Of a stretch of 51,827 nucleotides of DNA, positions 1-51,827 are shown in pieces. The position numbers and the translations under genes are program-made. The notes under the pieces were generated by a model. It had not been told where the DNA came from. It searched no databases and was given only the letters and a program-made list of their open reading frames with translations. Positions within the stretch are counted from its first letter, which is position 1; each line of letters opens with the position of its first letter. The stretch comes from Clostridia bacterium. Lineage in GTDB: Bacteria; Bacillota; Clostridia; Oscillospirales; SIG627. The stretch covers positions 1-51,827 of the forward strand of contig JAFUKG010000016.1 of assembly GCA_017467865.1 (NCBI GenBank), given 5' to 3'.

Positions 1-39
1 ATGTCCATTTTTGCCCCCGCTCTCCGCGACAGCTTTGTT

Positions 40-68
40 AGTATACCACACACCTTCCCTTTTGTCAA
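40..68 (-). promoter_or_regulatory. sigma-A promoter pointing off the left edge
   Basis: Read on the minus strand, TTGACA (63-68) and TATACT (40-45) are separated by 17 nt. Transcription would start near position 33 and run leftward. A GGAG/GGGGG-rich stretch then precedes a possible ATG at 6-8, so a gene probably begins right at the window edge, but only about two codons are visible. It is not the rpsT promoter, because rpsT ends at 207. Confidence 0.6.
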
Positions 69-170
69 CACTTTTTTTCATTTTTTTTGAAAAAGTTTTT
101 TCTTTGCTTTTTGGTGTCAAAAATACATATATTTTCATAATAAAAGGTAAAATAAAAAGGAAAACAAAAA

Positions 171-195
171 CCGCCGTATAACACGGCGGCATTGT
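171..195 (-). terminator. intrinsic terminator of rpsT
   Basis: CCGCCGT (171-177) pairs with ACGGCGG (183-189) around a 5-nt loop. On the minus strand the stem is followed by a T-rich tract, as expected for the end of the rpsT transcript. Confidence 0.8.
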
Positions 196-206
196 GTAAA
201 TAAGAC

Positions 207-473
207 TTACGCATTAAAAGAATTAAGCTTTCTTGTGAAAAGGCTCTTTCTTCTTGCTGCAGTATTCTTGTGCATGTGACCCTTAGCAACAGCGATATCG
301 ATCATCTTAACCGCATCCTTATAAAGAGCGATTGCAGCTTCCTTATCACCTGCTTCGAGTGCCTTCTCGTACTTCTTGATGGCTGTCTTCATTGCTGAAA
401 CATACATCTGATTCTGAAGTGTCTTCTTTTCTGTAACAAGAACACGCTTTTTTGCTGATTTGATATTAGGCAT
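207..473 (-). CDS. rpsT: 30S ribosomal protein S20
   Basis: S20 is a small basic protein that binds the 5' domain of 16S rRNA early in 30S assembly. The 88-residue product starts MPNIKSAKKRV, the usual S20 start, is Lys/Arg/Ala-rich and helical throughout, and ends within the normal family length. The reading frame extends three codons further upstream, but an AAGGAGGTG ribosome site (482-490) sits 8 nt from the ATG at 473, which fixes the start. It is monocistronic with its own promoter and terminator. The divergent arrangement with gpr and spoIIP is a familiar one in Clostridia. Confidence 0.97.
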   Translation of the reverse strand: MPNIKSAKKRVLVTEKKTLQNQMYVSAMKTAIKKYEKALEAGDKEAAIALYKDAVKMIDIAVAKGHMHKNTAARRKSLFTRKLNSFNA

Positions 474-537
474 CAAATACACCTCCTTAACTTAGCAATC
501 AGGTTAACTAATTGCATACTGTCCTATTCAAGTACTT

Positions 538-566
538 ATAATATCACGATTCTTTCAATATTTCAA
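538..566 (-). promoter_or_regulatory. rpsT promoter
   Basis: On the minus strand TTGAAA (561-566) and TATTAT (538-543) are separated by 17 nt. The leader to rpsT is about 60 nt. The octamer CAAGTACT (plus strand) occurs twice here, near 529 and 564, flanking the promoter; its meaning is unknown. Confidence 0.65.
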
Positions 567-666
567 GTACTATTTTTCAAGTTTTTTGATTTTTTTTGAA
601 AAAATATTATTTTCGACTGCTTTTACGCCTTCATACAAATATTATTATAAAGAAAAGAGAAACAAA

Positions 667-1572
667 ATGTATCAACCGAGAACAGACCTTGCCATGGAAG
701 CTCATGAGCTGGCGGCAAAAAACAAAAACAGTCCTTTAGATGGAGTTATATTCCGCGAGGAAATAATAGACGGATATAAGCTCACCCGAATAGAGATACT
801 TAACGAAAAAGGCGAGGCTGAGACAGGAAAGCCTGTTGGCAAATACCTCACCCTTCAGACAGGAAAGCTGTGGGAAGGCGGTATTGAAAATATATATTTT
901 GCTGCAAGTGCTCTGTCTAAGCTTTTGTCCGAGCTTATTGACTGCAATGCGTCAGCAGGTACAGTTCTTGTTACGGGACTGGGTAATATGACCATTACCG
1001 CCGATGCTATCGGTCCTAAATCCGTTTCCCATATAATTGTTACAAGACATTTAAAGAGTGCTTCTCCGGAATTATTTGACGGTATGGGATTTTCCGACGT
1101 TGCCGCTATATCCCCCGGAGTTTTGAGTCAAACGGGAATTGAAACAGTAGAAATTGTCAAAAGCGTTTCAAAAAAGCTGTTGCCGTCTGTTATCATAGCA
1201 ATTGATTCTCTTGCTGCAAGAGACATCTCCCGACTGGGCTCAACAATCCAGCTTACCGACACCGGTATAGCACCCGGTGCAGGCATCGGAAACAGACGGG
1301 TACCCCTCAACGAAAAGACTCTTGGTATTCCCGTTATATCCATCGGCATTCCGACGGTTGTAGATGCCATCACCCTTACTGCAAATATTCTTGAAAAGTA
1401 CTACGGCTCAACAGACAGTTTGTCTGATGACGTAGAGGAAGCTGGTTTTTTCGTTACACCGAAAGATACCGACAAAATTATATCGTATATGTCAAAGGTT
1501 ATAGGATATGCCGTCAATATGGTATTTCACGACAATCTTTCATATGAAGAAATGATATCTTTATCCAATTAA
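667..1572 (+). CDS. gpr: GPR endopeptidase (spore protease)
   Basis: GPR degrades the DNA-protecting small acid-soluble proteins when a spore germinates. It is made as an inactive zymogen in the forespore and trimmed at its N-terminus. The 301-residue product has the family signatures: RTDLAMEA at the N-terminus (residues 5-12), VTGLGN, DSLAARD, and DTGIAPGAGIGNRR followed by GIPVISIGIPTVVDA. The propeptide before RTDLA is only a few residues long. The frame stays open upstream to a TTG at 586, but the family N-terminus begins at the ATG at 667. The Shine-Dalgarno is weak (AAGAAAAGAG). spoIIP follows 12 nt downstream, so the two are probably one forespore transcription unit. I saw no convincing sigma-G boxes. 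Confidence 0.95.
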   Translation: MYQPRTDLAMEAHELAAKNKNSPLDGVIFREEIIDGYKLTRIEILNEKGEAETGKPVGKYLTLQTGKLWEGGIENIYFAASALSKLLSELIDCNASAGTVLVTGLGNMTITADAIGPKSVSHIIVTRHLKSASPELFDGMGFSDVAAISPGVLSQTGIETVEIVKSVSKKLLPSVIIAIDSLAARDISRLGSTIQLTDTGIAPGAGIGNRRVPLNEKTLGIPVISIGIPTVVDAITLTANILEKYYGSTDSLSDDVEEAGFFVTPKDTDKIISYMSKVIGYAVNMVFHDNLSYEEMISLSN

Positions 1573-1584
1573 AGGAGGTATTTT

Positions 1585-2562
1585 ATGAAAGAGAAAATCA
1601 AAACCGCCAAGGATTTCATATGCTTTTATCTGGCATTGCCCCTTTTTGTCCTCATGGTACTCGCCACAGGGGTTGGAGCCGTAGGAAGTGAAGTGACAAT
1701 TCCTGCTGCTATATTTATAAAGGAAGAAAAAGAATTGAGCAATCCGCCGAGTAAAATAATATCGGGGGAAATTTCGTCGGATAACGGAGTTTTTACAATA
1801 AACGCAAAGGATCTGTCCAAGGATTACAACATTCTCAACGCCACAAACAAAGAAGTTGACGAAGAAGAGCTTCTTCAAGCCCCGCCGTTGTACAAATACG
1901 ACGAGTCGGCTCCTATGGTGCTTGTGGTACATACTCACGGGACAGAGTGCTATTCTTCGGAAGAGCAATCGTTCTCAACTCCTGACGAAGGCGGAAGTTA
2001 CGGCTTTTATGACAGCAACTCTGAAACACGTTCAACCGACGTTCAAAGCAATATGATTGCAATAGGAGAAGCTTTTTGTTCTGCCCTTTCAAGGAATGGA
2101 GTAAGCGCCATTCAATGCAGAATAATGCATGATAAAGAGGATTACAATAGCTCGTATGCAAATTCGAGAAAGTCCATAGAAGAATATTTGGAAGAGTTTC
2201 CTTCAATAAAATACGTTATTGACATACATAGGGACTCCCTAACAGCAGAGGACGGGACAAAGACAAAACTTATTGCAGGGGAGATAGAGGATTGCGCTCA
2301 GGTCATGCTTGTCAACGGTACTGCTTTTGACAATTGGGAGGACAATCTTTCTCTTGCGCTGAAATTAAAAAAAGCAATGGACGAAAAATACCCATCGCTT
2401 TCAAGACCTATATATCTGAGAAATTCAAAATACAATCTCGACCTGACAAGAGGAAGCTTACTGCTTGAAGTTGGCACCTGCGCCAACACCTTTGAAGAAG
2501 CCAAGCGTGCCGCCGAGCTATCGGCAGAATGCTTTGCGTCGGTTATTAAACAAGGAAATTGA
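1585..2562 (+). CDS. spoIIP: stage II sporulation protein P
   Basis: SpoIIP is a membrane-anchored N-acetylmuramoyl-L-alanine amidase and endopeptidase that, with SpoIID and SpoIIM, thins septal peptidoglycan so that the mother cell can engulf the forespore. The 325-residue product has one N-terminal transmembrane segment (about residues 11-33), a linker, and a C-terminal amidase domain. The metal-binding signature is VVHTHGTE (His116, His118, Glu121), with DIHRDS near residue 213. The start is set by an AAAGGAGG site 7 nt upstream. It directly follows gpr, the usual clostridial order. Its last 17 nt overlap the convergent DUF4364 gene. Confidence 0.94.
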   Translation: MKEKIKTAKDFICFYLALPLFVLMVLATGVGAVGSEVTIPAAIFIKEEKELSNPPSKIISGEISSDNGVFTINAKDLSKDYNILNATNKEVDEEELLQAPPLYKYDESAPMVLVVHTHGTECYSSEEQSFSTPDEGGSYGFYDSNSETRSTDVQSNMIAIGEAFCSALSRNGVSAIQCRIMHDKEDYNSSYANSRKSIEEYLEEFPSIKYVIDIHRDSLTAEDGTKTKLIAGEIEDCAQVMLVNGTAFDNWEDNLSLALKLKKAMDEKYPSLSRPIYLRNSKYNLDLTRGSLLLEVGTCANTFEEAKRAAELSAECFASVIKQGN

Positions 2563-3103
2563 CGTCACCTGTAGCAAGTCCCACTATACTGTTGATGATC
2601 TTTTCGGCACGTTCCCCGAAGTTGAGACTTATTTTTTCAAGATACTGTTTATTATCGGAATATATGGTAAATGAGACCATATCTTTATCCTTTATGCGGA
2701 GTGCACACTTTATACGCCAGCCGCCGTCCTCGGGTACAACGTTATTAGTATAAACCGAGCCGTCTTTTTTATAGGATATATATCTCATGAGTGCTCTCAT
2801 AGTATTGTCTCTGACATCCGCAAGTAGCACGTCTGCCATATTATCTATGATGATAGTTCCTTTTTCGCTGATAACATAATACTCTCTGCCGTTATCTCCC
2901 GAATATGAGACAATGGAGCCCGAGTCGAGAAGCTCAGCAAAGCTTTCCGCAAAATCAAAATGATTGACTGCACCCTCCCACATAACTACCTCGCTGAGAG
3001 TGTCGAAGTCCACCTCCTGCCCTATCTTTTCAAAAAGTCGAAAGAGATAGAGGATATAAAGCTTTATTTCGTTTTTTTCTATTATAATTGTACGTCTTGG
3101 CAT
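2546..3103 (-). CDS. DUF4364 family protein
   Basis: A 185-residue protein matching my recollection of the DUF4364 family, common in Clostridia and of unknown function. The N-terminal part (about residues 10-85) looks like a winged helix: LYILYLFRLFEKIGQEVDFD, then a region ending REYYVISEKG, which would be the wing. The C-terminal half has alternating strands. A DNA-binding role is possible but not shown. AGGAGG lies 6 nt before the ATG. It lies 9 nt downstream of the YgjV-like gene on the same strand, so the two are probably cotranscribed, and its 3' end overlaps spoIIP tail to tail. Confidence 0.75.
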   Translation of the reverse strand: MPRRTIIIEKNEIKLYILYLFRLFEKIGQEVDFDTLSEVVMWEGAVNHFDFAESFAELLDSGSIVSYSGDNGREYYVISEKGTIIIDNMADVLLADVRDNTMRALMRYISYKKDGSVYTNNVVPEDGGWRIKCALRIKDKDMVSFTIYSDNKQYLEKISLNFGERAEKIINSIVGLATGDVNFLV

Positions 3104-3112
3104 AATAACCTC

Positions 3113-3640
3113 CTATGATTTCTTTGTTTTTTTGTCGTGAATAATCATTCCAATAAACGCAAAAGCAAGCTGTATTGCGTGAGTAACGAGAACGCTGTAG
3201 GTTGCCGACAAAATATCGTAGGTACACCAAAGCAACATATTAACAAGAGTCCAAAAGCGGTACTTGGCTCCGTTTTTCTGACCGATGCAGAGAATAAAGG
3301 TAAGAGACGCCACGATTACAAGAAGTCCAAGGGCGGTAACTCCCCCTGCAACCCATATGTTCAATACTATTATAGCAATAGCGTAAGAGGTTATCAACCA
3401 TTTGGGGAGAGGTTTATTTTTAGAGTCAAAGAAATAGTTTATAAGAGTCTGCAAAGCTCCGAGGTAGCAAGCCGCCGCCCCGTTGATTCCGCTTCCACCC
3501 ACAAGATAGCTTGTGGCAACAAGTACGTTTCCGCAAAAGACCAAGAACAGTATAGTTTTCATCCGCTCTCCCTTGGTGAGAGATGCGAGTATCATAGACA
3601 AAAGTCCGAGCAAACTCAAAGCATAAGATAAAATCTGCAT
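3113..3640 (-). CDS. YgjV-like integral membrane protein
   Basis: A 175-residue, very hydrophobic protein with about six predicted membrane segments and a short cytoplasmic tail (HDKKTKKS). The paired pattern of helices, with GGSGINGAAACYLGALQTLI and a second related half, resembles the YgjV inner-membrane family, whose function is not known. It is read from the promoter at 3677-3705 with AAGGAG 5 nt before the ATG. Confidence 0.65.
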   Translation of the reverse strand: MQILSYALSLLGLLSMILASLTKGERMKTILFLVFCGNVLVATSYLVGGSGINGAAACYLGALQTLINYFFDSKNKPLPKWLITSYAIAIIVLNIWVAGGVTALGLLVIVASLTFILCIGQKNGAKYRFWTLVNMLLWCTYDILSATYSVLVTHAIQLAFAFIGMIIHDKKTKKS

Positions 3641-3676
3641 AAAGTCTCCTTAAAATTATAAAGCTGTACTGGAAAA

Positions 3677-3705
3677 ATTTTATCACAAAAAATAAAATTA
3701 ATCAA
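3677..3705 (-). promoter_or_regulatory. promoter of YgjV-like/DUF4364 unit
   Basis: On the minus strand TTGATT (3700-3705) and TAAAAT (3677-3682) are separated by 17 nt. It is back to back with the aromatic operon promoter. Confidence 0.65.
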
Positions 3706-3719
3706 GAGTAAAAAAAGAC

Positions 3720-3748
3720 TTGATTTTTAGTTTTTATTGTGCTACAAT
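3720..3748 (+). promoter_or_regulatory. promoter of the aromatic amino acid operon
   Basis: TTGATT (3720-3725) and TACAAT (3743-3748) are separated by 17 nt, with an extended -10 TGC directly upstream. Transcription would begin near 3755, about 20 nt before the leader peptide ATG. Confidence 0.8.
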
Positions 3749-3776
3749 TAAATAAATTATTTTCTCGGAGTAAAAA

Positions 3777-3842
3777 ATGAAGAAGTTTTTAAGAGCTACC
3801 GAATATCGATTTTATTATTACTTTACCTCTTCCATAAGGTAA
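3777..3842 (+). CDS. Phe/Tyr-rich attenuator leader peptide
   Basis: A 21-codon open reading frame with its own ribosome site (CGGAG, 6 nt before the ATG) lies between the promoter and a terminator in front of aroF. Seven of 21 residues are aromatic: Phe4, Tyr10, Phe12, Tyr13, Tyr14, Tyr15 and Phe16, with five in a row (FYYYF). This is the signature of a ribosome-stalling leader that senses charged tRNA-Phe and tRNA-Tyr. The peptide itself is probably not a functional product. The frame is too short for standard gene callers. A 6-bp hairpin (TTACCT with AGGTAA) spans its stop codon region. Confidence 0.85.
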   Translation: MKKFLRATEYRFYYYFTSSIR

Positions 3843-3925
3843 GGCTTTTCGGTTGCGCTCTTTTTCGGGAATTTTATTTGTTATTTTCACCCGCAGCCAA
3901 CCGGCTACGGGCTATTTTTATTTTA
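3792..3925 (+). promoter_or_regulatory. transcription attenuator of the aromatic operon
   Basis: Four segments with competing pairings are visible. 1:2 pairs AGAGC and ACCGAA (3792-3803) with TTCGGT and GCTCT (3848-3861); its loop holds the Phe/Tyr codons. 3:4 is the terminator at 3890-3911. 2:3 pairs CGGTTG (3850-3855) with CAACCG (3898-3903) and would block the terminator. A ribosome stalled on the Phe/Tyr codons would mask segment 1, free segment 2 and favour 2:3 (read-through). With ample charged tRNA, 3:4 forms and transcription stops. The pairings are seen in sequence; the switch is inference by analogy with the trp and pheA attenuators. Confidence 0.8.
3890..3925 (+). terminator. attenuator terminator hairpin
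   Basis: CCCGCAGCC (3890-3898) pairs with GGCTACGGG (3903-3911) with one C/A mismatch and a 4-nt loop, followed by a T-rich tract (3912-3925). It lies between the leader peptide and aroF. Confidence 0.8.
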
Positions 3926-3940
3926 TAAGAAGGTGTAATT

Positions 3941-4954
3941 ATGATAGTTATTCTTAAACCAAATCCCAATCCCTCTCAGCTTTCACACCTTAAAACCTGG
4001 CTTGAAAGCAAAAACGTAAGTATTCACGAAAGTGTCGGAGATTCACATATAATTCTCGGTCTTGTAGGCGATACCTCAAAGCTTGATATGGACCTTATCT
4101 CCGCTATTGATATCGTTGAAGACGTAAAGCGTGTTCAAGAGCCTTATAAAAACGCCAACAGAAAATTTCATGAGGAAGATACTGTAATAAAGGTAGGAAA
4201 TACTCAAATAGGCGGTGGTACCCTCACCGTTATGGCAGGTCCTTGCTCGGTAGAAAATGAGGAGCAGATGCTGTCTGTTGCAAGGAGCGTTAAGGCTGCA
4301 GGGGCTACAATCCTCCGCGGCGGCGCCTTTAAGCCCCGTACTTCCCCCTACGCTTTCCAAGGACTTGGTAAGGAAGGAATTGACCTTCTGAAGCTTGCGA
4401 GAAAGGAAACAGGGCTTCCTATTATCACCGAAATTATGGAAATTTCTCAGCTTCCTTTGTTTGATGACGTAGATATAATCCAAGTAGGTACACGAAACAT
4501 GCAGAACTTTAATCTTCTTCGTGAGCTTGGACGTCAGGAGAAGCCCGTAATGATAAAGAGAGGTATGTCGGCAACCTACGAGGAATGGCTGATGAGCGCC
4601 GAGTACGTTATGGCGTCGGGCAACGAAAACGTTATTCTCTGCGAAAGAGGTATACGTACCTTTGAAAGCTTCACAAGAAACACTCTTGATATTGCGGCAA
4701 TTCCCGTGCTAAAGAAGCTTTCTCATTTCCCCGTTATAATCGACCCCAGCCATGCAACGGGTAAATCGGCTCTCGTTCCCAACCTTGCTATGGCGGCGGT
4801 TGCAGGAGGTGCTGACGGTGTTATGATAGAAGTACACAATGACCCCTCAAAAGCTTGGTGCGACGGACCTCAATCGCTTAATCCCGAGGCATTTGAGAAA
4901 ATGAATAAAAAGCTTATAGCTCTTCACAGCTTCATGAAGACTATGGAGGACTGA
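3941..4954 (+). CDS. aroF: 3-deoxy-7-phosphoheptulonate synthase (DAHP synthase)
   Basis: Catalyses the first step of the shikimate pathway, condensing phosphoenolpyruvate and erythrose 4-phosphate. The 337-residue protein is the type I-beta (KDO8P-like) form with an N-terminal ferredoxin-like regulatory extension of about 75 residues, which in relatives mediates feedback control. Active-site motifs are all present: AGPCSVE (about 99-105), RGGAFKPRTSPYAFQG, KRGMSAT, and the metal-binding DPSHATG. AGAAGG precedes the ATG by about 7 nt. It is the first enzyme gene of the operon, so the attenuator upstream controls entry into the whole pathway. The symbol follows Firmicute usage; aroA(G) and aroG are also used for this type. 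Confidence 0.95.
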   Translation: MIVILKPNPNPSQLSHLKTWLESKNVSIHESVGDSHIILGLVGDTSKLDMDLISAIDIVEDVKRVQEPYKNANRKFHEEDTVIKVGNTQIGGGTLTVMAGPCSVENEEQMLSVARSVKAAGATILRGGAFKPRTSPYAFQGLGKEGIDLLKLARKETGLPIITEIMEISQLPLFDDVDIIQVGTRNMQNFNLLRELGRQEKPVMIKRGMSATYEEWLMSAEYVMASGNENVILCERGIRTFESFTRNTLDIAAIPVLKKLSHFPVIIDPSHATGKSALVPNLAMAAVAGGADGVMIEVHNDPSKAWCDGPQSLNPEAFEKMNKKLIALHSFMKTMED

Positions 4955-4955
4955 T

Positions 4956-5792
4956 ATGAATATTGGAATAGTAGGACTGGGTCTTATGGGCGGTTCTATG
5001 GCAAAAGGGATAAAAACGAAAACGGGTCATGCAGTTTTCGGCGGTGATATAAACGGCGAAACAATACTCATGGCAAAGCTTTCCGGAGCTATTGACGAAG
5101 AGCTGACAGATGAAAATATTCATTTATGCGACCTTATATTTTTAGCCCTCAGGCCGGGAATTGCAATAAAGTGGTTAAAGGACAATGCTGCAAAAATAGG
5201 CAAGAATGCAACCGTTGTTGACTTTTGCGGTGTAAAGAGACCCGTATGCCCCGAAATGCGAGAGCTTGCAGTGGGTAACGGATTTAAGTACATCGGAGGA
5301 CATCCTATGGCAGGTAAGGAGCGCGGAGGATTTAAAAACTCTACCCCCGACCTTTACGCAGGGGCTTCGATGATACTCACTCCCGACAAGGAGACTCTTC
5401 CCGAGACTCTCGAAATGCTTGGTAAGCTATTCGACGACGTGGGATTTTCAAGAATAGTTTACTCAAATCCCGAGGAGCACGACAGAATTATAGCTTACAC
5501 GTCACAGCTTGCTCACATAGTTTCAAGCGCATATATAAAGTCTCCCGAGGCTCAAAGACAAAGAGGCTTTTCCGCAGGCTCATTTAGAGATATGACAAGA
5601 GTTGCATACCTTGACGAGGATATGTGGACGGAGCTTTTCCTTCACAACGTAGACCATCTCACAAAAGAGCTGAACATTCTTATTGACAATCTCACAAAAT
5701 ATAAGGATGCTCTCGAAAATAATGACAAAGACGCACTTCACGCACTTCTTAAGGAGGGCCGTGAATGTAAGATAGAGGCCGGAGGAAACTGA
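4956..5792 (+). CDS. tyrA: prephenate dehydrogenase
   Basis: Converts prephenate to 4-hydroxyphenylpyruvate with NAD(P), the committed step to tyrosine. The 278-residue protein has the Rossmann fingerprint GLGLMGGSMA (residues 7-16), the substrate and catalytic motif GGHPMAGKERGG (His116), and a helical C-terminal dimerisation domain. There is no C-terminal ACT domain, so direct Tyr feedback through ACT is not expected; control may rest on the operon leader. It starts 1 nt after the aroF stop. Confidence 0.93.
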   Translation: MNIGIVGLGLMGGSMAKGIKTKTGHAVFGGDINGETILMAKLSGAIDEELTDENIHLCDLIFLALRPGIAIKWLKDNAAKIGKNATVVDFCGVKRPVCPEMRELAVGNGFKYIGGHPMAGKERGGFKNSTPDLYAGASMILTPDKETLPETLEMLGKLFDDVGFSRIVYSNPEEHDRIIAYTSQLAHIVSSAYIKSPEAQRQRGFSAGSFRDMTRVAYLDEDMWTELFLHNVDHLTKELNILIDNLTKYKDALENNDKDALHALLKEGRECKIEAGGN

Positions 5793-6844
5793 TGCAAAGA
5801 GTTCATATTGACGTAAAAAACGGCTATGACGTAATAATCGGTCAAGGGCTGATAAAAGAAGCGGGAAGAATTCTAAAGGACACGGGGATTTCGGGTAAGC
5901 TGGGGATTGTCAGCGACAGTAACGTTGCCCCCCTTTATCTCGATGCTCTCACCTCTTCCTTGAAGGAAATGGGATATGAGGTTATTTCTTTTGTTTTTCC
6001 TGCAGGTGAGCAGTCGAAGAACCTTTCTACTCTTTCTTCTATTCTTGAATTCTTCGCAGAGAACGGAATGACGAGAAAGGATACCGCCATTGCTTTAGGG
6101 GGCGGTGTCACGGGAGATATGACAGGATTTGCGTCGGGAGTATATATGCGAGGTATTTCTTACGTGCAGATACCCACGACACTTCTGGCGTGTGTGGATT
6201 CTTCAGTAGGCGGAAAGACAGCAGTTGATTTAGATGCGGGTAAAAATCTTGCAGGCGTGTTTATTCAGCCCAAGGTTGTTATTGCAGACACAGATACACT
6301 GAAAACTCTCGACAAGAAAACTTATGCCGACGGAATGGCAGAGGCTATAAAGACGGCAATTCTTGGAGACCGTGAGCTTTTTGAAGGGTTAGAAAAAGAA
6401 GAAGCTGACGAATACATAATTTCAAGATGTGTTAAATATAAGGGGAAAATAGTAAGCGAGGACGAATTCGAGATGGGAGTAAGAAAGCTTCTCAACCTCG
6501 GTCACACTCCTGCACACAGCATTGAAAAATTGTCCTCATATACCATACCTCACGGTCACGCAGTAGCATCGGGGCTCGGCATTATGGCGAGGGCGTCTTA
6601 CAAAGAAGGGCTCTTAAAAAAAGATATTTGCGAGAGAATACTAAGGCTTCTTGAAAAATACTCTCTTCCCACAAACACGGATTTTTCGTCAAAGGATATG
6701 GCAAGAGAAGCATTTTTTGATAAAAAGAGACAAAAGAATTCTATCAGCGTTATAAAGATACGGGGAATAGAAGACTGTATTATAGAAAACATTTCACTTG
6801 ACAAGACAGAAGAGATTTTTGAAAAAGGAATGGCATCCTTATGA
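5792..6844 (+). CDS. aroB: 3-dehydroquinate synthase
   Basis: Second step of the shikimate pathway: cyclises DAHP to 3-dehydroquinate using NAD+ and a divalent metal. The 350-residue product has the NAD-binding GGGVTGDMTGF, the PTTLLACVDSSVGGKTAVD segment, and metal-ligand histidines in NLGHTPAHSIE and HGHAVASG. The stop of tyrA and the start share one base (TGATG), which indicates translational coupling. Confidence 0.96.
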   Translation: MQRVHIDVKNGYDVIIGQGLIKEAGRILKDTGISGKLGIVSDSNVAPLYLDALTSSLKEMGYEVISFVFPAGEQSKNLSTLSSILEFFAENGMTRKDTAIALGGGVTGDMTGFASGVYMRGISYVQIPTTLLACVDSSVGGKTAVDLDAGKNLAGVFIQPKVVIADTDTLKTLDKKTYADGMAEAIKTAILGDRELFEGLEKEEADEYIISRCVKYKGKIVSEDEFEMGVRKLLNLGHTPAHSIEKLSSYTIPHGHAVASGLGIMARASYKEGLLKKDICERILRLLEKYSLPTNTDFSSKDMAREAFFDKKRQKNSISVIKIRGIEDCIIENISLDKTEEIFEKGMASL

Positions 6845-8088
6845 GAATAAAAGTTTTTCCCTCTCCCCTTTCGGGAAGCATTAAAGCAATTCCGTCCAAG
6901 TCGGATGCGCACAGACTTTTTATATGTGCCGCACTTTCTGATAAAGAAACGGTTATTCACCTGCCGTCAAGCTCGGTGGATATTGACACTACCCTTGATT
7001 GCCTTGAAAAGATGGGAGCAAGGATAAAAAAAGAGGGCGAATACGTAACCGTTACCCCCTCTCCATTTATAGAAGAATGCGTACTTAATGCAAATGAAAG
7101 CGGGTCTACTCTCCGTTTCATTGTACCTGTTGCCTCCGCGGTATGCGGCAAGGTAACCTTCGAGGGAAGTGGACGTCTCCCCGACAGACCTATAACCGAC
7201 CTTACTAATACATTAAAAGAAAACGGAGTTACCTTTTCAGCGGAAAAGCTTCCTTTCACAAAAACGGGGAGGCTGCACAGCGGAACCTTTACTCTCCCCG
7301 GAAACGTAAGCTCCCAGTACATAACGGGACTTCTCTTCGCTCTTCCTCTGCTTGAGGGTGACAGTGAAATAATACTTACAACCAAGCTTGAGTCATCGGC
7401 TTACGTTGACATAACGCTTGGAGCGTTAAAAAAATTCGGAATCGAGATAAAGGCAACCGAGAGAGGATATTTTGTAAAAGGTAATCAAAAATATATTTCT
7501 CCCGACAGACTCTCGGTAGACGGAGACTGGTCAAATGCGGCATTCTTCCTTGTATCGGGAGCGATAAAAAACGGCGTTTCAATGACGGGACTTGACCGCT
7601 CTTCCTTCCAAGGAGATAAGAGGATACTAAATGTACTTGAAAAATTCGGTGCACAAATCACGAAAAAAGACGAAATTTCGGTAGCAGAGTCAAAGCTTTT
7701 TTCAAACACCGTGGACATATCGGAGATACCCGATATGCTCCCTGCCCTTGCGGTTCTTGCCTCTTTTGCAAAGGGAACAACCAAGTTTACGGGGGGCGCC
7801 AGGCTGAGAATAAAGGAAAGCGACAGACTTCACTCTGTGACACAGCTGATAAATTCTCTCGGTGGAAAAGCAGAGGAGCTTGACGAAGGAATAAAAGTTG
7901 AAGGAGTAGGACTTCTTGGCGGTGAGGTTGACGGCTTCAACGACCACAGAATAGTTATGGCGGCAGCAATCGGCGGAAGCCTCTCCAAAAAAGAAGTAAT
8001 AATCAACGGTGCCGAGGCGGTAAATAAATCCTACCCTGCATTTTTTAAAGATTTTGAAAGCTTAGGAGGAAAATACAATGTCATCTGA
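6841..8088 (+). CDS. aroA: 3-phosphoshikimate 1-carboxyvinyltransferase (EPSP synthase)
   Basis: Sixth step of the pathway: transfers enolpyruvate from PEP to shikimate 3-phosphate. The 415-residue product shows KSDAHR near the N-terminus, ESGSTLRFIVP (the usual N-A-G-S-T-x-R region, here with Glu-Ser), GRLPDRPITDL, RIKESDRL, and DHRIVMA near the C-terminus. ESGSTLR replaces the common NAGTAMR/NSGTTLR, a known natural variation around the PEP site. It overlaps aroB by 4 nt (ATGA). Confidence 0.95.
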   Translation: MRIKVFPSPLSGSIKAIPSKSDAHRLFICAALSDKETVIHLPSSSVDIDTTLDCLEKMGARIKKEGEYVTVTPSPFIEECVLNANESGSTLRFIVPVASAVCGKVTFEGSGRLPDRPITDLTNTLKENGVTFSAEKLPFTKTGRLHSGTFTLPGNVSSQYITGLLFALPLLEGDSEIILTTKLESSAYVDITLGALKKFGIEIKATERGYFVKGNQKYISPDRLSVDGDWSNAAFFLVSGAIKNGVSMTGLDRSSFQGDKRILNVLEKFGAQITKKDEISVAESKLFSNTVDISEIPDMLPALAVLASFAKGTTKFTGGARLRIKESDRLHSVTQLINSLGGKAEELDEGIKVEGVGLLGGEVDGFNDHRIVMAAAIGGSLSKKEVIINGAEAVNKSYPAFFKDFESLGGKYNVI

Positions 8089-9157
8089 ATTCGGAAATAA
8101 ACTCAAGGTTTCCATATTCGGTCAATCTCACGGTGAGGCAATAGGAGTTGTAATAAACGGGCTTCCCTCGGGTGAGAAAATTGACCTTGATAAGCTCCAA
8201 GGTTTTATGGAACGCAGACGAGGGGGAAAAAATCCCTATTCCACAAAAAGAAGCGAAGCCGACGTACCCAAAATTCTTTCCGGTGTAATCAACTCTCACA
8301 CCTGCGGAATGCCCTTTTCGGCAATAATTGAAAATGCTGATAAGCGTTCGGGGGATTACAGTGAAATTCTCGACAAGCCCCGTCCCGGACACGCGGATTA
8401 CACCGCCTTTGTAAAGTGGGAAGGAAACGCCGATATGCGCGGCGGCGGACATTTCTCGGGTAGACTTACCGCCCCCTTGTGCATAGCGGGAGGTATAGCA
8501 AAGCAGATACTTGAACGCCGGGGAATTTTCGTTGGTGCCCATCTCTATGAGGTTGCGGGAATATCAGATACCCCTTTTCCCGCTTATCCGGACAATGCTC
8601 TTTTTGAAGAAATAGCGCAAAAGGATTTTCCAGTTATCGACAATGATGCAGGGAAAAAGATGAAAGAAGCGATTGTTGACGCATCAAAGGAGCTTGACTC
8701 TGTTGGCGGTATTATAGAATGTGTGGCAACGGGTGTTCCAGCAGGGCTCGGAGAGCCTATGTTCGACGGAATGGAGAATAGGCTTGCAGCCGCTCTTTTC
8801 GGAATTCCTGCCGTTAAGGGTGTAGAATTCGGCTTGGGCTTTGCATCAGCAAGGCTGAAAGGTTCTGAAAACAATGACCCATATGAAATGCGTGACGGTA
8901 AAATCAGAACAGTTACCAATAATGCAGGTGGAATTCTTGGGGGGATAACAAACGGTGAGCCGCTCAGAATGAGGCTTGCTATCAAGCCAACCCCCTCTAT
9001 ATCTAAGGAGCAAAACACCGTAAGTCTTTCGGGTATGGAAAATACAAAGCTTGTAGTCAAGGGCAGACACGACCCATGTATTGCCGCAAGAGCGGTACCC
9101 GTGGTTGAAGCGGTAGCCGCCCTTGTTATACTTGACACACTTATTGAAGGGAAGTAA
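8078..9157 (+). CDS. aroC: chorismate synthase
   Basis: Last common step: 1,4-elimination of phosphate from EPSP to give chorismate, requiring reduced FMN. The 359-residue product has FGQSHGEAIGVVINGLPSG at the N-terminus, RRGGKNPYSTKRSEAD, RPGHADYTA and MRGGGHFSGRLTAP, all conserved FMN and substrate motifs. It overlaps the end of aroA by 11 nt; AGGAGG lies inside aroA. Confidence 0.96.
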   Translation: MSSEFGNKLKVSIFGQSHGEAIGVVINGLPSGEKIDLDKLQGFMERRRGGKNPYSTKRSEADVPKILSGVINSHTCGMPFSAIIENADKRSGDYSEILDKPRPGHADYTAFVKWEGNADMRGGGHFSGRLTAPLCIAGGIAKQILERRGIFVGAHLYEVAGISDTPFPAYPDNALFEEIAQKDFPVIDNDAGKKMKEAIVDASKELDSVGGIIECVATGVPAGLGEPMFDGMENRLAAALFGIPAVKGVEFGLGFASARLKGSENNDPYEMRDGKIRTVTNNAGGILGGITNGEPLRMRLAIKPTPSISKEQNTVSLSGMENTKLVVKGRHDPCIAARAVPVVEAVAALVILDTLIEGK

Positions 9158-9161
9158 TATA

Positions 9162-10298
9162 ATGGATTTAAAAGAAATAAGACAGAGGATAGACGAGGTT
9201 GATGACAAGATACTTGCCCTTTTCCTTGAAAGAATGGACTTATCACGAGGCGTAGTTGAATATAAAATGGAGCACGGACTCCCTATTGTAAACAAGGAAA
9301 GAGAAAGACAGATACTCAAAGAGGTTAAAGAAAAAGCGGGAGACCGCGAAGAATATGCGTATCAGCTTTTCTCCAAGCTTATGGAGCTTTCAAAAGCTTC
9401 ACAGCGGGAAATTATGAGCGGTAACACCAAGGTGAAGAGTGAAATTGAAGATGCACTTCTCCCTGCAGAAAACGTATTCCCAAAGACGGGAAGCGTTGCT
9501 TGCCAAGGTGTTGAGGGGGCTAACTCCCAGATTGCCGCAGATAAGCTTTTGCCAAGAGGAGACATTATGTACGTCAAAACCTTTGAGGCGGTATTTGATG
9601 CGGTTGAATCAGGATTCTGTGAATTTGGAGTTCTTCCTATTGAAAACAACACTCACGGCTCGGTGAGAAAGGTGTATGAGCTCTTGCAGAAAAAGGACTT
9701 CCACATAGTTCGCTCCACCTCTCTTAATATTCGCCATGAGCTTCTTGTAAAGCCCGGAACAAGGCTTTCGGATATCAAGGTTATTCGTTCTCACGAGCAA
9801 GCTATCGGTCAGTGCTCAAAATTTCTCGCCACCCTCCCCTCTTCTATTAAGATTGAGGCTTGTGCAAATACTGCAATGGCGGCGAAAGACGTATCCGAGT
9901 CAGACGGAAGTGTTGCGGCTATTGCAAGTCACGATTGCCGTGAGCTTTATGGGCTTGAAGTATTAAAGGACGACATTCAGGACAGCGACAACAACTACAC
10001 AAAATTCATACTTATTACAAAAAAGCTTTCAATATACGCAGGAGCAAACCGAATAAGCCTTATTCTCGCTTGTCCGAACAAGCCCGGCGCCCTCGGTGAT
10101 ATTCTTCAGATGTTCTCCTCTCACGGAGTGAATATGCTGAAGCTTGAAAGCTGTCCCGTAACGGGAAGAAATTTTGAGTTTATATTCTATATTGAGCTTG
10201 ATGCGTCGGTGCGTGACAGCGGTGTCATACCGATGCTCGAGGAGCTGGAGCGTGAATGCGACAGTTTCACATTCCTCGGAAACTATCCCGTAGTATGA
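9162..10298 (+). CDS. pheA: bifunctional chorismate mutase / prephenate dehydratase
   Basis: Makes phenylpyruvate from chorismate in two steps. Order in the 378-residue protein: AroQ-type chorismate mutase (about 1-88, DLKEIRQRIDEVDDKIL and NKERERQIL), prephenate dehydratase (about 105-288, with NNYTKFILI), and a C-terminal ACT domain (about 297-378). The ACT Phe-binding motifs are altered: GALG at 309-312 instead of GALV, and ESCP at 329-332 instead of ESRP. The frame is open 13 codons upstream, inside aroC, but family homology starts at the ATG at 9162, 4 nt after the aroC stop, with GAAGGGAAG as a ribosome site. Confidence 0.95.
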   Translation: MDLKEIRQRIDEVDDKILALFLERMDLSRGVVEYKMEHGLPIVNKERERQILKEVKEKAGDREEYAYQLFSKLMELSKASQREIMSGNTKVKSEIEDALLPAENVFPKTGSVACQGVEGANSQIAADKLLPRGDIMYVKTFEAVFDAVESGFCEFGVLPIENNTHGSVRKVYELLQKKDFHIVRSTSLNIRHELLVKPGTRLSDIKVIRSHEQAIGQCSKFLATLPSSIKIEACANTAMAAKDVSESDGSVAAIASHDCRELYGLEVLKDDIQDSDNNYTKFILITKKLSIYAGANRISLILACPNKPGALGDILQMFSSHGVNMLKLESCPVTGRNFEFIFYIELDASVRDSGVIPMLEELERECDSFTFLGNYPVV

Positions 10299-11536
10299 GT
10301 GCTTTTTTCGGACTTATAGGCAGGCATCTGTCTCACAGTTATTCTAAAATGATACATAGTGAGATGGGATGCCGTGACTACTGCCACAAGGAGCTTGAGC
10401 CCGAAGAATTGGAGGGTTTCTTAAAGGGACACGTTTTTGGGGGATTGAATGTGACTATTCCTTATAAAAAAGACGTTATGCCCTTTTGTGAAAAGCTCAC
10501 CGACGAGGCGAAGGGTGTGGGTTGTGTCAACACGATTGTAACTGACAAAGACGGTCTTCTTTCGGGTCACAATACCGACGTTGACGGATTCCTTTGGATG
10601 GCGAAAAACGCAAAGGTTGAATTAAAGGACAAAAAGGTTATCATTCTCGGCTCGGGTGGTGCTCAGCTTGCCGTAAGACACGCTTTGAAAAAGGCGGAAG
10701 CAAAAGAGGTAATAACCGTGTCGCGGAGCGGAGAAAATAACTACGAAAACCTTTCCCGTCACTATGACGCTGACGTTATAGTTAACGCCACACCCGTTGG
10801 AATGTATCCTCACTCAGATGAGAGTCCTATTGACCTCTCCCCTTTTAAAAACTGCTCGGGTGTGCTTGACCTCATCTATAATCCCTTCCGCACCAATCTT
10901 TTAGTGCAGGCTGAAGAACTGAGCATTCCCTCCGCTAACGGTCTTTCCATGCTTGTGGCGCAAGCTCTTTACGCCGAAGAATTCTTCAAAGGCAAAAAGC
11001 TTGATGAAAAAGAAATCCCCAGAATAATGAAGATAATATCAAATAGCACTCGTAATATAGTGCTTGTGGGAATGCCGGGCTCGGGAAAATCAACTGCGGG
11101 AAAGTTACTCGCAGAATTATCGGGCAAAGAGCTTATCGACACCGACGAGGAAATAGTTAAGGATGCAGAAATGACCATACCCGAAATCTTTGAAAAGGGC
11201 GGCGAGACTCTTTTCAGAAAGCTTGAAAACGAGGCGGTAATAAAAGCGTCTGCGGGATTTGGTAAAATAATTGTAACGGGCGGCGGTGCGGTGAAAACTG
11301 ATGCTAACTTCCTACCCTTGAAACGCACCTCGAGAGTATATCATCTTGAACGTGCCGTCTCCTCTCTTCCACGAGACGGCAGACCGTTATCAAAGAATGC
11401 TGACCTTGAAAAAATGTATATTGAGAGACTTCCTTTATATACACGTTTCAGAGATGAAATAATAAACGTTCAGCTCAATGCCCGTGATACGGCTGAGCTC
11501 ATATGGAGGGATTTTTGTGAAAATTCTTGTAATTAA
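10295..11536 (+). CDS. aroE-aroK: fused shikimate dehydrogenase - shikimate kinase
   Basis: One 413-residue polypeptide carries two pathway enzymes. Residues 1 to about 245 are AroE: NVTIPYKK (catalytic Lys58), HNTDVDGF (Asp95), the NADP fingerprint LGSGGAQLAV (118-127) and NATPVGMYP. Residues about 253-413 are AroK: P-loop GMPGSGKST (259-267), IDTDEEI, FRKLENEAV and TGGGAV. There is no stop or frameshift between them. It overlaps pheA by 4 nt (ATGA). AroE-AroK fusions are known in some Firmicutes, but separate genes are the rule. Confidence 0.94.
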   Translation: MSAFFGLIGRHLSHSYSKMIHSEMGCRDYCHKELEPEELEGFLKGHVFGGLNVTIPYKKDVMPFCEKLTDEAKGVGCVNTIVTDKDGLLSGHNTDVDGFLWMAKNAKVELKDKKVIILGSGGAQLAVRHALKKAEAKEVITVSRSGENNYENLSRHYDADVIVNATPVGMYPHSDESPIDLSPFKNCSGVLDLIYNPFRTNLLVQAEELSIPSANGLSMLVAQALYAEEFFKGKKLDEKEIPRIMKIISNSTRNIVLVGMPGSGKSTAGKLLAELSGKELIDTDEEIVKDAEMTIPEIFEKGGETLFRKLENEAVIKASAGFGKIIVTGGGAVKTDANFLPLKRTSRVYHLERAVSSLPRDGRPLSKNADLEKMYIERLPLYTRFRDEIINVQLNARDTAELIWRDFCENSCN

Positions 11537-11939
11537 CGGACCTAACATTAATATGCTTGGTATCCGTGAGCCCGAAATTTACGGCAAGGCAACCTACTCA
11601 GACCTTGTTGAAATGATAAAGGGAAAGGCAGAAAAAGAAGGATTTGACGTTGACTTTTTCCAGTCCAATCACGAAGGGGACATAGTTGACACCATTCAGG
11701 GAGCATATGGGAAATATGACGGAATTGTAATAAATCCCGCCGCATATACTCACACCAGTGTTGCTATTCTTGACGCTGTCAAAGCGGTAGGTATACCTAC
11801 CGTTGAAGTGCATATATCCGACCCCGACACCCGTGATGAATTCAGAAAAATATCCTTCGTTAGACAGGCGTGTGTTGCCACGATTAAGGGCAAAGGATTT
11901 GACGGATATCTTGAAGCAATAGATTTACTTAAAAAATAA
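11517..11939 (+). CDS. aroQ: 3-dehydroquinate dehydratase, type II
   Basis: Dehydrates 3-dehydroquinate to 3-dehydroshikimate. The 140-residue length and the motifs NGPNINMLGIREPEIYG (with the catalytic Tyr), FQSNHEGDIVD, INPAAYTHTSVAI (catalytic His) and VEVHISD define the type II enzyme. The start is GTG at 11517, the normal family N-terminus (VKILVINGPN), with GGAGGG 6 nt upstream. It overlaps the end of aroE-aroK by 20 nt. It closes the operon, so all seven common-pathway activities plus the Phe and Tyr branches are present in order on one transcript. Confidence 0.95.
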   Translation: MKILVINGPNINMLGIREPEIYGKATYSDLVEMIKGKAEKEGFDVDFFQSNHEGDIVDTIQGAYGKYDGIVINPAAYTHTSVAILDAVKAVGIPTVEVHISDPDTRDEFRKISFVRQACVATIKGKGFDGYLEAIDLLKK

Positions 11940-11940
11940 A

Positions 11941-11972
11941 AAATACTGTCGCTTTAGCGACAGTATTTTTTT
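11941..11972. terminator. bidirectional terminator between aroQ and PQ-loop gene
   Basis: AAATACTGTCGC pairs perfectly with GCGACAGTATTT around a TTTA loop, flanked by A and T runs on each side. It serves the aromatic operon (+) and the converging PQ-loop gene (-). Confidence 0.9.
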
Positions 11973-12267
11973 ACTTTTCATTCATTTTATCGAGTTTTTT
12001 GTTTCGGATATACACAAGGATATCCGCACCGACCATTATAAAGTTGAGAACGTAGAAAAAGAGCACGTACCATTTCTCGGCAAACTGTGCCATATAGACG
12101 GGATTTATAAGCTTTGACGAAATGCCTGCTACGTAGCCGAAGAAGATAAGTAAAAGAAAGGCAAGGCTTTTTCCCTTCGTCGTTCTTGCTTTATAAGACT
12201 TAATAACGTTAAGGGGCCAGGAAGCACCGAAGCTTACTATCATAGTTATTTCCAAAAGTTCTGACAT
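11971..12267 (-). CDS. small PQ-loop/SemiSWEET-like membrane protein
   Basis: A 98-residue protein with three predicted membrane segments. The N-terminal SWPLNVIKSYKARTTKGKSL fits the PQ-loop pattern seen in SemiSWEET sugar carriers and related small transporters, where the loop proline lies in the substrate path. A sugar substrate is plausible but not shown. The frame runs four codons upstream from a TTG, but GGAGG at 12273-12278 lies inside that extension, so the ATG at 12267 is the start. Promoter: TGTAAA-side box at 12321-12326 and TATAAT at 12297-12302 (minus strand). Confidence 0.65.
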   Translation of the reverse strand: MSELLEITMIVSFGASWPLNVIKSYKARTTKGKSLAFLLLIFFGYVAGISSKLINPVYMAQFAEKWYVLFFYVLNFIMVGADILVYIRNKKLDKMNEK

Positions 12268-12296
12268 AATATCCTCCAAAACACAAATTTTGATAT

Positions 12297-12326
12297 ATTA
12301 TAGCATATTTACTACTCTTTTGTAAA
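12297..12326 (-). promoter_or_regulatory. promoter of the PQ-loop gene
   Basis: On the minus strand TTTACA (12321-12326) and TATAAT (12297-12302) are 18 nt apart. It lies just downstream of the APH-kinase terminator. Confidence 0.55.
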
Positions 12327-12328
12327 GT

Positions 12329-12357
12329 AAAAACGGCGATTACTCGCCGTTTTTTTG
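12329..12357 (-). terminator. terminator of the adhE-kinase unit
   Basis: AAACGGCGA (12331-12339) pairs with TCGCCGTTT (12344-12352) around a 4-nt loop, with T-rich flanks in both directions. On the minus strand it follows the APH-kinase stop immediately. Confidence 0.85.
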
Positions 12358-12360
12358 CTT

Positions 12361-13110
12361 TTATTCAAAATCTACTACGTTTGCCCATGAAAGGAGAAAT
12401 TCTCTTTCGTGCTCCTTGCCTTTAACTGACTGAGATGCGGCAACGATAGGCATCCATTTCTGAACGTACTGTCTTGCAGTATCGCTCTTTTTGCAGAAAA
12501 GGTTAAGGTATTTTTCAGCAAGCTCCTTTTCGCCCTTGAGACAGAAAAGAAGATAGGTTCTTGCAACGTCTGCCGAAGCGTTGCCTTGTGTTGCGTGTGC
12601 CCAGTCTATAACAAAGGGAGTTCCGTCATCTCTTATTATGATATTGGAAGCGTTAAAGTCGCCGTGACATACTTTCGTATGCTTGGGAAGTCCTTCAAGG
12701 CGGGTATGAAGCTCATAGCGAGTGGTAGCGTCAAGAGTTGTTTCGGAAATCTTGCGCATCATCTTATCTTTAAGCTTATTGAGAAGAGGTGCACGTTTGG
12801 AGTGTATCTCCATCTGAAGGTCAACGAAAAGGTCGAGATATTCTTCAAACTTCTCAGGGCTTTCCATGGTGAGCTGTGCAAGAGTCTTACCTTCGATATA
12901 CTCGGTTACAATAGCCCATTTCCCGTCGATTTTCGTAACCTCGAGAACCTTGGGTACATTGAGACCCGTCTCTTCAACTCTTGCCTGATTAAGAGCTTCG
13001 TTGAGAACGTCCGCCTTTGAATAGCTTTCATTAAAAACCTTTATGGTTTTATCTCCATCGCGGTAAATAACCTTTTCTGAGCGCTTTGCTATTATATTAT
13101 CAAGTTTCAT
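12361..13110 (-). CDS. aminoglycoside phosphotransferase (APH) family kinase
   Basis: A 249-residue protein kinase-like fold enzyme of the APH/choline kinase superfamily. Visible motifs: the catalytic loop CHGDFNASNII (HxDxxxxN) and the metal-binding VIDWAHA. The N-lobe is short with Lys in TIKVF. Family members phosphorylate small molecules such as choline, sugars or antibiotics; the substrate cannot be told here, and resistance should not be assumed. It begins 12 nt after adhE on the same strand, with AGGAGG 7 nt before the ATG, so it is almost certainly cotranscribed with adhE and under the same Rex operator. Confidence 0.8.
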   Translation of the reverse strand: MKLDNIIAKRSEKVIYRDGDKTIKVFNESYSKADVLNEALNQARVEETGLNVPKVLEVTKIDGKWAIVTEYIEGKTLAQLTMESPEKFEEYLDLFVDLQMEIHSKRAPLLNKLKDKMMRKISETTLDATTRYELHTRLEGLPKHTKVCHGDFNASNIIIRDDGTPFVIDWAHATQGNASADVARTYLLFCLKGEKELAEKYLNLFCKKSDTARQYVQKWMPIVAASQSVKGKEHEREFLLSWANVVDFE

Positions 13111-13122
13111 AGACTTTCCTCC

Positions 13123-15744
13123 TTATATCTTGTCGTGTGTTCCATAATAAGCGTTGAGGTACATTGCCTTGATTTCACTCATTAAGGGGTAACGGGGGTT
13201 GGCGCCTGTGCACTGGTCGTCAAATGCCTGCTCTACCATATCGTCAAGGCGGTCAAGGAATTCCTTTTCGTCAATGCCGTAGTCCTTGATAGTCTTCTTT
13301 ATTCCAACTCTTTCTTTTAGGTCATTTATTGCCTTGATAAGTCTTTCCAGCTTATCCTCGTCTGTCTTTCCTCCAAGTCCGAGAGAGTCTGCCACCTCAG
13401 CATAGCGTTCAAGGGTATGAGGGTGGTCATACTGAGAGAAGGTTCCCATCTTAGCAGGTGTATTATCAGCGTTGAAGCGGAGTACTTCTTCAATCATAAG
13501 GGCATTTGCAACGCCGTGAGGAAGATGATAGAAGGCGCCGAGCTTATGAGCCATAGAATGACATACGCCAAGGAATGCATTTGCAAAGGACATACCTGCC
13601 ATTGTTGCGGCATTTGCCATCTTTTCACGGGCGAGAACGTCGGTCTGTCCATTGTCGTATGCACGGGGAAGATATTCAAATACCATTTTAAGGCTTCTGA
13701 GGGCAAGGGAGTCTGTATAATCGGTTGCAAGCATAGATGCGTAAGCTTCGAGGGCATGTGTAACGGCGTCTATACCCGATGCGGCAGTAAGTCCGCGGGG
13801 AGCAGACATATGAAGGTCAGCGTCAACGATAGCCATATCGGGAAGAAGCTCGTAATCTGCAAGAGGATACTTCACGCCAGTTTTTTCATCGGTGATAACT
13901 GCGAAGGGGGTTACCTCGGAGCCGGTGCCTGCAGAGGTGGGAATAGCAATAAAGTAAGCCTTTTCACCCATCTTGGGGAAAGTATATACACGCTTACGGA
14001 TATCAATAAAGCGCATTGCCATATCCATAAAATCTGCCTCGGGATGCTCGTACATAACCCACATTATTTTCGCCGCGTCCATTGCAGAGCCGCCACCCAA
14101 CGCTATAATCGTATCGGGCTCGAAGGCTCTCATCTGAGCCGCGCCCTCGGTTGCATTTGCGAGAGTGGGGTCTGGCTGAACGTTGTAGAAGGTTGTGTGC
14201 TTGATTCCCATTTCGTCAAGCTTATCTGTTATGCACTTTGTAAAGCCGTTCTGATAAAGGAAAGAGTCGGTTACGATAAACGCCTTCTTTTTACCCATTA
14301 CGTTTTTAAGCTCATCAAGGGCAACGGGGAGACACCCCTTCTTTATATAAACCTTTTCGGGTGCTCTGAACCAAAGCATATTTTCTCTCCTCTCGGCAAC
14401 TGTTTTTATATTGATAAGATGCTTTACACCTACGTTTTCACAAACGCTGTTTCCTCCCCAAGAGCCGCAACCAAGGGTGAGAGAAGGAGCAAGCTTAAAG
14501 TTGTAGAGGTCTCCGATACCGCCGTGTGCCGATGGAGTATTGACAACTATACGGCAGGTCTTCATTCTGTTTTCAAATACAGAGAGTCTTTCGCTTTCTG
14601 TCTGCGTATTGACGTAAATGGAAGAGGTATGTCCAAAGCCTCCGTCATGAACAAGGCGCTCTGCCTTGTCAAGGGCTTCTTCAAAGGTATTTGCCTTATA
14701 CATAGCAAGCACGGGAGAAAGCTTTTCATGGGCAAACTCCTCGGAAAGCTCAACGCTTTCAACCTCTCCGATAAGTATCTTTGTGCTCTCGGGAACGTCA
14801 ACGCCCGAAAGAGAAGCTATCTTGTGAGCAGACTGACCTACTATCTTGGCGTTGAGTGCGCCGTTTATGATAATAGTTTTACGCACCTTGTCAAGCTCTT
14901 CGCCCTTAAGGAAATAGCATCCTCTGTCAAGGAATTCCTTTTTAACCTTAGCATAAAGCTTTGAAGGAACGATAACCGACTGCTCGGAAGCGCATATCAT
15001 ACCGTTGTCAAAGGTCTTTGAATGTATAATAGAGCTTACTGCAAGTACGATATCTGCAGATTCGTCGATAATAGCGGGAGTGTTACCTGCCCCCACACCG
15101 AGAGCGGGCTTACCGCTGGAGTAAGCGGCTTTTACCATTCCAGGACCGCCTGTTGCAAGAATTATATCCGCTTCCTTCATTACAAGATTTGTAAGGTCAA
15201 GTGCGGGTACGTCAATCCAATCTATTATTCCTTCGGGAGCGCCAGCCGCCACTGCCGCTTCAAGCACAAGCTTTGCCGCCGCAATAGTAGAGTTCTTGGC
15301 TCTGGGGTGAGGGCTTATGATTATGGCGTTTCTTGTTTTAAGACAAATAAGGGTCTTAAAAATCGCAGTTGAGGTGGGGTTTGTTGTAGGGATAACTGCG
15401 GCAACAACGCCGATAGGCTCTGCTATCTTCTTTGTGCCGAAAGCCTTATCCTCTTCAAGAACTCCGCAGGTTTTAGTGTCCTTGTACTGATTGTAAATAT
15501 ACTCGGATGCATAATGGTTTTTTATGACCTTATCCTCTACAATTCCCATGCCCGTTTCTTCAACAGCCATTTTGGCAAGAGGTATTCTTGCCTTATTTGC
15601 GGCAGTTGCTGCGGCAAGAAAAATCTTATCTACCTGCTCCTGCGAATAGGTTGCAAATTCCTTTTGAGCCTTTTTAAGACGTGCGATTGCATTTTCAAGC
15701 TTTTCTACACTGTCAATTATCTCACGTGTGTATTCTTTAGTCAT
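13123..15744 (-). CDS. adhE: bifunctional acetaldehyde-CoA / alcohol dehydrogenase
   Basis: AdhE reduces acetyl-CoA to acetaldehyde and then ethanol, reoxidising NADH in fermentation; in many species it forms long spirosomes. The 873-residue protein has the N-terminal aldehyde dehydrogenase half (about 1-440, with catalytic Cys in [11 protein letters not shown]) and a C-terminal iron-dependent alcohol dehydrogenase half (about 455-873, with [10 protein letters not shown] for NAD binding and the iron-ligand region [10 protein letters not shown]). AAGGAG lies 9 nt before the ATG. The promoter contains a Rex operator, so expression should follow the NADH/NAD+ ratio. Confidence 0.97.
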
Positions 15745-15789
15745 TGCGCTTTTCTCCTTGTCAAAACATTGTCAAAATCTTATCAAAAG

Positions 15790-15817
15790 ATTATATTGTT
15801 AATATTTTAACAGACAA
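15790..15817 (-). promoter_or_regulatory. adhE promoter
   Basis: On the minus strand TTGTCT (15812-15817) and TATAAT (15790-15795) are separated by 16 nt. The entire spacer is occupied by the Rex-type operator. Confidence 0.75.
15796..15813. promoter_or_regulatory. Rex operator of adhE
   Basis: TTGTTAATATTTTAACAG matches the Rex consensus TTGTTAANNNNTTAACAA at all specified positions but the last. It sits between the -35 and -10 boxes, where bound Rex would exclude RNA polymerase. Rex releases DNA when NADH rises. No rex gene is in the window. Confidence 0.85.
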
Positions 15818-15838
15818 ATATCATTTTGGGAAGACAGA

Positions 15839-15880
15839 AAAAAAGATATACCATTATAACAAATTTGGTATATCTTTTTT
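15839..15880 (-). terminator. terminator of the lysR gene
   Basis: AAAAAAGATATACCA (15839-15853) pairs perfectly with TGGTATATCTTTTTT (15866-15880), a 15-bp stem with a 12-nt loop. It separates lysR from adhE. Confidence 0.85.
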
Positions 15881-15905
15881 CGTAAATACATAACTAAAGT
15901 ATGAA

Positions 15906-16823
15906 CTATTTCAAATTTTCTTGTACCTTTTGCACAAATTTTTTATCGTAATGGTTTAACTTATAGGAACGTCTGTATATAAGAATATCACAGTAGGAAT
16001 TGTTGGGAATATCGCAATAGCGCTCAATGAGATGGTTTTTTTCAATATGTGCATTGGAAACGGGAGAGGTAAACATATAGGTTTCGGGGCAGGAACGCAA
16101 AATTCTCGTTCTGGTATCTCTGTCAAAGACGGCAATCGTTTTTCTTTTTGCATCAAATTCGAGAGTTCTTCTTACTTCTGCTATAGGAAGATAAGGAACG
16201 ATATAGTCACCCTCTATTATCTCGCAAAGATTTTCAAGACTTTGAGAGGTAATAGTTTTGAGATTTGCGATAGGACTGTTTTGTGAAGTAAGAAGAATAA
16301 AGGGTGCGCTGTGTATAACCTCGTAGACAAGCCCTCTGTCCTCTATTTCTCTCAAAAAGTAGTTCTCGTGCTCTGTGCGATAACGGATGAAGGCGATATC
16401 GTTTACTCTGTCGCAAACGTTCTTTATCGCCCTAACAGCATTTGTTTCGCGGTAGGTCAAGTTCATATTCAAATCAAAGTCAATATCCTCAAGGAATGCG
16501 TCAAAGGCATAAGAATAGCATCCAGCACGGGGTACAGACACGAGAAAGTCCTGCTTACCCAAAACAGTGGGCTTCAACCCCATTTCCATTTCCTCGAGTT
16601 TAGAAAGGACTGACCTTGCACCGCTTAAGAAGTCGGCTCCCTTTTCGGTGGGAATAACTCCTTTCGCAGTTCTGTTAAACAGTGCCGCTCCTACACTATC
16701 CTCAAGCTCCTTGAGGGCTCGGCTGAGCTGAGGCTGGGTCATATACAAGTTTTTCGCCGCCTTTGAAATGGAGCCTGTGCTCTCTATTTCAAGGGCATAT
16801 TTCAAGTGAATAAGATTATACAA
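15906..16823 (-). CDS. LysR family transcriptional regulator
   Basis: A 305-residue regulator with an N-terminal winged helix (TGSISKAAKNLYMTQPQLSRALKELEDSVGAALFNRT, about residues 13-50) and a C-terminal periplasmic-binding-type effector domain. The frame continues upstream, but AAGGAG (16831-16836) lies 7 nt before the TTG codon at 16823, and the protein then starts MYNLIHLKYALEIE, normal for the family; I take TTG as the start. It lies between the TRAP transporter genes and adhE, on the same strand as both but with its own promoter and terminator. The likeliest target is the TRAP transporter next to it. Confidence 0.9.
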   Translation of the reverse strand: MYNLIHLKYALEIESTGSISKAAKNLYMTQPQLSRALKELEDSVGAALFNRTAKGVIPTEKGADFLSGARSVLSKLEEMEMGLKPTVLGKQDFLVSVPRAGCYSYAFDAFLEDIDFDLNMNLTYRETNAVRAIKNVCDRVNDIAFIRYRTEHENYFLREIEDRGLVYEVIHSAPFILLTSQNSPIANLKTITSQSLENLCEIIEGDYIVPYLPIAEVRRTLEFDAKRKTIAVFDRDTRTRILRSCPETYMFTSPVSNAHIEKNHLIERYCDIPNNSYCDILIYRRSYKLNHYDKKFVQKVQENLK

Positions 16824-16854
16824 TACTGTTCTCCTTAATTTATATATCAAATTT

Positions 16855-16883
16855 ATTATAACATAATAAAAACAAAAAGACAA
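16855..16883 (-). promoter_or_regulatory. lysR promoter
   Basis: On the minus strand TTGTCT (16878-16883) and TATAAT (16855-16860) are 17 nt apart. The -35 box lies inside the TRAP permease terminator, so read-through and initiation share the same DNA. Confidence 0.7.
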
Positions 16884-16907
16884 TCCTTTGCGGACTGTCT
16901 TTTTTTC
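16874..16907 (-). terminator. terminator of the TRAP transporter
   Basis: AAAAAGACA pairs with TGTCTTTTT, with an inner TCC/GGA pairing and one mismatch. It follows the permease stop directly on the minus strand. Confidence 0.75.
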
Positions 16908-16910
16908 GAC

Positions 16911-18851
16911 TTATGCAGTCTGATATTTTTTCTTTGTCAAGAGCTGAACTGCAACAACAACCGCAACCAGTCCTACACCGATAATATCCGTTGTAAGTCC
17001 GGGGTAGATAAGGAGCAGTCCTCCCACGAGTGAGATAATGCGCTCATACCATGTCATCTTATGTACTAAGAAGCCTTCTAATGATGCGGAAACCGCAAAT
17101 ATGCCAATCAAAGACGTAATGACAATAACTATAACGTCAATTGCTGTTGTGTCGATAAGGAGCATAGCGGGGTTCAATGCAAATACGAAGGGCACGATAA
17201 ATGCACCTATTGCCAGCTTTGTAGCTGTAATGGCGGTTTTCATAGGATTTGCTTGGGCAATTGCCGCACCTGCATACGCTGCCAAGGCAACGGGAGGTGT
17301 CAAATCTGCCACTATTCCAAAATAGAATACAAAGAAATGAGATGCAATAAGAGGCACTCCCATACGTGTCAAAATCGGGGCGCAAGTTGCTGCCATTATG
17401 CAATAGCTTGCAGTAGTGGGAACACCCATACCGAGAACTATACAACAAATCATAGTAAGGAACAGAGCGACAATGACCTGATTACCTGCCAGTGCAACTA
17501 TGCCGTTGATCATCATATTGGCAAGTCCTGTCATAGTGATAGTTCCTGCAATAATACCTGCAACACCGCAGGCAGCGGCGACGGTTATCATTCCCTGACC
17601 GCCAGAGGCAAGTGCTTCCCATATACGCTTAGGAGTAATACGGTTTTCTTTATTGAAAAGGCTGACCACGATTATGGCAATAATGGCAATAGCCGCTGCA
17701 TACTGAATAGATCTCTGGCTTGTTCCAACCAAATAAATGAGAATTATCAAAGGAAGGAGCAAATAAACCTTTTTCAATAAAGGAATGAATTTTGGCAATT
17801 CTTCCTTTGAAAGACCGCGAAGTCCTTCTTTCTTAGCTTCCAAATGAACAGATATAAACACACCCGCAAAGTAAAGAATTGCAGGCAAAATAGCTCTTAC
17901 CACTATGTCGCTGTAAGGAACACCGACATAGTCTGCCATCAGAAAGGCTGCCGCACCCATGATGGGAGGCATAATCTGTCCGCCCGTTGATGCAGACGCC
18001 TCTGCTGCTGCCGCAAACTCGGGCTTATATCCCGTCTTTTTCATCAAAGGAATTGTGACAGAGCCTGAGCCAACGGTATTGGCAACCGACGAGCCCGAAA
18101 CAACGCCTTCCAAGGCACTTGCAACCACCGCAACCTTTGCAGGGCCACCCGAAAATCCTCCGACTATTGCATTGGAAATTTGTATAAAGAAATCGGCAAT
18201 TCCCGTGCGTTCCAAGAAAGCACCGAAGATTATAAATACAATTATAAATTTAGAACATACGTTGATAGGAGTAGAGAGAATACCCTCTTTTCCGTAAAAG
18301 AGGTAACGCACGATATAATTAAGTCTGCCTACAAAGGTGGGGTTTGAAACGCCCCAAATCAAGGCATATGCCACAAAACAGCCTGCCACGATAATGATAG
18401 GCAAGCCTACACTGCGGCGGCATACCTCAACCACAGAAATTATACCGATAATACCAATAATAATCTGATAAAATTCAAGCTTACTTCCTTGCTGAATTAT
18501 GGTAAGTGCATTAAAGGCATAATAGAGAAACGAGCCCGTACCGCCAATCATCAGAAGTATATCGTACCAAGGCATATAATTTACACGTTGCTTGCCTTTT
18601 TTTGCGGGATACATAATATATCCGATAAGCACGATAAACGCTACGAAGGTCGTAAGGCGAAGCTCTTCAAGCCAACTGGCAAAGAGTGTTACGTAGAGAC
18701 AAAATATGGAAAACAAAGCTAAGATCGAGGTTACTACAATCTTAGGTACACCTTCCCATATTCTTGTATTTGACTCTCTGTCAAATTTTTTCATAACGGC
18801 ATCTAAATCCATAGGTTCTGTTTGTTCAGCCGTCTTTTTCTTAAATAACAT
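16911..18851 (-). CDS. TRAP transporter fused permease (TAXI type, DctQM fusion)
   Basis: The membrane part of a tripartite ATP-independent periplasmic transporter, which imports organic acids using ion gradients. The 646-residue protein is very hydrophobic, with about 16-18 segments: a small four-helix Q-type part first (about residues 35-190) and then the large M-type part. Glycine- and proline-rich transport signatures are visible, such as ASASTGGQIMPPIMGAAAF and LGMGVPTTASYC. The fused form goes with TAXI binding proteins, as here. Substrate unknown. Confidence 0.92.
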   Translation of the reverse strand: MLFKKKTAEQTEPMDLDAVMKKFDRESNTRIWEGVPKIVVTSILALFSIFCLYVTLFASWLEELRLTTFVAFIVLIGYIMYPAKKGKQRVNYMPWYDILLMIGGTGSFLYYAFNALTIIQQGSKLEFYQIIIGIIGIISVVEVCRRSVGLPIIIVAGCFVAYALIWGVSNPTFVGRLNYIVRYLFYGKEGILSTPINVCSKFIIVFIIFGAFLERTGIADFFIQISNAIVGGFSGGPAKVAVVASALEGVVSGSSVANTVGSGSVTIPLMKKTGYKPEFAAAAEASASTGGQIMPPIMGAAAFLMADYVGVPYSDIVVRAILPAILYFAGVFISVHLEAKKEGLRGLSKEELPKFIPLLKKVYLLLPLIILIYLVGTSQRSIQYAAAIAIIAIIVVSLFNKENRITPKRIWEALASGGQGMITVAAACGVAGIIAGTITMTGLANMMINGIVALAGNQVIVALFLTMICCIVLGMGVPTTASYCIMAATCAPILTRMGVPLIASHFFVFYFGIVADLTPPVALAAYAGAAIAQANPMKTAITATKLAIGAFIVPFVFALNPAMLLIDTTAIDVIVIVITSLIGIFAVSASLEGFLVHKMTWYERIISLVGGLLLIYPGLTTDIIGVGLVAVVVAVQLLTKKKYQTA

Positions 18852-18885
18852 TAATTCTTCCCTCCTCGGGTACTATTGTAAAAAG

Positions 18886-18913
18886 GGCTGCGAGCATATC
18901 CGCCGCAGCCCCT
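18886..18913 (-). terminator. intra-operon hairpin between TAXI protein and permease
   Basis: On the minus strand GGGCTGCG and CGCAGCCC form an 8-bp GC-rich stem followed by TTTTT. It lies between the binding-protein stop and the permease start and looks like a partial terminator or 3' stabiliser, which would give more binding protein than permease. Confidence 0.7.
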
Positions 18914-18924
18914 AAAAAGCTCAA

Positions 18925-19881
18925 TTACTGTACCGCTACTTCTATTCCCTTTTCTTTGAAATATTTAGCAGCACCTGCGTGGAAAGGAACTGTAAGTCCC
19001 TGTGTTGCATTTTCTAAGGTTAACTCTGAGCCCTTAGCATTTTCTAAAGTAATAGCATCAATATTATCGAATATTGCCGCAGTAAGGTTATAAACGTCCT
19101 CTTCTGATGCGTCAGCATTAACGATTAAGGTTGCTTTAACGGTTACTGTCAGAACGTCTTCTTCCTGACCCTTGTAAGTACCTGCGGGAATATTGTGAGC
19201 AGAGTAGAAGGGACAGCTTTCAATAAGTTTTTCTGCAATCTCGCCGTCGATGGGAACCAAGTAAGCATCATTTGTTGTGCAAAGCTCGGTAATAGCAGGT
19301 GTGGGAGGTCCTGCAACGATAAATGCTGCATCAATTTTGCCGTCCTTCAATGCATCTGCACTGTCAGCAAAGGACTGATACTGTGCCTTAATATCGTTTT
19401 CTGTAAGACCTGCTGCAGTAAGAACGTCAATTGCGTTAAAGTAAACTCCTGAACCGGGAGCGCCGATTGAAACGGATTTGCCCTTTAAGTCTGCTACTGT
19501 CTTAATAGAAGGGTCCATTGTTACAAGCTGAACTGCTTCCGCGTAAAGTCCTGCTACTGTACGGAAGGAAGCAACCTTGCCATCTTCTTCGAAGGAACGA
19601 ATGCCTTCCCAAGCATAAGACATAACGTCTGACTGAACGGTACCAAGCTGATAGTCACCTGCGTCGATACCCTGAATGTTTGCCTTTGAGCCGTCTGTTG
19701 AAACGACAGTTACGTTAATACCGGCTTTGTTTGTTATGTACTGGCCGATAACTCCGCCGTAACCGTAGTAAGTTCCGCCGGTTCCTCCTGTACCCATAGT
19801 CATCTTTGTTCCTGTGCTGCTACATGATGCAAAAGCAAGTACAAGTACCAAAGCAAGCACTAAAGAAATAATCTTTTTCAT
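18925..19881 (-). CDS. TAXI family TRAP transporter solute-binding lipoprotein
   Basis: The extracytoplasmic receptor of the TRAP transporter. The 318-residue protein begins with a lipoprotein signal peptide (MKKIISLVLALVLVLAFASC, lipidated Cys at 20), then the TAXI-type nucleus MGTGGTGGTYYGYGGVIGQ (about residues 29-47), and two alpha/beta lobes. The frame is open 23 codons further upstream, but AAGGAGG lies just before the ATG at 19881 and the signal peptide starts there. TAXI receptors bind carboxylates such as glutamate in a few studied cases; the ligand here is unknown. Confidence 0.93.
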   Translation of the reverse strand: MKKIISLVLALVLVLAFASCSSTGTKMTMGTGGTGGTYYGYGGVIGQYITNKAGINVTVVSTDGSKANIQGIDAGDYQLGTVQSDVMSYAWEGIRSFEEDGKVASFRTVAGLYAEAVQLVTMDPSIKTVADLKGKSVSIGAPGSGVYFNAIDVLTAAGLTENDIKAQYQSFADSADALKDGKIDAAFIVAGPPTPAITELCTTNDAYLVPIDGEIAEKLIESCPFYSAHNIPAGTYKGQEEDVLTVTVKATLIVNADASEEDVYNLTAAIFDNIDAITLENAKGSELTLENATQGLTVPFHAGAAKYFKEKGIEVAVQ

Positions 19882-19912
19882 AATAGCCTCCTTGATTTCT
19901 ATAAAATATAGA

Positions 19913-19930
19913 TTGTATACAATTATACAA
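19913..19930. promoter_or_regulatory. inverted repeat (operator candidate) of the TRAP operon
   Basis: TTGTATA and TATACAA flank ATTG/CAAT, a perfect 7-bp inverted repeat overlapping and extending downstream of the -10 box. The inner TTGTATACAA is itself a 10-bp palindrome of the FadR/GntR operator type. It could also be a site for the adjacent LysR protein. Confidence 0.5.
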
Positions 19931-19950
19931 TATTTTGTTAATTTTTTCAA
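19922..19950 (-). promoter_or_regulatory. promoter of the TRAP transporter operon
   Basis: On the minus strand TTGAAA (19945-19950) and TATAAT (19922-19927) are 17 nt apart, about 40 nt upstream of the binding-protein ATG. Confidence 0.75.
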
Positions 19951-19981
19951 TAGTTATTGTAAAAAAAGTTAATTTTCTAAT

Positions 19982-20018
19982 AAAAAGTCCTCTCATCCTT
20001 TTGGCGAGAGGACTTTTT
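19982..20018. terminator. terminator after the glycosidase-like gene
   Basis: AAAAAGTCCTCTC pairs with GAGAGGACTTTTT around an 11-nt loop. It directly follows the stop of the minus-strand gene at 20021. Confidence 0.88.
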
Positions 20019-20020
20019 GA

Positions 20021-21970
20021 CTATTTAAGAAATAAAACTACGGGGTTGAGAGTGTATGCGGGAAGGTCGAGCAGAAGTGTTTCGCCATCTTTCTTGAAGG
20101 CAACCTCTTCCCTCTTGCCGTCGGAATTAAGCATTTCTATTTTTGAAACAGGTCTCTTAGTATTAAGAGTAATATTTTCGATGGGGTCAAGTCCTATATT
20201 GAAGAAAGCAACAAAGGTTTCTCCGTTTGGAGCTTCTGCCGCCTTGAGATAAACCTCAGCGTCATCGGGATAGTAAACGGGAAGGTTTCCTGTTTCTTCA
20301 AGGAAATTGATAAATTGTTTCTTTCTGTTTTCGTCAAGGAAGGAGAATGCCTGAGTATAAACGAACTCTGTTTTTGCTTTACCCGAGAAAGTAAGCACTC
20401 TTCCCCCAAACTCGTTTTCATAGGATATGCTTGCGGGGAAAAGAGGCACAAGAGTTTTTCCGTCGGGAATATTATATGAAACGGATTCTGCCTTTGCACC
20501 GTCGTGTGGGACAAGCTCCAAACCGCCTATCTGATTTGATACTCGCTTATCAAGCGAAGATATTATTTCGGTTGAACGGTTGGCGCCTTTCCATTCACGG
20601 ACTGTTACACCAAGATATTTACCAAGACCTCTGTCCTGAATATTCTTTGCGGCATAGCCGTCGAGGACAAGAGTACCCGACATCATTTCGATAAGCTCTT
20701 CATCGGTAAAGTTATCTATACTATCCCCTTCAAGGAATGCGGCTCCTCCCTTTTCTGCGGAGAAATAAACGGGAAGTCCGAGACGCTCAAGGACGCATTT
20801 TACCCATTCGTTTGCGGCACTTGAGTTATCAAGTCCGTGGAAGCAGTAATCGGGTTTGGTAGAAAGGGGTGCTCGGCATCCCAGCCATTTAAGGGTGGGA
20901 ACGATCTTTGAAAGCTCGTCGTAAAAGCCTCGGTTTTTAGAAAGTATCTTTCTGTATGCAACGCCTGACTTCGGCTGATGCTCACCAAGCTTTGTAATCC
21001 AGTGCTTAGCACCGCTTATTCCCTCAAGGATAGTGCCTGTATAGTGAGAATGAAGTGACTGTGCACCTGTACTATATCTGTTCTGAGGGCAGGTATCTGT
21101 TTCAGCAAGGTAGTAATCCACACCCCCTTGAGCCTTCATAACGTTGACCTCTATTGCGGCACGCTGAAAAGCCCAAGTAAGGTCTCTTGCGCCCTTGGGT
21201 GAATAGTTTCCGTTGTTTACACGAACGATTGAGGTGTTACCCTCGCCTGCAAGTATTTTAGCAATATCAACTGCGCCCTCTGCCGAAATACCGCAAGTGC
21301 AATAAAGACCCTGAAGTTTCTTATTTACTCTGTCCATTCCCTCTCTCATGGCTTTGGCGCTTTCAAGAAGGGAGTCTATCTGTGTCTTTACGTATATATC
21401 GGCAATTCTTTTATCTTCTTCGCTCTTACCTCTAACTGCTTCAAGGAGTCTTTGGGGCGAAATCGGTGCACCGTTAAGCTCTTCAATCATTTTCATATGA
21501 TTAGGGCATACGCAGCCCAATGCTTCTCGCTGAATAAGACGGAAGTCATCGTCTACCATAATAACTTCGGGTTCAGCCTTTGCAAGAACCTCAAAGCTAT
21601 GACGCATATAATCCTGAAACCCCTTATCGGTGGGGCAGATAGTCCAGGTCTCGTCATATTCGCCATTCGCTGCACCTAAAAGTCCTACGTAATGCTGAAA
21701 AGGAGATTTTGCGGAAAGAGCATATCCGTGACCTATGGAGCACTGAACGAGGATACCGCATTTAAGTCCCATTTCAGAGAGTCTGTCACGGAATTTTATG
21801 TACTTTTCGGTCTGTTGTTCTGCCTTAGGGATGACGGGAGTGCCTTCGGGAACCAGTTTAAACATAAAAAGTGCAAGGTCAGCTACACCTGTTTCATACT
21901 GCCACTTTATGTCTTCACAAATCTCTTCTAAATGTTTAGTATCTAATGTCATTATTGAATAGCGATGCAT
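20021..21970 (-). CDS. large glycoside hydrolase-like protein of unknown function
   Basis: A 649-residue cytosolic protein (no signal peptide or membrane segment). I cannot name the family. The layout resembles a three-domain GH42-type beta-galactosidase: an N-terminal TIM-barrel-like region (about 1-370) with EVIMVDDDFRLI and YYLAETDTCPQNRYSTG containing candidate acidic residues, a middle amidotransferase-like region (about 375-500), and a C-terminal beta domain (about 510-649). A sugar-processing role is inference. It is monocistronic with its own promoter and terminator; AAAGGAG lies 8 nt before the ATG. Confidence 0.6.
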   Translation of the reverse strand: MHRYSIMTLDTKHLEEICEDIKWQYETGVADLALFMFKLVPEGTPVIPKAEQQTEKYIKFRDRLSEMGLKCGILVQCSIGHGYALSAKSPFQHYVGLLGAANGEYDETWTICPTDKGFQDYMRHSFEVLAKAEPEVIMVDDDFRLIQREALGCVCPNHMKMIEELNGAPISPQRLLEAVRGKSEEDKRIADIYVKTQIDSLLESAKAMREGMDRVNKKLQGLYCTCGISAEGAVDIAKILAGEGNTSIVRVNNGNYSPKGARDLTWAFQRAAIEVNVMKAQGGVDYYLAETDTCPQNRYSTGAQSLHSHYTGTILEGISGAKHWITKLGEHQPKSGVAYRKILSKNRGFYDELSKIVPTLKWLGCRAPLSTKPDYCFHGLDNSSAANEWVKCVLERLGLPVYFSAEKGGAAFLEGDSIDNFTDEELIEMMSGTLVLDGYAAKNIQDRGLGKYLGVTVREWKGANRSTEIISSLDKRVSNQIGGLELVPHDGAKAESVSYNIPDGKTLVPLFPASISYENEFGGRVLTFSGKAKTEFVYTQAFSFLDENRKKQFINFLEETGNLPVYYPDDAEVYLKAAEAPNGETFVAFFNIGLDPIENITLNTKRPVSKIEMLNSDGKREEVAFKKDGETLLLDLPAYTLNPVVLFLK

Positions 21971-22009
21971 AGTTATTTCTCCTTTAATTTTGTCTTTAAA
22001 TTACACTTT

Positions 22010-22038
22010 ATTCTATTACGAGCAGAGATAAAAGTCAA
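22010..22038 (-). promoter_or_regulatory. promoter of the glycosidase-like gene
   Basis: On the minus strand TTGACT (22033-22038) and TAGAAT (22010-22015) are 17 nt apart. Confidence 0.65.
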
Positions 22039-22112
22039 CATAAAATACTAAAAAAGCAAGATTTATAAGGATATTGCAACATATTTAAGAAATTTACAAT
22101 GTTCAAAACCCC

Positions 22113-22141
22113 TTGACTTTACAACTCTGAAAATTTATAAT
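22113..22141 (+). promoter_or_regulatory. promoter of the methyltransferase/PP2C-like unit
   Basis: TTGACT (22113-22118) and TATAAT (22136-22141) are 17 nt apart. The -10 box overlaps an in-frame ATG at 22140, which therefore cannot be the start codon. Confidence 0.75.
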
Positions 22142-22166
22142 GTTTGTATATGAAAGGATGACTGAA

Positions 22167-22733
22167 ATGACTTATTATGATAAAAACACAATAAAGCTGT
22201 GCCACTGTCATTTAACGTCGAGAATAAAAGAAGGATACACGGTTATTGACGCTACTTCAGGCAGAGGAAGAGATACTCTTCTTTTATCAAAGCTGGTGGG
22301 TGACAGAGGTAAGGTTTACGCCTTTGACATTCAAGAGGAAGCAATAGAGTCCACAAGACAGCTTCTCGAGGAAAATGGCAGAAAAAACGTAACTCTTATA
22401 CTTGACAGCCATGAGAAAATGAGAAATTACGTTAAAGAGGCGCAATGCGTTGTTTTCAACTTCGGGTATTTACCCGGGTCGGACCACAAGATATTCTCTC
22501 ACGCCGACACAAGTGTCAGGGCTATCGGAGAGGCACTTGAGGTAATAAGTGACGACGGCTTCGTATGTATCTGCTCCTACTACGGCGGAGACACGGGATT
22601 TGAAGAAAAAGAAGCGGTAATGGAGTATCTCCGCGGACTTGACCAAATGAAATACACAGTTATGATGCTTGACTTCATCAACAGAAAAGGATGTCCGCCC
22701 ATATTGTACGTGGTGGAAAAAAATAGAAAATAG
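22167..22733 (+). CDS. class I SAM-dependent methyltransferase, YtqB/MnmM-like
   Basis: A 188-residue Rossmann methyltransferase. The SAM site is VIDATSGRGRDTLLLSKLVG (about residues 25-44), followed by the acidic VYAFDIQ, and the conserved VFNFGYLPGSDH. The pattern fits the rRNA-methylase-like family that includes B. subtilis YtqB, reported as MnmM, which finishes the wobble uridine modification of certain tRNAs; I assign the family with fair confidence and the tRNA role by homology only. The start at 22167 is chosen because AAAGGA lies 8 nt upstream and the promoter -10 excludes 22140; 22158 is an alternative. Confidence 0.78.
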   Translation: MTYYDKNTIKLCHCHLTSRIKEGYTVIDATSGRGRDTLLLSKLVGDRGKVYAFDIQEEAIESTRQLLEENGRKNVTLILDSHEKMRNYVKEAQCVVFNFGYLPGSDHKIFSHADTSVRAIGEALEVISDDGFVCICSYYGGDTGFEEKEAVMEYLRGLDQMKYTVMMLDFINRKGCPPILYVVEKNRK

Positions 22734-22744
22734 AGGAAAATAAT

Positions 22745-23548
22745 ATGTGCAAGATTGAAAAATTTATAATGCCCAAAACTGGCGATAGTGATAAATGCGA
22801 GGATATGCTGGTTGAAACAGAGTATTTTTGTGCAGTAATTGACGGTGTCACCTCTAAATACGATACTTCATTTGACGGAAAAGCTGGAGGGAGAAAGGCT
22901 GCCGAAATTATTGCAAAAATCATCGAAGGTCTTGACGAAAAAGCAGAGGCAAATACTGTTTTTCACCTCTTAAATGACGCTTTAAAAAAGGCGTGCGAGG
23001 AATATAACGTTGAGGTAGGAAAACATTTGCAAGCGTGTGTAATTATTTACAGTAAATACTACAAGGAAATATGGAATTACGGCGACTGCACGCTCATGAT
23101 AAACGGAAAGGAGTACCGACACGAAAAAGCCATCGACGGCATTCTTGAAGGACTTCGGGCCTTTGTGATTTACTCATATCTTAAGGATGGAGGAAAACCT
23201 GAAGAGCTATATAAAAATGACATTGGAAGAGATGCCATACTTCCCTATCTTAAGATGCAAACAGCATTTGCAAACGAAAAGGGATATTTCGGATACCCCG
23301 TTCTTAACGGCGACAAAATCGTAGAAGAGTCCATTATAAAATACAAGGTGAAGACGGGTGACAGAGTAATACTTGCAAGCGACGGCTATCCAAGGCTTTT
23401 CCCTACCCTTAAAGAAAGCGAAGAATATCTTAAAAAGGTTCTTGAAAACGACCCTTTGTCGATTTGCGACAATATGCAAACCAAAATGACGGCGAAGGAT
23501 AATTTGTCTTTTGACGACAGAACCTATTTCAGCTTCACAGCTGAGTAA
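22745..23548 (+). CDS. PP2C-like protein phosphatase domain protein
   Basis: A 267-residue protein with weak but consistent PP2C features: CEDMLVETEYFCAVIDGVTSK near the N-terminus (metal-binding Asp in an A-x-x-DG pattern), YGDCTLMING in the middle, VILASDGYPRLFP (the usual LASDGL region) and KDNLSFDDRTYF near the end (the DN-x-(S/T) region). This suggests a metal-dependent Ser/Thr phosphatase or a derived relative. No partner kinase is in the window. It starts 11 nt after the methyltransferase and shares its promoter. Confidence 0.6.
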   Translation: MCKIEKFIMPKTGDSDKCEDMLVETEYFCAVIDGVTSKYDTSFDGKAGGRKAAEIIAKIIEGLDEKAEANTVFHLLNDALKKACEEYNVEVGKHLQACVIIYSKYYKEIWNYGDCTLMINGKEYRHEKAIDGILEGLRAFVIYSYLKDGGKPEELYKNDIGRDAILPYLKMQTAFANEKGYFGYPVLNGDKIVEESIIKYKVKTGDRVILASDGYPRLFPTLKESEEYLKKVLENDPLSICDNMQTKMTAKDNLSFDDRTYFSFTAE

Positions 23549-23562
23549 AAACAAGCACAAAA

Positions 23563-23597
23563 AAAGCGGGGTTATTACCTCGCTTTAACTTTTTTAA
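23563..23597 (+). terminator. terminator of the methyltransferase/PP2C-like unit
   Basis: AAAGCGGGGT (23563-23572) pairs with ACCTCGCTTT (23577-23586) with one G-T wobble and a TATT loop, followed by a T run. It abuts the marR operator region. Confidence 0.82.
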
Positions 23598-23625
23598 CAA
23601 ACAAGTTGACATTTCAACTTGTTTG
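23598..23625. repeat. 12-bp perfect inverted repeat over the marR -35 box
   Basis: CAAACAAGTTGA and TCAACTTGTTTG are separated by CATT. The -35 TTGACA lies in the left arm and loop. The size and spacing suit a dimeric winged-helix repressor such as the MarR protein encoded next door. Confidence 0.8.
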
Positions 23626-23634
23626 TGTTATAAT
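23606..23634 (+). promoter_or_regulatory. consensus marR operon promoter
   Basis: TTGACA (23606-23611) and TATAAT (23629-23634) are exactly consensus with a 17-nt spacer. Such a strong promoter needs tight repression to be controllable, and both boxes lie within inverted repeats. Confidence 0.88.
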
Positions 23635-23672
23635 GCAGATGTTGTAATTACAACATCTGCATTATAACACAA
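23623..23672. repeat. 50-bp perfect palindrome over the marR -10 box and leader
   Basis: Two 25-bp arms meet with no spacer between 23647 and 23648. The arm reads TTGTGTTATAAT, then GCAGATGTTGTAA, and its exact complement follows. The centre TTGTAATTACAA resembles MarR/OhrR-type operators. The -10 box lies in the left arm and is mirrored in the right arm. The right arm ends at the ribosome site, AAGGAG (23671-23676). Confidence 0.95.
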
Positions 23673-23685
23673 GGAGAGAATATTT

Positions 23686-24138
23686 ATGGTAGACAGATTC
23701 GAGCGTTTTTCCCTCGCAATTTCTGAAATTTCAAGACATTGGCATAAAATTGCCTCCGAAGAGCTTTCTAAATATGAACTAAAAGGGCCCCACGCCACCT
23801 ATCTTATCGCAATGTATAAATATCCCGACGGCATTACGGTACCTCAGCTTTGCGAGGTATGCGGTAAGGATAAGTCCGACGCTTCACGCATGCTTTCTAT
23901 ACTTGAAAAGAAAGGGCTCATAAAAAAGCAAGTGGTTGACGGAAGTCTGTACAGAGGACTTTTAGTGTTGACCGACGAAGGAAAATCCGCCGCCGAGCAC
24001 GTTAGTCAGAGAGCAAGCCGTGCAGTAGAACTGGCAGGCAGAGACCTTACCGATGAAACGAGAGAAACGTTTTACAAAGCCCTTGAGTCAATTACTTTAA
24101 ATCTGCGCGAGCTCAGCAAGGAGGGAATCCCCCAATAA
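23686..24138 (+). CDS. MarR family transcriptional regulator
   Basis: A 150-residue winged-helix regulator: dimerisation helix, LKGPHATYLIAMYKYPDGI, the recognition region TVPQLCEVCGKDKSDASRMLSILEKKGLIKK (about residues 50-80), and a wing ending LLVLTDEGKSAAEHV. Members are usually repressors relieved by small lipophilic ligands or oxidants. AAGGAG lies 9 nt upstream of the ATG. The stop overlaps the next start by one base. Self-repression through the promoter palindromes is likely. Confidence 0.92.
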   Translation: MVDRFERFSLAISEISRHWHKIASEELSKYELKGPHATYLIAMYKYPDGITVPQLCEVCGKDKSDASRMLSILEKKGLIKKQVVDGSLYRGLLVLTDEGKSAAEHVSQRASRAVELAGRDLTDETRETFYKALESITLNLRELSKEGIPQ

Positions 24139-25346
24139 TGAATATAGTCAAAAAAACCTATTGCCGTGTTTTTCAAACGGTATTCAGACTCGCTCTTCCC
24201 TTCCTTCCATACAGAGAGCCGAAAATAATAACCTCTTGCGAAAAGCTCAGCGAAGTATTAAAAAAAGAAAAAACAAAGACAGTTCTTATAGTAACAGATA
24301 AAGGAATTGTAAATAACGGCTTGACAGCACCCCTTGAAAAGGTGTTAAAAAATAGCGGCGTTTCGTTTGCCGTCTATGATAAAACACAGCCAAACCCTAC
24401 TGTGCATAACGTAGAAGAGGCGTTGAGCCTTTTTAAAGAAAACAAATGCGACGCTCTTATCGCCATAGGAGGCGGTTCTTCTATGGACTGCGCTAAAGCG
24501 CTTGGCGCAAGGGTAGCGTATCCAAAAAAATCTGTTGGACAGATGAAGGGAATACTACGAGTTATTCGTAAGCTTCCCATCCTCATCGCTATTCCCACTA
24601 CTGCAGGTACGGGCTCTGAGGTAACCCTTGCTTCTATCATAACTGACAGCGAAAAGCATCACAAGTATGCTCTTATGAGTTTCCCACTTATCCCACGCTA
24701 CGCTGTTTTAGATGCCACTCTCACCTATTCTCTGCCCTCTCATCTTACCGGATCGACAGGTATGGATGCTCTAACTCACGCTGTGGAAGCGTACATCGGA
24801 CGTTCCACTACCAAGGAGACAAGAAAGCTGGCAATCGAAGCCGTAAAGCTGATTTTTGAAAACGTTGAAACTGCATATAAGGATGCTCACAATCACAAGG
24901 CAAGAGAAAACATGCTTCACGCCGCATACAAGGCGGGAATTGCTTTTTCAAAATCCTACGTAGGATATATCCACGCTGTGGCACATTCCTTGGGAGGTCA
25001 GTATGGTACTCCTCACGGGCTTGCCAATGCAGTAATTATGCCTTACGTTTTAGAGTCTTACGGGGAAAGTGCATACAAGAAATTACACAAGCTTGGTGTT
25101 GCGGTGGGAATTTGCAATGAAAGTGACAGTGAAAAGAGCGGTGCTGAATACTTTATAAAAGCAATCAGGGAGCTGAACTCAAAAATGGGCATTCCCGAAA
25201 AAATCTCAGGCATAAAAAAGGAGGATATCGGTATTATGGCAAATCACGCCGAAAAGGAAGCTAATCCTCTTTATCCCGTTCCCAAGCTTATGACAAAAAA
25301 CGAGCTTGAAGAAATCTATTACCAAATTTCAGATTGGAGCAACTGA
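24138..25346 (+). CDS. iron-containing alcohol dehydrogenase
   Basis: A 402-residue type III (Fe-ADH) dehydrogenase interconverting alcohols and aldehydes with NAD(P). Motifs: VTDKGIVNNG and IAIGGGSSMDCAKALG (dinucleotide binding), [24 protein letters not shown] (iron-ligand His), and HSLGGQYGTPHGLANAV (further iron-ligand His residues). Translationally coupled to marR (shared base) and followed after 1 nt by the aldehyde dehydrogenase. Likely substrate class: medium or long-chain alcohol/aldehyde, by context only. Confidence 0.92.
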   Translation: MNIVKKTYCRVFQTVFRLALPFLPYREPKIITSCEKLSEVLKKEKTKTVLIVTDKGIVNNGLTAPLEKVLKNSGVSFAVYDKTQPNPTVHNVEEALSLFKENKCDALIAIGGGSSMDCAKALGARVAYPKKSVGQMKGILRVIRKLPILIAIPTTAGTGSEVTLASIITDSEKHHKYALMSFPLIPRYAVLDATLTYSLPSHLTGSTGMDALTHAVEAYIGRSTTKETRKLAIEAVKLIFENVETAYKDAHNHKARENMLHAAYKAGIAFSKSYVGYIHAVAHSLGGQYGTPHGLANAVIMPYVLESYGESAYKKLHKLGVAVGICNESDSEKSGAEYFIKAIRELNSKMGIPEKISGIKKEDIGIMANHAEKEANPLYPVPKLMTKNELEEIYYQISDWSN

Positions 25347-25347
25347 T

Positions 25348-26730
25348 ATGACGAAAGAAGAAATCAAATACTTACTTGAAAAGCAAAAGAAATTCTATAA
25401 AAGCGGTGCAACAATTCCTGTAAGTTTTCGCATCGAGCAGTTGAAAAAGCTTTACGCCACCGTAAAAAAATACGAGTGTGAAGTGAATGATGCTCTTAAA
25501 ACAGACCTTGGAAAAAGCCATTATGAGGGTTTTATGTGCGAAAGCGGTCTTGTGCTCTCTGAAATATCTTATATGATTCGCCACACAAGGAAATTTGCTA
25601 AGAGAAAAACGGTTTACACTCCCCTTGCACAGTTTCCCTCTCATAGCTTTAAAGAGCCCGTTCCCTACGGCAACACGCTCATTATGAGTCCTTGGAACTA
25701 TCCTTTTCTTTTGACCATAGATCCACTTGCCGACGCCATTGCCGCAGGTAACACTGCCATTGTAAAGCCCAGTGCATACTCCCCTGCTACAAGTAAGGTT
25801 ATCGGAAAAATCATAGCAGAATGCTTTGACCCGCAATACGTAGCGATTGTAACGGGAGGAAGAGCCGAGAATTCAGCTTTGCTTGAACAGAAATTTGACT
25901 TTGTGTTCTTTACGGGAAGCCAGGCGGTAGGTAAAGAGGTGCTTCGCCATACTGCAGAACATTTGACTCCCACGGTTTTGGAGCTTGGGGGTAAAAGTCC
26001 TTGCATTGTAGAGAAAAGTGCCAATATCAAGCTTGCGGCAAAGCGTATTGTATTCGGCAAATATCTCAACTGCGGTCAGACCTGTGTTGCACCTGATTAC
26101 GTTCTTTGCGAGAAATCTGTCAAGGATGAATTTATCAGAGAAGCAATAAAAGAAATAAAGCTTCAATACGGAGAAAATCCTCTTCAGAATAAGGACTACG
26201 GTAAAATAATCAACCAAAAGCACTTTGAACGCCTCTCATCTTTGATTGATAAAAATAAGGTTGTTATCGGCGGAGAGGCAAATCCCCGCACCTGTCAGAT
26301 TGCCCCTACAATTATGGATAACGTAACAAATCTTGACGCTGTAATGGGAGAAGAAATATTTGGCCCCATTATGCCCGTCCTTACCTTTGACAGCTTTGAG
26401 GAGGTTATAGATGAACTGAAAGACCGTGACAAGCCATTGGCACTATATATCTTCTCGGGCGATAAACAGCATATCAAGACAATTACCTCTGAGCTCAGCT
26501 ATGGCGGAGGCTGTATCAATGACGTTGTTATTCACCTTGCCACAAGCGAAATGGGCTTTGGGGGCGTCGGCGAAAGCGGTATGGGAAGCTATCACGGTAA
26601 AGACGGCTTTGATGCCTTCTCGCACTACAAATCTATTGTGGATAAAAAAACGTGGTTAGACCTGCCCATGCGTTATCAGCCCTATAAAAGCAAGCTTTAT
26701 GAAGCTCTTTTACACATCTTTTTGAGATAA
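25348..26730 (+). CDS. aldehyde dehydrogenase (ALDH3-like)
   Basis: A 460-residue NAD(P)-dependent aldehyde dehydrogenase. Motifs: SPWNYPFLLTIDPLADAIAAGN, FFTGSQAVGKEV, the catalytic Glu in LELGGKSPC, catalytic Cys in NCGQTCVAPDY, and EEIFGPIMPVL. The C-terminal tail (KLYEALLHIFLR) is amphipathic and may bind membrane, as in ALDH3-type fatty aldehyde dehydrogenases. The true start at 25348 follows the ADH stop by 1 nt; the upstream extension is inside the ADH gene. Confidence 0.93.
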   Translation: MTKEEIKYLLEKQKKFYKSGATIPVSFRIEQLKKLYATVKKYECEVNDALKTDLGKSHYEGFMCESGLVLSEISYMIRHTRKFAKRKTVYTPLAQFPSHSFKEPVPYGNTLIMSPWNYPFLLTIDPLADAIAAGNTAIVKPSAYSPATSKVIGKIIAECFDPQYVAIVTGGRAENSALLEQKFDFVFFTGSQAVGKEVLRHTAEHLTPTVLELGGKSPCIVEKSANIKLAAKRIVFGKYLNCGQTCVAPDYVLCEKSVKDEFIREAIKEIKLQYGENPLQNKDYGKIINQKHFERLSSLIDKNKVVIGGEANPRTCQIAPTIMDNVTNLDAVMGEEIFGPIMPVLTFDSFEEVIDELKDRDKPLALYIFSGDKQHIKTITSELSYGGGCINDVVIHLATSEMGFGGVGESGMGSYHGKDGFDAFSHYKSIVDKKTWLDLPMRYQPYKSKLYEALLHIFLR

Positions 26731-26747
26731 TTTTGAAAGGAAATAAA

Positions 26748-27956
26748 ATGAAACGTTCAGAAAAAGTTTTTATTGGAATAATTGTGGCACTCTTAACTGT
26801 CGTTCTTATACTCGGGATCAGTGTATATGCAATCTGGCACAATGAAATTTCTGCTATTGCAAGCATGAAGCTTATTCGTGACAGAAATGACGAGCATCTT
26901 GACGGTGCAGTTTATACAATGAAAGTTAAGGGCGGTTTTTATCTTGACGATTTTGTTAAAGTGGGCGGTGTTAAAAACGACGCTGAGCTCATAGATTTTG
27001 TAACTTCAAAAATCACAAAAGGACTACTCGATATAGGTATCAGCGACCCTGAAATCGCTTGCTCTTCATTTACTGCAAAGAGCGAGAGCGGGGATGCTCT
27101 GTTTGCAAGAAATTACGATTTCTCAAAGACAAACACCTGCATTGTATTTACCGAGAAAAGCGAGGGCAGGCATGCTACAATATCTACTGTTGACCTTCAG
27201 TTCCTCGGCATTGACGTGGACAAGAACGTTGAAAGCCTTATGGATAAAATAACCTGCCTTGCGTCGACTTACGCGCCTCTTGACGGCATAAACGATGCTG
27301 GTGTAAGCTGTGGAATTTATATGACCTATCAAGGAGGAGAAGAGACTGTCCCCACCAACCAAAACACCGATAAGCCCGATTTTACTTCAACAACGCTTTT
27401 ACGTCTCATTCTTGATTATGCAGACAACGTAGAAGAAGCAGTTGAAATTGCAAAAAACTACGACCTGCACGATTCCGCAAAGACTTCTTATCACTATATG
27501 GTTGCCGATTCAAGCGGAAAAAGTGTTATTCTTGAATGGGTAAACCAAACGGATGCATCCGATAATGACGGTGAAGCAAGAGAATTAAAGGTAACGTACA
27601 ACGATGAGGATGCGCACATCGGTGAAATGGAAGGAGCTACCGATTATCAGGTAATAACAAATTTCATTATACAACCCAATTACTATGACTTGTCCCCTGC
27701 CGAAGATAAGAAGGGGTATGACCGATATGAGCGGATTTACGAAGAGCTGAATAAAACCGACGGAATCGTTAAAGACGAAGAGGCGGCAATGGATATTTTA
27801 AGCATTGTAGGCAGAAGAACCTGGGACAACGATGACGGCAACGGATGTACGGTTCACAGTGCAGTTTACAACCTTACCGATAAAACGGTTCTGTGGATTC
27901 CTAATGAAAACTATGATGACCCTTCTGCAGTTTTTGAATTCGGCTTTAACAGTTAA
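26748..27956 (+). CDS. membrane-anchored choloylglycine hydrolase/acylase family protein
   Basis: A 402-residue Ntn-type linear amide hydrolase. One N-terminal membrane anchor (about residues 7-30) is followed by a propeptide-like stretch and then the nucleophile region ACSSFTAKSESGDALFARNYDF. Cys105, Arg121 and Asp124 keep the spacing of Cys2, Arg18 and Asp21 in bile salt hydrolases. Family members cleave bile salts, penicillin V, N-acyl homoserine lactones or N-acyl amides; the substrate here is unknown. GAAAGGA lies 7 nt before the ATG at 26748. It is the last gene of the marR operon. Confidence 0.85.
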   Translation: MKRSEKVFIGIIVALLTVVLILGISVYAIWHNEISAIASMKLIRDRNDEHLDGAVYTMKVKGGFYLDDFVKVGGVKNDAELIDFVTSKITKGLLDIGISDPEIACSSFTAKSESGDALFARNYDFSKTNTCIVFTEKSEGRHATISTVDLQFLGIDVDKNVESLMDKITCLASTYAPLDGINDAGVSCGIYMTYQGGEETVPTNQNTDKPDFTSTTLLRLILDYADNVEEAVEIAKNYDLHDSAKTSYHYMVADSSGKSVILEWVNQTDASDNDGEARELKVTYNDEDAHIGEMEGATDYQVITNFIIQPNYYDLSPAEDKKGYDRYERIYEELNKTDGIVKDEEAAMDILSIVGRRTWDNDDGNGCTVHSAVYNLTDKTVLWIPNENYDDPSAVFEFGFNS

Positions 27957-28023
27957 AAAGTACTTTTGAGCATAACTTTCTATGTATATTAATAAAAAAA
28001 TTTTGAATTTTTTTTAAAAGTAC

Positions 28024-28052
28024 TTGACATCATAGCTTTAAAGTGATAAAAT
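28024..28052 (+). promoter_or_regulatory. promoter of the branched-chain amino acid operon
   Basis: TTGACA (28024-28029) and TAAAAT (28047-28052) are 17 nt apart. Transcription should begin near 28059, leaving a leader of over 500 nt before ilvA. Confidence 0.85.
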
Positions 28053-28080
28053 GCAAAAAATGAAAATTAAATATTTTAAA

Positions 28081-28179
28081 GGCTGTGACGAAGAATGGTC
28101 ATGGAGAAAAGCAGTACAGAGAGCTGATGTGCGGTGGAAATCAGTGTGCTATATATCCTTGCCCTCTCCCTTCCGAGCC
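28081..28179 (+). ncRNA. T-box Stem I, copy 1 (specifier CUC, Leu)
   Basis: GGCT (28081-28084) pairs with AGCC at the base, then GAAG with CTTC. The specifier CTC at 28166-28168 is separated from CTTC by one C. The distal part has AGTACAGAGAG, and CTGAT/ATCAG closing GTGCGGTGGAA. It is read as a tRNA-Leu(GAG) sensor. Confidence 0.75.
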
Positions 28180-28214
28180 GTTCACTTGAACCCCGTTTTA
28201 CGGTGCATAGAGTG

Positions 28215-28256
28215 TCCCGTGTATGCTACGTCAGTGCATAGAGGTTGTCTGACTTC
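28215..28256 (+). repeat. 42-nt leader module, copy 1
   Basis: Starts TCCCGTGTATGC and ends GTCTGACTTC; 41 of 42 positions match the copy at 28401-28442. It can fold as TATGC/GCATA or alternatively GTCAG/CTGAC. Here it leads into the second Stem I, not into an antiterminator. Confidence 0.95.
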
Positions 28257-28265
28257 AAATTAATC

Positions 28266-28365
28266 AAAGGCGTCGATGAAGACGGAAGCTGCAACGAATT
28301 TCACAGAGAGTCGGGGACGGTGTGATCCCGATAAAGGACTGTAGATTTCCTATCCCTTCTGAGCC
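28266..28365 (+). ncRNA. T-box Stem I, copy 2 (specifier AUC, Ile)
   Basis: GAAG pairs with CTTC, and GGAA-CTGCA pairs with TGTAG-TTCC above the specifier loop. The specifier ATC is at 28352-28354. AGAGAG (28305-28310) and TCGGG/CCCGA closing GACGGTGTGAT form the distal end. It is read as a tRNA-Ile(GAU) sensor. Confidence 0.78.
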
Positions 28366-28400
28366 GGAAGCCCCAAAGGTACAATCACCCAGTAGGCGTT

Positions 28401-28442
28401 TCCCGTGTATGCTACGTCAGTGCATAGAAGTTGTCTGACTTC
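28401..28442 (+). repeat. 42-nt leader module, copy 2
   Basis: One mismatch against 28215-28256 (A for G after TGCATAGA). It is followed by a short hairpin GCAGATA/TATCTGC (28452-28468) and then the antiterminator region. Confidence 0.95.
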
Positions 28443-28470
28443 GAAGAGGTGGCAGATATTATATCTGCAA

Positions 28471-28546
28471 TTTGAGTGGTACCGCGAGTGCTAAATTGGA
28501 TTTAACACCCGTCTCAAAGCAATTAAAAGCTTTGAGGCGGTTTTTT
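28471..28546 (+). terminator. T-box antiterminator and intrinsic terminator
   Basis: Terminator: CCGTCTCAAAGC (28509-28520) pairs with GCTTTGAGGCGG (28529-28540), one wobble, then T6. Antiterminator: TTTGAG (28471-28476), just before the TGGT bulge, pairs with CTCAAA (28513-28518) taken from the terminator's 5' arm. The two folds exclude each other, as a T-box requires. Confidence 0.9.
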
Positions 28547-28585
28547 GTTTTGCCTTAAAGCATAAACTTAAAGAAGAAAGGCGGA

Positions 28586-29782
28586 ATGAAAATGTTATCT
28601 CTCGACAAAGTATTCAGTGCACAGGCGGTGCTCAAAAGCATTATTCGTGAAACGAACGTGGTCAGAGCCTACGGTATTGCTCCCCATTGCGAGCTATATT
28701 TAAAACCTGAAAACCTACAAATTACGGGGTCGTTCAAGGTGAGGGGCTCGGCTTACAAAATTGCAATGCTGAGTGAAGAGGAAAAGAAAAAAGGCGTTAT
28801 AGCATGCTCAGCGGGAAATCACGCACAAGGTGTTGCTTTGGCGGCGACAAAAAACGGTATTAAATCACTCATATGCCTCCCCGATACAGCTCCTATTTCC
28901 AAGGTAGAGGCAACAAAAGGCTTTGGTGCTGAGGTTTGTCTCGTAGAAGGGTGTTATGACGATGCTTATCAAAAAGCCCTTGAACTGAAGGAAAGTGAAG
29001 GATATACCTTCGTACATCCCTTCGACGATGAAAACGTCATTGCGGGACAAGGCACAATTGCTCTTGAAATTTTAAACGACCTTGACAATATTGATGCAAT
29101 TGTTGTACCCATCGGAGGAGGGGGCCTTATCTCGGGTATTGCCTACACAGCCAAACAGATAAGGCCTTCTGTCAAGGTTTACGGTGTACAGGCTGCGGGA
29201 GCTCCCAGTATGTATAACTCAGTTAAAGACGGCGAAATTGAAAGTCTTTCTTCTGTTTCTACCATTGCAGATGGAATCGCCGTAAAAAAACCCGGTGAAA
29301 ACACCTATGAGCTCGTAAAAGAATACGTGGACGAAATTGCTCTTGTTACTGACGATGAAGTTTCAAGTGCTATTCTCGCACTTATAGAGAAGCAGAAGAT
29401 GATTGCCGAGGGTGCAGGCGCAGTTGCGGTTGCTGCGGTTATGTTTAATAAGTTCAACCTGAAAGGCAAGCGGGTTGTTGCGGTGGTGTCAGGCGGTAAC
29501 ATTGACGTTACAAGTCTCTCCCGCGTTATCGACAGAGGACTTTTAAATTCAGGACGTTCATCCAGCCTTCTTATTGAGCTCATCGACAAGCCAGGACAAT
29601 TGAAAGATATTTCACGTATCATTGCCGACTGTGGCGGTAACGTAACAGGCGTTCATTATGAGAAGGGCAATACCGAAAGCGTAAACGGTTGTTTCCTACG
29701 CATTGAAATGGAAACAAGAGATTTTGAACACGTTAACCTCATCACGAAAACACTTCGCGGTGAAGGATTTAAAATAGTGTGA
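28586..29782 (+). CDS. ilvA: threonine ammonia-lyase (threonine dehydratase)
   Basis: PLP enzyme converting threonine to 2-oxobutanoate, the entry to isoleucine. The 398-residue protein has the PLP lysine in GSFKVRGSAYK, the substrate loop SAGNHAQG, PLP-phosphate glycine loop GGGGLISG, and a C-terminal ACT domain (about 320-398, SLLIELIDKPGQLKDIS), the clostridial IlvA/TdcB form. First gene after the T-box. Two close starts exist: ATG 28586 and ATG 28592; AAAGGCGG is better spaced for 28592. Its place at the head of an ilv-leu operon favours a biosynthetic role over catabolism. Confidence 0.92.
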   Translation: MKMLSLDKVFSAQAVLKSIIRETNVVRAYGIAPHCELYLKPENLQITGSFKVRGSAYKIAMLSEEEKKKGVIACSAGNHAQGVALAATKNGIKSLICLPDTAPISKVEATKGFGAEVCLVEGCYDDAYQKALELKESEGYTFVHPFDDENVIAGQGTIALEILNDLDNIDAIVVPIGGGGLISGIAYTAKQIRPSVKVYGVQAAGAPSMYNSVKDGEIESLSSVSTIADGIAVKKPGENTYELVKEYVDEIALVTDDEVSSAILALIEKQKMIAEGAGAVAVAAVMFNKFNLKGKRVVAVVSGGNIDVTSLSRVIDRGLLNSGRSSSLLIELIDKPGQLKDISRIIADCGGNVTGVHYEKGNTESVNGCFLRIEMETRDFEHVNLITKTLRGEGFKIV

Positions 29783-29800
29783 TTTTGAAAGGAGTAAAAT

Positions 29801-30175
29801 ATGAAAAACATTGAAACAAAAATGGCTCCGGCAGCAATCGGACCTTACTCGCAGGCAGTGTGCGTAGGTAATCTGATTTTTACCTCCGGACAAATTCCGC
29901 TAAATCCCGAAACTGGACTTATTGAGGGTGAGGGCATTACCGAACAGACACACAGGGTATGTAAAAACCTAAAAGCAGTGCTTGAAGCTTCGGGAGGCTC
30001 GCTGAAGAGCGCCGTTAAAACCGTGTGCTTCTTAAACGATATGGCAGATTTCACCGCATTCAACGAGGTGTATGCACAGTACTTTACAGAAAAGCCTGCA
30101 CGCTCTTGTGTAGCGGTAAAAGCCCTTCCCAAGGGGGCGCTTGTGGAAGTGGAAGTAATCGCAGAAAAGGAGTAA
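29801..30175 (+). CDS. ridA: RidA family enamine/imine deaminase
   Basis: A 124-residue RidA (YjgF/UK114) protein. RidA hydrolyses the reactive 2-aminoacrylate and enamine/imine intermediates released by PLP enzymes, notably threonine dehydratase. Motifs: APAAIGPYSQAV, LIFTSGQIPLNPETG, and PARSCVAVKALPKGALVEVEVIA with the substrate-binding Arg. Its place right after ilvA fits that role exactly. AAAGGAG precedes the ATG by 6 nt. Confidence 0.95.
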   Translation: MKNIETKMAPAAIGPYSQAVCVGNLIFTSGQIPLNPETGLIEGEGITEQTHRVCKNLKAVLEASGGSLKSAVKTVCFLNDMADFTAFNEVYAQYFTEKPARSCVAVKALPKGALVEVEVIAEKE

Positions 30176-30178
30176 CAA

Positions 30179-31852
30179 ATGATGGATTCAAGTAAATACA
30201 AAGCGGGATATTTTCCCGTTGATAAAAAATATAATAAGTGGGTAGAAAAAGACCACGTTGAAAAGCCTCCCATATGGTGCAGTGTTGATATGCGTGACGG
30301 CAACCAAAGCCTTGTAATTCCTATGAGTCTGGAAGAAAAGCTGGAGTATTACCAAACACTCTTAAGTGTGGGATTTAAGGAAATTGAGGTGGGCTTCCCT
30401 GCTGCAAGTGAAACCGAGTATGAATTTTTGCGAACGCTTATTGACGGACATATGATTCCTGATGACGTGACGGTACAGGTACTCACTCAATGCCGTGAGC
30501 ATATTATCCGCAAGACCTTTGATGCCTGCAAGGGAGCACCAAGCGCCATTATACATTTTTACAATTCAGTCAGCGTTGCTCAGCGTGAACAGGTATTTAA
30601 GAAATCAAAAGAAGAAATCAAAAAGATTGCCGTTGACGGAGCAAAGCTTGTAAAAAAGCTTGCAAGTGAATACGAGGGAAATTTCCGCTTTGAATATTCT
30701 CCTGAATCATTTACGGGAACTGAGCCTGAGTATGCGTTGGAGGTTTGTAACGCCGTGCTCGACGTCTTAGAGCCAAGTGAGACCAACAACGTTATCATAA
30801 ATCTGCCCGTTACCGTGGAGATGAGTCTTCCTCACGTTTATGCAAGTCAGGTTGAGTACATGAGCGAAAATCTCAAATACCGAGAGTTTGTCACACTCTC
30901 TCTTCATCCTCATAACGACAGAGGTACAGGCGTGGCAGATACAGAGCTGGCATTGCTCGCAGGTGCCAACCGTGTAGAAGGTACGCTGTTCGGCAATGGT
31001 GAGCGCACTGGTAACGTGGATATTATAACGCTTGCTATGAATATGTACTCTCACGGTGTTGACCCCAAGCTTGACTTTTCCGATATGAACGGGCTTGTGG
31101 AAAAATACGAACGCTGTACCCGAATGCACGTATACGAAAGAGCGCCATATGCAGGAGCACTTGTTTTTGCCGCATTCTCCGGCTCACATCAGGATGCCAT
31201 AGCAAAGGGTATGAAATACAGAGCTAAAAACAAGCTTCACGAATGGAACGTTCCTTACATTCCAATTGACCCGAAGGATATCGGCAGAACCTACGATGCA
31301 GACGTGATTCGTGTAAACTCTCAGAGCGGTAAGGGTGGTATCGGTTATTTGCTTGAACAAACCTTTGGATACAACCTTCCCTCAAAAATGCGCGAGCATT
31401 TCAGTTACATGTGTAAAAACGTTTCCGACCACGAGCACAAGGAGCTAAAGCCCGATGAGGTTTTGGATATTTTCACCGCAAATTACTTAAATCTTGACAG
31501 CAGTATATCTGTTACCGATTTTGATTTTGAACGTGAAAACGAAACTGTAAAAATAAACATTACCTTCCTTAAAGACGGTGAAGAAACCGAGCTTGAAGCG
31601 GTTGGCAACGGACATCTGAGTGCAGTAAATAACGCACTTTGCGAATTCACCGGCGAAGAATATACCCTGCAGGTATTTACCCAACACAGTATGCAGGGAG
31701 AGGGCTCTCACAGCGTAGCGGCTTCTTATATAGGTCTTGAACGTGAGGACGGCACAATGTATTGGGGTGCAGGCACAGACACAGACGTAATTACCGCCAG
31801 CACGAAAGCACTTCTGAGTGCCTTCGCTAATATGACAAAGGGGGACAAATAA
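30179..31852 (+). CDS. leuA: 2-isopropylmalate synthase (long form)
   Basis: First committed step of leucine synthesis: acetyl-CoA plus 2-oxoisovalerate. The 557-residue protein is the longer LeuA type. It has the catalytic barrel with DMRDGNQSL and [19 protein letters not shown], the metal-binding [12 protein letters not shown], and [11 protein letters not shown], then a C-terminal LeuA allosteric domain (about 420-557) for leucine feedback. It lies 3 nt after ridA; two ATG codons in tandem open the frame (30179, 30182). Confidence 0.95.
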
Positions 31853-31853
31853 A

Positions 31854-33113
31854 ATGGGAATGACAATGACGCAAAAAATACTTGCCGCAAAGGCAGGGCT
31901 TGACAACGTGGAAGCAGGACAGCTTATCAGCGCAAAGCTTGATATAGTATTGGGCAACGATATTACCACTCCCGTCGCGGTAAATGAGTTTAAAAAAGCG
32001 GGCTTTAATTCGGTTTTTGACAAGAACAAGGTTGCTATCGTGCTTGACCACTTTGTTCCCAACAAAGATATCAAGGCAGCAGAACAGTCCAAGACCTGCA
32101 GAGAATTTGCTTGTGAACACTGTGTAAGCCATTTTTACGACGTGGGCAAAATGGGAATTGAACATGCTCTGCTCCCTGAACAGGGAGTAGTAACCGCAGG
32201 AGACTGCATTATCGGTGCAGACTCTCACACCTGCACCTATGGAGCTCTCGGTGCATTTTCCACCGGAGTAGGCTCTACCGATATGGCGGCAGGCATGGCA
32301 ACGGGTATGGCTTGGTTTAAGGTGCCTTCTGCCATAAAATTCAATCTGACAGGAAAGCTTCCAAATAATTGCAGCGGTAAAGACGTTATTCTCACCATTA
32401 TAGGCATGATAGGTGTTGACGGTGCTTTATATAAGAGTATGGAATTCACAGGAGACGGTGCACACAGTCTTTCCATGGACGATAGGCTTTGCATTTGTAA
32501 TATGGCAATCGAAGCGGGTGCCAAAAACGGTATTTTCCCCGTTGACAGCGTAACTCTTGAATATCTTAAGGGCAGAAGCGAAAGACCGCCCGTGGTTTTT
32601 GAAGCTGATGCTGACGCAGAATATGAAAAAACAATTGATATAGATTTGAGAAAAATCGTTCCCACAGTTGCTTGTCCTCACCTTCCCGAAAACACCCGTC
32701 CTGCAAGCGAGCTCGGTAATATAAAAATAGACCAAGTAGTAATCGGCTCCTGCACCAACGGCAGAATGGAGGATATGGAAGCGGCATATAACATCCTTAA
32801 AGGTAAAAAGGTTGCTGACGGTATACGCGTAATCATTATCCCCGGCACTATGCAAATTCTTCGTGAATGTGTGGAGCGCGGATGGTACACAGCTTTTATA
32901 GATGCGGGAGCAGTAGTTTCCACACCAACCTGCGGGCCTTGTCTTGGCGGATATATGGGAATTCTTGCCGCAGGGGAAAGGTGTATTGCAACCACTAACC
33001 GCAACTTTGTAGGCCGTATGGGACACGTAGACAGCGAAGTATATCTTGCTTCCCCCCACACCGCCGCCGCAAGTGCATTGACAGGATATATAACCGAATA
33101 CAAGGAGGCGTAA
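31854..33113 (+). CDS. leuC: 3-isopropylmalate dehydratase large subunit
   Basis: Aconitase-family subunit that carries the [4Fe-4S] cluster and isomerises 2- to 3-isopropylmalate with LeuD. The 419-residue, archaeal/clostridial-type protein shows [15 protein letters not shown], and the cluster cysteines in [13 protein letters not shown] and [13 protein letters not shown]. It starts 1 nt after leuA and is followed by leuD after 2 nt. Confidence 0.95.
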
Positions 33114-33115
33114 AA

Positions 33116-33613
33116 ATGAATACACAAGGAAAAGCGTTTAAATATCCCGATAACGTTGACACCGACGTTATCATCCCTGCCCGATATCTCAATACTCCCG
33201 ATGCAAAGGAGCTAAGCCTTCACTGTATGGAGGATATAGACAAAAATTTTGTAAAAGAGGTTAAAGCAGGCGACGTAATGGTAGCAGGCTGGAACTTCGG
33301 TTGCGGTTCCTCACGTGAGCACGCACCCCTCGTTATCAAGACCTGCGGGACGGGCTGTGTTATTGCTAAAAGCTTTGCAAGAATTTTCTACCGCAATGCT
33401 ATCAATATAGGTCTTCCTATATTGGAATGCGAGGAAGCGGCAGAAGAAATAAATAAGTATGACGAAGTAAAGGTCGACTTCGATACGGGAGTAATTACAA
33501 ACGTTACTACGGGTAAGACCTACAAGGCACAGCCCTTCCCCGCCTTTATACAGAATATCATTAAAAGCGGAGGTTTACTTAAATCCTTGAAAGAAGGCGA
33601 AAATCGTGGTTAA
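33116..33613 (+). CDS. leuD: 3-isopropylmalate dehydratase small subunit
   Basis: The swivelling aconitase domain that completes the LeuCD enzyme. The 165-residue length is the short type that pairs with 419-residue LeuC. The substrate-binding motif [15 protein letters not shown] (about 59-73) is intact, with [16 protein letters not shown] at the N-terminus. Confidence 0.95.
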
Positions 33614-34673
33614 AAATATAGCAGTTATACGCGGTGACGGCATAGGTCCTGAAATAGTAAACGAAGCGCTAAAGGTTATCGACAAAGTCGCTCAGCTTTT
33701 CGGACATACCTTCAATTATACTGACGTAGATATGGGCGGATGTGCCATTGACAAATACGGTGACCCGTTGCCCGAAAGTGAATTAAAAAAATGTGTTGAG
33801 TCAGACAGTGTTCTGCTGGGAGCTGTCGGCGGTAACAAGTGGAATGACGTGCCCGGCAACATGAGACCCGAAAAGGGACTGCTCAGACTCAGAGAAGGTA
33901 TGGGCGTTTATTCCAACAACCGTCCCGCGAAAATATGGCCTCAGCTAAGCGATGCCTCTCCTTTAAAAAAATCAATTGTTGATAAGGGTATTGACTTTAT
34001 TATTGTCAGAGAGCTTATCGGCGGTATTTATTTTGGCGAGCACAAGACTGAGGGAGACGTTGCAACAGACATGCTCAAATACAGCGAAACGGAGATTGAA
34101 CGTATCGGCAGAATTGGGTTTGAAACTGCGCAAAAAAGAAATAAGAAGCTCTGTTCTGTTGAAAAAAGCAACGTTTTGGATTCAAGCAGACTTTGGAAAA
34201 AGGTAATGCACCGCTTGTCAGATGAATTTCCCGACGTAGAGCTTTCTGATATGTTAGTTGACAACTGTGCCATGCAGATAGTTAAGAATCCATCACAGTT
34301 TGACGTAATTGTAACAGAAAATATGTTCGGAGACATTCTCTCTGACGAAGCATCCATGATAACAGGCTCCATAGGTATGATTCCCTCATCCAGTCTCGGC
34401 GCCTCTTCATGCGGATTATATGAGCCTATTCACGGCTCGGCGCCCGACATTGCAGGCAAAGACATTGCAAATCCTATCGGAACCATTCTTTCGGCGGCTA
34501 TGATGCTTCGTTTCAGCTTTGACATGAAAAATGAAGCGGATGCCATCGAAAGAGCCGTTTCAGAATACCTTGACGCAGGCTATCGTACAGCCGACATTAT
34601 GAGTGAAGGAATGACTCTTGTAGGCTGTAAAGAGTGCGGTAACCTGATTGCTGGAAACTTGAGAAAGGAGTAA
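33606..34673 (+). CDS. leuB: 3-isopropylmalate dehydrogenase
   Basis: NAD-dependent oxidative decarboxylation of 3-isopropylmalate. The 355-residue protein has [11 protein letters not shown], the substrate-binding [30 protein letters not shown], and the metal-binding [18 protein letters not shown]. The start is GTG at 33606, overlapping leuD by 8 nt, with AAGAAGG upstream. Confidence 0.95.
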
Positions 34674-34677
34674 ATTT

Positions 34678-36351
34678 ATGCTTTTATCAGGCTCAGATAT
34701 CTTAGTAAAAACCTTAATTGAACAAGGCTGTGACACAGTTTTCGGTTATCCGGGCGGGCAAATTCTCAACGTTTATGACAGCCTTTTCACTCATCAAAAT
34801 GAGATAAATCATATATTGACCGCCCACGAACAAGGGGCAGCACACGCCGCAGACGGGTATGCCAGGACAACCGGCAAGGTAGGAGTTGTAATCTCCACCT
34901 CGGGTCCCGGCGCTACAAATCTTGTTAAGGGTATCGCCACCGCTTATCTCGATTCTATCCCCATGGTTGCAATTTGCGGTAACGTTCCTACTACGCAAAT
35001 AGGCTCGGACAGCTTTCAGGAGATAGATATTACGGGTGTGACCTTGCCCATTACAAAGCACAACTATTTTGTGGGAAGGGTTGAAGATTTGGCAGACACC
35101 CTTCGCGAGGCCTTCAGGCTGGCGAAATCGGGCAGACCCGGACCAGTGCTTATTGACGTACCCAAGGACGTGCAAATTGAAAAATGCGAATACGTTAAAA
35201 TGCCCGCTGTGGAAAAGGACGAGCCCTTTGCCGCCAAGGACGTGCGTATTGAAGAAGCGGCAAAAATCATCAATTCTGCAAAGCGTCCCTTTATCTACTT
35301 CGGAGGTGGCTTGATTGCCTCGAATGCGGAGGATGAGATGCTTGCTCTTGCCGAAAAAATTGACTCGCCGATTGGTTGCTCGCTTATGGGTCTTTCGGGA
35401 GTAGCAACCGACCATCCAAGATTTTTAGGTATGCAAGGAATGCACGGACACTATGCGTCCTCTATGTCCATGCACAACGCAGACGTGATTATATCTTTAG
35501 GTGTTCGTTTTAATGACCGTGTTACGGGCAACCGCCAAAAATTTGCAACGGGAGCCAAAATCGTTCATATTGACGTTGACGGTTCAGAGCTCAACAAAAC
35601 CGTTAACTCGGTTTGCAGTCTTCGCGGAGACGTAAAGCTCACTCTCAAAAAGCTTCTTCTTCTGACAAAAGAAGAGAGAAAAGACGAATGGATGTCAAAG
35701 GTCAACGCTTTCCGCGCAGAAGAAGAAATCTATCTTGATAACCGCGAAGGGTTAACACCTCGCAGAGCAATTTTAACTTTGAACAAGTATCTCGGCGAAA
35801 ATACTGCCGTCTGCACCGACGTAGGTCAGCATCAGATGTGGTCGGCGCAAAGTCTTCGATTCAGGAAGGCAAGACGGTTTGCATCCAGCGGCGGTCTTGG
35901 AACTATGGGTTACGGATTTGGTGCCGCTATCGGTGCGGCATATGGAACAAAAGAACGCAGTGTTCTTATTACCGGGGACGGAAGCTTTGGAATGAACTTG
36001 AGCGAGCTTGCAACGGCTGTGAGATATAACGTTCCTGTGGTTGTTCTTATTATGAATAACGGTGTACTTGGTATGGTTCGTCAATGGCAGACACTGTTCT
36101 ACGATAAGCATTATTCCAATTCCGTTTTAGAGAGGAAAACCGATTTTACAGCTTTTGCCAAAGCCTTTGGCGGGAACGGTGAAGCGGTCACAACGCCCGA
36201 AGAATTAGACGAGGCACTCAGCCGTGCTTTTAAGACGGAAGGACCTTATATAATCGACTGCAAAATCGACAAGGACGAATTTGTTCTTCCCATGCTTCCG
36301 CCCGGGGGCAGTATGGATGACATCATTACAAAGCTGGAGGTGGAATTATGA
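34678..36351 (+). CDS. ilvB: acetolactate synthase large (catalytic) subunit
   Basis: ThDP- and FAD-dependent enzyme making acetolactate or acetohydroxybutyrate for Val, Leu and Ile. The 557-residue protein has the catalytic Glu in LTAHEQGAAHAADGYAR, the ThDP/Mg motif GDGSFGMNLSELATAVRYN, and the biosynthetic-type GNVPTTQIGSDSFQE. It precedes its regulatory subunit with a 4-nt overlap. Confidence 0.95.
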   Translation: MLLSGSDILVKTLIEQGCDTVFGYPGGQILNVYDSLFTHQNEINHILTAHEQGAAHAADGYARTTGKVGVVISTSGPGATNLVKGIATAYLDSIPMVAICGNVPTTQIGSDSFQEIDITGVTLPITKHNYFVGRVEDLADTLREAFRLAKSGRPGPVLIDVPKDVQIEKCEYVKMPAVEKDEPFAAKDVRIEEAAKIINSAKRPFIYFGGGLIASNAEDEMLALAEKIDSPIGCSLMGLSGVATDHPRFLGMQGMHGHYASSMSMHNADVIISLGVRFNDRVTGNRQKFATGAKIVHIDVDGSELNKTVNSVCSLRGDVKLTLKKLLLLTKEERKDEWMSKVNAFRAEEEIYLDNREGLTPRRAILTLNKYLGENTAVCTDVGQHQMWSAQSLRFRKARRFASSGGLGTMGYGFGAAIGAAYGTKERSVLITGDGSFGMNLSELATAVRYNVPVVVLIMNNGVLGMVRQWQTLFYDKHYSNSVLERKTDFTAFAKAFGGNGEAVTTPEELDEALSRAFKTEGPYIIDCKIDKDEFVLPMLPPGGSMDDIITKLEVEL

Positions 36352-36854
36352 ACCGATATACCTTAGCGGTTCTTGTACGAAATCAATTCGGAGTACTCAA
36401 CAGACTGACAAGCATGTTCCGCCGCCGTCAGTTCAATATCAGCTCCATTACTGCAAGCGAAACCGAATCGGAAAAATATTCCCGTATCACCTTCACCTTT
36501 GACGGTGATGAAAACGGGAAGCAGCAGCTTATCAACCAGCTATACAAACTGCCCGACGTTTGTTCCATCAAGGAGCTGACAAGTGACAATTCTCTAAGCT
36601 GTGAGCTGATGCTTATTAAGTTAAAAAATGACCCTAATTCCCGTGATGAAATTCATTCGGCGGCAGAGGCATTCAAAGCAGAGACAATTGATTATTCCCG
36701 TGACTCCGTTGTACTCAGGCTCATTGGCAACAGTAGCAAAATGGATGATTTTATCTCCCTTATGCGAGATTACACAATTTTGGAAATCTGCCGAACAGGT
36801 ACGGCATCTATTGAAAAAGGCGGCGCTACGCTGCGACAGAATTTAAACATATAA
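36348..36854 (+). CDS. ilvN: acetolactate synthase small (regulatory) subunit
   Basis: A 168-residue regulatory subunit with an N-terminal ACT domain (TLAVLVRNQFGVLNRLTSMF) for valine feedback and a C-terminal half typical of IlvN/IlvH. It overlaps ilvB by 4 nt (ATGA). The symbol ilvH is also used. Confidence 0.94.
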   Translation: MNRYTLAVLVRNQFGVLNRLTSMFRRRQFNISSITASETESEKYSRITFTFDGDENGKQQLINQLYKLPDVCSIKELTSDNSLSCELMLIKLKNDPNSRDEIHSAAEAFKAETIDYSRDSVVLRLIGNSSKMDDFISLMRDYTILEICRTGTASIEKGGATLRQNLNI

Positions 36855-37895
<1,041 letters not shown>

Positions 37896-37909
37896 TTGGA
37901 GGCATTCAT

Positions 37910-39565
37910 ATGAAAAAGGAAAACGTTGTTGACGGTGTACATAATGCACCTCACCGCAGTTTGTTTCACGCCTTGGGACTGACAGAGGAAGAACAAAAAA
38001 GACCTCTTATCGGTATCGTTAGCTCTTATAACGAGATAGTACCGGGTCATATGAACATTGACAAAATTGTAGACGCAGTAAAAATCGGTGTAGCGATGGC
38101 AGGCGGTACGCCCATAGTATTCCCTGCTATTGCGGTTTGCGACGGCATTGCCATGGGGCACACGGGGATGAAGTATTCGCTTGTTACACGTGATTTGATT
38201 GCCGATTCTACCGAAGCTATGGCTCTTGCCCACGGTTTTGACGGTCTTGTGATGGTGCCTAACTGTGACAAAAACGTGCCCGGTCTTTTAATGGCGGCGG
38301 CAAGGGTAAACGTGCCCACTGTCTTTGTCAGCGGAGGTCCAATGCTTGCAGGCAGAGTGGAAGGTAAGAAAACAAGTCTTTCCAGTATGTTCGAGGCGGT
38401 AGGTGCTTACAATGCAGGTAAAATTGATGATGAAAAGCTTCTTGAGTACGAGTGCAAGACCTGTCCTACCTGCGGGTCTTGCTCGGGTATGTACACCGCC
38501 AATTCCATGAACTGTCTTACCGAGGCTCTCGGTATGGGACTAAAGGGCAACGGCACTATTCCCGCCGTTTATTCTGCAAGAATTGAGCTTGCCAAGCACG
38601 CTGGTATGGCAGTTATGGAGCTTGTAAGGAAAAATATCTGTCCACGTGATATTATGACAAAGGAAGCCTTGATGAATGCGCTGACTGTGGATATGGCGCT
38701 TGGGTGCTCTACCAACAGTATGCTTCATCTTCCCGCTATTGCCCATGAGTGCGATGTGGAGCTGAATTTAGATATTGCTAACGAAATAAGTGCAAAAACG
38801 CCAAATCTCTGCCACCTTGCACCTGCAGGACGCACCTATATGGAAGACCTCAACGAGGCGGGCGGTGTCTATGCCGTTATGAATGAGCTCACAAAGAAAA
38901 ATCTTCTTTATACTGATTGTATGACGGTAACAGGCAAAACTGTGGGAGAAAATATTGCAGGCTGTGTAAATCTTAATCCTGACATTATTCGTCCGGTGGA
39001 AAATCCGTACAGCGAAACGGGAGGCATAGCGGTATTGAAGGGCAACCTTGCTCCCGAAGGAAGCGTTGTCAAACGCTCTGCCGTACTTCCAGAAATGCTT
39101 GTACACGAAGGTCCTGCAAAGGTATTCGACTCCGAGGAAGAGGCACAAGCAGCTATTAACAGCGGTGAAATCGTTTCAGGCGACGTTGTTGTTATACGCT
39201 ATGAAGGACCTAAGGGCGGGCCCGGTATGCGCGAAATGCTGAATCCCACCTCTGCAATTATGGGTATGGGACTTGGCAACAGCGTGGCGCTCATTACTGA
39301 CGGACGCTTCAGCGGTGCAACGAGAGGCGCTTGCATCGGTCACGTAACACCCGAAGCTGCATCGGGCGGTATGATAGGTATTGTGGAAGACGGGGATATT
39401 ATCAGCATAAATATTCCCGAAAATACAATCGAGTTGAAGGTTGAAAAATCCGTTATAGAAGAGCGTATGAAAAGCTTTGTGCCAAAGCAAAAGGAGCTTT
39501 CGGGATATCTCAAACGCTATGCTTCCCTTGTTTCGGGAGGTGCTTCGGGGGCAATACTGAACTGA
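37910..39565 (+). CDS. ilvD: dihydroxy-acid dehydratase
   Basis: Fe-S dehydratase giving the 2-oxo acids of Val and Ile. The 551-residue protein has the cluster cysteines in [10 protein letters not shown] and [19 protein letters not shown] and the C-terminal [15 protein letters not shown]. It completes the common branched-chain pathway; a branched-chain aminotransferase gene is not in the window. Confidence 0.96.
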
Positions 39566-39566
39566 T

Positions 39567-40730
39567 ATGAAAGCATTAATACAAAAACTTCAAACGTTAT
39601 GCATTTTCAGAGAGTTATTGAAGGACTCCGTCCTTTCTCTGCTCTGCAATTTCCTTGACTCTCCTACAAGCTCGGCTTACGCCGAGTTTGTAGCCGCTCT
39701 TTACAATGCGAACGGCGGAAATCTGGGTGAATATATAAAAGATCTTTGCTCCAACAGTGAAAACGTATATGTAAAAACGTTAGGTCTTGGCAAAGGTGTT
39801 CCCAAATATATGACGTCGGCGCTTGAAGCGGAGCTTGATACTTTGCAAGAGGTTTCCGAGCTCCAAAAGGAAAAGCTTTGCGCACAGCTTGAATATGAGG
39901 GATTTTTACCCGAATTTACCACAACCTCCTTGCGTTTAAAGGATATTTATCTGCACAGAGCAGAAAATATCGGTAAGTTTGGCTATGGCATTTATGCCAA
40001 GCACCGAATGTTTTACGTGGATGAAGAGGGGAGCATTGCTCCCGTACTGCATCCCGATAAAACCCAGCTTTCAGACCTTGTTGATTATGAGCGTGAAAGA
40101 GATATCATCATTAACAACACCAAAGCTTTACTACGAGGGAAGCCTGCGGCAAACATTCTTCTGACGGGTGATGCGGGTACGGGAAAATCCTCTACCGTAA
40201 AAGCTGTCGGCAATGCTCTATGGAATGACGGACTTCGCATCGTTGAAATACGAAAGGACCAGCTTCGCGCTATTCCGAAAATTCTCGATGAGTTATCTCT
40301 CAACCCCTTGAAATTCGTATTGTTCATCGACGACCTATCCTTCCTTAAGGATGATGATAACTTCAATGCTCTCAAAGCGGTGCTTGAAGGCTCGGTTACG
40401 GCAAAATCCTCTAACGTGGTTATCTATGCCACAAGCAACCGCCGTCATATTATCAAAGAGACCTTCTTTGACCGCGACGGCGATGAAATTCACCGAAACG
40501 ACACCATGCAGGAGCTTATTTCTTTATCCGAACGCTTTGGAATACATATAACCTTCTCCAAGCCGACAAAGGAAACCTTTCTTCATATCGTACATCATCT
40601 GGCAAAAGAAAATAAAATTGATATGTCCGATGAAGAAATAGAACTCCTTGCTGAACGCTTTGCTTTGGAGCGCGGCGGAAGGTCTGCACGCCTTGCCAGA
40701 CAGTTTGTTGACGGGCTTATTTCGAGGTGA
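39567..40730 (+). CDS. DUF815 family AAA-type ATPase
   Basis: A 387-residue P-loop ATPase of the DUF815 family. The N-terminal helical region (about 1-170) is followed by Walker A GDAGTGKSSTVKAV, Walker B VLFIDDLSF, and the AAA-like YATSNRRHIIKE and ERGGRSARLARQF. The cellular function is unknown. It starts 1 nt after the ilvD stop, so it is read from the same transcript, although nothing ties it to amino acid synthesis. Confidence 0.85.
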   Translation: MKALIQKLQTLCIFRELLKDSVLSLLCNFLDSPTSSAYAEFVAALYNANGGNLGEYIKDLCSNSENVYVKTLGLGKGVPKYMTSALEAELDTLQEVSELQKEKLCAQLEYEGFLPEFTTTSLRLKDIYLHRAENIGKFGYGIYAKHRMFYVDEEGSIAPVLHPDKTQLSDLVDYERERDIIINNTKALLRGKPAANILLTGDAGTGKSSTVKAVGNALWNDGLRIVEIRKDQLRAIPKILDELSLNPLKFVLFIDDLSFLKDDDNFNALKAVLEGSVTAKSSNVVIYATSNRRHIIKETFFDRDGDEIHRNDTMQELISLSERFGIHITFSKPTKETFLHIVHHLAKENKIDMSDEEIELLAERFALERGGRSARLARQFVDGLISR

Positions 40731-40734
40731 AAAG

Positions 40735-41166
40735 ATGTATTTTGATGATATTAAAATAGGAATGACGGCGGACATCTCCCCTGCCGTCATTGCAAAAGAA
40801 AAAATGTTGTCTTTTGCGCACGATTACGATAACATTCCTCTTCACACCGACGAGGAATATGCAAAAAAGACACCATTCGGAAAGCTGATTGCACCCGGTG
40901 TTATGTCCTTTATGTCGGTATGGGCAAAATATCTGGAAGCAGATTTCTTCGGCGAAGAGCTGATTGCGGGAAAATCCACCAAAATTGAATGGATAAAACC
41001 GGTGTTCGCCGATGACATATTGACGGGTAAAGCTACCATTACAAATCTTGTAAAGCGCAATGCTAAAAACGGACTTGCAGAAATCACAATTGAGGCATAT
41101 AATCAAAATGGTGAGCTTGTTCTGACGGACGTCACCGAAGTAATTGTAAGACGCAGGAAAGTGTGA
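40735..41166 (+). CDS. MaoC-like hot-dog domain acyl dehydratase
   Basis: A 143-residue single hot-dog protein. The hydratase signature (D-x4-H with following Gly-rich helix) is seen as DYDNIPLHTDEEYAKKTPFGKLIAPG, and the family N-terminus FDDIKIGM. Relatives are (R)-specific enoyl-CoA hydratases or related dehydratases; the substrate is unknown. It starts 4 nt after DUF815; the upstream frame lies inside DUF815. Confidence 0.82.
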   Translation: MYFDDIKIGMTADISPAVIAKEKMLSFAHDYDNIPLHTDEEYAKKTPFGKLIAPGVMSFMSVWAKYLEADFFGEELIAGKSTKIEWIKPVFADDILTGKATITNLVKRNAKNGLAEITIEAYNQNGELVLTDVTEVIVRRRKV

Positions 41167-41825
41167 TGGATATGACTAAAAGAGAAATTCTTAGGCGGTA
41201 TTTACTTTTTGTCATCTGCCTTTTCTTTATGGGAATAGGTGTGGCTCTTACCAAGCACGGAGAGCTGGGAGTTTCCCCAATCTCTTCCGTTGCAAACGTT
41301 GTCAGTATAAAATTTACCTTTTTATCTTTTGGAACGTGGCTTACAATTTCAAACTGCGTTCTGCTCTTGGGACAGATTTTACTGCTGAGAAAGAATTTTA
41401 AGCTTATTCAGCTTTTGCAAATACCTTTATCGTTTTTATTTGGGTATTTTACGGACTTAGGGCTGTGGATAGCAGGTATAATACCAAACGACACTTACGT
41501 AGTTCAGCTTTTACTGGTTTTAAGCGGAATTGTTGTGCTTGGATTTGGTATAACTCTCGGCGTTATTGCAAACGTTATACTAAACTCGGGAGAAGCCTTT
41601 GTCAAAGCGGTGGCTGACGTCACAAAAAAGGATTTCGGCAATACAAAGATAGTCTTCGACGTTTCATGGGTGCTATTGTCTATCCTGCTTTCTCTCATTT
41701 TCTTTGACGGCAGACTTTATGGTACAAGAGAAGGAACTGTTATTTCGGCATTACTTGTAGGCGTCACGGTAAAGTTTTTTTGCAAAGTACTAAAAAAGCC
41801 ACTTGACAAAATGCTAAAAAAGTAA
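41166..41825 (+). CDS. YczE/YyaS/YitT-type membrane protein
   Basis: A 219-residue membrane protein with about five to six segments, starting KREILRRYLLFVICLFFMGIGVALTKHGELGVSPISSVANV. The short N-terminal LGVSPISS pattern matches the YczE-like (DUF6198) family. Function unknown. ATG 41166 shares one base with the MaoC-like stop; ATG 41172 is an alternative. It is the last gene of the branched-chain operon. Confidence 0.75.
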   Translation: MDMTKREILRRYLLFVICLFFMGIGVALTKHGELGVSPISSVANVVSIKFTFLSFGTWLTISNCVLLLGQILLLRKNFKLIQLLQIPLSFLFGYFTDLGLWIAGIIPNDTYVVQLLLVLSGIVVLGFGITLGVIANVILNSGEAFVKAVADVTKKDFGNTKIVFDVSWVLLSILLSLIFFDGRLYGTREGTVISALLVGVTVKFFCKVLKKPLDKMLKK

Positions 41826-41835
41826 ACACAAACAT

Positions 41836-41866
41836 AAAAAGCGAGGTGAATTTCACCTCGCTTTTT
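41836..41866. terminator. bidirectional terminator ending the branched-chain operon
   Basis: AAAAAGCGAGGTGAA and TTCACCTCGCTTTTT form a perfect 15-bp inverted repeat around one base. It lies between convergent genes and serves both. Confidence 0.92.
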
Positions 41867-43081
41867 CTATGCATTATTTGAAAATTTGTTTTCCCAAGGT
41901 TTTATCGAAGCTAAACAAATCATTGTCCCCACAATAGCAATTATGCACCAGATAAGCAGAGTGAATTGCCAACCGATATTTTCTGAAACGATGGCAATTC
42001 CAAAAGCAGAAATCCCGCTTCCTACATACGCACAAGCATTTAATATGCCTGTCACTGTAGAAATATTACCGTATTTTTTAAAGAATGGCGGTACCATTGC
42101 AGTTAACATCGAGGAAACAGCATGCATACTGCCTGTAAGCAACGAAAAGCAGACAACTGATAATATAGCATTATTTCCTGAGGTAAAGTAAAGACCCACG
42201 GTGGATATTGTGCCTATCAAAAACATAATTGCAGAACATAGTACGGGACTTTTAAATTTTTTGCGATACAAAAAAGAAGCCGTCTGTGTACAAAGAATAC
42301 TGAAAAGGGGAAGCACAACACCCGTCAGAATAGAAACTGCTGAACCTAAATGATAGGTATCTGCTATGTAGGACGGCATCCAAGTTGCTACACCGTCTCT
42401 TAGCATTCCTTGCAAAATAATTGAAACCATAATGGCAATAACAACAGGAGACAGAAGTATTTTTCTTGCCGACTTTTGAGAAGGGTTTTCTTTGTTTAAA
42501 CTTTTCTGCGGAATATCCTTAATATGTATGCAATATTTGTTCCAAAGAATTATCATAAAAAATCCGCAACAAGCAGAAAATAAAAATACTGCCTTCCAGT
42601 TTAGGAGCGTTATCAAAACGGGAGCGATAAAATATATGATTATCGTTCCGTAGGAGCTCGCCCAAGATATTCTTACCGCCATTTTCTTGTATTGCTCTTC
42701 TGAAAAAGCGGAAACCATAATTCTAACTATCGGAGGCCACATAAATGCTTGTGCAAAGCCGTTGACACACCAAACTGTCAGCATCAAATAAGGACTGGCA
42801 CAAAAAGGCATAAGAAAATTCATTATGACAGATATGATAAGTCCAGTTTGCACCAGCTTTTTAGGTGAGAATAAATCTCCGCATATTCCGCTGATAATTT
42901 GACCGACTCCGTAGGTTATAAAACTGCCTGTTACAGCTGTGGATAGCAAAGTCCTTGAAATTTGAGTGTTTGCTTCAATCTCCGATATTATTGCACTGAA
43001 ATTTATTCTGGTTATGTAACTGACCGTATATGTGACAGTAAACAGAAGTGCAAGACCTTTTAATTTCTTTTCGCTAAGCAA
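41867..43081 (-). CDS. MFS transporter, OPA (organophosphate antiporter)-like
   Basis: A 404-residue transporter with 12 predicted segments. The N-terminus TYTVSYITRINFSAI, the loop GDLFSPKKL and the central layout resemble the GlpT/UhpT/OPA group, which exchange phosphate for glycerol 3-phosphate or sugar phosphates; I assign the superfamily firmly and OPA tentatively. The start is TTG at 43081, preceded by AAGGGG 9 nt upstream. It is divergent from an AraC regulator, its likely controller. Confidence 0.8.
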   Translation of the reverse strand: MLSEKKLKGLALLFTVTYTVSYITRINFSAIISEIEANTQISRTLLSTAVTGSFITYGVGQIISGICGDLFSPKKLVQTGLIISVIMNFLMPFCASPYLMLTVWCVNGFAQAFMWPPIVRIMVSAFSEEQYKKMAVRISWASSYGTIIIYFIAPVLITLLNWKAVFLFSACCGFFMIILWNKYCIHIKDIPQKSLNKENPSQKSARKILLSPVVIAIMVSIILQGMLRDGVATWMPSYIADTYHLGSAVSILTGVVLPLFSILCTQTASFLYRKKFKSPVLCSAIMFLIGTISTVGLYFTSGNNAILSVVCFSLLTGSMHAVSSMLTAMVPPFFKKYGNISTVTGILNACAYVGSGISAFGIAIVSENIGWQFTLLIWCIIAIVGTMICLASIKPWENKFSNNA

Positions 43082-43139
43082 TTTGTTTCGCCCCTTAATT
43101 GTTTTTGTTTTATTATATCAGCAAAAATAAGATATTGAA

Positions 43140-43168
43140 TTGACAATATTGAGAAAAATATGTATAAT
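43140..43168 (+). promoter_or_regulatory. promoter of the AraC regulator
   Basis: TTGACA (43140-43145) and TATAAT (43163-43168) are 17 nt apart. ATATTGA occurs at 43132-43138 and 43146-43152 (14-nt spacing), a candidate AraC-type half-site pair overlapping the -35. Confidence 0.75.
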
Positions 43169-43198
43169 ATTGCGGTAAGAATTAAAGGAGCACAAAAG

Positions 43199-44065
43199 AT
43201 GAACAAAGGTTATACGAAACTTTTGTATGATGACAATTCCGGCTTTAGACTACATCATACAAAAGGTCGATTTGCGGCAGAATCTACAACAAGCTATCTC
43301 CACTACGACGTGGAGCTGTCTTTAATTTATTTTATTCATGGTATCGGTGAAATCAAAATTGAAGGTAAAAAATATACCATTGAGGACAACGACCTGATTC
43401 TTTTAAAACCATCGGAACTATATCATTGCAACGTAAAAGACGGCACATACCACGAAAGATTGGTGCTTTATTTTAGCGGTGATTTGTTTGAAAACTTCAA
43501 AGAATCGGGCAAAGCCTTACTCAAAGCCTTTTATAATCGACCTGATGGATTTGAAAATAAAATACCTGCCAAAATCGTTAAAGAAAATAAAATAGACATT
43601 GAGATTAAGGAACTGCTTAATCTTGTAAAAGACCAAAGCGAAGTAAAAAAAATCGTTTCGGTTTGTAAAACGGTTGAAATTTTGGCAAAACTAAGAAACG
43701 TGATTTCAAGCAGTTCGGAAGAACAATCTGCGCAAACGAGTGAAAATCCGTTAATCAATAACGTTATTGCCTACATAAATCAAAATTTCAGCGAAAATAT
43801 CAGCCTTGAAGACATATCAAAAAGGTTTTATATAGATAAGTACTATATATCTCATCTATTTAAAGAGCAGGTTGGAGTTACATTGTGGAACTATGTAATT
43901 TTCCGCAGACTAACCGCGTTTAATGATTTGATTCGGGCAAACACCTCCATCGAAGAAGCATGTTTCAGGGTAGGTTTTAAAAATTATTCCAACTTTTTCA
44001 GACTTTATAAAAAACATATGCAAATGACCCCAACCAAATTTAAAAAAAGTATTAGAAAAGATTGA
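43199..44065 (+). CDS. AraC family transcriptional regulator
   Basis: A 288-residue regulator with an N-terminal cupin sensor (about 20-120, VELSLIYFIHGIGEIKIEGKKYTI and LLKPSELYHCN) and a C-terminal double helix-turn-helix (about 190-288, ENISLEDISKRFYIDKYYISHLFKEQVGVT and EEACFRVGFKNYSNFFRLYKKHM). AAAGGAG lies 8 nt upstream of ATG 43199, and the upstream extension overlaps the -10 box, so this is the start. Its target is probably the divergent MFS gene. Confidence 0.92.
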   Translation: MNKGYTKLLYDDNSGFRLHHTKGRFAAESTTSYLHYDVELSLIYFIHGIGEIKIEGKKYTIEDNDLILLKPSELYHCNVKDGTYHERLVLYFSGDLFENFKESGKALLKAFYNRPDGFENKIPAKIVKENKIDIEIKELLNLVKDQSEVKKIVSVCKTVEILAKLRNVISSSSEEQSAQTSENPLINNVIAYINQNFSENISLEDISKRFYIDKYYISHLFKEQVGVTLWNYVIFRRLTAFNDLIRANTSIEEACFRVGFKNYSNFFRLYKKHMQMTPTKFKKSIRKD

Positions 44066-44090
44066 TTATCAACTCAGCGAAAAGAAGTAT

Positions 44091-44145
44091 AAATCTCCTT
44101 AATTTACAGATACTAACATCACAAATTTGTAATTTAAGGAGATTT
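44091..44145 (+). promoter_or_regulatory. long hairpin covering the spoVT ribosome site
   Basis: AAATCTCCTTAATTTACA (44091-44108) pairs with TGTAATTTAAGGAGATTT (44128-44145), 17 of 18 positions, around a 19-nt loop. The ribosome site AAGGAG (44136-44141) lies in the 3' arm. A short T run follows, so it may also end the AraC transcript. Confidence 0.75.
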
Positions 44146-44152
44146 TTGATAT

Positions 44153-44689
44153 ATGAAAGCAACAGGTATAGTTCGTAGAATAGATGACCTTGGGCGTGTA
44201 GTTATTCCTAAAGAAATACGCCGTACTATGAGAATTCGTGAGGGCGATCCTCTTGAGATATACACAGATAACAATGGAGAGGTAATTTTTAAGAAGTATT
44301 CGCCCATTGGTGAGCTTCACACTTTTGCTTCTTCTTATGCCGAGACTCTTAACAAGAGCTGCGGTTTAAAGGTAGTTATTTGTGACAGAGACAGTGTTAT
44401 TGCTTGTGCAGGAGTTTCTAAAAAAGAATATCTTGAATCCAAAATTTCGGCTGAGGCGGATGAGCTCATTGAGACAAGGACTCAATACATCCGCAAAGAG
44501 GGTGACCCCGAAAAGTTTATCACTACTCGCTCGGGTGAAAAAATATCGGTTCTCTCCCCTATCATTTTAAGCGGTGACATTATCGGTGCGGTAGCATCTG
44601 TCACAAGTGACGAGGGTGAGCCCGAAAAAATAGAAGAAAAAATGATTCAGACAGCCGCATCGTTTCTGTCGAGGCAGTTAGAGGAATAA
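44153..44689 (+). CDS. spoVT: stage V sporulation protein T
   Basis: SpoVT is a forespore transcription factor that tunes sigma-G genes. The 178-residue protein has an N-terminal AbrB swapped-hairpin DNA-binding domain (MKATGIVRRIDDLGRVVIPK and RRTMRIREGDPLEIY, residues 1-45) and a C-terminal GAF-like domain (about 55-178), the diagnostic SpoVT layout and length. AAGGAG is 11 nt from the ATG, a rather long spacing, and is buried in a hairpin. Confidence 0.95.
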   Translation: MKATGIVRRIDDLGRVVIPKEIRRTMRIREGDPLEIYTDNNGEVIFKKYSPIGELHTFASSYAETLNKSCGLKVVICDRDSVIACAGVSKKEYLESKISAEADELIETRTQYIRKEGDPEKFITTRSGEKISVLSPIILSGDIIGAVASVTSDEGEPEKIEEKMIQTAASFLSRQLEE

Positions 44690-44718
44690 AAAAACAAGGG
44701 CATATGCCCTTGTTTTTT
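44689..44718. terminator. bidirectional terminator between spoVT and DUF1846
   Basis: AAAACAAGGGCAT (44691-44703) and ATGCCCTTGTTTT (44704-44716) form a perfect inverted repeat with flanking A and T runs. Confidence 0.9.
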
Positions 44719-46204
44719 ATCTATGGTGGTATAATTTTTTCGTCTGATACTGCGGTTCGCAGGTAAGGTTTATGCCAAGCTTTTGGAATACGTTTTCATC
44801 TACACGAGAGAGAATTACCGTTGAATGTGCTTCGCAGTTTTTAAGCTTGGGAAGCTGTTCCATAGCAATTGCTGCCGTCTTATCAGTTACTGCGCTGATA
44901 GAAAGGGCAATAAGAATTTCGTCGATATGGAGTCTGGGGTTATTATTTCCAAGGCTATTAACCTTAAGCTTTTGAATAGGCTCGATAACCGTAGGTGAAA
45001 TAAGCATGGTATCGTGGTCGATTCCTGCAAGGGCTTTGAGCGCATTAAGGATTGCCGCCGCAGATGCACCAAGAAGAGACGAGGTCTTTCCGTCAACGAT
45101 AGTACCGTCGGGAAGCTCTATGGCAACGGCAGGCCCGTTGGTTTCCTCGCTTCTTCTCAGAGCTGTGTCAACGATAGGACGTTCAAGCTTTGTTATACCA
45201 AGCTTATTCATTATAAGCTCAAGCTTCTTTATTTCGGTTTCTTCGGACATTCCCTGACGGACAGAGGCGCAGGTATTGAAATAACGGCGGAGTATTTCCT
45301 GTCTGGAAGCATCTGACACTGCCTCATCGTCGAAAATACAATTTCCTGCCATATTTACGCCCATATCGGTAGGGCTCTTATAAGGAGAAACACCGAGAAT
45401 TTTCTCAAGCATTGCGTTAAGCACGGGGAAAATCTCTACGTCACGGTTATAGTTTACGGTAGTTTCGCCATATGCCTCAAGGTGGAATGGGTCAATCATA
45501 TTAACGTCATTAAGGTCAGCGGTTGCCGCTTCATAAGCAAGGTTTACAGGGTGGCTGAGAGGAATATTCCATATGGGGAAGGTTTCAAATTTAGCATATC
45601 CCGATTTCACACCGCGCTTATGGTCGTGGTAAAGCTGAGACAGGCAGGTTGCCATTTTTCCGCTTCCGGGACCGGGAGCGGTGACGATAACGAGAGAGCG
45701 GGACGTCTCGATATAATCGTTCTTACCAAAGCCGTCTTCACTTACGATAAGGGGTATATCCGAGGGATAGTCGGGGATTATATAGTGTCTGTATGACTTA
45801 ATACCAAGCTTCATCAGTCTGTTTTCAAACTGTACTGCGGTGGGTTGGTTATTAAAATGAGTAATAACAACGCTTCCCACAAAAAGCCCTATTCCGCGAA
45901 ATGCGTCGATAAGTCTCAATGCATCCAAGTCATAAGTTATTCCCAGGTCTCCCCTTCTCTTGTTCTTCTCAATGGCGTCGGCACTGATAACAATAACTAT
46001 TTCGGCGCTGTCTTTGAGCTCAAGGAGCATCTTCACCTTACTGTCGGGTTTAAAACCGGGAAGGACACGGGAAGCATGAAAATCGTCAAAAAGCTTGCCT
46101 CCGAATTCGAGGTAAAGCTTTCCGCCGAACATATCTATGCGGTCTCTTATCTTCTGGGACTGCATTGCTATATATTTGTCATTATCAAATCCTATTTTAT
46201 ACAT
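44717..46204 (-). CDS. DUF1846 (UPF0371) family protein
   Basis: A 495-residue protein of the DUF1846 family, about the family's normal length. It begins [18 protein letters not shown] and has the P-loop-like [20 protein letters not shown] and [13 protein letters not shown]. The function is not established; nucleotide binding is plausible from the glycine-rich loop. The frame is open for 69 codons upstream, but GGAGG sits 4 nt before ATG 46204 and homology starts there. Confidence 0.88.
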
Positions 46205-46213
46205 ACTTCCTCC

Positions 46214-46249
46214 AAAAAAAATCCAAAGCGTCTCCGTGACGGAGACGCT
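46214..46249 (-). terminator. terminator-like hairpin inside the DUF1846 leader
   Basis: AGCGTCTCCG (46227-46236) pairs with CGGAGACGCT (46240-46249) around TGA; on the minus strand a T8 run (46214-46221) follows after a few bases and runs straight into the ribosome site. It lies downstream of the promoter at 46269-46296, so it is transcribed as the 5' leader. Confidence 0.75.
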
Positions 46250-46268
46250 CTTTTCGGGTGCCCTATTT

Positions 46269-46296
46269 ATTATATCACTTACGGCAAAAAATGCAA
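46269..46296 (-). promoter_or_regulatory. DUF1846 promoter
   Basis: On the minus strand TTGCAT (46291-46296) and TATAAT (46269-46274) are 16 nt apart; start would be near 46262. Confidence 0.65.
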
Positions 46297-46340
46297 TATG
46301 TAAAATATTACAAATTTGTGTCGCATTTATTGAACATTTT

Positions 46341-47891
46341 TTAATAGGTATGGAAAAGTCGGTAGATTGTGAGTACAGACTGCTCCTTTGTGTAGTAGCC
46401 TGCGGGGTCAAATTTTCCGTCTTCTACACCGCCCATAACTCTTGTTCCTTTATCGCTGAGAGAAGCGGATACAAAGAAAATTCCATCTTTGCCCCAATCG
46501 GCGAACTTTTCCTCATCGGTAAAGGCAAGCTTTTCGGAGTTGGGGTTAGTTACGCCCATAACCTTTGCGGTGCGGTAAAGCATTGTCGCCGCTTCCTGTC
46601 TTGTTATAAACCCTTCGGGGTCAAAGCAGTTGTTTTCTTTACCGTTAACAATTCCTAAAGCATTTGCAGAGAGGACGTTATCATCGGTAGTATCAACAAA
46701 GGCTGAATAGTTGAGGGTAACGTTCTTTTCTATAAGTATTTCCTCAATGCTCTTAGAATATTTCTTTGTGAGCATATTAATTACAAGATTACAAAATTCT
46801 TTTCTTGTTATTTTGTTTTTCATGGACTCATACATGCTCTTGAGGATAAGATCCTCTCCCAAAGCGCCCTTTACCTCTTCTTCCGCCCAGTCGGAAATAC
46901 CCATTTTGCCAAAGGTAAGAGGTCTTTCAATCACAAGATGCTTAAGGGAAAGCATTTCTACACTTATGTCGAAATAGCGGTAAAGAGGATTTTCTTCTTC
47001 TCTCTTTTCGCCCATATAGATTTTGTTAAAGCTGTCCCAAGTAGGGTCCATAACAATCCAACGTCCGTCAACAAAGGCTTCCACCCATGCATGGTTAGGC
47101 TTTGTTATATCCTCCCCTGCCTGTGCCCAAGAATTTATTCTCTGGGCACCATCAACTCCGAGAGCGTAACCCTTTGTGACAAATGCAGGAATCCCAGCCG
47201 CATTGAGCATGGCAACGGTAAGATTGGAATATCCTTCGCAAACGCTCTTGCGTTCAGTAAGAACCTCTACGGGAGTAAGGGGTGTAACGTTGGTGGTTTT
47301 GAGAGCATAATTTTCATCGTAATAGATATTCTCTGCCACCCAGCGATGAATGGCTTTGGCTTTTTCGTAATCGGTCTCTATGCCCCTTATAACGTTTGAA
47401 GTAATCATTTTTACAGCAGATGGCTGTTCTATTTCAAGATGGTCTTTTTCATTAACCCAGCCCGACATAAGCTTTTCATTCTCGGGCAGAACAGTCTCGT
47501 CAAAGACAAACATGAACTTTCCGTCCTGCTTTTCAAGAACAATATCGTCTCCGTAAAATACACTTACGAAGGGCTCGGAAAGCTCGGTTCCAAGGAAAAT
47601 TCCGATAGCAATCTTTTCGTTTTTCACAGCTGAAAGGTCGATAGACGTCTTGAACTTCATTTCGGTTGAAACGGGAAGAACGTACTGTTTGTCAAGAGTT
47701 ATGGCAAGATACTGAAGCTCTTCCTTATCTATCATTCCCGAAACGGTAAGTACGTTTTCTTTAATCTCAAAGGAAATGCCGATGCTGTCATTAGTAGTGA
47801 CAAGTGACTCTTTATAAACTGCGGCTGATGCGGTAATTGCAAATACACTTATTATCAGCAACAACAAAAACAACATTCTGAATTTTTTCAT
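46341..47891 (-). CDS. secreted transglutaminase-like protein with SLH region
   Basis: A 516-residue exported protein. Order: signal peptide ([23 protein letters not shown]), a beta-rich N-terminal domain (about 25-165), a transglutaminase-like papain-fold core with the Cys-His-Asp triad in [21 protein letters not shown] and WIVMDPTWD, and C-terminal S-layer homology repeats (for example [28 protein letters not shown]). It probably acts on peptide or peptidoglycan stems at the cell surface and is held there by the SLH repeats. ATG 47891 is chosen over the upstream extension because of AAGGAG 7 nt before it and the signal peptide. Confidence 0.85.
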
Positions 47892-47905
47892 TATTTCTCC
47901 TTTCG

Positions 47906-49132
47906 TTAAAACGCCCAATTTCCGTTTTCAAAAATCTTTATTCTTTCGCCGTTTGCGGTAACACCAACCACTAACAGGTCGGGTGTGCCAATCATAAAGT
48001 CCTCATGAACCATAGAATCGTTGATACCGCGCTTATGGCACTCTTCAAGGGTGAGCTTTTCGTAATCAGCAAGGGTGTTTGTATATCCTGCACCAAGGGC
48101 AAGGTGGCAAGAGGCGTTTTCATCGAAAAGCGTATTATAGAAAATAAGCCCCGAATTTTGTATAGGTGAGTCAAATGGTACGAGAGCGCACTCACCAAGG
48201 TAAGCTGCACCTTCGTCCATTGAGATAAGCTGTTTTAAAAGTTCTTCATTCTTTTCTGCGTGAACCTCAACTGCTTTTCCCTTTTCAAATCGGATAGAAA
48301 AATTCTCTATCATCTCGCCGTTATATGCAAGAGGGCGAGTTGAATAGACAATACCCTCTGCTTCACCTTTTTTGGGAGAAGTAAATACCTCTTCGCTGGG
48401 AATATTTGCATTGAAGGGATTGCCCGAAAGTGTGGTTTCACAGCCACCCATAAAGGCCGAGCCGTCGCAAAGTCCCACTGTGAGCTTTGTGCCGTTGGAA
48501 GAAGAATACTCAAGGGTCCTTATATTAAGAGAATTAAGATAATCACACTTTTCTCTTATATTTCTGTTATGCTCCTGCCAAGCGGATATGGGGTCGGGTC
48601 CATCGGCGCGGGAGGTTTTGAGAATTGCTTCCCAAAGCTTTTCTATCGCTTGTTTTTTAGTAAGGTTCGGGAACATCTTTTTCGCCCAAGCTTCACCTGG
48701 TACAGCGGCTATACACCACTGATAGCGGTTCTCCATTTTGTCGCGGTAGGGCTTTATAATCTTATATCGCGCCTGAGAAGCCTTGGCGTATTTCTCCCTG
48801 TCTATTCCGTCCATACCATCGGGGTCCTCGGACAGAAGATATATCATACAAGGCAGAGTATTCGCACGGAGTGAAAGACGCTCTTCTTCCCATTTTTCAA
48901 CTGTGGAAAGCACGTCAAGAGTACGATAGTTATAATGAATTTTAGACAACTTTTGCACGTCCCATTCAACTTCAACCTTTTTCGCGCCCGCTTTATAGCA
49001 TTCCTCAACTACCATCATAACAAATTCACTCTGATCAAGGTCGGCTCGAATAACAACGTTCTGTCCCGGAACAAGAGTTATTCCCGACTTTACGATAAGC
49101 TTTGCAAAATTTTTTAAGAGAGTTTTTTTCAT
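47906..49132 (-). CDS. M29 family aminopeptidase (AmpS/PepS-like)
   Basis: A 408-residue metallopeptidase of family M29. N-terminal FAKLIVKSGITLVPGQNVVIRADL and VMMVVEECYKAGAKKVEVEW are typical. Metal-ligand residues are in the C-terminal half: SEEVFTSPKKGEAEGIVYS, GECALVPFDSPIQNSGLIFYNTLFDENASCHLALG and NDSMVHEDFMIGT. It removes N-terminal residues from peptides in the cytoplasm. The ribosome site is weak (GGTGA). The transglutaminase gene follows 14 nt later on the same strand. Confidence 0.9.
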   Translation of the reverse strand: MKKTLLKNFAKLIVKSGITLVPGQNVVIRADLDQSEFVMMVVEECYKAGAKKVEVEWDVQKLSKIHYNYRTLDVLSTVEKWEEERLSLRANTLPCMIYLLSEDPDGMDGIDREKYAKASQARYKIIKPYRDKMENRYQWCIAAVPGEAWAKKMFPNLTKKQAIEKLWEAILKTSRADGPDPISAWQEHNRNIREKCDYLNSLNIRTLEYSSSNGTKLTVGLCDGSAFMGGCETTLSGNPFNANIPSEEVFTSPKKGEAEGIVYSTRPLAYNGEMIENFSIRFEKGKAVEVHAEKNEELLKQLISMDEGAAYLGECALVPFDSPIQNSGLIFYNTLFDENASCHLALGAGYTNTLADYEKLTLEECHKRGINDSMVHEDFMIGTPDLLVVGVTANGERIKIFENGNWAF

Positions 49133-49230
49133 ATAATCACCATTAAACCTTTATGAAATAATAGTAACATAAAATCAAGGTTTTTGCAATAGAAAAATGT
49201 GGAAGGAGTATTAATGAATAATGAATATGA

Positions 49231-49300
49231 GCGGGGGTTAAACAACCCCTCAGTTTTTCTTACAAAAAACAGCTCCCCTTACACAGGGGAGCCTTTTTTG
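49231..49300. repeat. intergenic double-hairpin repeat
   Basis: GGGGTT/AACCCC (49234-49249) and GCTCCCC/GGGGAGC (49272-49292) form two hairpins joined by a short linker, with T runs on both sides. The AACAACCCCTCAGT ... AGCTCCCCTT ... AGGGGAGCC pattern recalls a dispersed repeat I associate with gut Clostridia. The second hairpin can also act as a bidirectional terminator. The region 49133-49230 holds nothing else I can name beyond a possible M29 promoter. Confidence 0.6.
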
Positions 49301-49360
49301 TGCAACCTTGCTAATTTGTATTTATAACTGATAGGTTTTTCGACAGACTGTAGTGAAAAA

Positions 49361-49482
49361 TTCAGAGTGCAGAATGCAGAATTAAGGTAACTTTGCCTTT
49401 TGGCAAATTATAATCAATTGTAAATTTCGGCAAAGCCGAAATTATCCACAATTCATCATTCTGCATTCATCATTCTGCATTC
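49361..49482. repeat. MITE-like palindromic intergenic element
   Basis: About 120 bp with inverted ends: GCAGAATGCAGAATT at the left and, at the right, two tandem copies of TTCATCATTCTGCA (49452-49465, 49466-49479) plus TTC. Inside are two hairpins, TTTGCC/GGCAAA (49392-49407) and AATTTCGGC/GCCGAAATT (49423-49443). No coding capacity. The make-up suggests a small non-autonomous mobile or dispersed repeat; no transposase is nearby. Confidence 0.7.
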
Positions 49483-49512
49483 AAAAAGCGGACTCTTTCG
49501 AGTCCGCTTTTT
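49483..49512 (-). terminator. terminator of the 39-residue peptide gene
   Basis: AAAAAGCGGACTC pairs with GAGTCCGCTTTTT around a 4-nt loop, just downstream of the small gene on the minus strand. It abuts the repeat element. Confidence 0.88.
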
Positions 49513-49518
49513 AACTTT

Positions 49519-49638
49519 CTATCCCCAAATTACAGGGGGAAGCGCGTCACCGTCGTTATCTGTGAAGCTTACCGTTACGATATCTTCACTCTCGAAGAGT
49601 ACTGCTTCAATTTCGGGAGATACGTAGATTTCTTTCAT
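49519..49638 (-). CDS. 39-residue acidic peptide of unknown function
   Basis: A small gene with a good ribosome site (AGGAGG about 8 nt before ATG 49638) and its own downstream terminator. The product begins MKEIYVSPEIEAVLF and ends GDALPPVIWG. It is acidic, and has a YxxPxIE start followed by a short Gly/Asp/Pro-rich tail ending in Trp-Gly. It lies 20 nt after the large surface-type protein on the same strand, so they are cotranscribed. Short Clostridial proteins with a similar start are known to me but have no assigned role. A modified-peptide precursor is possible; no modifying enzymes are in view. Confidence 0.7.
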   Translation of the reverse strand: MKEIYVSPEIEAVLFESEDIVTVSFTDNDGDALPPVIWG

Positions 49639-49658
49639 GTTACTGCGTCCTCCTTCTA

Positions 49659-51827
49659 TTACTGTGCGCTGTATGCATCTGACTCTGCTGAGTATCTGTA
49701 AAGTGCCTTTACAAGATTCTGAAGCTTTGCATCCTCATCGTTAAGAGAGAGGTCAACGTAGTCAAGTGCTGAGAAGGTTACTGTGATTGCGTCACTGTAG
49801 CTTTCATCTGCGAACTTTACCGTTACTTCCTTTGCTTCGCTGAGTGCATTGGAAGGAATTCCTGCAACGTCTGTATATGCGTACTTAGCATCGCTTGTTG
49901 ACGTTGCAAGCGCAAGCGCACTGCCTCCTTCTACTTTATACGCAGAAAGGTTTGATTTTGCATTTTCCTCAGACATTGTGTCTCCGCCTACTATCTTGAA
50001 GTAATGACGGATAGTTGTATTATCTTCAAGAAGAAGTGAAGTAGAATGGAAGGTAAGTCCGAAATTGGTCTCTACGTCTTCTGTCTCTACTCTTGCGCGG
50101 GCTTTAGCTTCGGCAAGTCCTGCAAGCTCTTCTGCTGTAAGGTCTGCAAGTGCTTCTACCTCTGTAACGGTTGTGTCGAAGTAAGCTTCTGCCGCCTTGT
50201 AGTAGGTTTCAAGGGCGTTGATAAGGTTAAGCTCATTTGCGTATGCAGCGTCTGATTTATATCTTTCTACCAGACTTGCAACTGAGATGGTGCCTCCAAC
50301 GTTGGACATATTAACCTTAACGTCTTCTGCCGTATAGTAGATAAGCTCGTTTTCATAGTTAAGGTCTGCTGCTTCCTTAGCAAGGAAGGGAACGAGAACG
50401 TAGCCCATACCCTCGCCGTCAAGAACGAACTGATGCTCTCCTGCTTCTCCAAGACCTGCAGTGGTGCTGCTACTGTCAGGATTTACGTAAACGTGACCGC
50501 TGGCAACGACGTCAGTGTTATAGTTGAACACAACCTTAACGCCGATGTTACCGTCGAGTACAAGCTGTAATCCTTCAACTGCAACTGCTTCGGAAGGAAG
50601 GTTTGACACCGCAGCGATTGCTTCAAATCCGCCGCCTGCAAGACGTCTTACCCAAATATACTTAGAGCTCTTGGTTGAAGTAACTGTATCTGAGGTAAGT
50701 GCTGTCCAGCCCTCTGTGGGAACTGTTACGTTGTCGTCACCGTAAGCGTATTCATACTCAAACATCGCTGAATAGTTTGTAACGGTGAAAGTATTTGTCT
50801 TACGTGCTACGTTGCTTGTGTCCCAGCTGGGAACGTACTCATATTTTTCAACAACGGGGGTGAGAACGCTGTCAATAAGCGAGTAATAATCTTCTCCGTG
50901 ACAGAAATATATAAGCTCACGGGTCTTGTCGCTTGTGTAATTAGCAACTGCTGTATTATAACCGAAAGAAATATCTCCTACTTCACCTATATCAGCAAAG
51001 GGATAAATTGTAAAGCCTACAAGGTAGCCTGTGTCAGGAAGTGCCTTGTTCCACTTGCTGTCGTCGATAAAGTCAACTGTTACAAAGTCACTGCCATTAA
51101 TGGAAACACTAATTCCGGTCTCTGTGAAGGAGTAGGTTTCAACGTTTCCTTCTTCATTCATAACGTACGCGTCAAAGCGTGAAGTTACGTTTGAGAACCT
51201 CGACTGGTTAATTCCGCCAAGGTTTGTAGCTATGTTAATACCATAGGTATATTTTACTACCTCGTTAACGGGAACTATCTCAGCGGGAGTATAAGCATAG
51301 TTATACTTACGTGCTTTTGCTGTTTCTTCAATATCCGCAAACGCAGCTGCCTTAGCAGTTTCATCTGCAGCATCCGTATACGCTGTTGCCTTGGTATAGC
51401 TTATGAGAGTTTCTGCGGTAGTACCATAAGCGTACGAGAGGTCAACGTTAGCGGTAGACTTGTTATAGAAGCTATGTGTGCCTGTAACGTAGCCGGGAAC
51501 AAATTCAGAGCTTCCATACTTAGTTTGTAATACGTCTGTAAGCGTCTCTGTATCATAGGTTTCCATAATGTCGGCACGTGCCTCATAGTCGCCCTTGATA
51601 TATACAAGAACTGCATTGGAGTCAGCATAGTCTGCGCTGTCTGATGCAAAGTAAATCGCATAGAGACCTACGGGGCTGTCAAATACGGTTGAAATATCGT
51701 ATTCTTCAACGCCTGTAACTGTCTTTACGTCTGCATCTGCACCTGCAAGGGTGTATGCTGCTACAGAGTAGGTCTTAGAGCTGTCAAGTCCCTTGAAGGT
51801 TGTACCTTCAACTGTAATACCTGTGGG
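49659..51827 (-). CDS. large, probably secreted protein (N-terminus beyond the right edge)
   Basis: The frame is open for 723 codons from the window edge to the TAA at 49659, with no need for an internal start; a methionine at 51566 is probably not the start. The product is rich in Thr, Ser, Val, Ala, Tyr and acidic residues, almost without Cys, with repeated short beta-strand-like stretches and a few helical Ala/Glu segments (near VEALADLTAEELAGLAEAK). It ends LVKALYRYSAESDAYSAQ. This composition suits an extracellular, multi-domain, Ig-like or bacterial surface protein. No catalytic motif is recognised. It is followed directly by the 39-residue peptide gene. Confidence 0.75.
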   Translation of the reverse strand, partial: PTGITVEGTTFKGLDSSKTYSVAAYTLAGADADVKTVTGVEEYDISTVFDSPVGLYAIYFASDSADYADSNAVLVYIKGDYEARADIMETYDTETLTDVLQTKYGSSEFVPGYVTGTHSFYNKSTANVDLSYAYGTTAETLISYTKATAYTDAADETAKAAAFADIEETAKARKYNYAYTPAEIVPVNEVVKYTYGINIATNLGGINQSRFSNVTSRFDAYVMNEEGNVETYSFTETGISVSINGSDFVTVDFIDDSKWNKALPDTGYLVGFTIYPFADIGEVGDISFGYNTAVANYTSDKTRELIYFCHGEDYYSLIDSVLTPVVEKYEYVPSWDTSNVARKTNTFTVTNYSAMFEYEYAYGDDNVTVPTEGWTALTSDTVTSTKSSKYIWVRRLAGGGFEAIAAVSNLPSEAVAVEGLQLVLDGNIGVKVVFNYNTDVVASGHVYVNPDSSSTTAGLGEAGEHQFVLDGEGMGYVLVPFLAKEAADLNYENELIYYTAEDVKVNMSNVGGTISVASLVERYKSDAAYANELNLINALETYYKAAEAYFDTTVTEVEALADLTAEELAGLAEAKARARVETEDVETNFGLTFHSTSLLLEDNTTIRHYFKIVGGDTMSEENAKSNLSAYKVEGGSALALATSTSDAKYAYTDVAGIPSNALSEAKEVTVKFADESYSDAITVTFSALDYVDLSLNDEDAKLQNLVKALYRYSAESDAYSAQ

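What the first reader, a model, noticed from the sequence alone, without database searches (positions are those of the whole stretch)
28075..28550. T-box leader with two different specifier domains (Leu and Ile) but one antiterminator
Seen: two full Stem I domains (each with AGAGAG bulge, GGTG terminal loop and GAAG/CTTC basal helix) followed by a single TGGTACCGCG T-box and a single terminator. The specifiers, aligned by the same flanks (CCT-NTC-CCTTCYGAGCC), are CUC and AUC. Known: T-boxes read uncharged tRNA through one specifier; complete tandem T-boxes, each with its own terminator, exist. Inference: here either uncharged tRNA-Leu or tRNA-Ile could dock on the shared antiterminator, an RNA OR gate for an operon that makes both amino acids. 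The UGGU bulge suits both tRNAs (discriminator A).
Basis: partly seen in the sequence, partly recalled or inferred. Interest (0 to 1): 0.9.

Follow-up and report, generated by a model that had tools for sequence, protein, structure and literature searches.

The report
Two-input T-box: leucine or isoleucine
The RNA leader ahead of a bacterium's leucine and isoleucine synthesis genes carries two predicted tRNA-reading modules, one with a leucine codon and one with an isoleucine codon, but only one on/off hairpin, so a shortage of either amino acid alone would likely switch the genes on.

Summary
Upstream of ilvA-ridA-leuACDB-ilvBNCD lie two T-box decoding modules (Stem I, Stem II, IIA/B pseudoknot) with specifiers CUC (Leu) and AUC (Ile), then one antiterminator and one terminator. 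No degenerate antiterminator separates them (best unfiltered score -0.4 bits, against 117.4 for the real one).

The architecture is conserved. Of 80 related ilvA loci, 26 share it; gene-blind pattern searches gave six more. The order is Leu then Ile in 32 of 33 leaders (Leu codon in 31, GUC in one; AUC second in 32). One reversed leader (L087) belongs to another T-box subfamily and probably arose separately.

Both modules look selected: their Stem I strands coevolve within each leader (0 of 5000 permutations for either copy). Leaders with a Leu decoder mostly precede leu genes (42 of 46), Ile-only ones rarely (2 of 14), though kinship was not excluded. From promoter to ilvB, sister loci L062 and L063 differ by two blocks: the Leu module and leuACDB.

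Best reading: complete tandem T-boxes work in series (AND); with one terminator the decoders work in parallel, an OR gate. OR is inferred, not shown. A 2022 review lists OR as unobserved among natural tandem-riboswitch gates.

The parts
28024..28052 (+). predicted sigma-70-type promoter (TTGACA, 17, TAAAAT)
   Evidence: 11 of 12 matches; consensus only
28076..28262 (+). copy 1: Leu decoding module (Stem I, Stem II, IIA/B pseudoknot, hairpin); no Stem III or antiterminator
   Evidence: RF00230 36.0 bits; R1 81.9 bits; R2 unfiltered best -0.4 bits
28166..28168 (+). specifier CUC (Leu)
   Evidence: CM register
28218..28256 (+). copy 1 IIA/B pseudoknot and following hairpin
   Evidence: 97.3% of pair cells paired over 28 leaders
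28264..28519 (+). copy 2: T-box with Ile decoding module and antiterminator
   Evidence: RF00230 71.6 bits
28274..28365 (+). copy 2 Stem I
   Evidence: R1 81.5 bits
28352..28354 (+). specifier AUC (Ile)
28404..28442 (+). copy 2 IIA/B pseudoknot and following hairpin
   Evidence: 94.2% of pair cells paired over 28 leaders
28452..28468 (+). Stem III
   Evidence: read from the sequence and the RF00230 alignment
28474..28516 (+). single antiterminator with T-box sequence TGGTACCGCG (28477-28486); bulge UGGU fits tRNAs with A73
   Evidence: R2 117.4 bits for 28434-28544
28509..28546 (+). single intrinsic terminator with T run
   Evidence: inverted repeat
28586..29782 (+). ilvA, threonine ammonia-lyase (Ile branch)
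   Evidence: TIGR01127 over cut-off
29801..30175 (+). ridA family
   Evidence: TIGR00004 over cut-off
30179..34673 (+). leuA, leuC, leuD, leuB (Leu branch)
   Evidence: NF002991, TIGR02083, TIGR02084, TIGR00169 over cut-off
34678..39565 (+). ilvB, ilvN, ilvC, ilvD (shared steps)
   Evidence: TIGR00118, NF008864, NF004017, TIGR00110 over cut-off

Best explanation
The leader matches a T-box RNA with two decoding modules in series, one carrying a Leu (CUC) and one an Ile (AUC) specifier, followed by one antiterminator and one terminator, and it is predicted to act as an OR gate in which either uncharged tRNA-Leu or uncharged tRNA-Ile alone would prevent termination. Shown by sequence and comparison: two modules, one antiterminator and one terminator, conserved specifiers, coevolving Stem I strands in both modules, and the Leu module tending to occur with leu genes. 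Inferred: each module binds its own tRNA by anticodon and elbow; whichever tRNA is uncharged docks its ACCA end on the shared UGGU bulge and stabilises the antiterminator; charged tRNAs are rejected there, so the operon is off only when both amino acids suffice. For the distal Leu module the Ile module would have to fold as an insertion that leaves the Leu tRNA's acceptor end within reach of the antiterminator; that geometry is untested.
For: Anatomy. Conservation: 27 dual leaders among 81 (80 ilvA loci plus the window), each with one antiterminator match on the coding strand of the leader at E up to 0.5; six more from gene-blind patterns, all upstream of ilvA, each with one. In all 33 no TGGTACCGC-like site (up to 2 mismatches) lies between the two Stem I matches; the Stem I starts are 177-199 nt apart. 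Specifiers in the 32 leaders of usual order: CUC 29, CUG 2, GUC 1; then AUC 32. The reversed leader L087 (Ile then Leu) again has one antiterminator, and both halves match RF00230 (63.2 and 95.7 bits). Stem I lower strands pair better with their own partner than with another leader's: copy 1 -11.98 against -9.11, copy 2 -10.23 against -8.26 kcal/mol, 0 of 5000 permutations each. IIA/B pseudoknot kept in both copies. Leu specifier and leu genes: 42 of 46 leaders with a Leu specifier precede leu genes, 2 of 14 without it do. L062/L063: L062 lacks a 178-nt block, the Leu module, and about 4.5 kb between ridA and ilvB, which in L063 is leuACDB. L027/L031: a copy-1-like Leu Stem I joined at the IIA/B repeat to the same antiterminator, which suggests that Leu decoder and this antiterminator fit when adjacent. 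tRNA-Leu(GAG), Leu(CAG) and Ile(GAU) with A73 in G310; Leu(GAG) and Leu(CAG) with A73 in G070.
Against: No binding or read-through data. The distal decoder must act across about 190 nt of Ile module. The minimum-energy fold does not show the T-box fold and is no more stable than shuffles (z -0.22 for copy 1, -1.14 for the whole). Window scores are below Rfam's gathering cut-off; of 8 other dual loci scanned, RF00230 lists a separate copy 1 match in 5, none in 2 (L096, L019) and one merged match in L061. 4 of 23 evaluable dual leaders have no leu genes in the stretch held and 2 of 14 Ile-only ones do. On the tree only 2 independent pairs on well supported branches (9 on the best tree) could be formed, so the gene correlation is not significant once kinship is allowed for. 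The shuffle control for the copy 2 pseudoknot is not significant (114 of 500), and pair-type diversity is not for either copy (320 and 357 of 500). In L048 the Ile module scores low (54.6 bits, basal strand changed). A GGNACC core occurs between the modules in L029 and L060, and a run of five or more T in 4 of 33. The duplex test does not fully remove effects of base composition and kinship.
Confidence: 0.68

Rival explanations
1. Both modules are functional but the logic is not a plain OR: the proximal Ile module is the switch, and the distal Leu module only modulates it, for example by cooperative or competing tRNA binding, or gives a graded, unequal response.
For: The Ile module is next to the antiterminator in 32 of 33 leaders; reach of the distal tRNA is unproven.
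Against: L087 has the opposite order with one antiterminator; the Leu module behaves like a cassette that tends to go with leu genes, which suggests a Leu response of its own; L027/L031 suggest that the Leu decoder fits the same antiterminator.
Confidence: 0.2
2. AND-like gate: both tRNAs must be uncharged.
For: Complete tandem T-boxes are described as needing two uncharged tRNAs (PMC12452182, passages and sections read).
Against: That logic rests on two terminators; in the window no second antiterminator or terminator is found, nor a T-box-like site between the modules of the 33 leaders, and one bulge can hold one NCCA end (established T-box knowledge; PMC7583486, passages). AND would leave the cell without expression when one amino acid is short.
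Confidence: 0.06
3. Copy 1 is a decaying remnant of a complete tandem T-box and does nothing.
For: It lacks Stem III, antiterminator and terminator and scores only 36.0 bits with RF00230.
Against: Leu codon kept in 31 of 32, with a synonymous change (CUG) in L051 and L055; helices coevolve; pseudoknot pairs 97.3% kept; copy 1 scores as well as copy 2 with R1 in the window (both were in the training set).
Confidence: 0.04
4. Assembly artefact (a collapsed or duplicated repeat).
For: The two copies share a 48-nt repeat at 94% identity; the assembly looks faulty elsewhere (contig C29 mirrored).
Against: The same layout in 32 other leaders, from many separate assemblies.
Confidence: 0.01

Closest known systems
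T-box riboswitch (RF00230), Leu and Ile classes
   Same: Each module has Stem I, specifier, AG bulge, GGUG loop, Stem II and IIA/B; the antiterminator, T-box sequence and terminator are canonical.
   Different: Two decoding modules of different specificity share one antiterminator and terminator.
Complete tandem T-boxes (PMC12452182, abstract, sections 17, 19, 20 and passages read; also a sentence in PMC9413887, passages)
   Same: Two T-boxes on branched-chain amino acid operons of Bacillota.
   Different: There each has its own terminator (series, AND-like); here the first unit has none. PMC12452182 defines 'adjacent aptamers' with one platform but finds T-boxes enriched as the two-platform kind.
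Partially tandem T-boxes (one sentence in PMC7583486, passages read)
   [quoted passage not shown] this may include such a layout.
   Different: No anatomy, specifiers or mechanism is given in the passages seen.
Glycine riboswitch with two aptamers and one platform (PMC9481103, PMC12452182, passages)
   Same: Two sensors, one expression platform.
   Different: There both sensors bind one ligand; here two different tRNAs.
Two-codon T-box of Clostridium acetobutylicum (recalled; only the phrase was seen, in the listing)
   Same: Two tRNAs on one antiterminator.
   Different: Recalled as two overlapping codons in one specifier loop; here two whole decoding modules.
Tandem riboswitch logic gates (PMC9481103, section 41 and passages read)
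   Same: Two-input RNA gene control.
   [quoted passage not shown] OR is listed as not observed in nature.

Membership tests
T-box leader (RF00230) | Stem I with specifier loop, AGAGAG bulge, GGUG loop and GAAG/CTTC helix | tested here: met
   Both copies
T-box leader (RF00230) | T-box sequence in an antiterminator that competes with an intrinsic terminator | tested here: met
   Once only, 28474-28546
T-box leader (RF00230) | Specifier agrees with the amino acid of the controlled genes | tested here: met
   CUC with leuACDB, AUC with ilvA
T-box leader (RF00230) | Significant match to the family covariance model | tested here: met
   E 1.6e-15 and 2.3e-6
T-box leader (RF00230) | Score over Rfam's gathering cut-off (a curation threshold, not a biological feature) | tested here: not met
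   71.6 and 36.0 against 93 in the window; the antiterminator-bearing half reaches 96.5 in L170 and 95.7 in L087; no first half seen here reaches 93
T-box leader (RF00230) | Binds the cognate uncharged tRNA and allows read-through | not testable with these tools
   needs bench work; A73 and anticodons fit
Complete tandem T-box (AND-like) | A terminator/antiterminator after each unit | tested here: not met
Two-codon T-box (recalled) | Two codons in one specifier loop | tested here: not met
   One conserved codon per Stem I
Adjacent-aptamer riboswitch, glycine type | Two sensors before one expression platform | tested here: met
Adjacent-aptamer riboswitch, glycine type | Both sensors bind the same ligand | tested here: not met
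   Leu and Ile specifiers
RNA OR gate | Either input alone turns the output on | not testable with these tools
   inferred from one antiterminator and one terminator

The most novel reading that the evidence does not exclude
A natural RNA OR gate: two different tRNAs, each read by its own module, compete to close one shared antiterminator, and the gate was made from (or can become) a series AND gate by loss (or gain) of one terminator; decoder modules are swapped in and out as cassettes together with the genes they serve.
Probability: 0.6. Interest if true: 0.88.

Novelty: new variant of a known kind. Interest (0 to 1): 0.78.

Why it matters
If the OR logic holds, it supplies a gate that a 2022 survey lists as missing in nature (PMC9481103, section 41), and gives a mode of action for at least one kind of the partially tandem T-boxes that a 2020 review calls unexplained (PMC7583486). 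It would show that decoding and aminoacylation sensing in T-boxes can be separated by about 190 nt, and that tRNA inputs evolve as plug-in modules. Natural Leu-only, Ile-only and dual leaders with closely similar antiterminators make the question directly testable.

Tried and rejected
Single-sequence folding did not recover the T-box fold and was not used as support. RNAalifold on copy 1 alone gave only the distal Stem I helix and a spurious 3-pair helix, by my reading because MAFFT misaligned strands of varying length; it was replaced by an alignment-free duplex test. Alternative specifier registers (for example CUA or UAU in copy 2) were rejected because only the chosen register is conserved over 30 leaders. 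The pattern CTTCYGAGCY N160-190 CTTCYGAGCY matched 11 of 394 genomes; by eye, from the first 80 bases printed, 5 are T-boxes (G000, G070, G132, G257, G310) and 6 look like protein-coding or chance matches and were dropped. The class-wide pattern matched 4 of 391 (overlaps the former set). Exact patterns undercount. An R2 hit of 5.7 bits at L087:9717-9749, inside its second Stem I, was judged noise beside 64.6 bits for its antiterminator. L041 fell out of the tree (translation from the matched start stops after 4 residues). L096 shows the same module sequences and model scores as L024, and L041 is nearly L015, so the 33 leaders are about 31 independent ones. Papers: searches listed nothing whose title, abstract start or read passages describe this layout; the held library is open access only. 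The two reviews most likely to mention it (recalled as Vitreschak 2008 and Gutierrez-Preciado 2009) are not held, so absence from print is not claimed.

Full report
What is there. The window is contig C11 of a 1.59-Mb, 81.6% complete assembly. Between a choloylglycine-hydrolase-like gene (26733-27956) and an operon ilvA-ridA-leuA-leuC-leuD-leuB-ilvB-ilvN-ilvC-ilvD lies a leader of about 490 nt, counted from a predicted promoter (28024-28052). It holds two decoding modules. Rfam RF00230 matches both: 28076-28262 (36.0 bits) and 28264-28519 (71.6 bits), below the gathering score of 93. Each has the GAAG/CTTC helix, AGAGAG, GGTG, a Stem II, the IIA/B pseudoknot (CGU-UAUGC-ACG-GCAUA) and a following hairpin. 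Only the second is followed by Stem III, TGGTACCGCG and a terminator. The modules share a 48-nt repeat at 94% identity.

No hidden first switch. An antiterminator model (R2, built from 24 leaders including the window) gives 117.4 bits at 28434-28544 and, unfiltered over 28000-28440, at best -0.4 bits. The same unfiltered search of a relative, L063, gives at best 0.5 bits between 9400 and 9840. In 33 dual leaders no TGGTACCGC-like site with up to two mismatches lies between the two Stem I matches (85-106 nt); a bare GGNACC occurs there in two (L029, L060) and a run of five or more T in four. The window has one terminator-like site, where shuffles give 0.8.

Specifiers. In the model alignment the codons are CUC and AUC, each followed by C and the CUUC strand; an Ile T-box of the same assembly has AUC-A-CUUC in the same place (L006). 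Over 30 dual leaders the first module has C 29/G 1, T 30, C 28/G 2 at these positions and the second A 30, T 30, C 30, while the positions just before and after vary.

Conservation. With a Stem I model (R1) and R2, the 81 leaders (80 plus the window) sort into 27 dual, 15 single AUC, 15 single CUC, 9 single CUG, 7 without a Stem I match, and 8 undetermined because 650 nt or less of upstream sequence is held. Dual specifiers: CUC+AUC 23, CUG+AUC 2, GUC+AUC 1, AUC+CUC 1. Pattern searches that ignore genes added L096, L102, L103, L104, L170 and L171; all six are CUC then AUC, have one antiterminator match on the coding strand and precede ilvA. In the window assembly's own taxonomic family 1 of 22 genomes has the exact pattern, namely the window's, and the five other genomes of its genus have no close ilvA (best matches about 30% identity), so C11 may be a foreign or misbinned contig. 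This does not touch the finding.

Both modules look selected. The 5' and 3' strands of the lower Stem I, taken from 29 distinct pairs among 31 leaders, pair with their own partner at -11.98 kcal/mol on average in copy 1, against -9.11 with other leaders' strands and -7.61 when shuffled; in copy 2 -10.23, -8.26 and -5.90. Random re-pairing reached the observed sum in 0 of 5000 trials for each. The pseudoknot and hairpin pairs are kept in 97.3% (copy 1) and 94.2% (copy 2) of cells over 28 leaders, and fall to 25-62% when slid by one to three columns; against shuffles copy 1 stands out on cells paired (1 of 500) but not on pair types (320 of 500), and copy 2 on neither (114 and 357 of 500). The 41-nt pseudoknot element evolves partly in concert within a genome (86.3% identity between copies, against 83.9% between genomes, 2 of 5000 permutations), yet the first specifier base stays different, C against A.

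Specifiers tend to follow genes. Of 66 leaders with a typed specifier, 60 could be judged (6 left out for short contigs): leu genes follow in 19 of 23 dual, 23 of 23 Leu-only and 2 of 14 Ile-only leaders; Leu specifier against leu genes, Fisher p 1e-7. That test ignores kinship; only two independent pairs on well supported branches exist (nine on the best tree), too few for significance. The clearest case is L062 and L063, starred sisters in the quick IlvA tree. Their leaders share the promoter region, Ile module, antiterminator and terminator, and L062 lacks one clean block of 178 nt, the Leu module. Further on, about 4.5 kb between ridA and ilvB is also absent, which in L063 is leuACDB. The shared blocks are 85-92% identical; upstream of the promoter region the two loci do not match. 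L027 and L031 have a Leu Stem I like copy 1 of their dual relatives L029 and L044, joined at the IIA/B repeat to the same antiterminator; whether they lost the Ile module or never had it cannot be told. So each decoder also exists alone with this antiterminator.

A second origin. L087 has Ile first and Leu second, GAGG/CCTC basal helices and another F-box form, and again one antiterminator; RF00230 gives 63.2 and 95.7 bits. In the tree it sits in a clade whose other typed leaders are Leu-only or without a match, so the layout probably arose there separately, and order is not essential.

tRNAs. In the window's assembly tRNA-Ile(GAU) and Leu(GAG) were not found among 21 tRNA matches (16 of the 21 loci were read by ARAGORN, the other five lie in the same stretches or mirror one of them); the assembly is incomplete. 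In G310, which has a dual leader, Leu(GAG), Leu(CAG) and Ile(GAU) all have A73-CCA; in G070 Leu(GAG) and Leu(CAG) do, and Ile was not among the 18 stretches taken. All fit the UGGU bulge.

How it likely works. In a normal T-box Stem I and II read the tRNA and the antiterminator tests its 3' end (PMC7583486, passages). Complete tandem T-boxes put two such switches in series, so that two uncharged tRNAs are needed (PMC12452182, passages and sections). Here the first unit has lost, or never had, its terminator: the polymerase meets one decision only, and either uncharged tRNA could make it. For an operon with Ile-specific (ilvA), Leu-specific (leuACDB) and shared (ilvBNCD) genes, OR is the useful logic. 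It is suggestive that for L061 the Rfam model gives one T-box match from the start of the Leu module (1115) to the antiterminator (1552). That the distal tRNA really reaches the antiterminator is inferred.

Novelty. The paper searches turned up no description of this layout in what I saw of the held open-access library. PMC7583486 mentions partially tandem T-boxes of unknown action in one sentence, and PMC9481103 states that OR gates have not been observed among natural tandem riboswitches. Older T-box reviews could not be read. I file it as a T-box with a new arrangement of parts, not as a new family; the sub-threshold Rfam score concerns a curation cut-off, which the antiterminator-bearing half passes in L170 and L087.

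Noticed in passing
G000:C29 (window's own assembly): T-box hits occur in mirrored pairs whose coordinates sum to 256227, so this contig looks like an inverted duplication, probably an assembly artefact.
   Followed up: no
window (contig C11): The five other genomes of the assembly's genus have no close ilvA, while many other Clostridia carry it at about 75-95% identity; the contig may be misbinned or horizontally acquired.
   Followed up: partly
L057:4214-4305: The first module carries GUC (Val) instead of a Leu codon, next to a normal AUC module: a possible Val/Ile gate or a single-base error.
   Followed up: no
L087:9492-9949: Reversed order (Ile then Leu) in a different T-box subfamily with one antiterminator.
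   Followed up: yes
L027 and L031 leaders: Leu-only leaders that look like recombinants of a dual leader across the IIA/B repeat.
   Followed up: yes
L048:9685-9777: The Ile module of this dual leader scores only 54.6 bits and its 5' basal strand is changed, as if that module were decaying.
   Followed up: no
L015, L019, L023 first modules: AGAGAG and GGTG change together to AGAAAG and GATG, as if the elbow-binding loops coevolve.
   Followed up: no
L041:904: The leader nearly equals that of L015 but the translation from the matched ilvA start stops after 4 residues; frameshift, pseudogene or sequence error.
   Followed up: no
window 26733-27956: Gene upstream of the leader matches the choloylglycine hydrolase family (PF02275) and the acyl-CoA:6-APA acyltransferase family (PF03417).
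   Followed up: no
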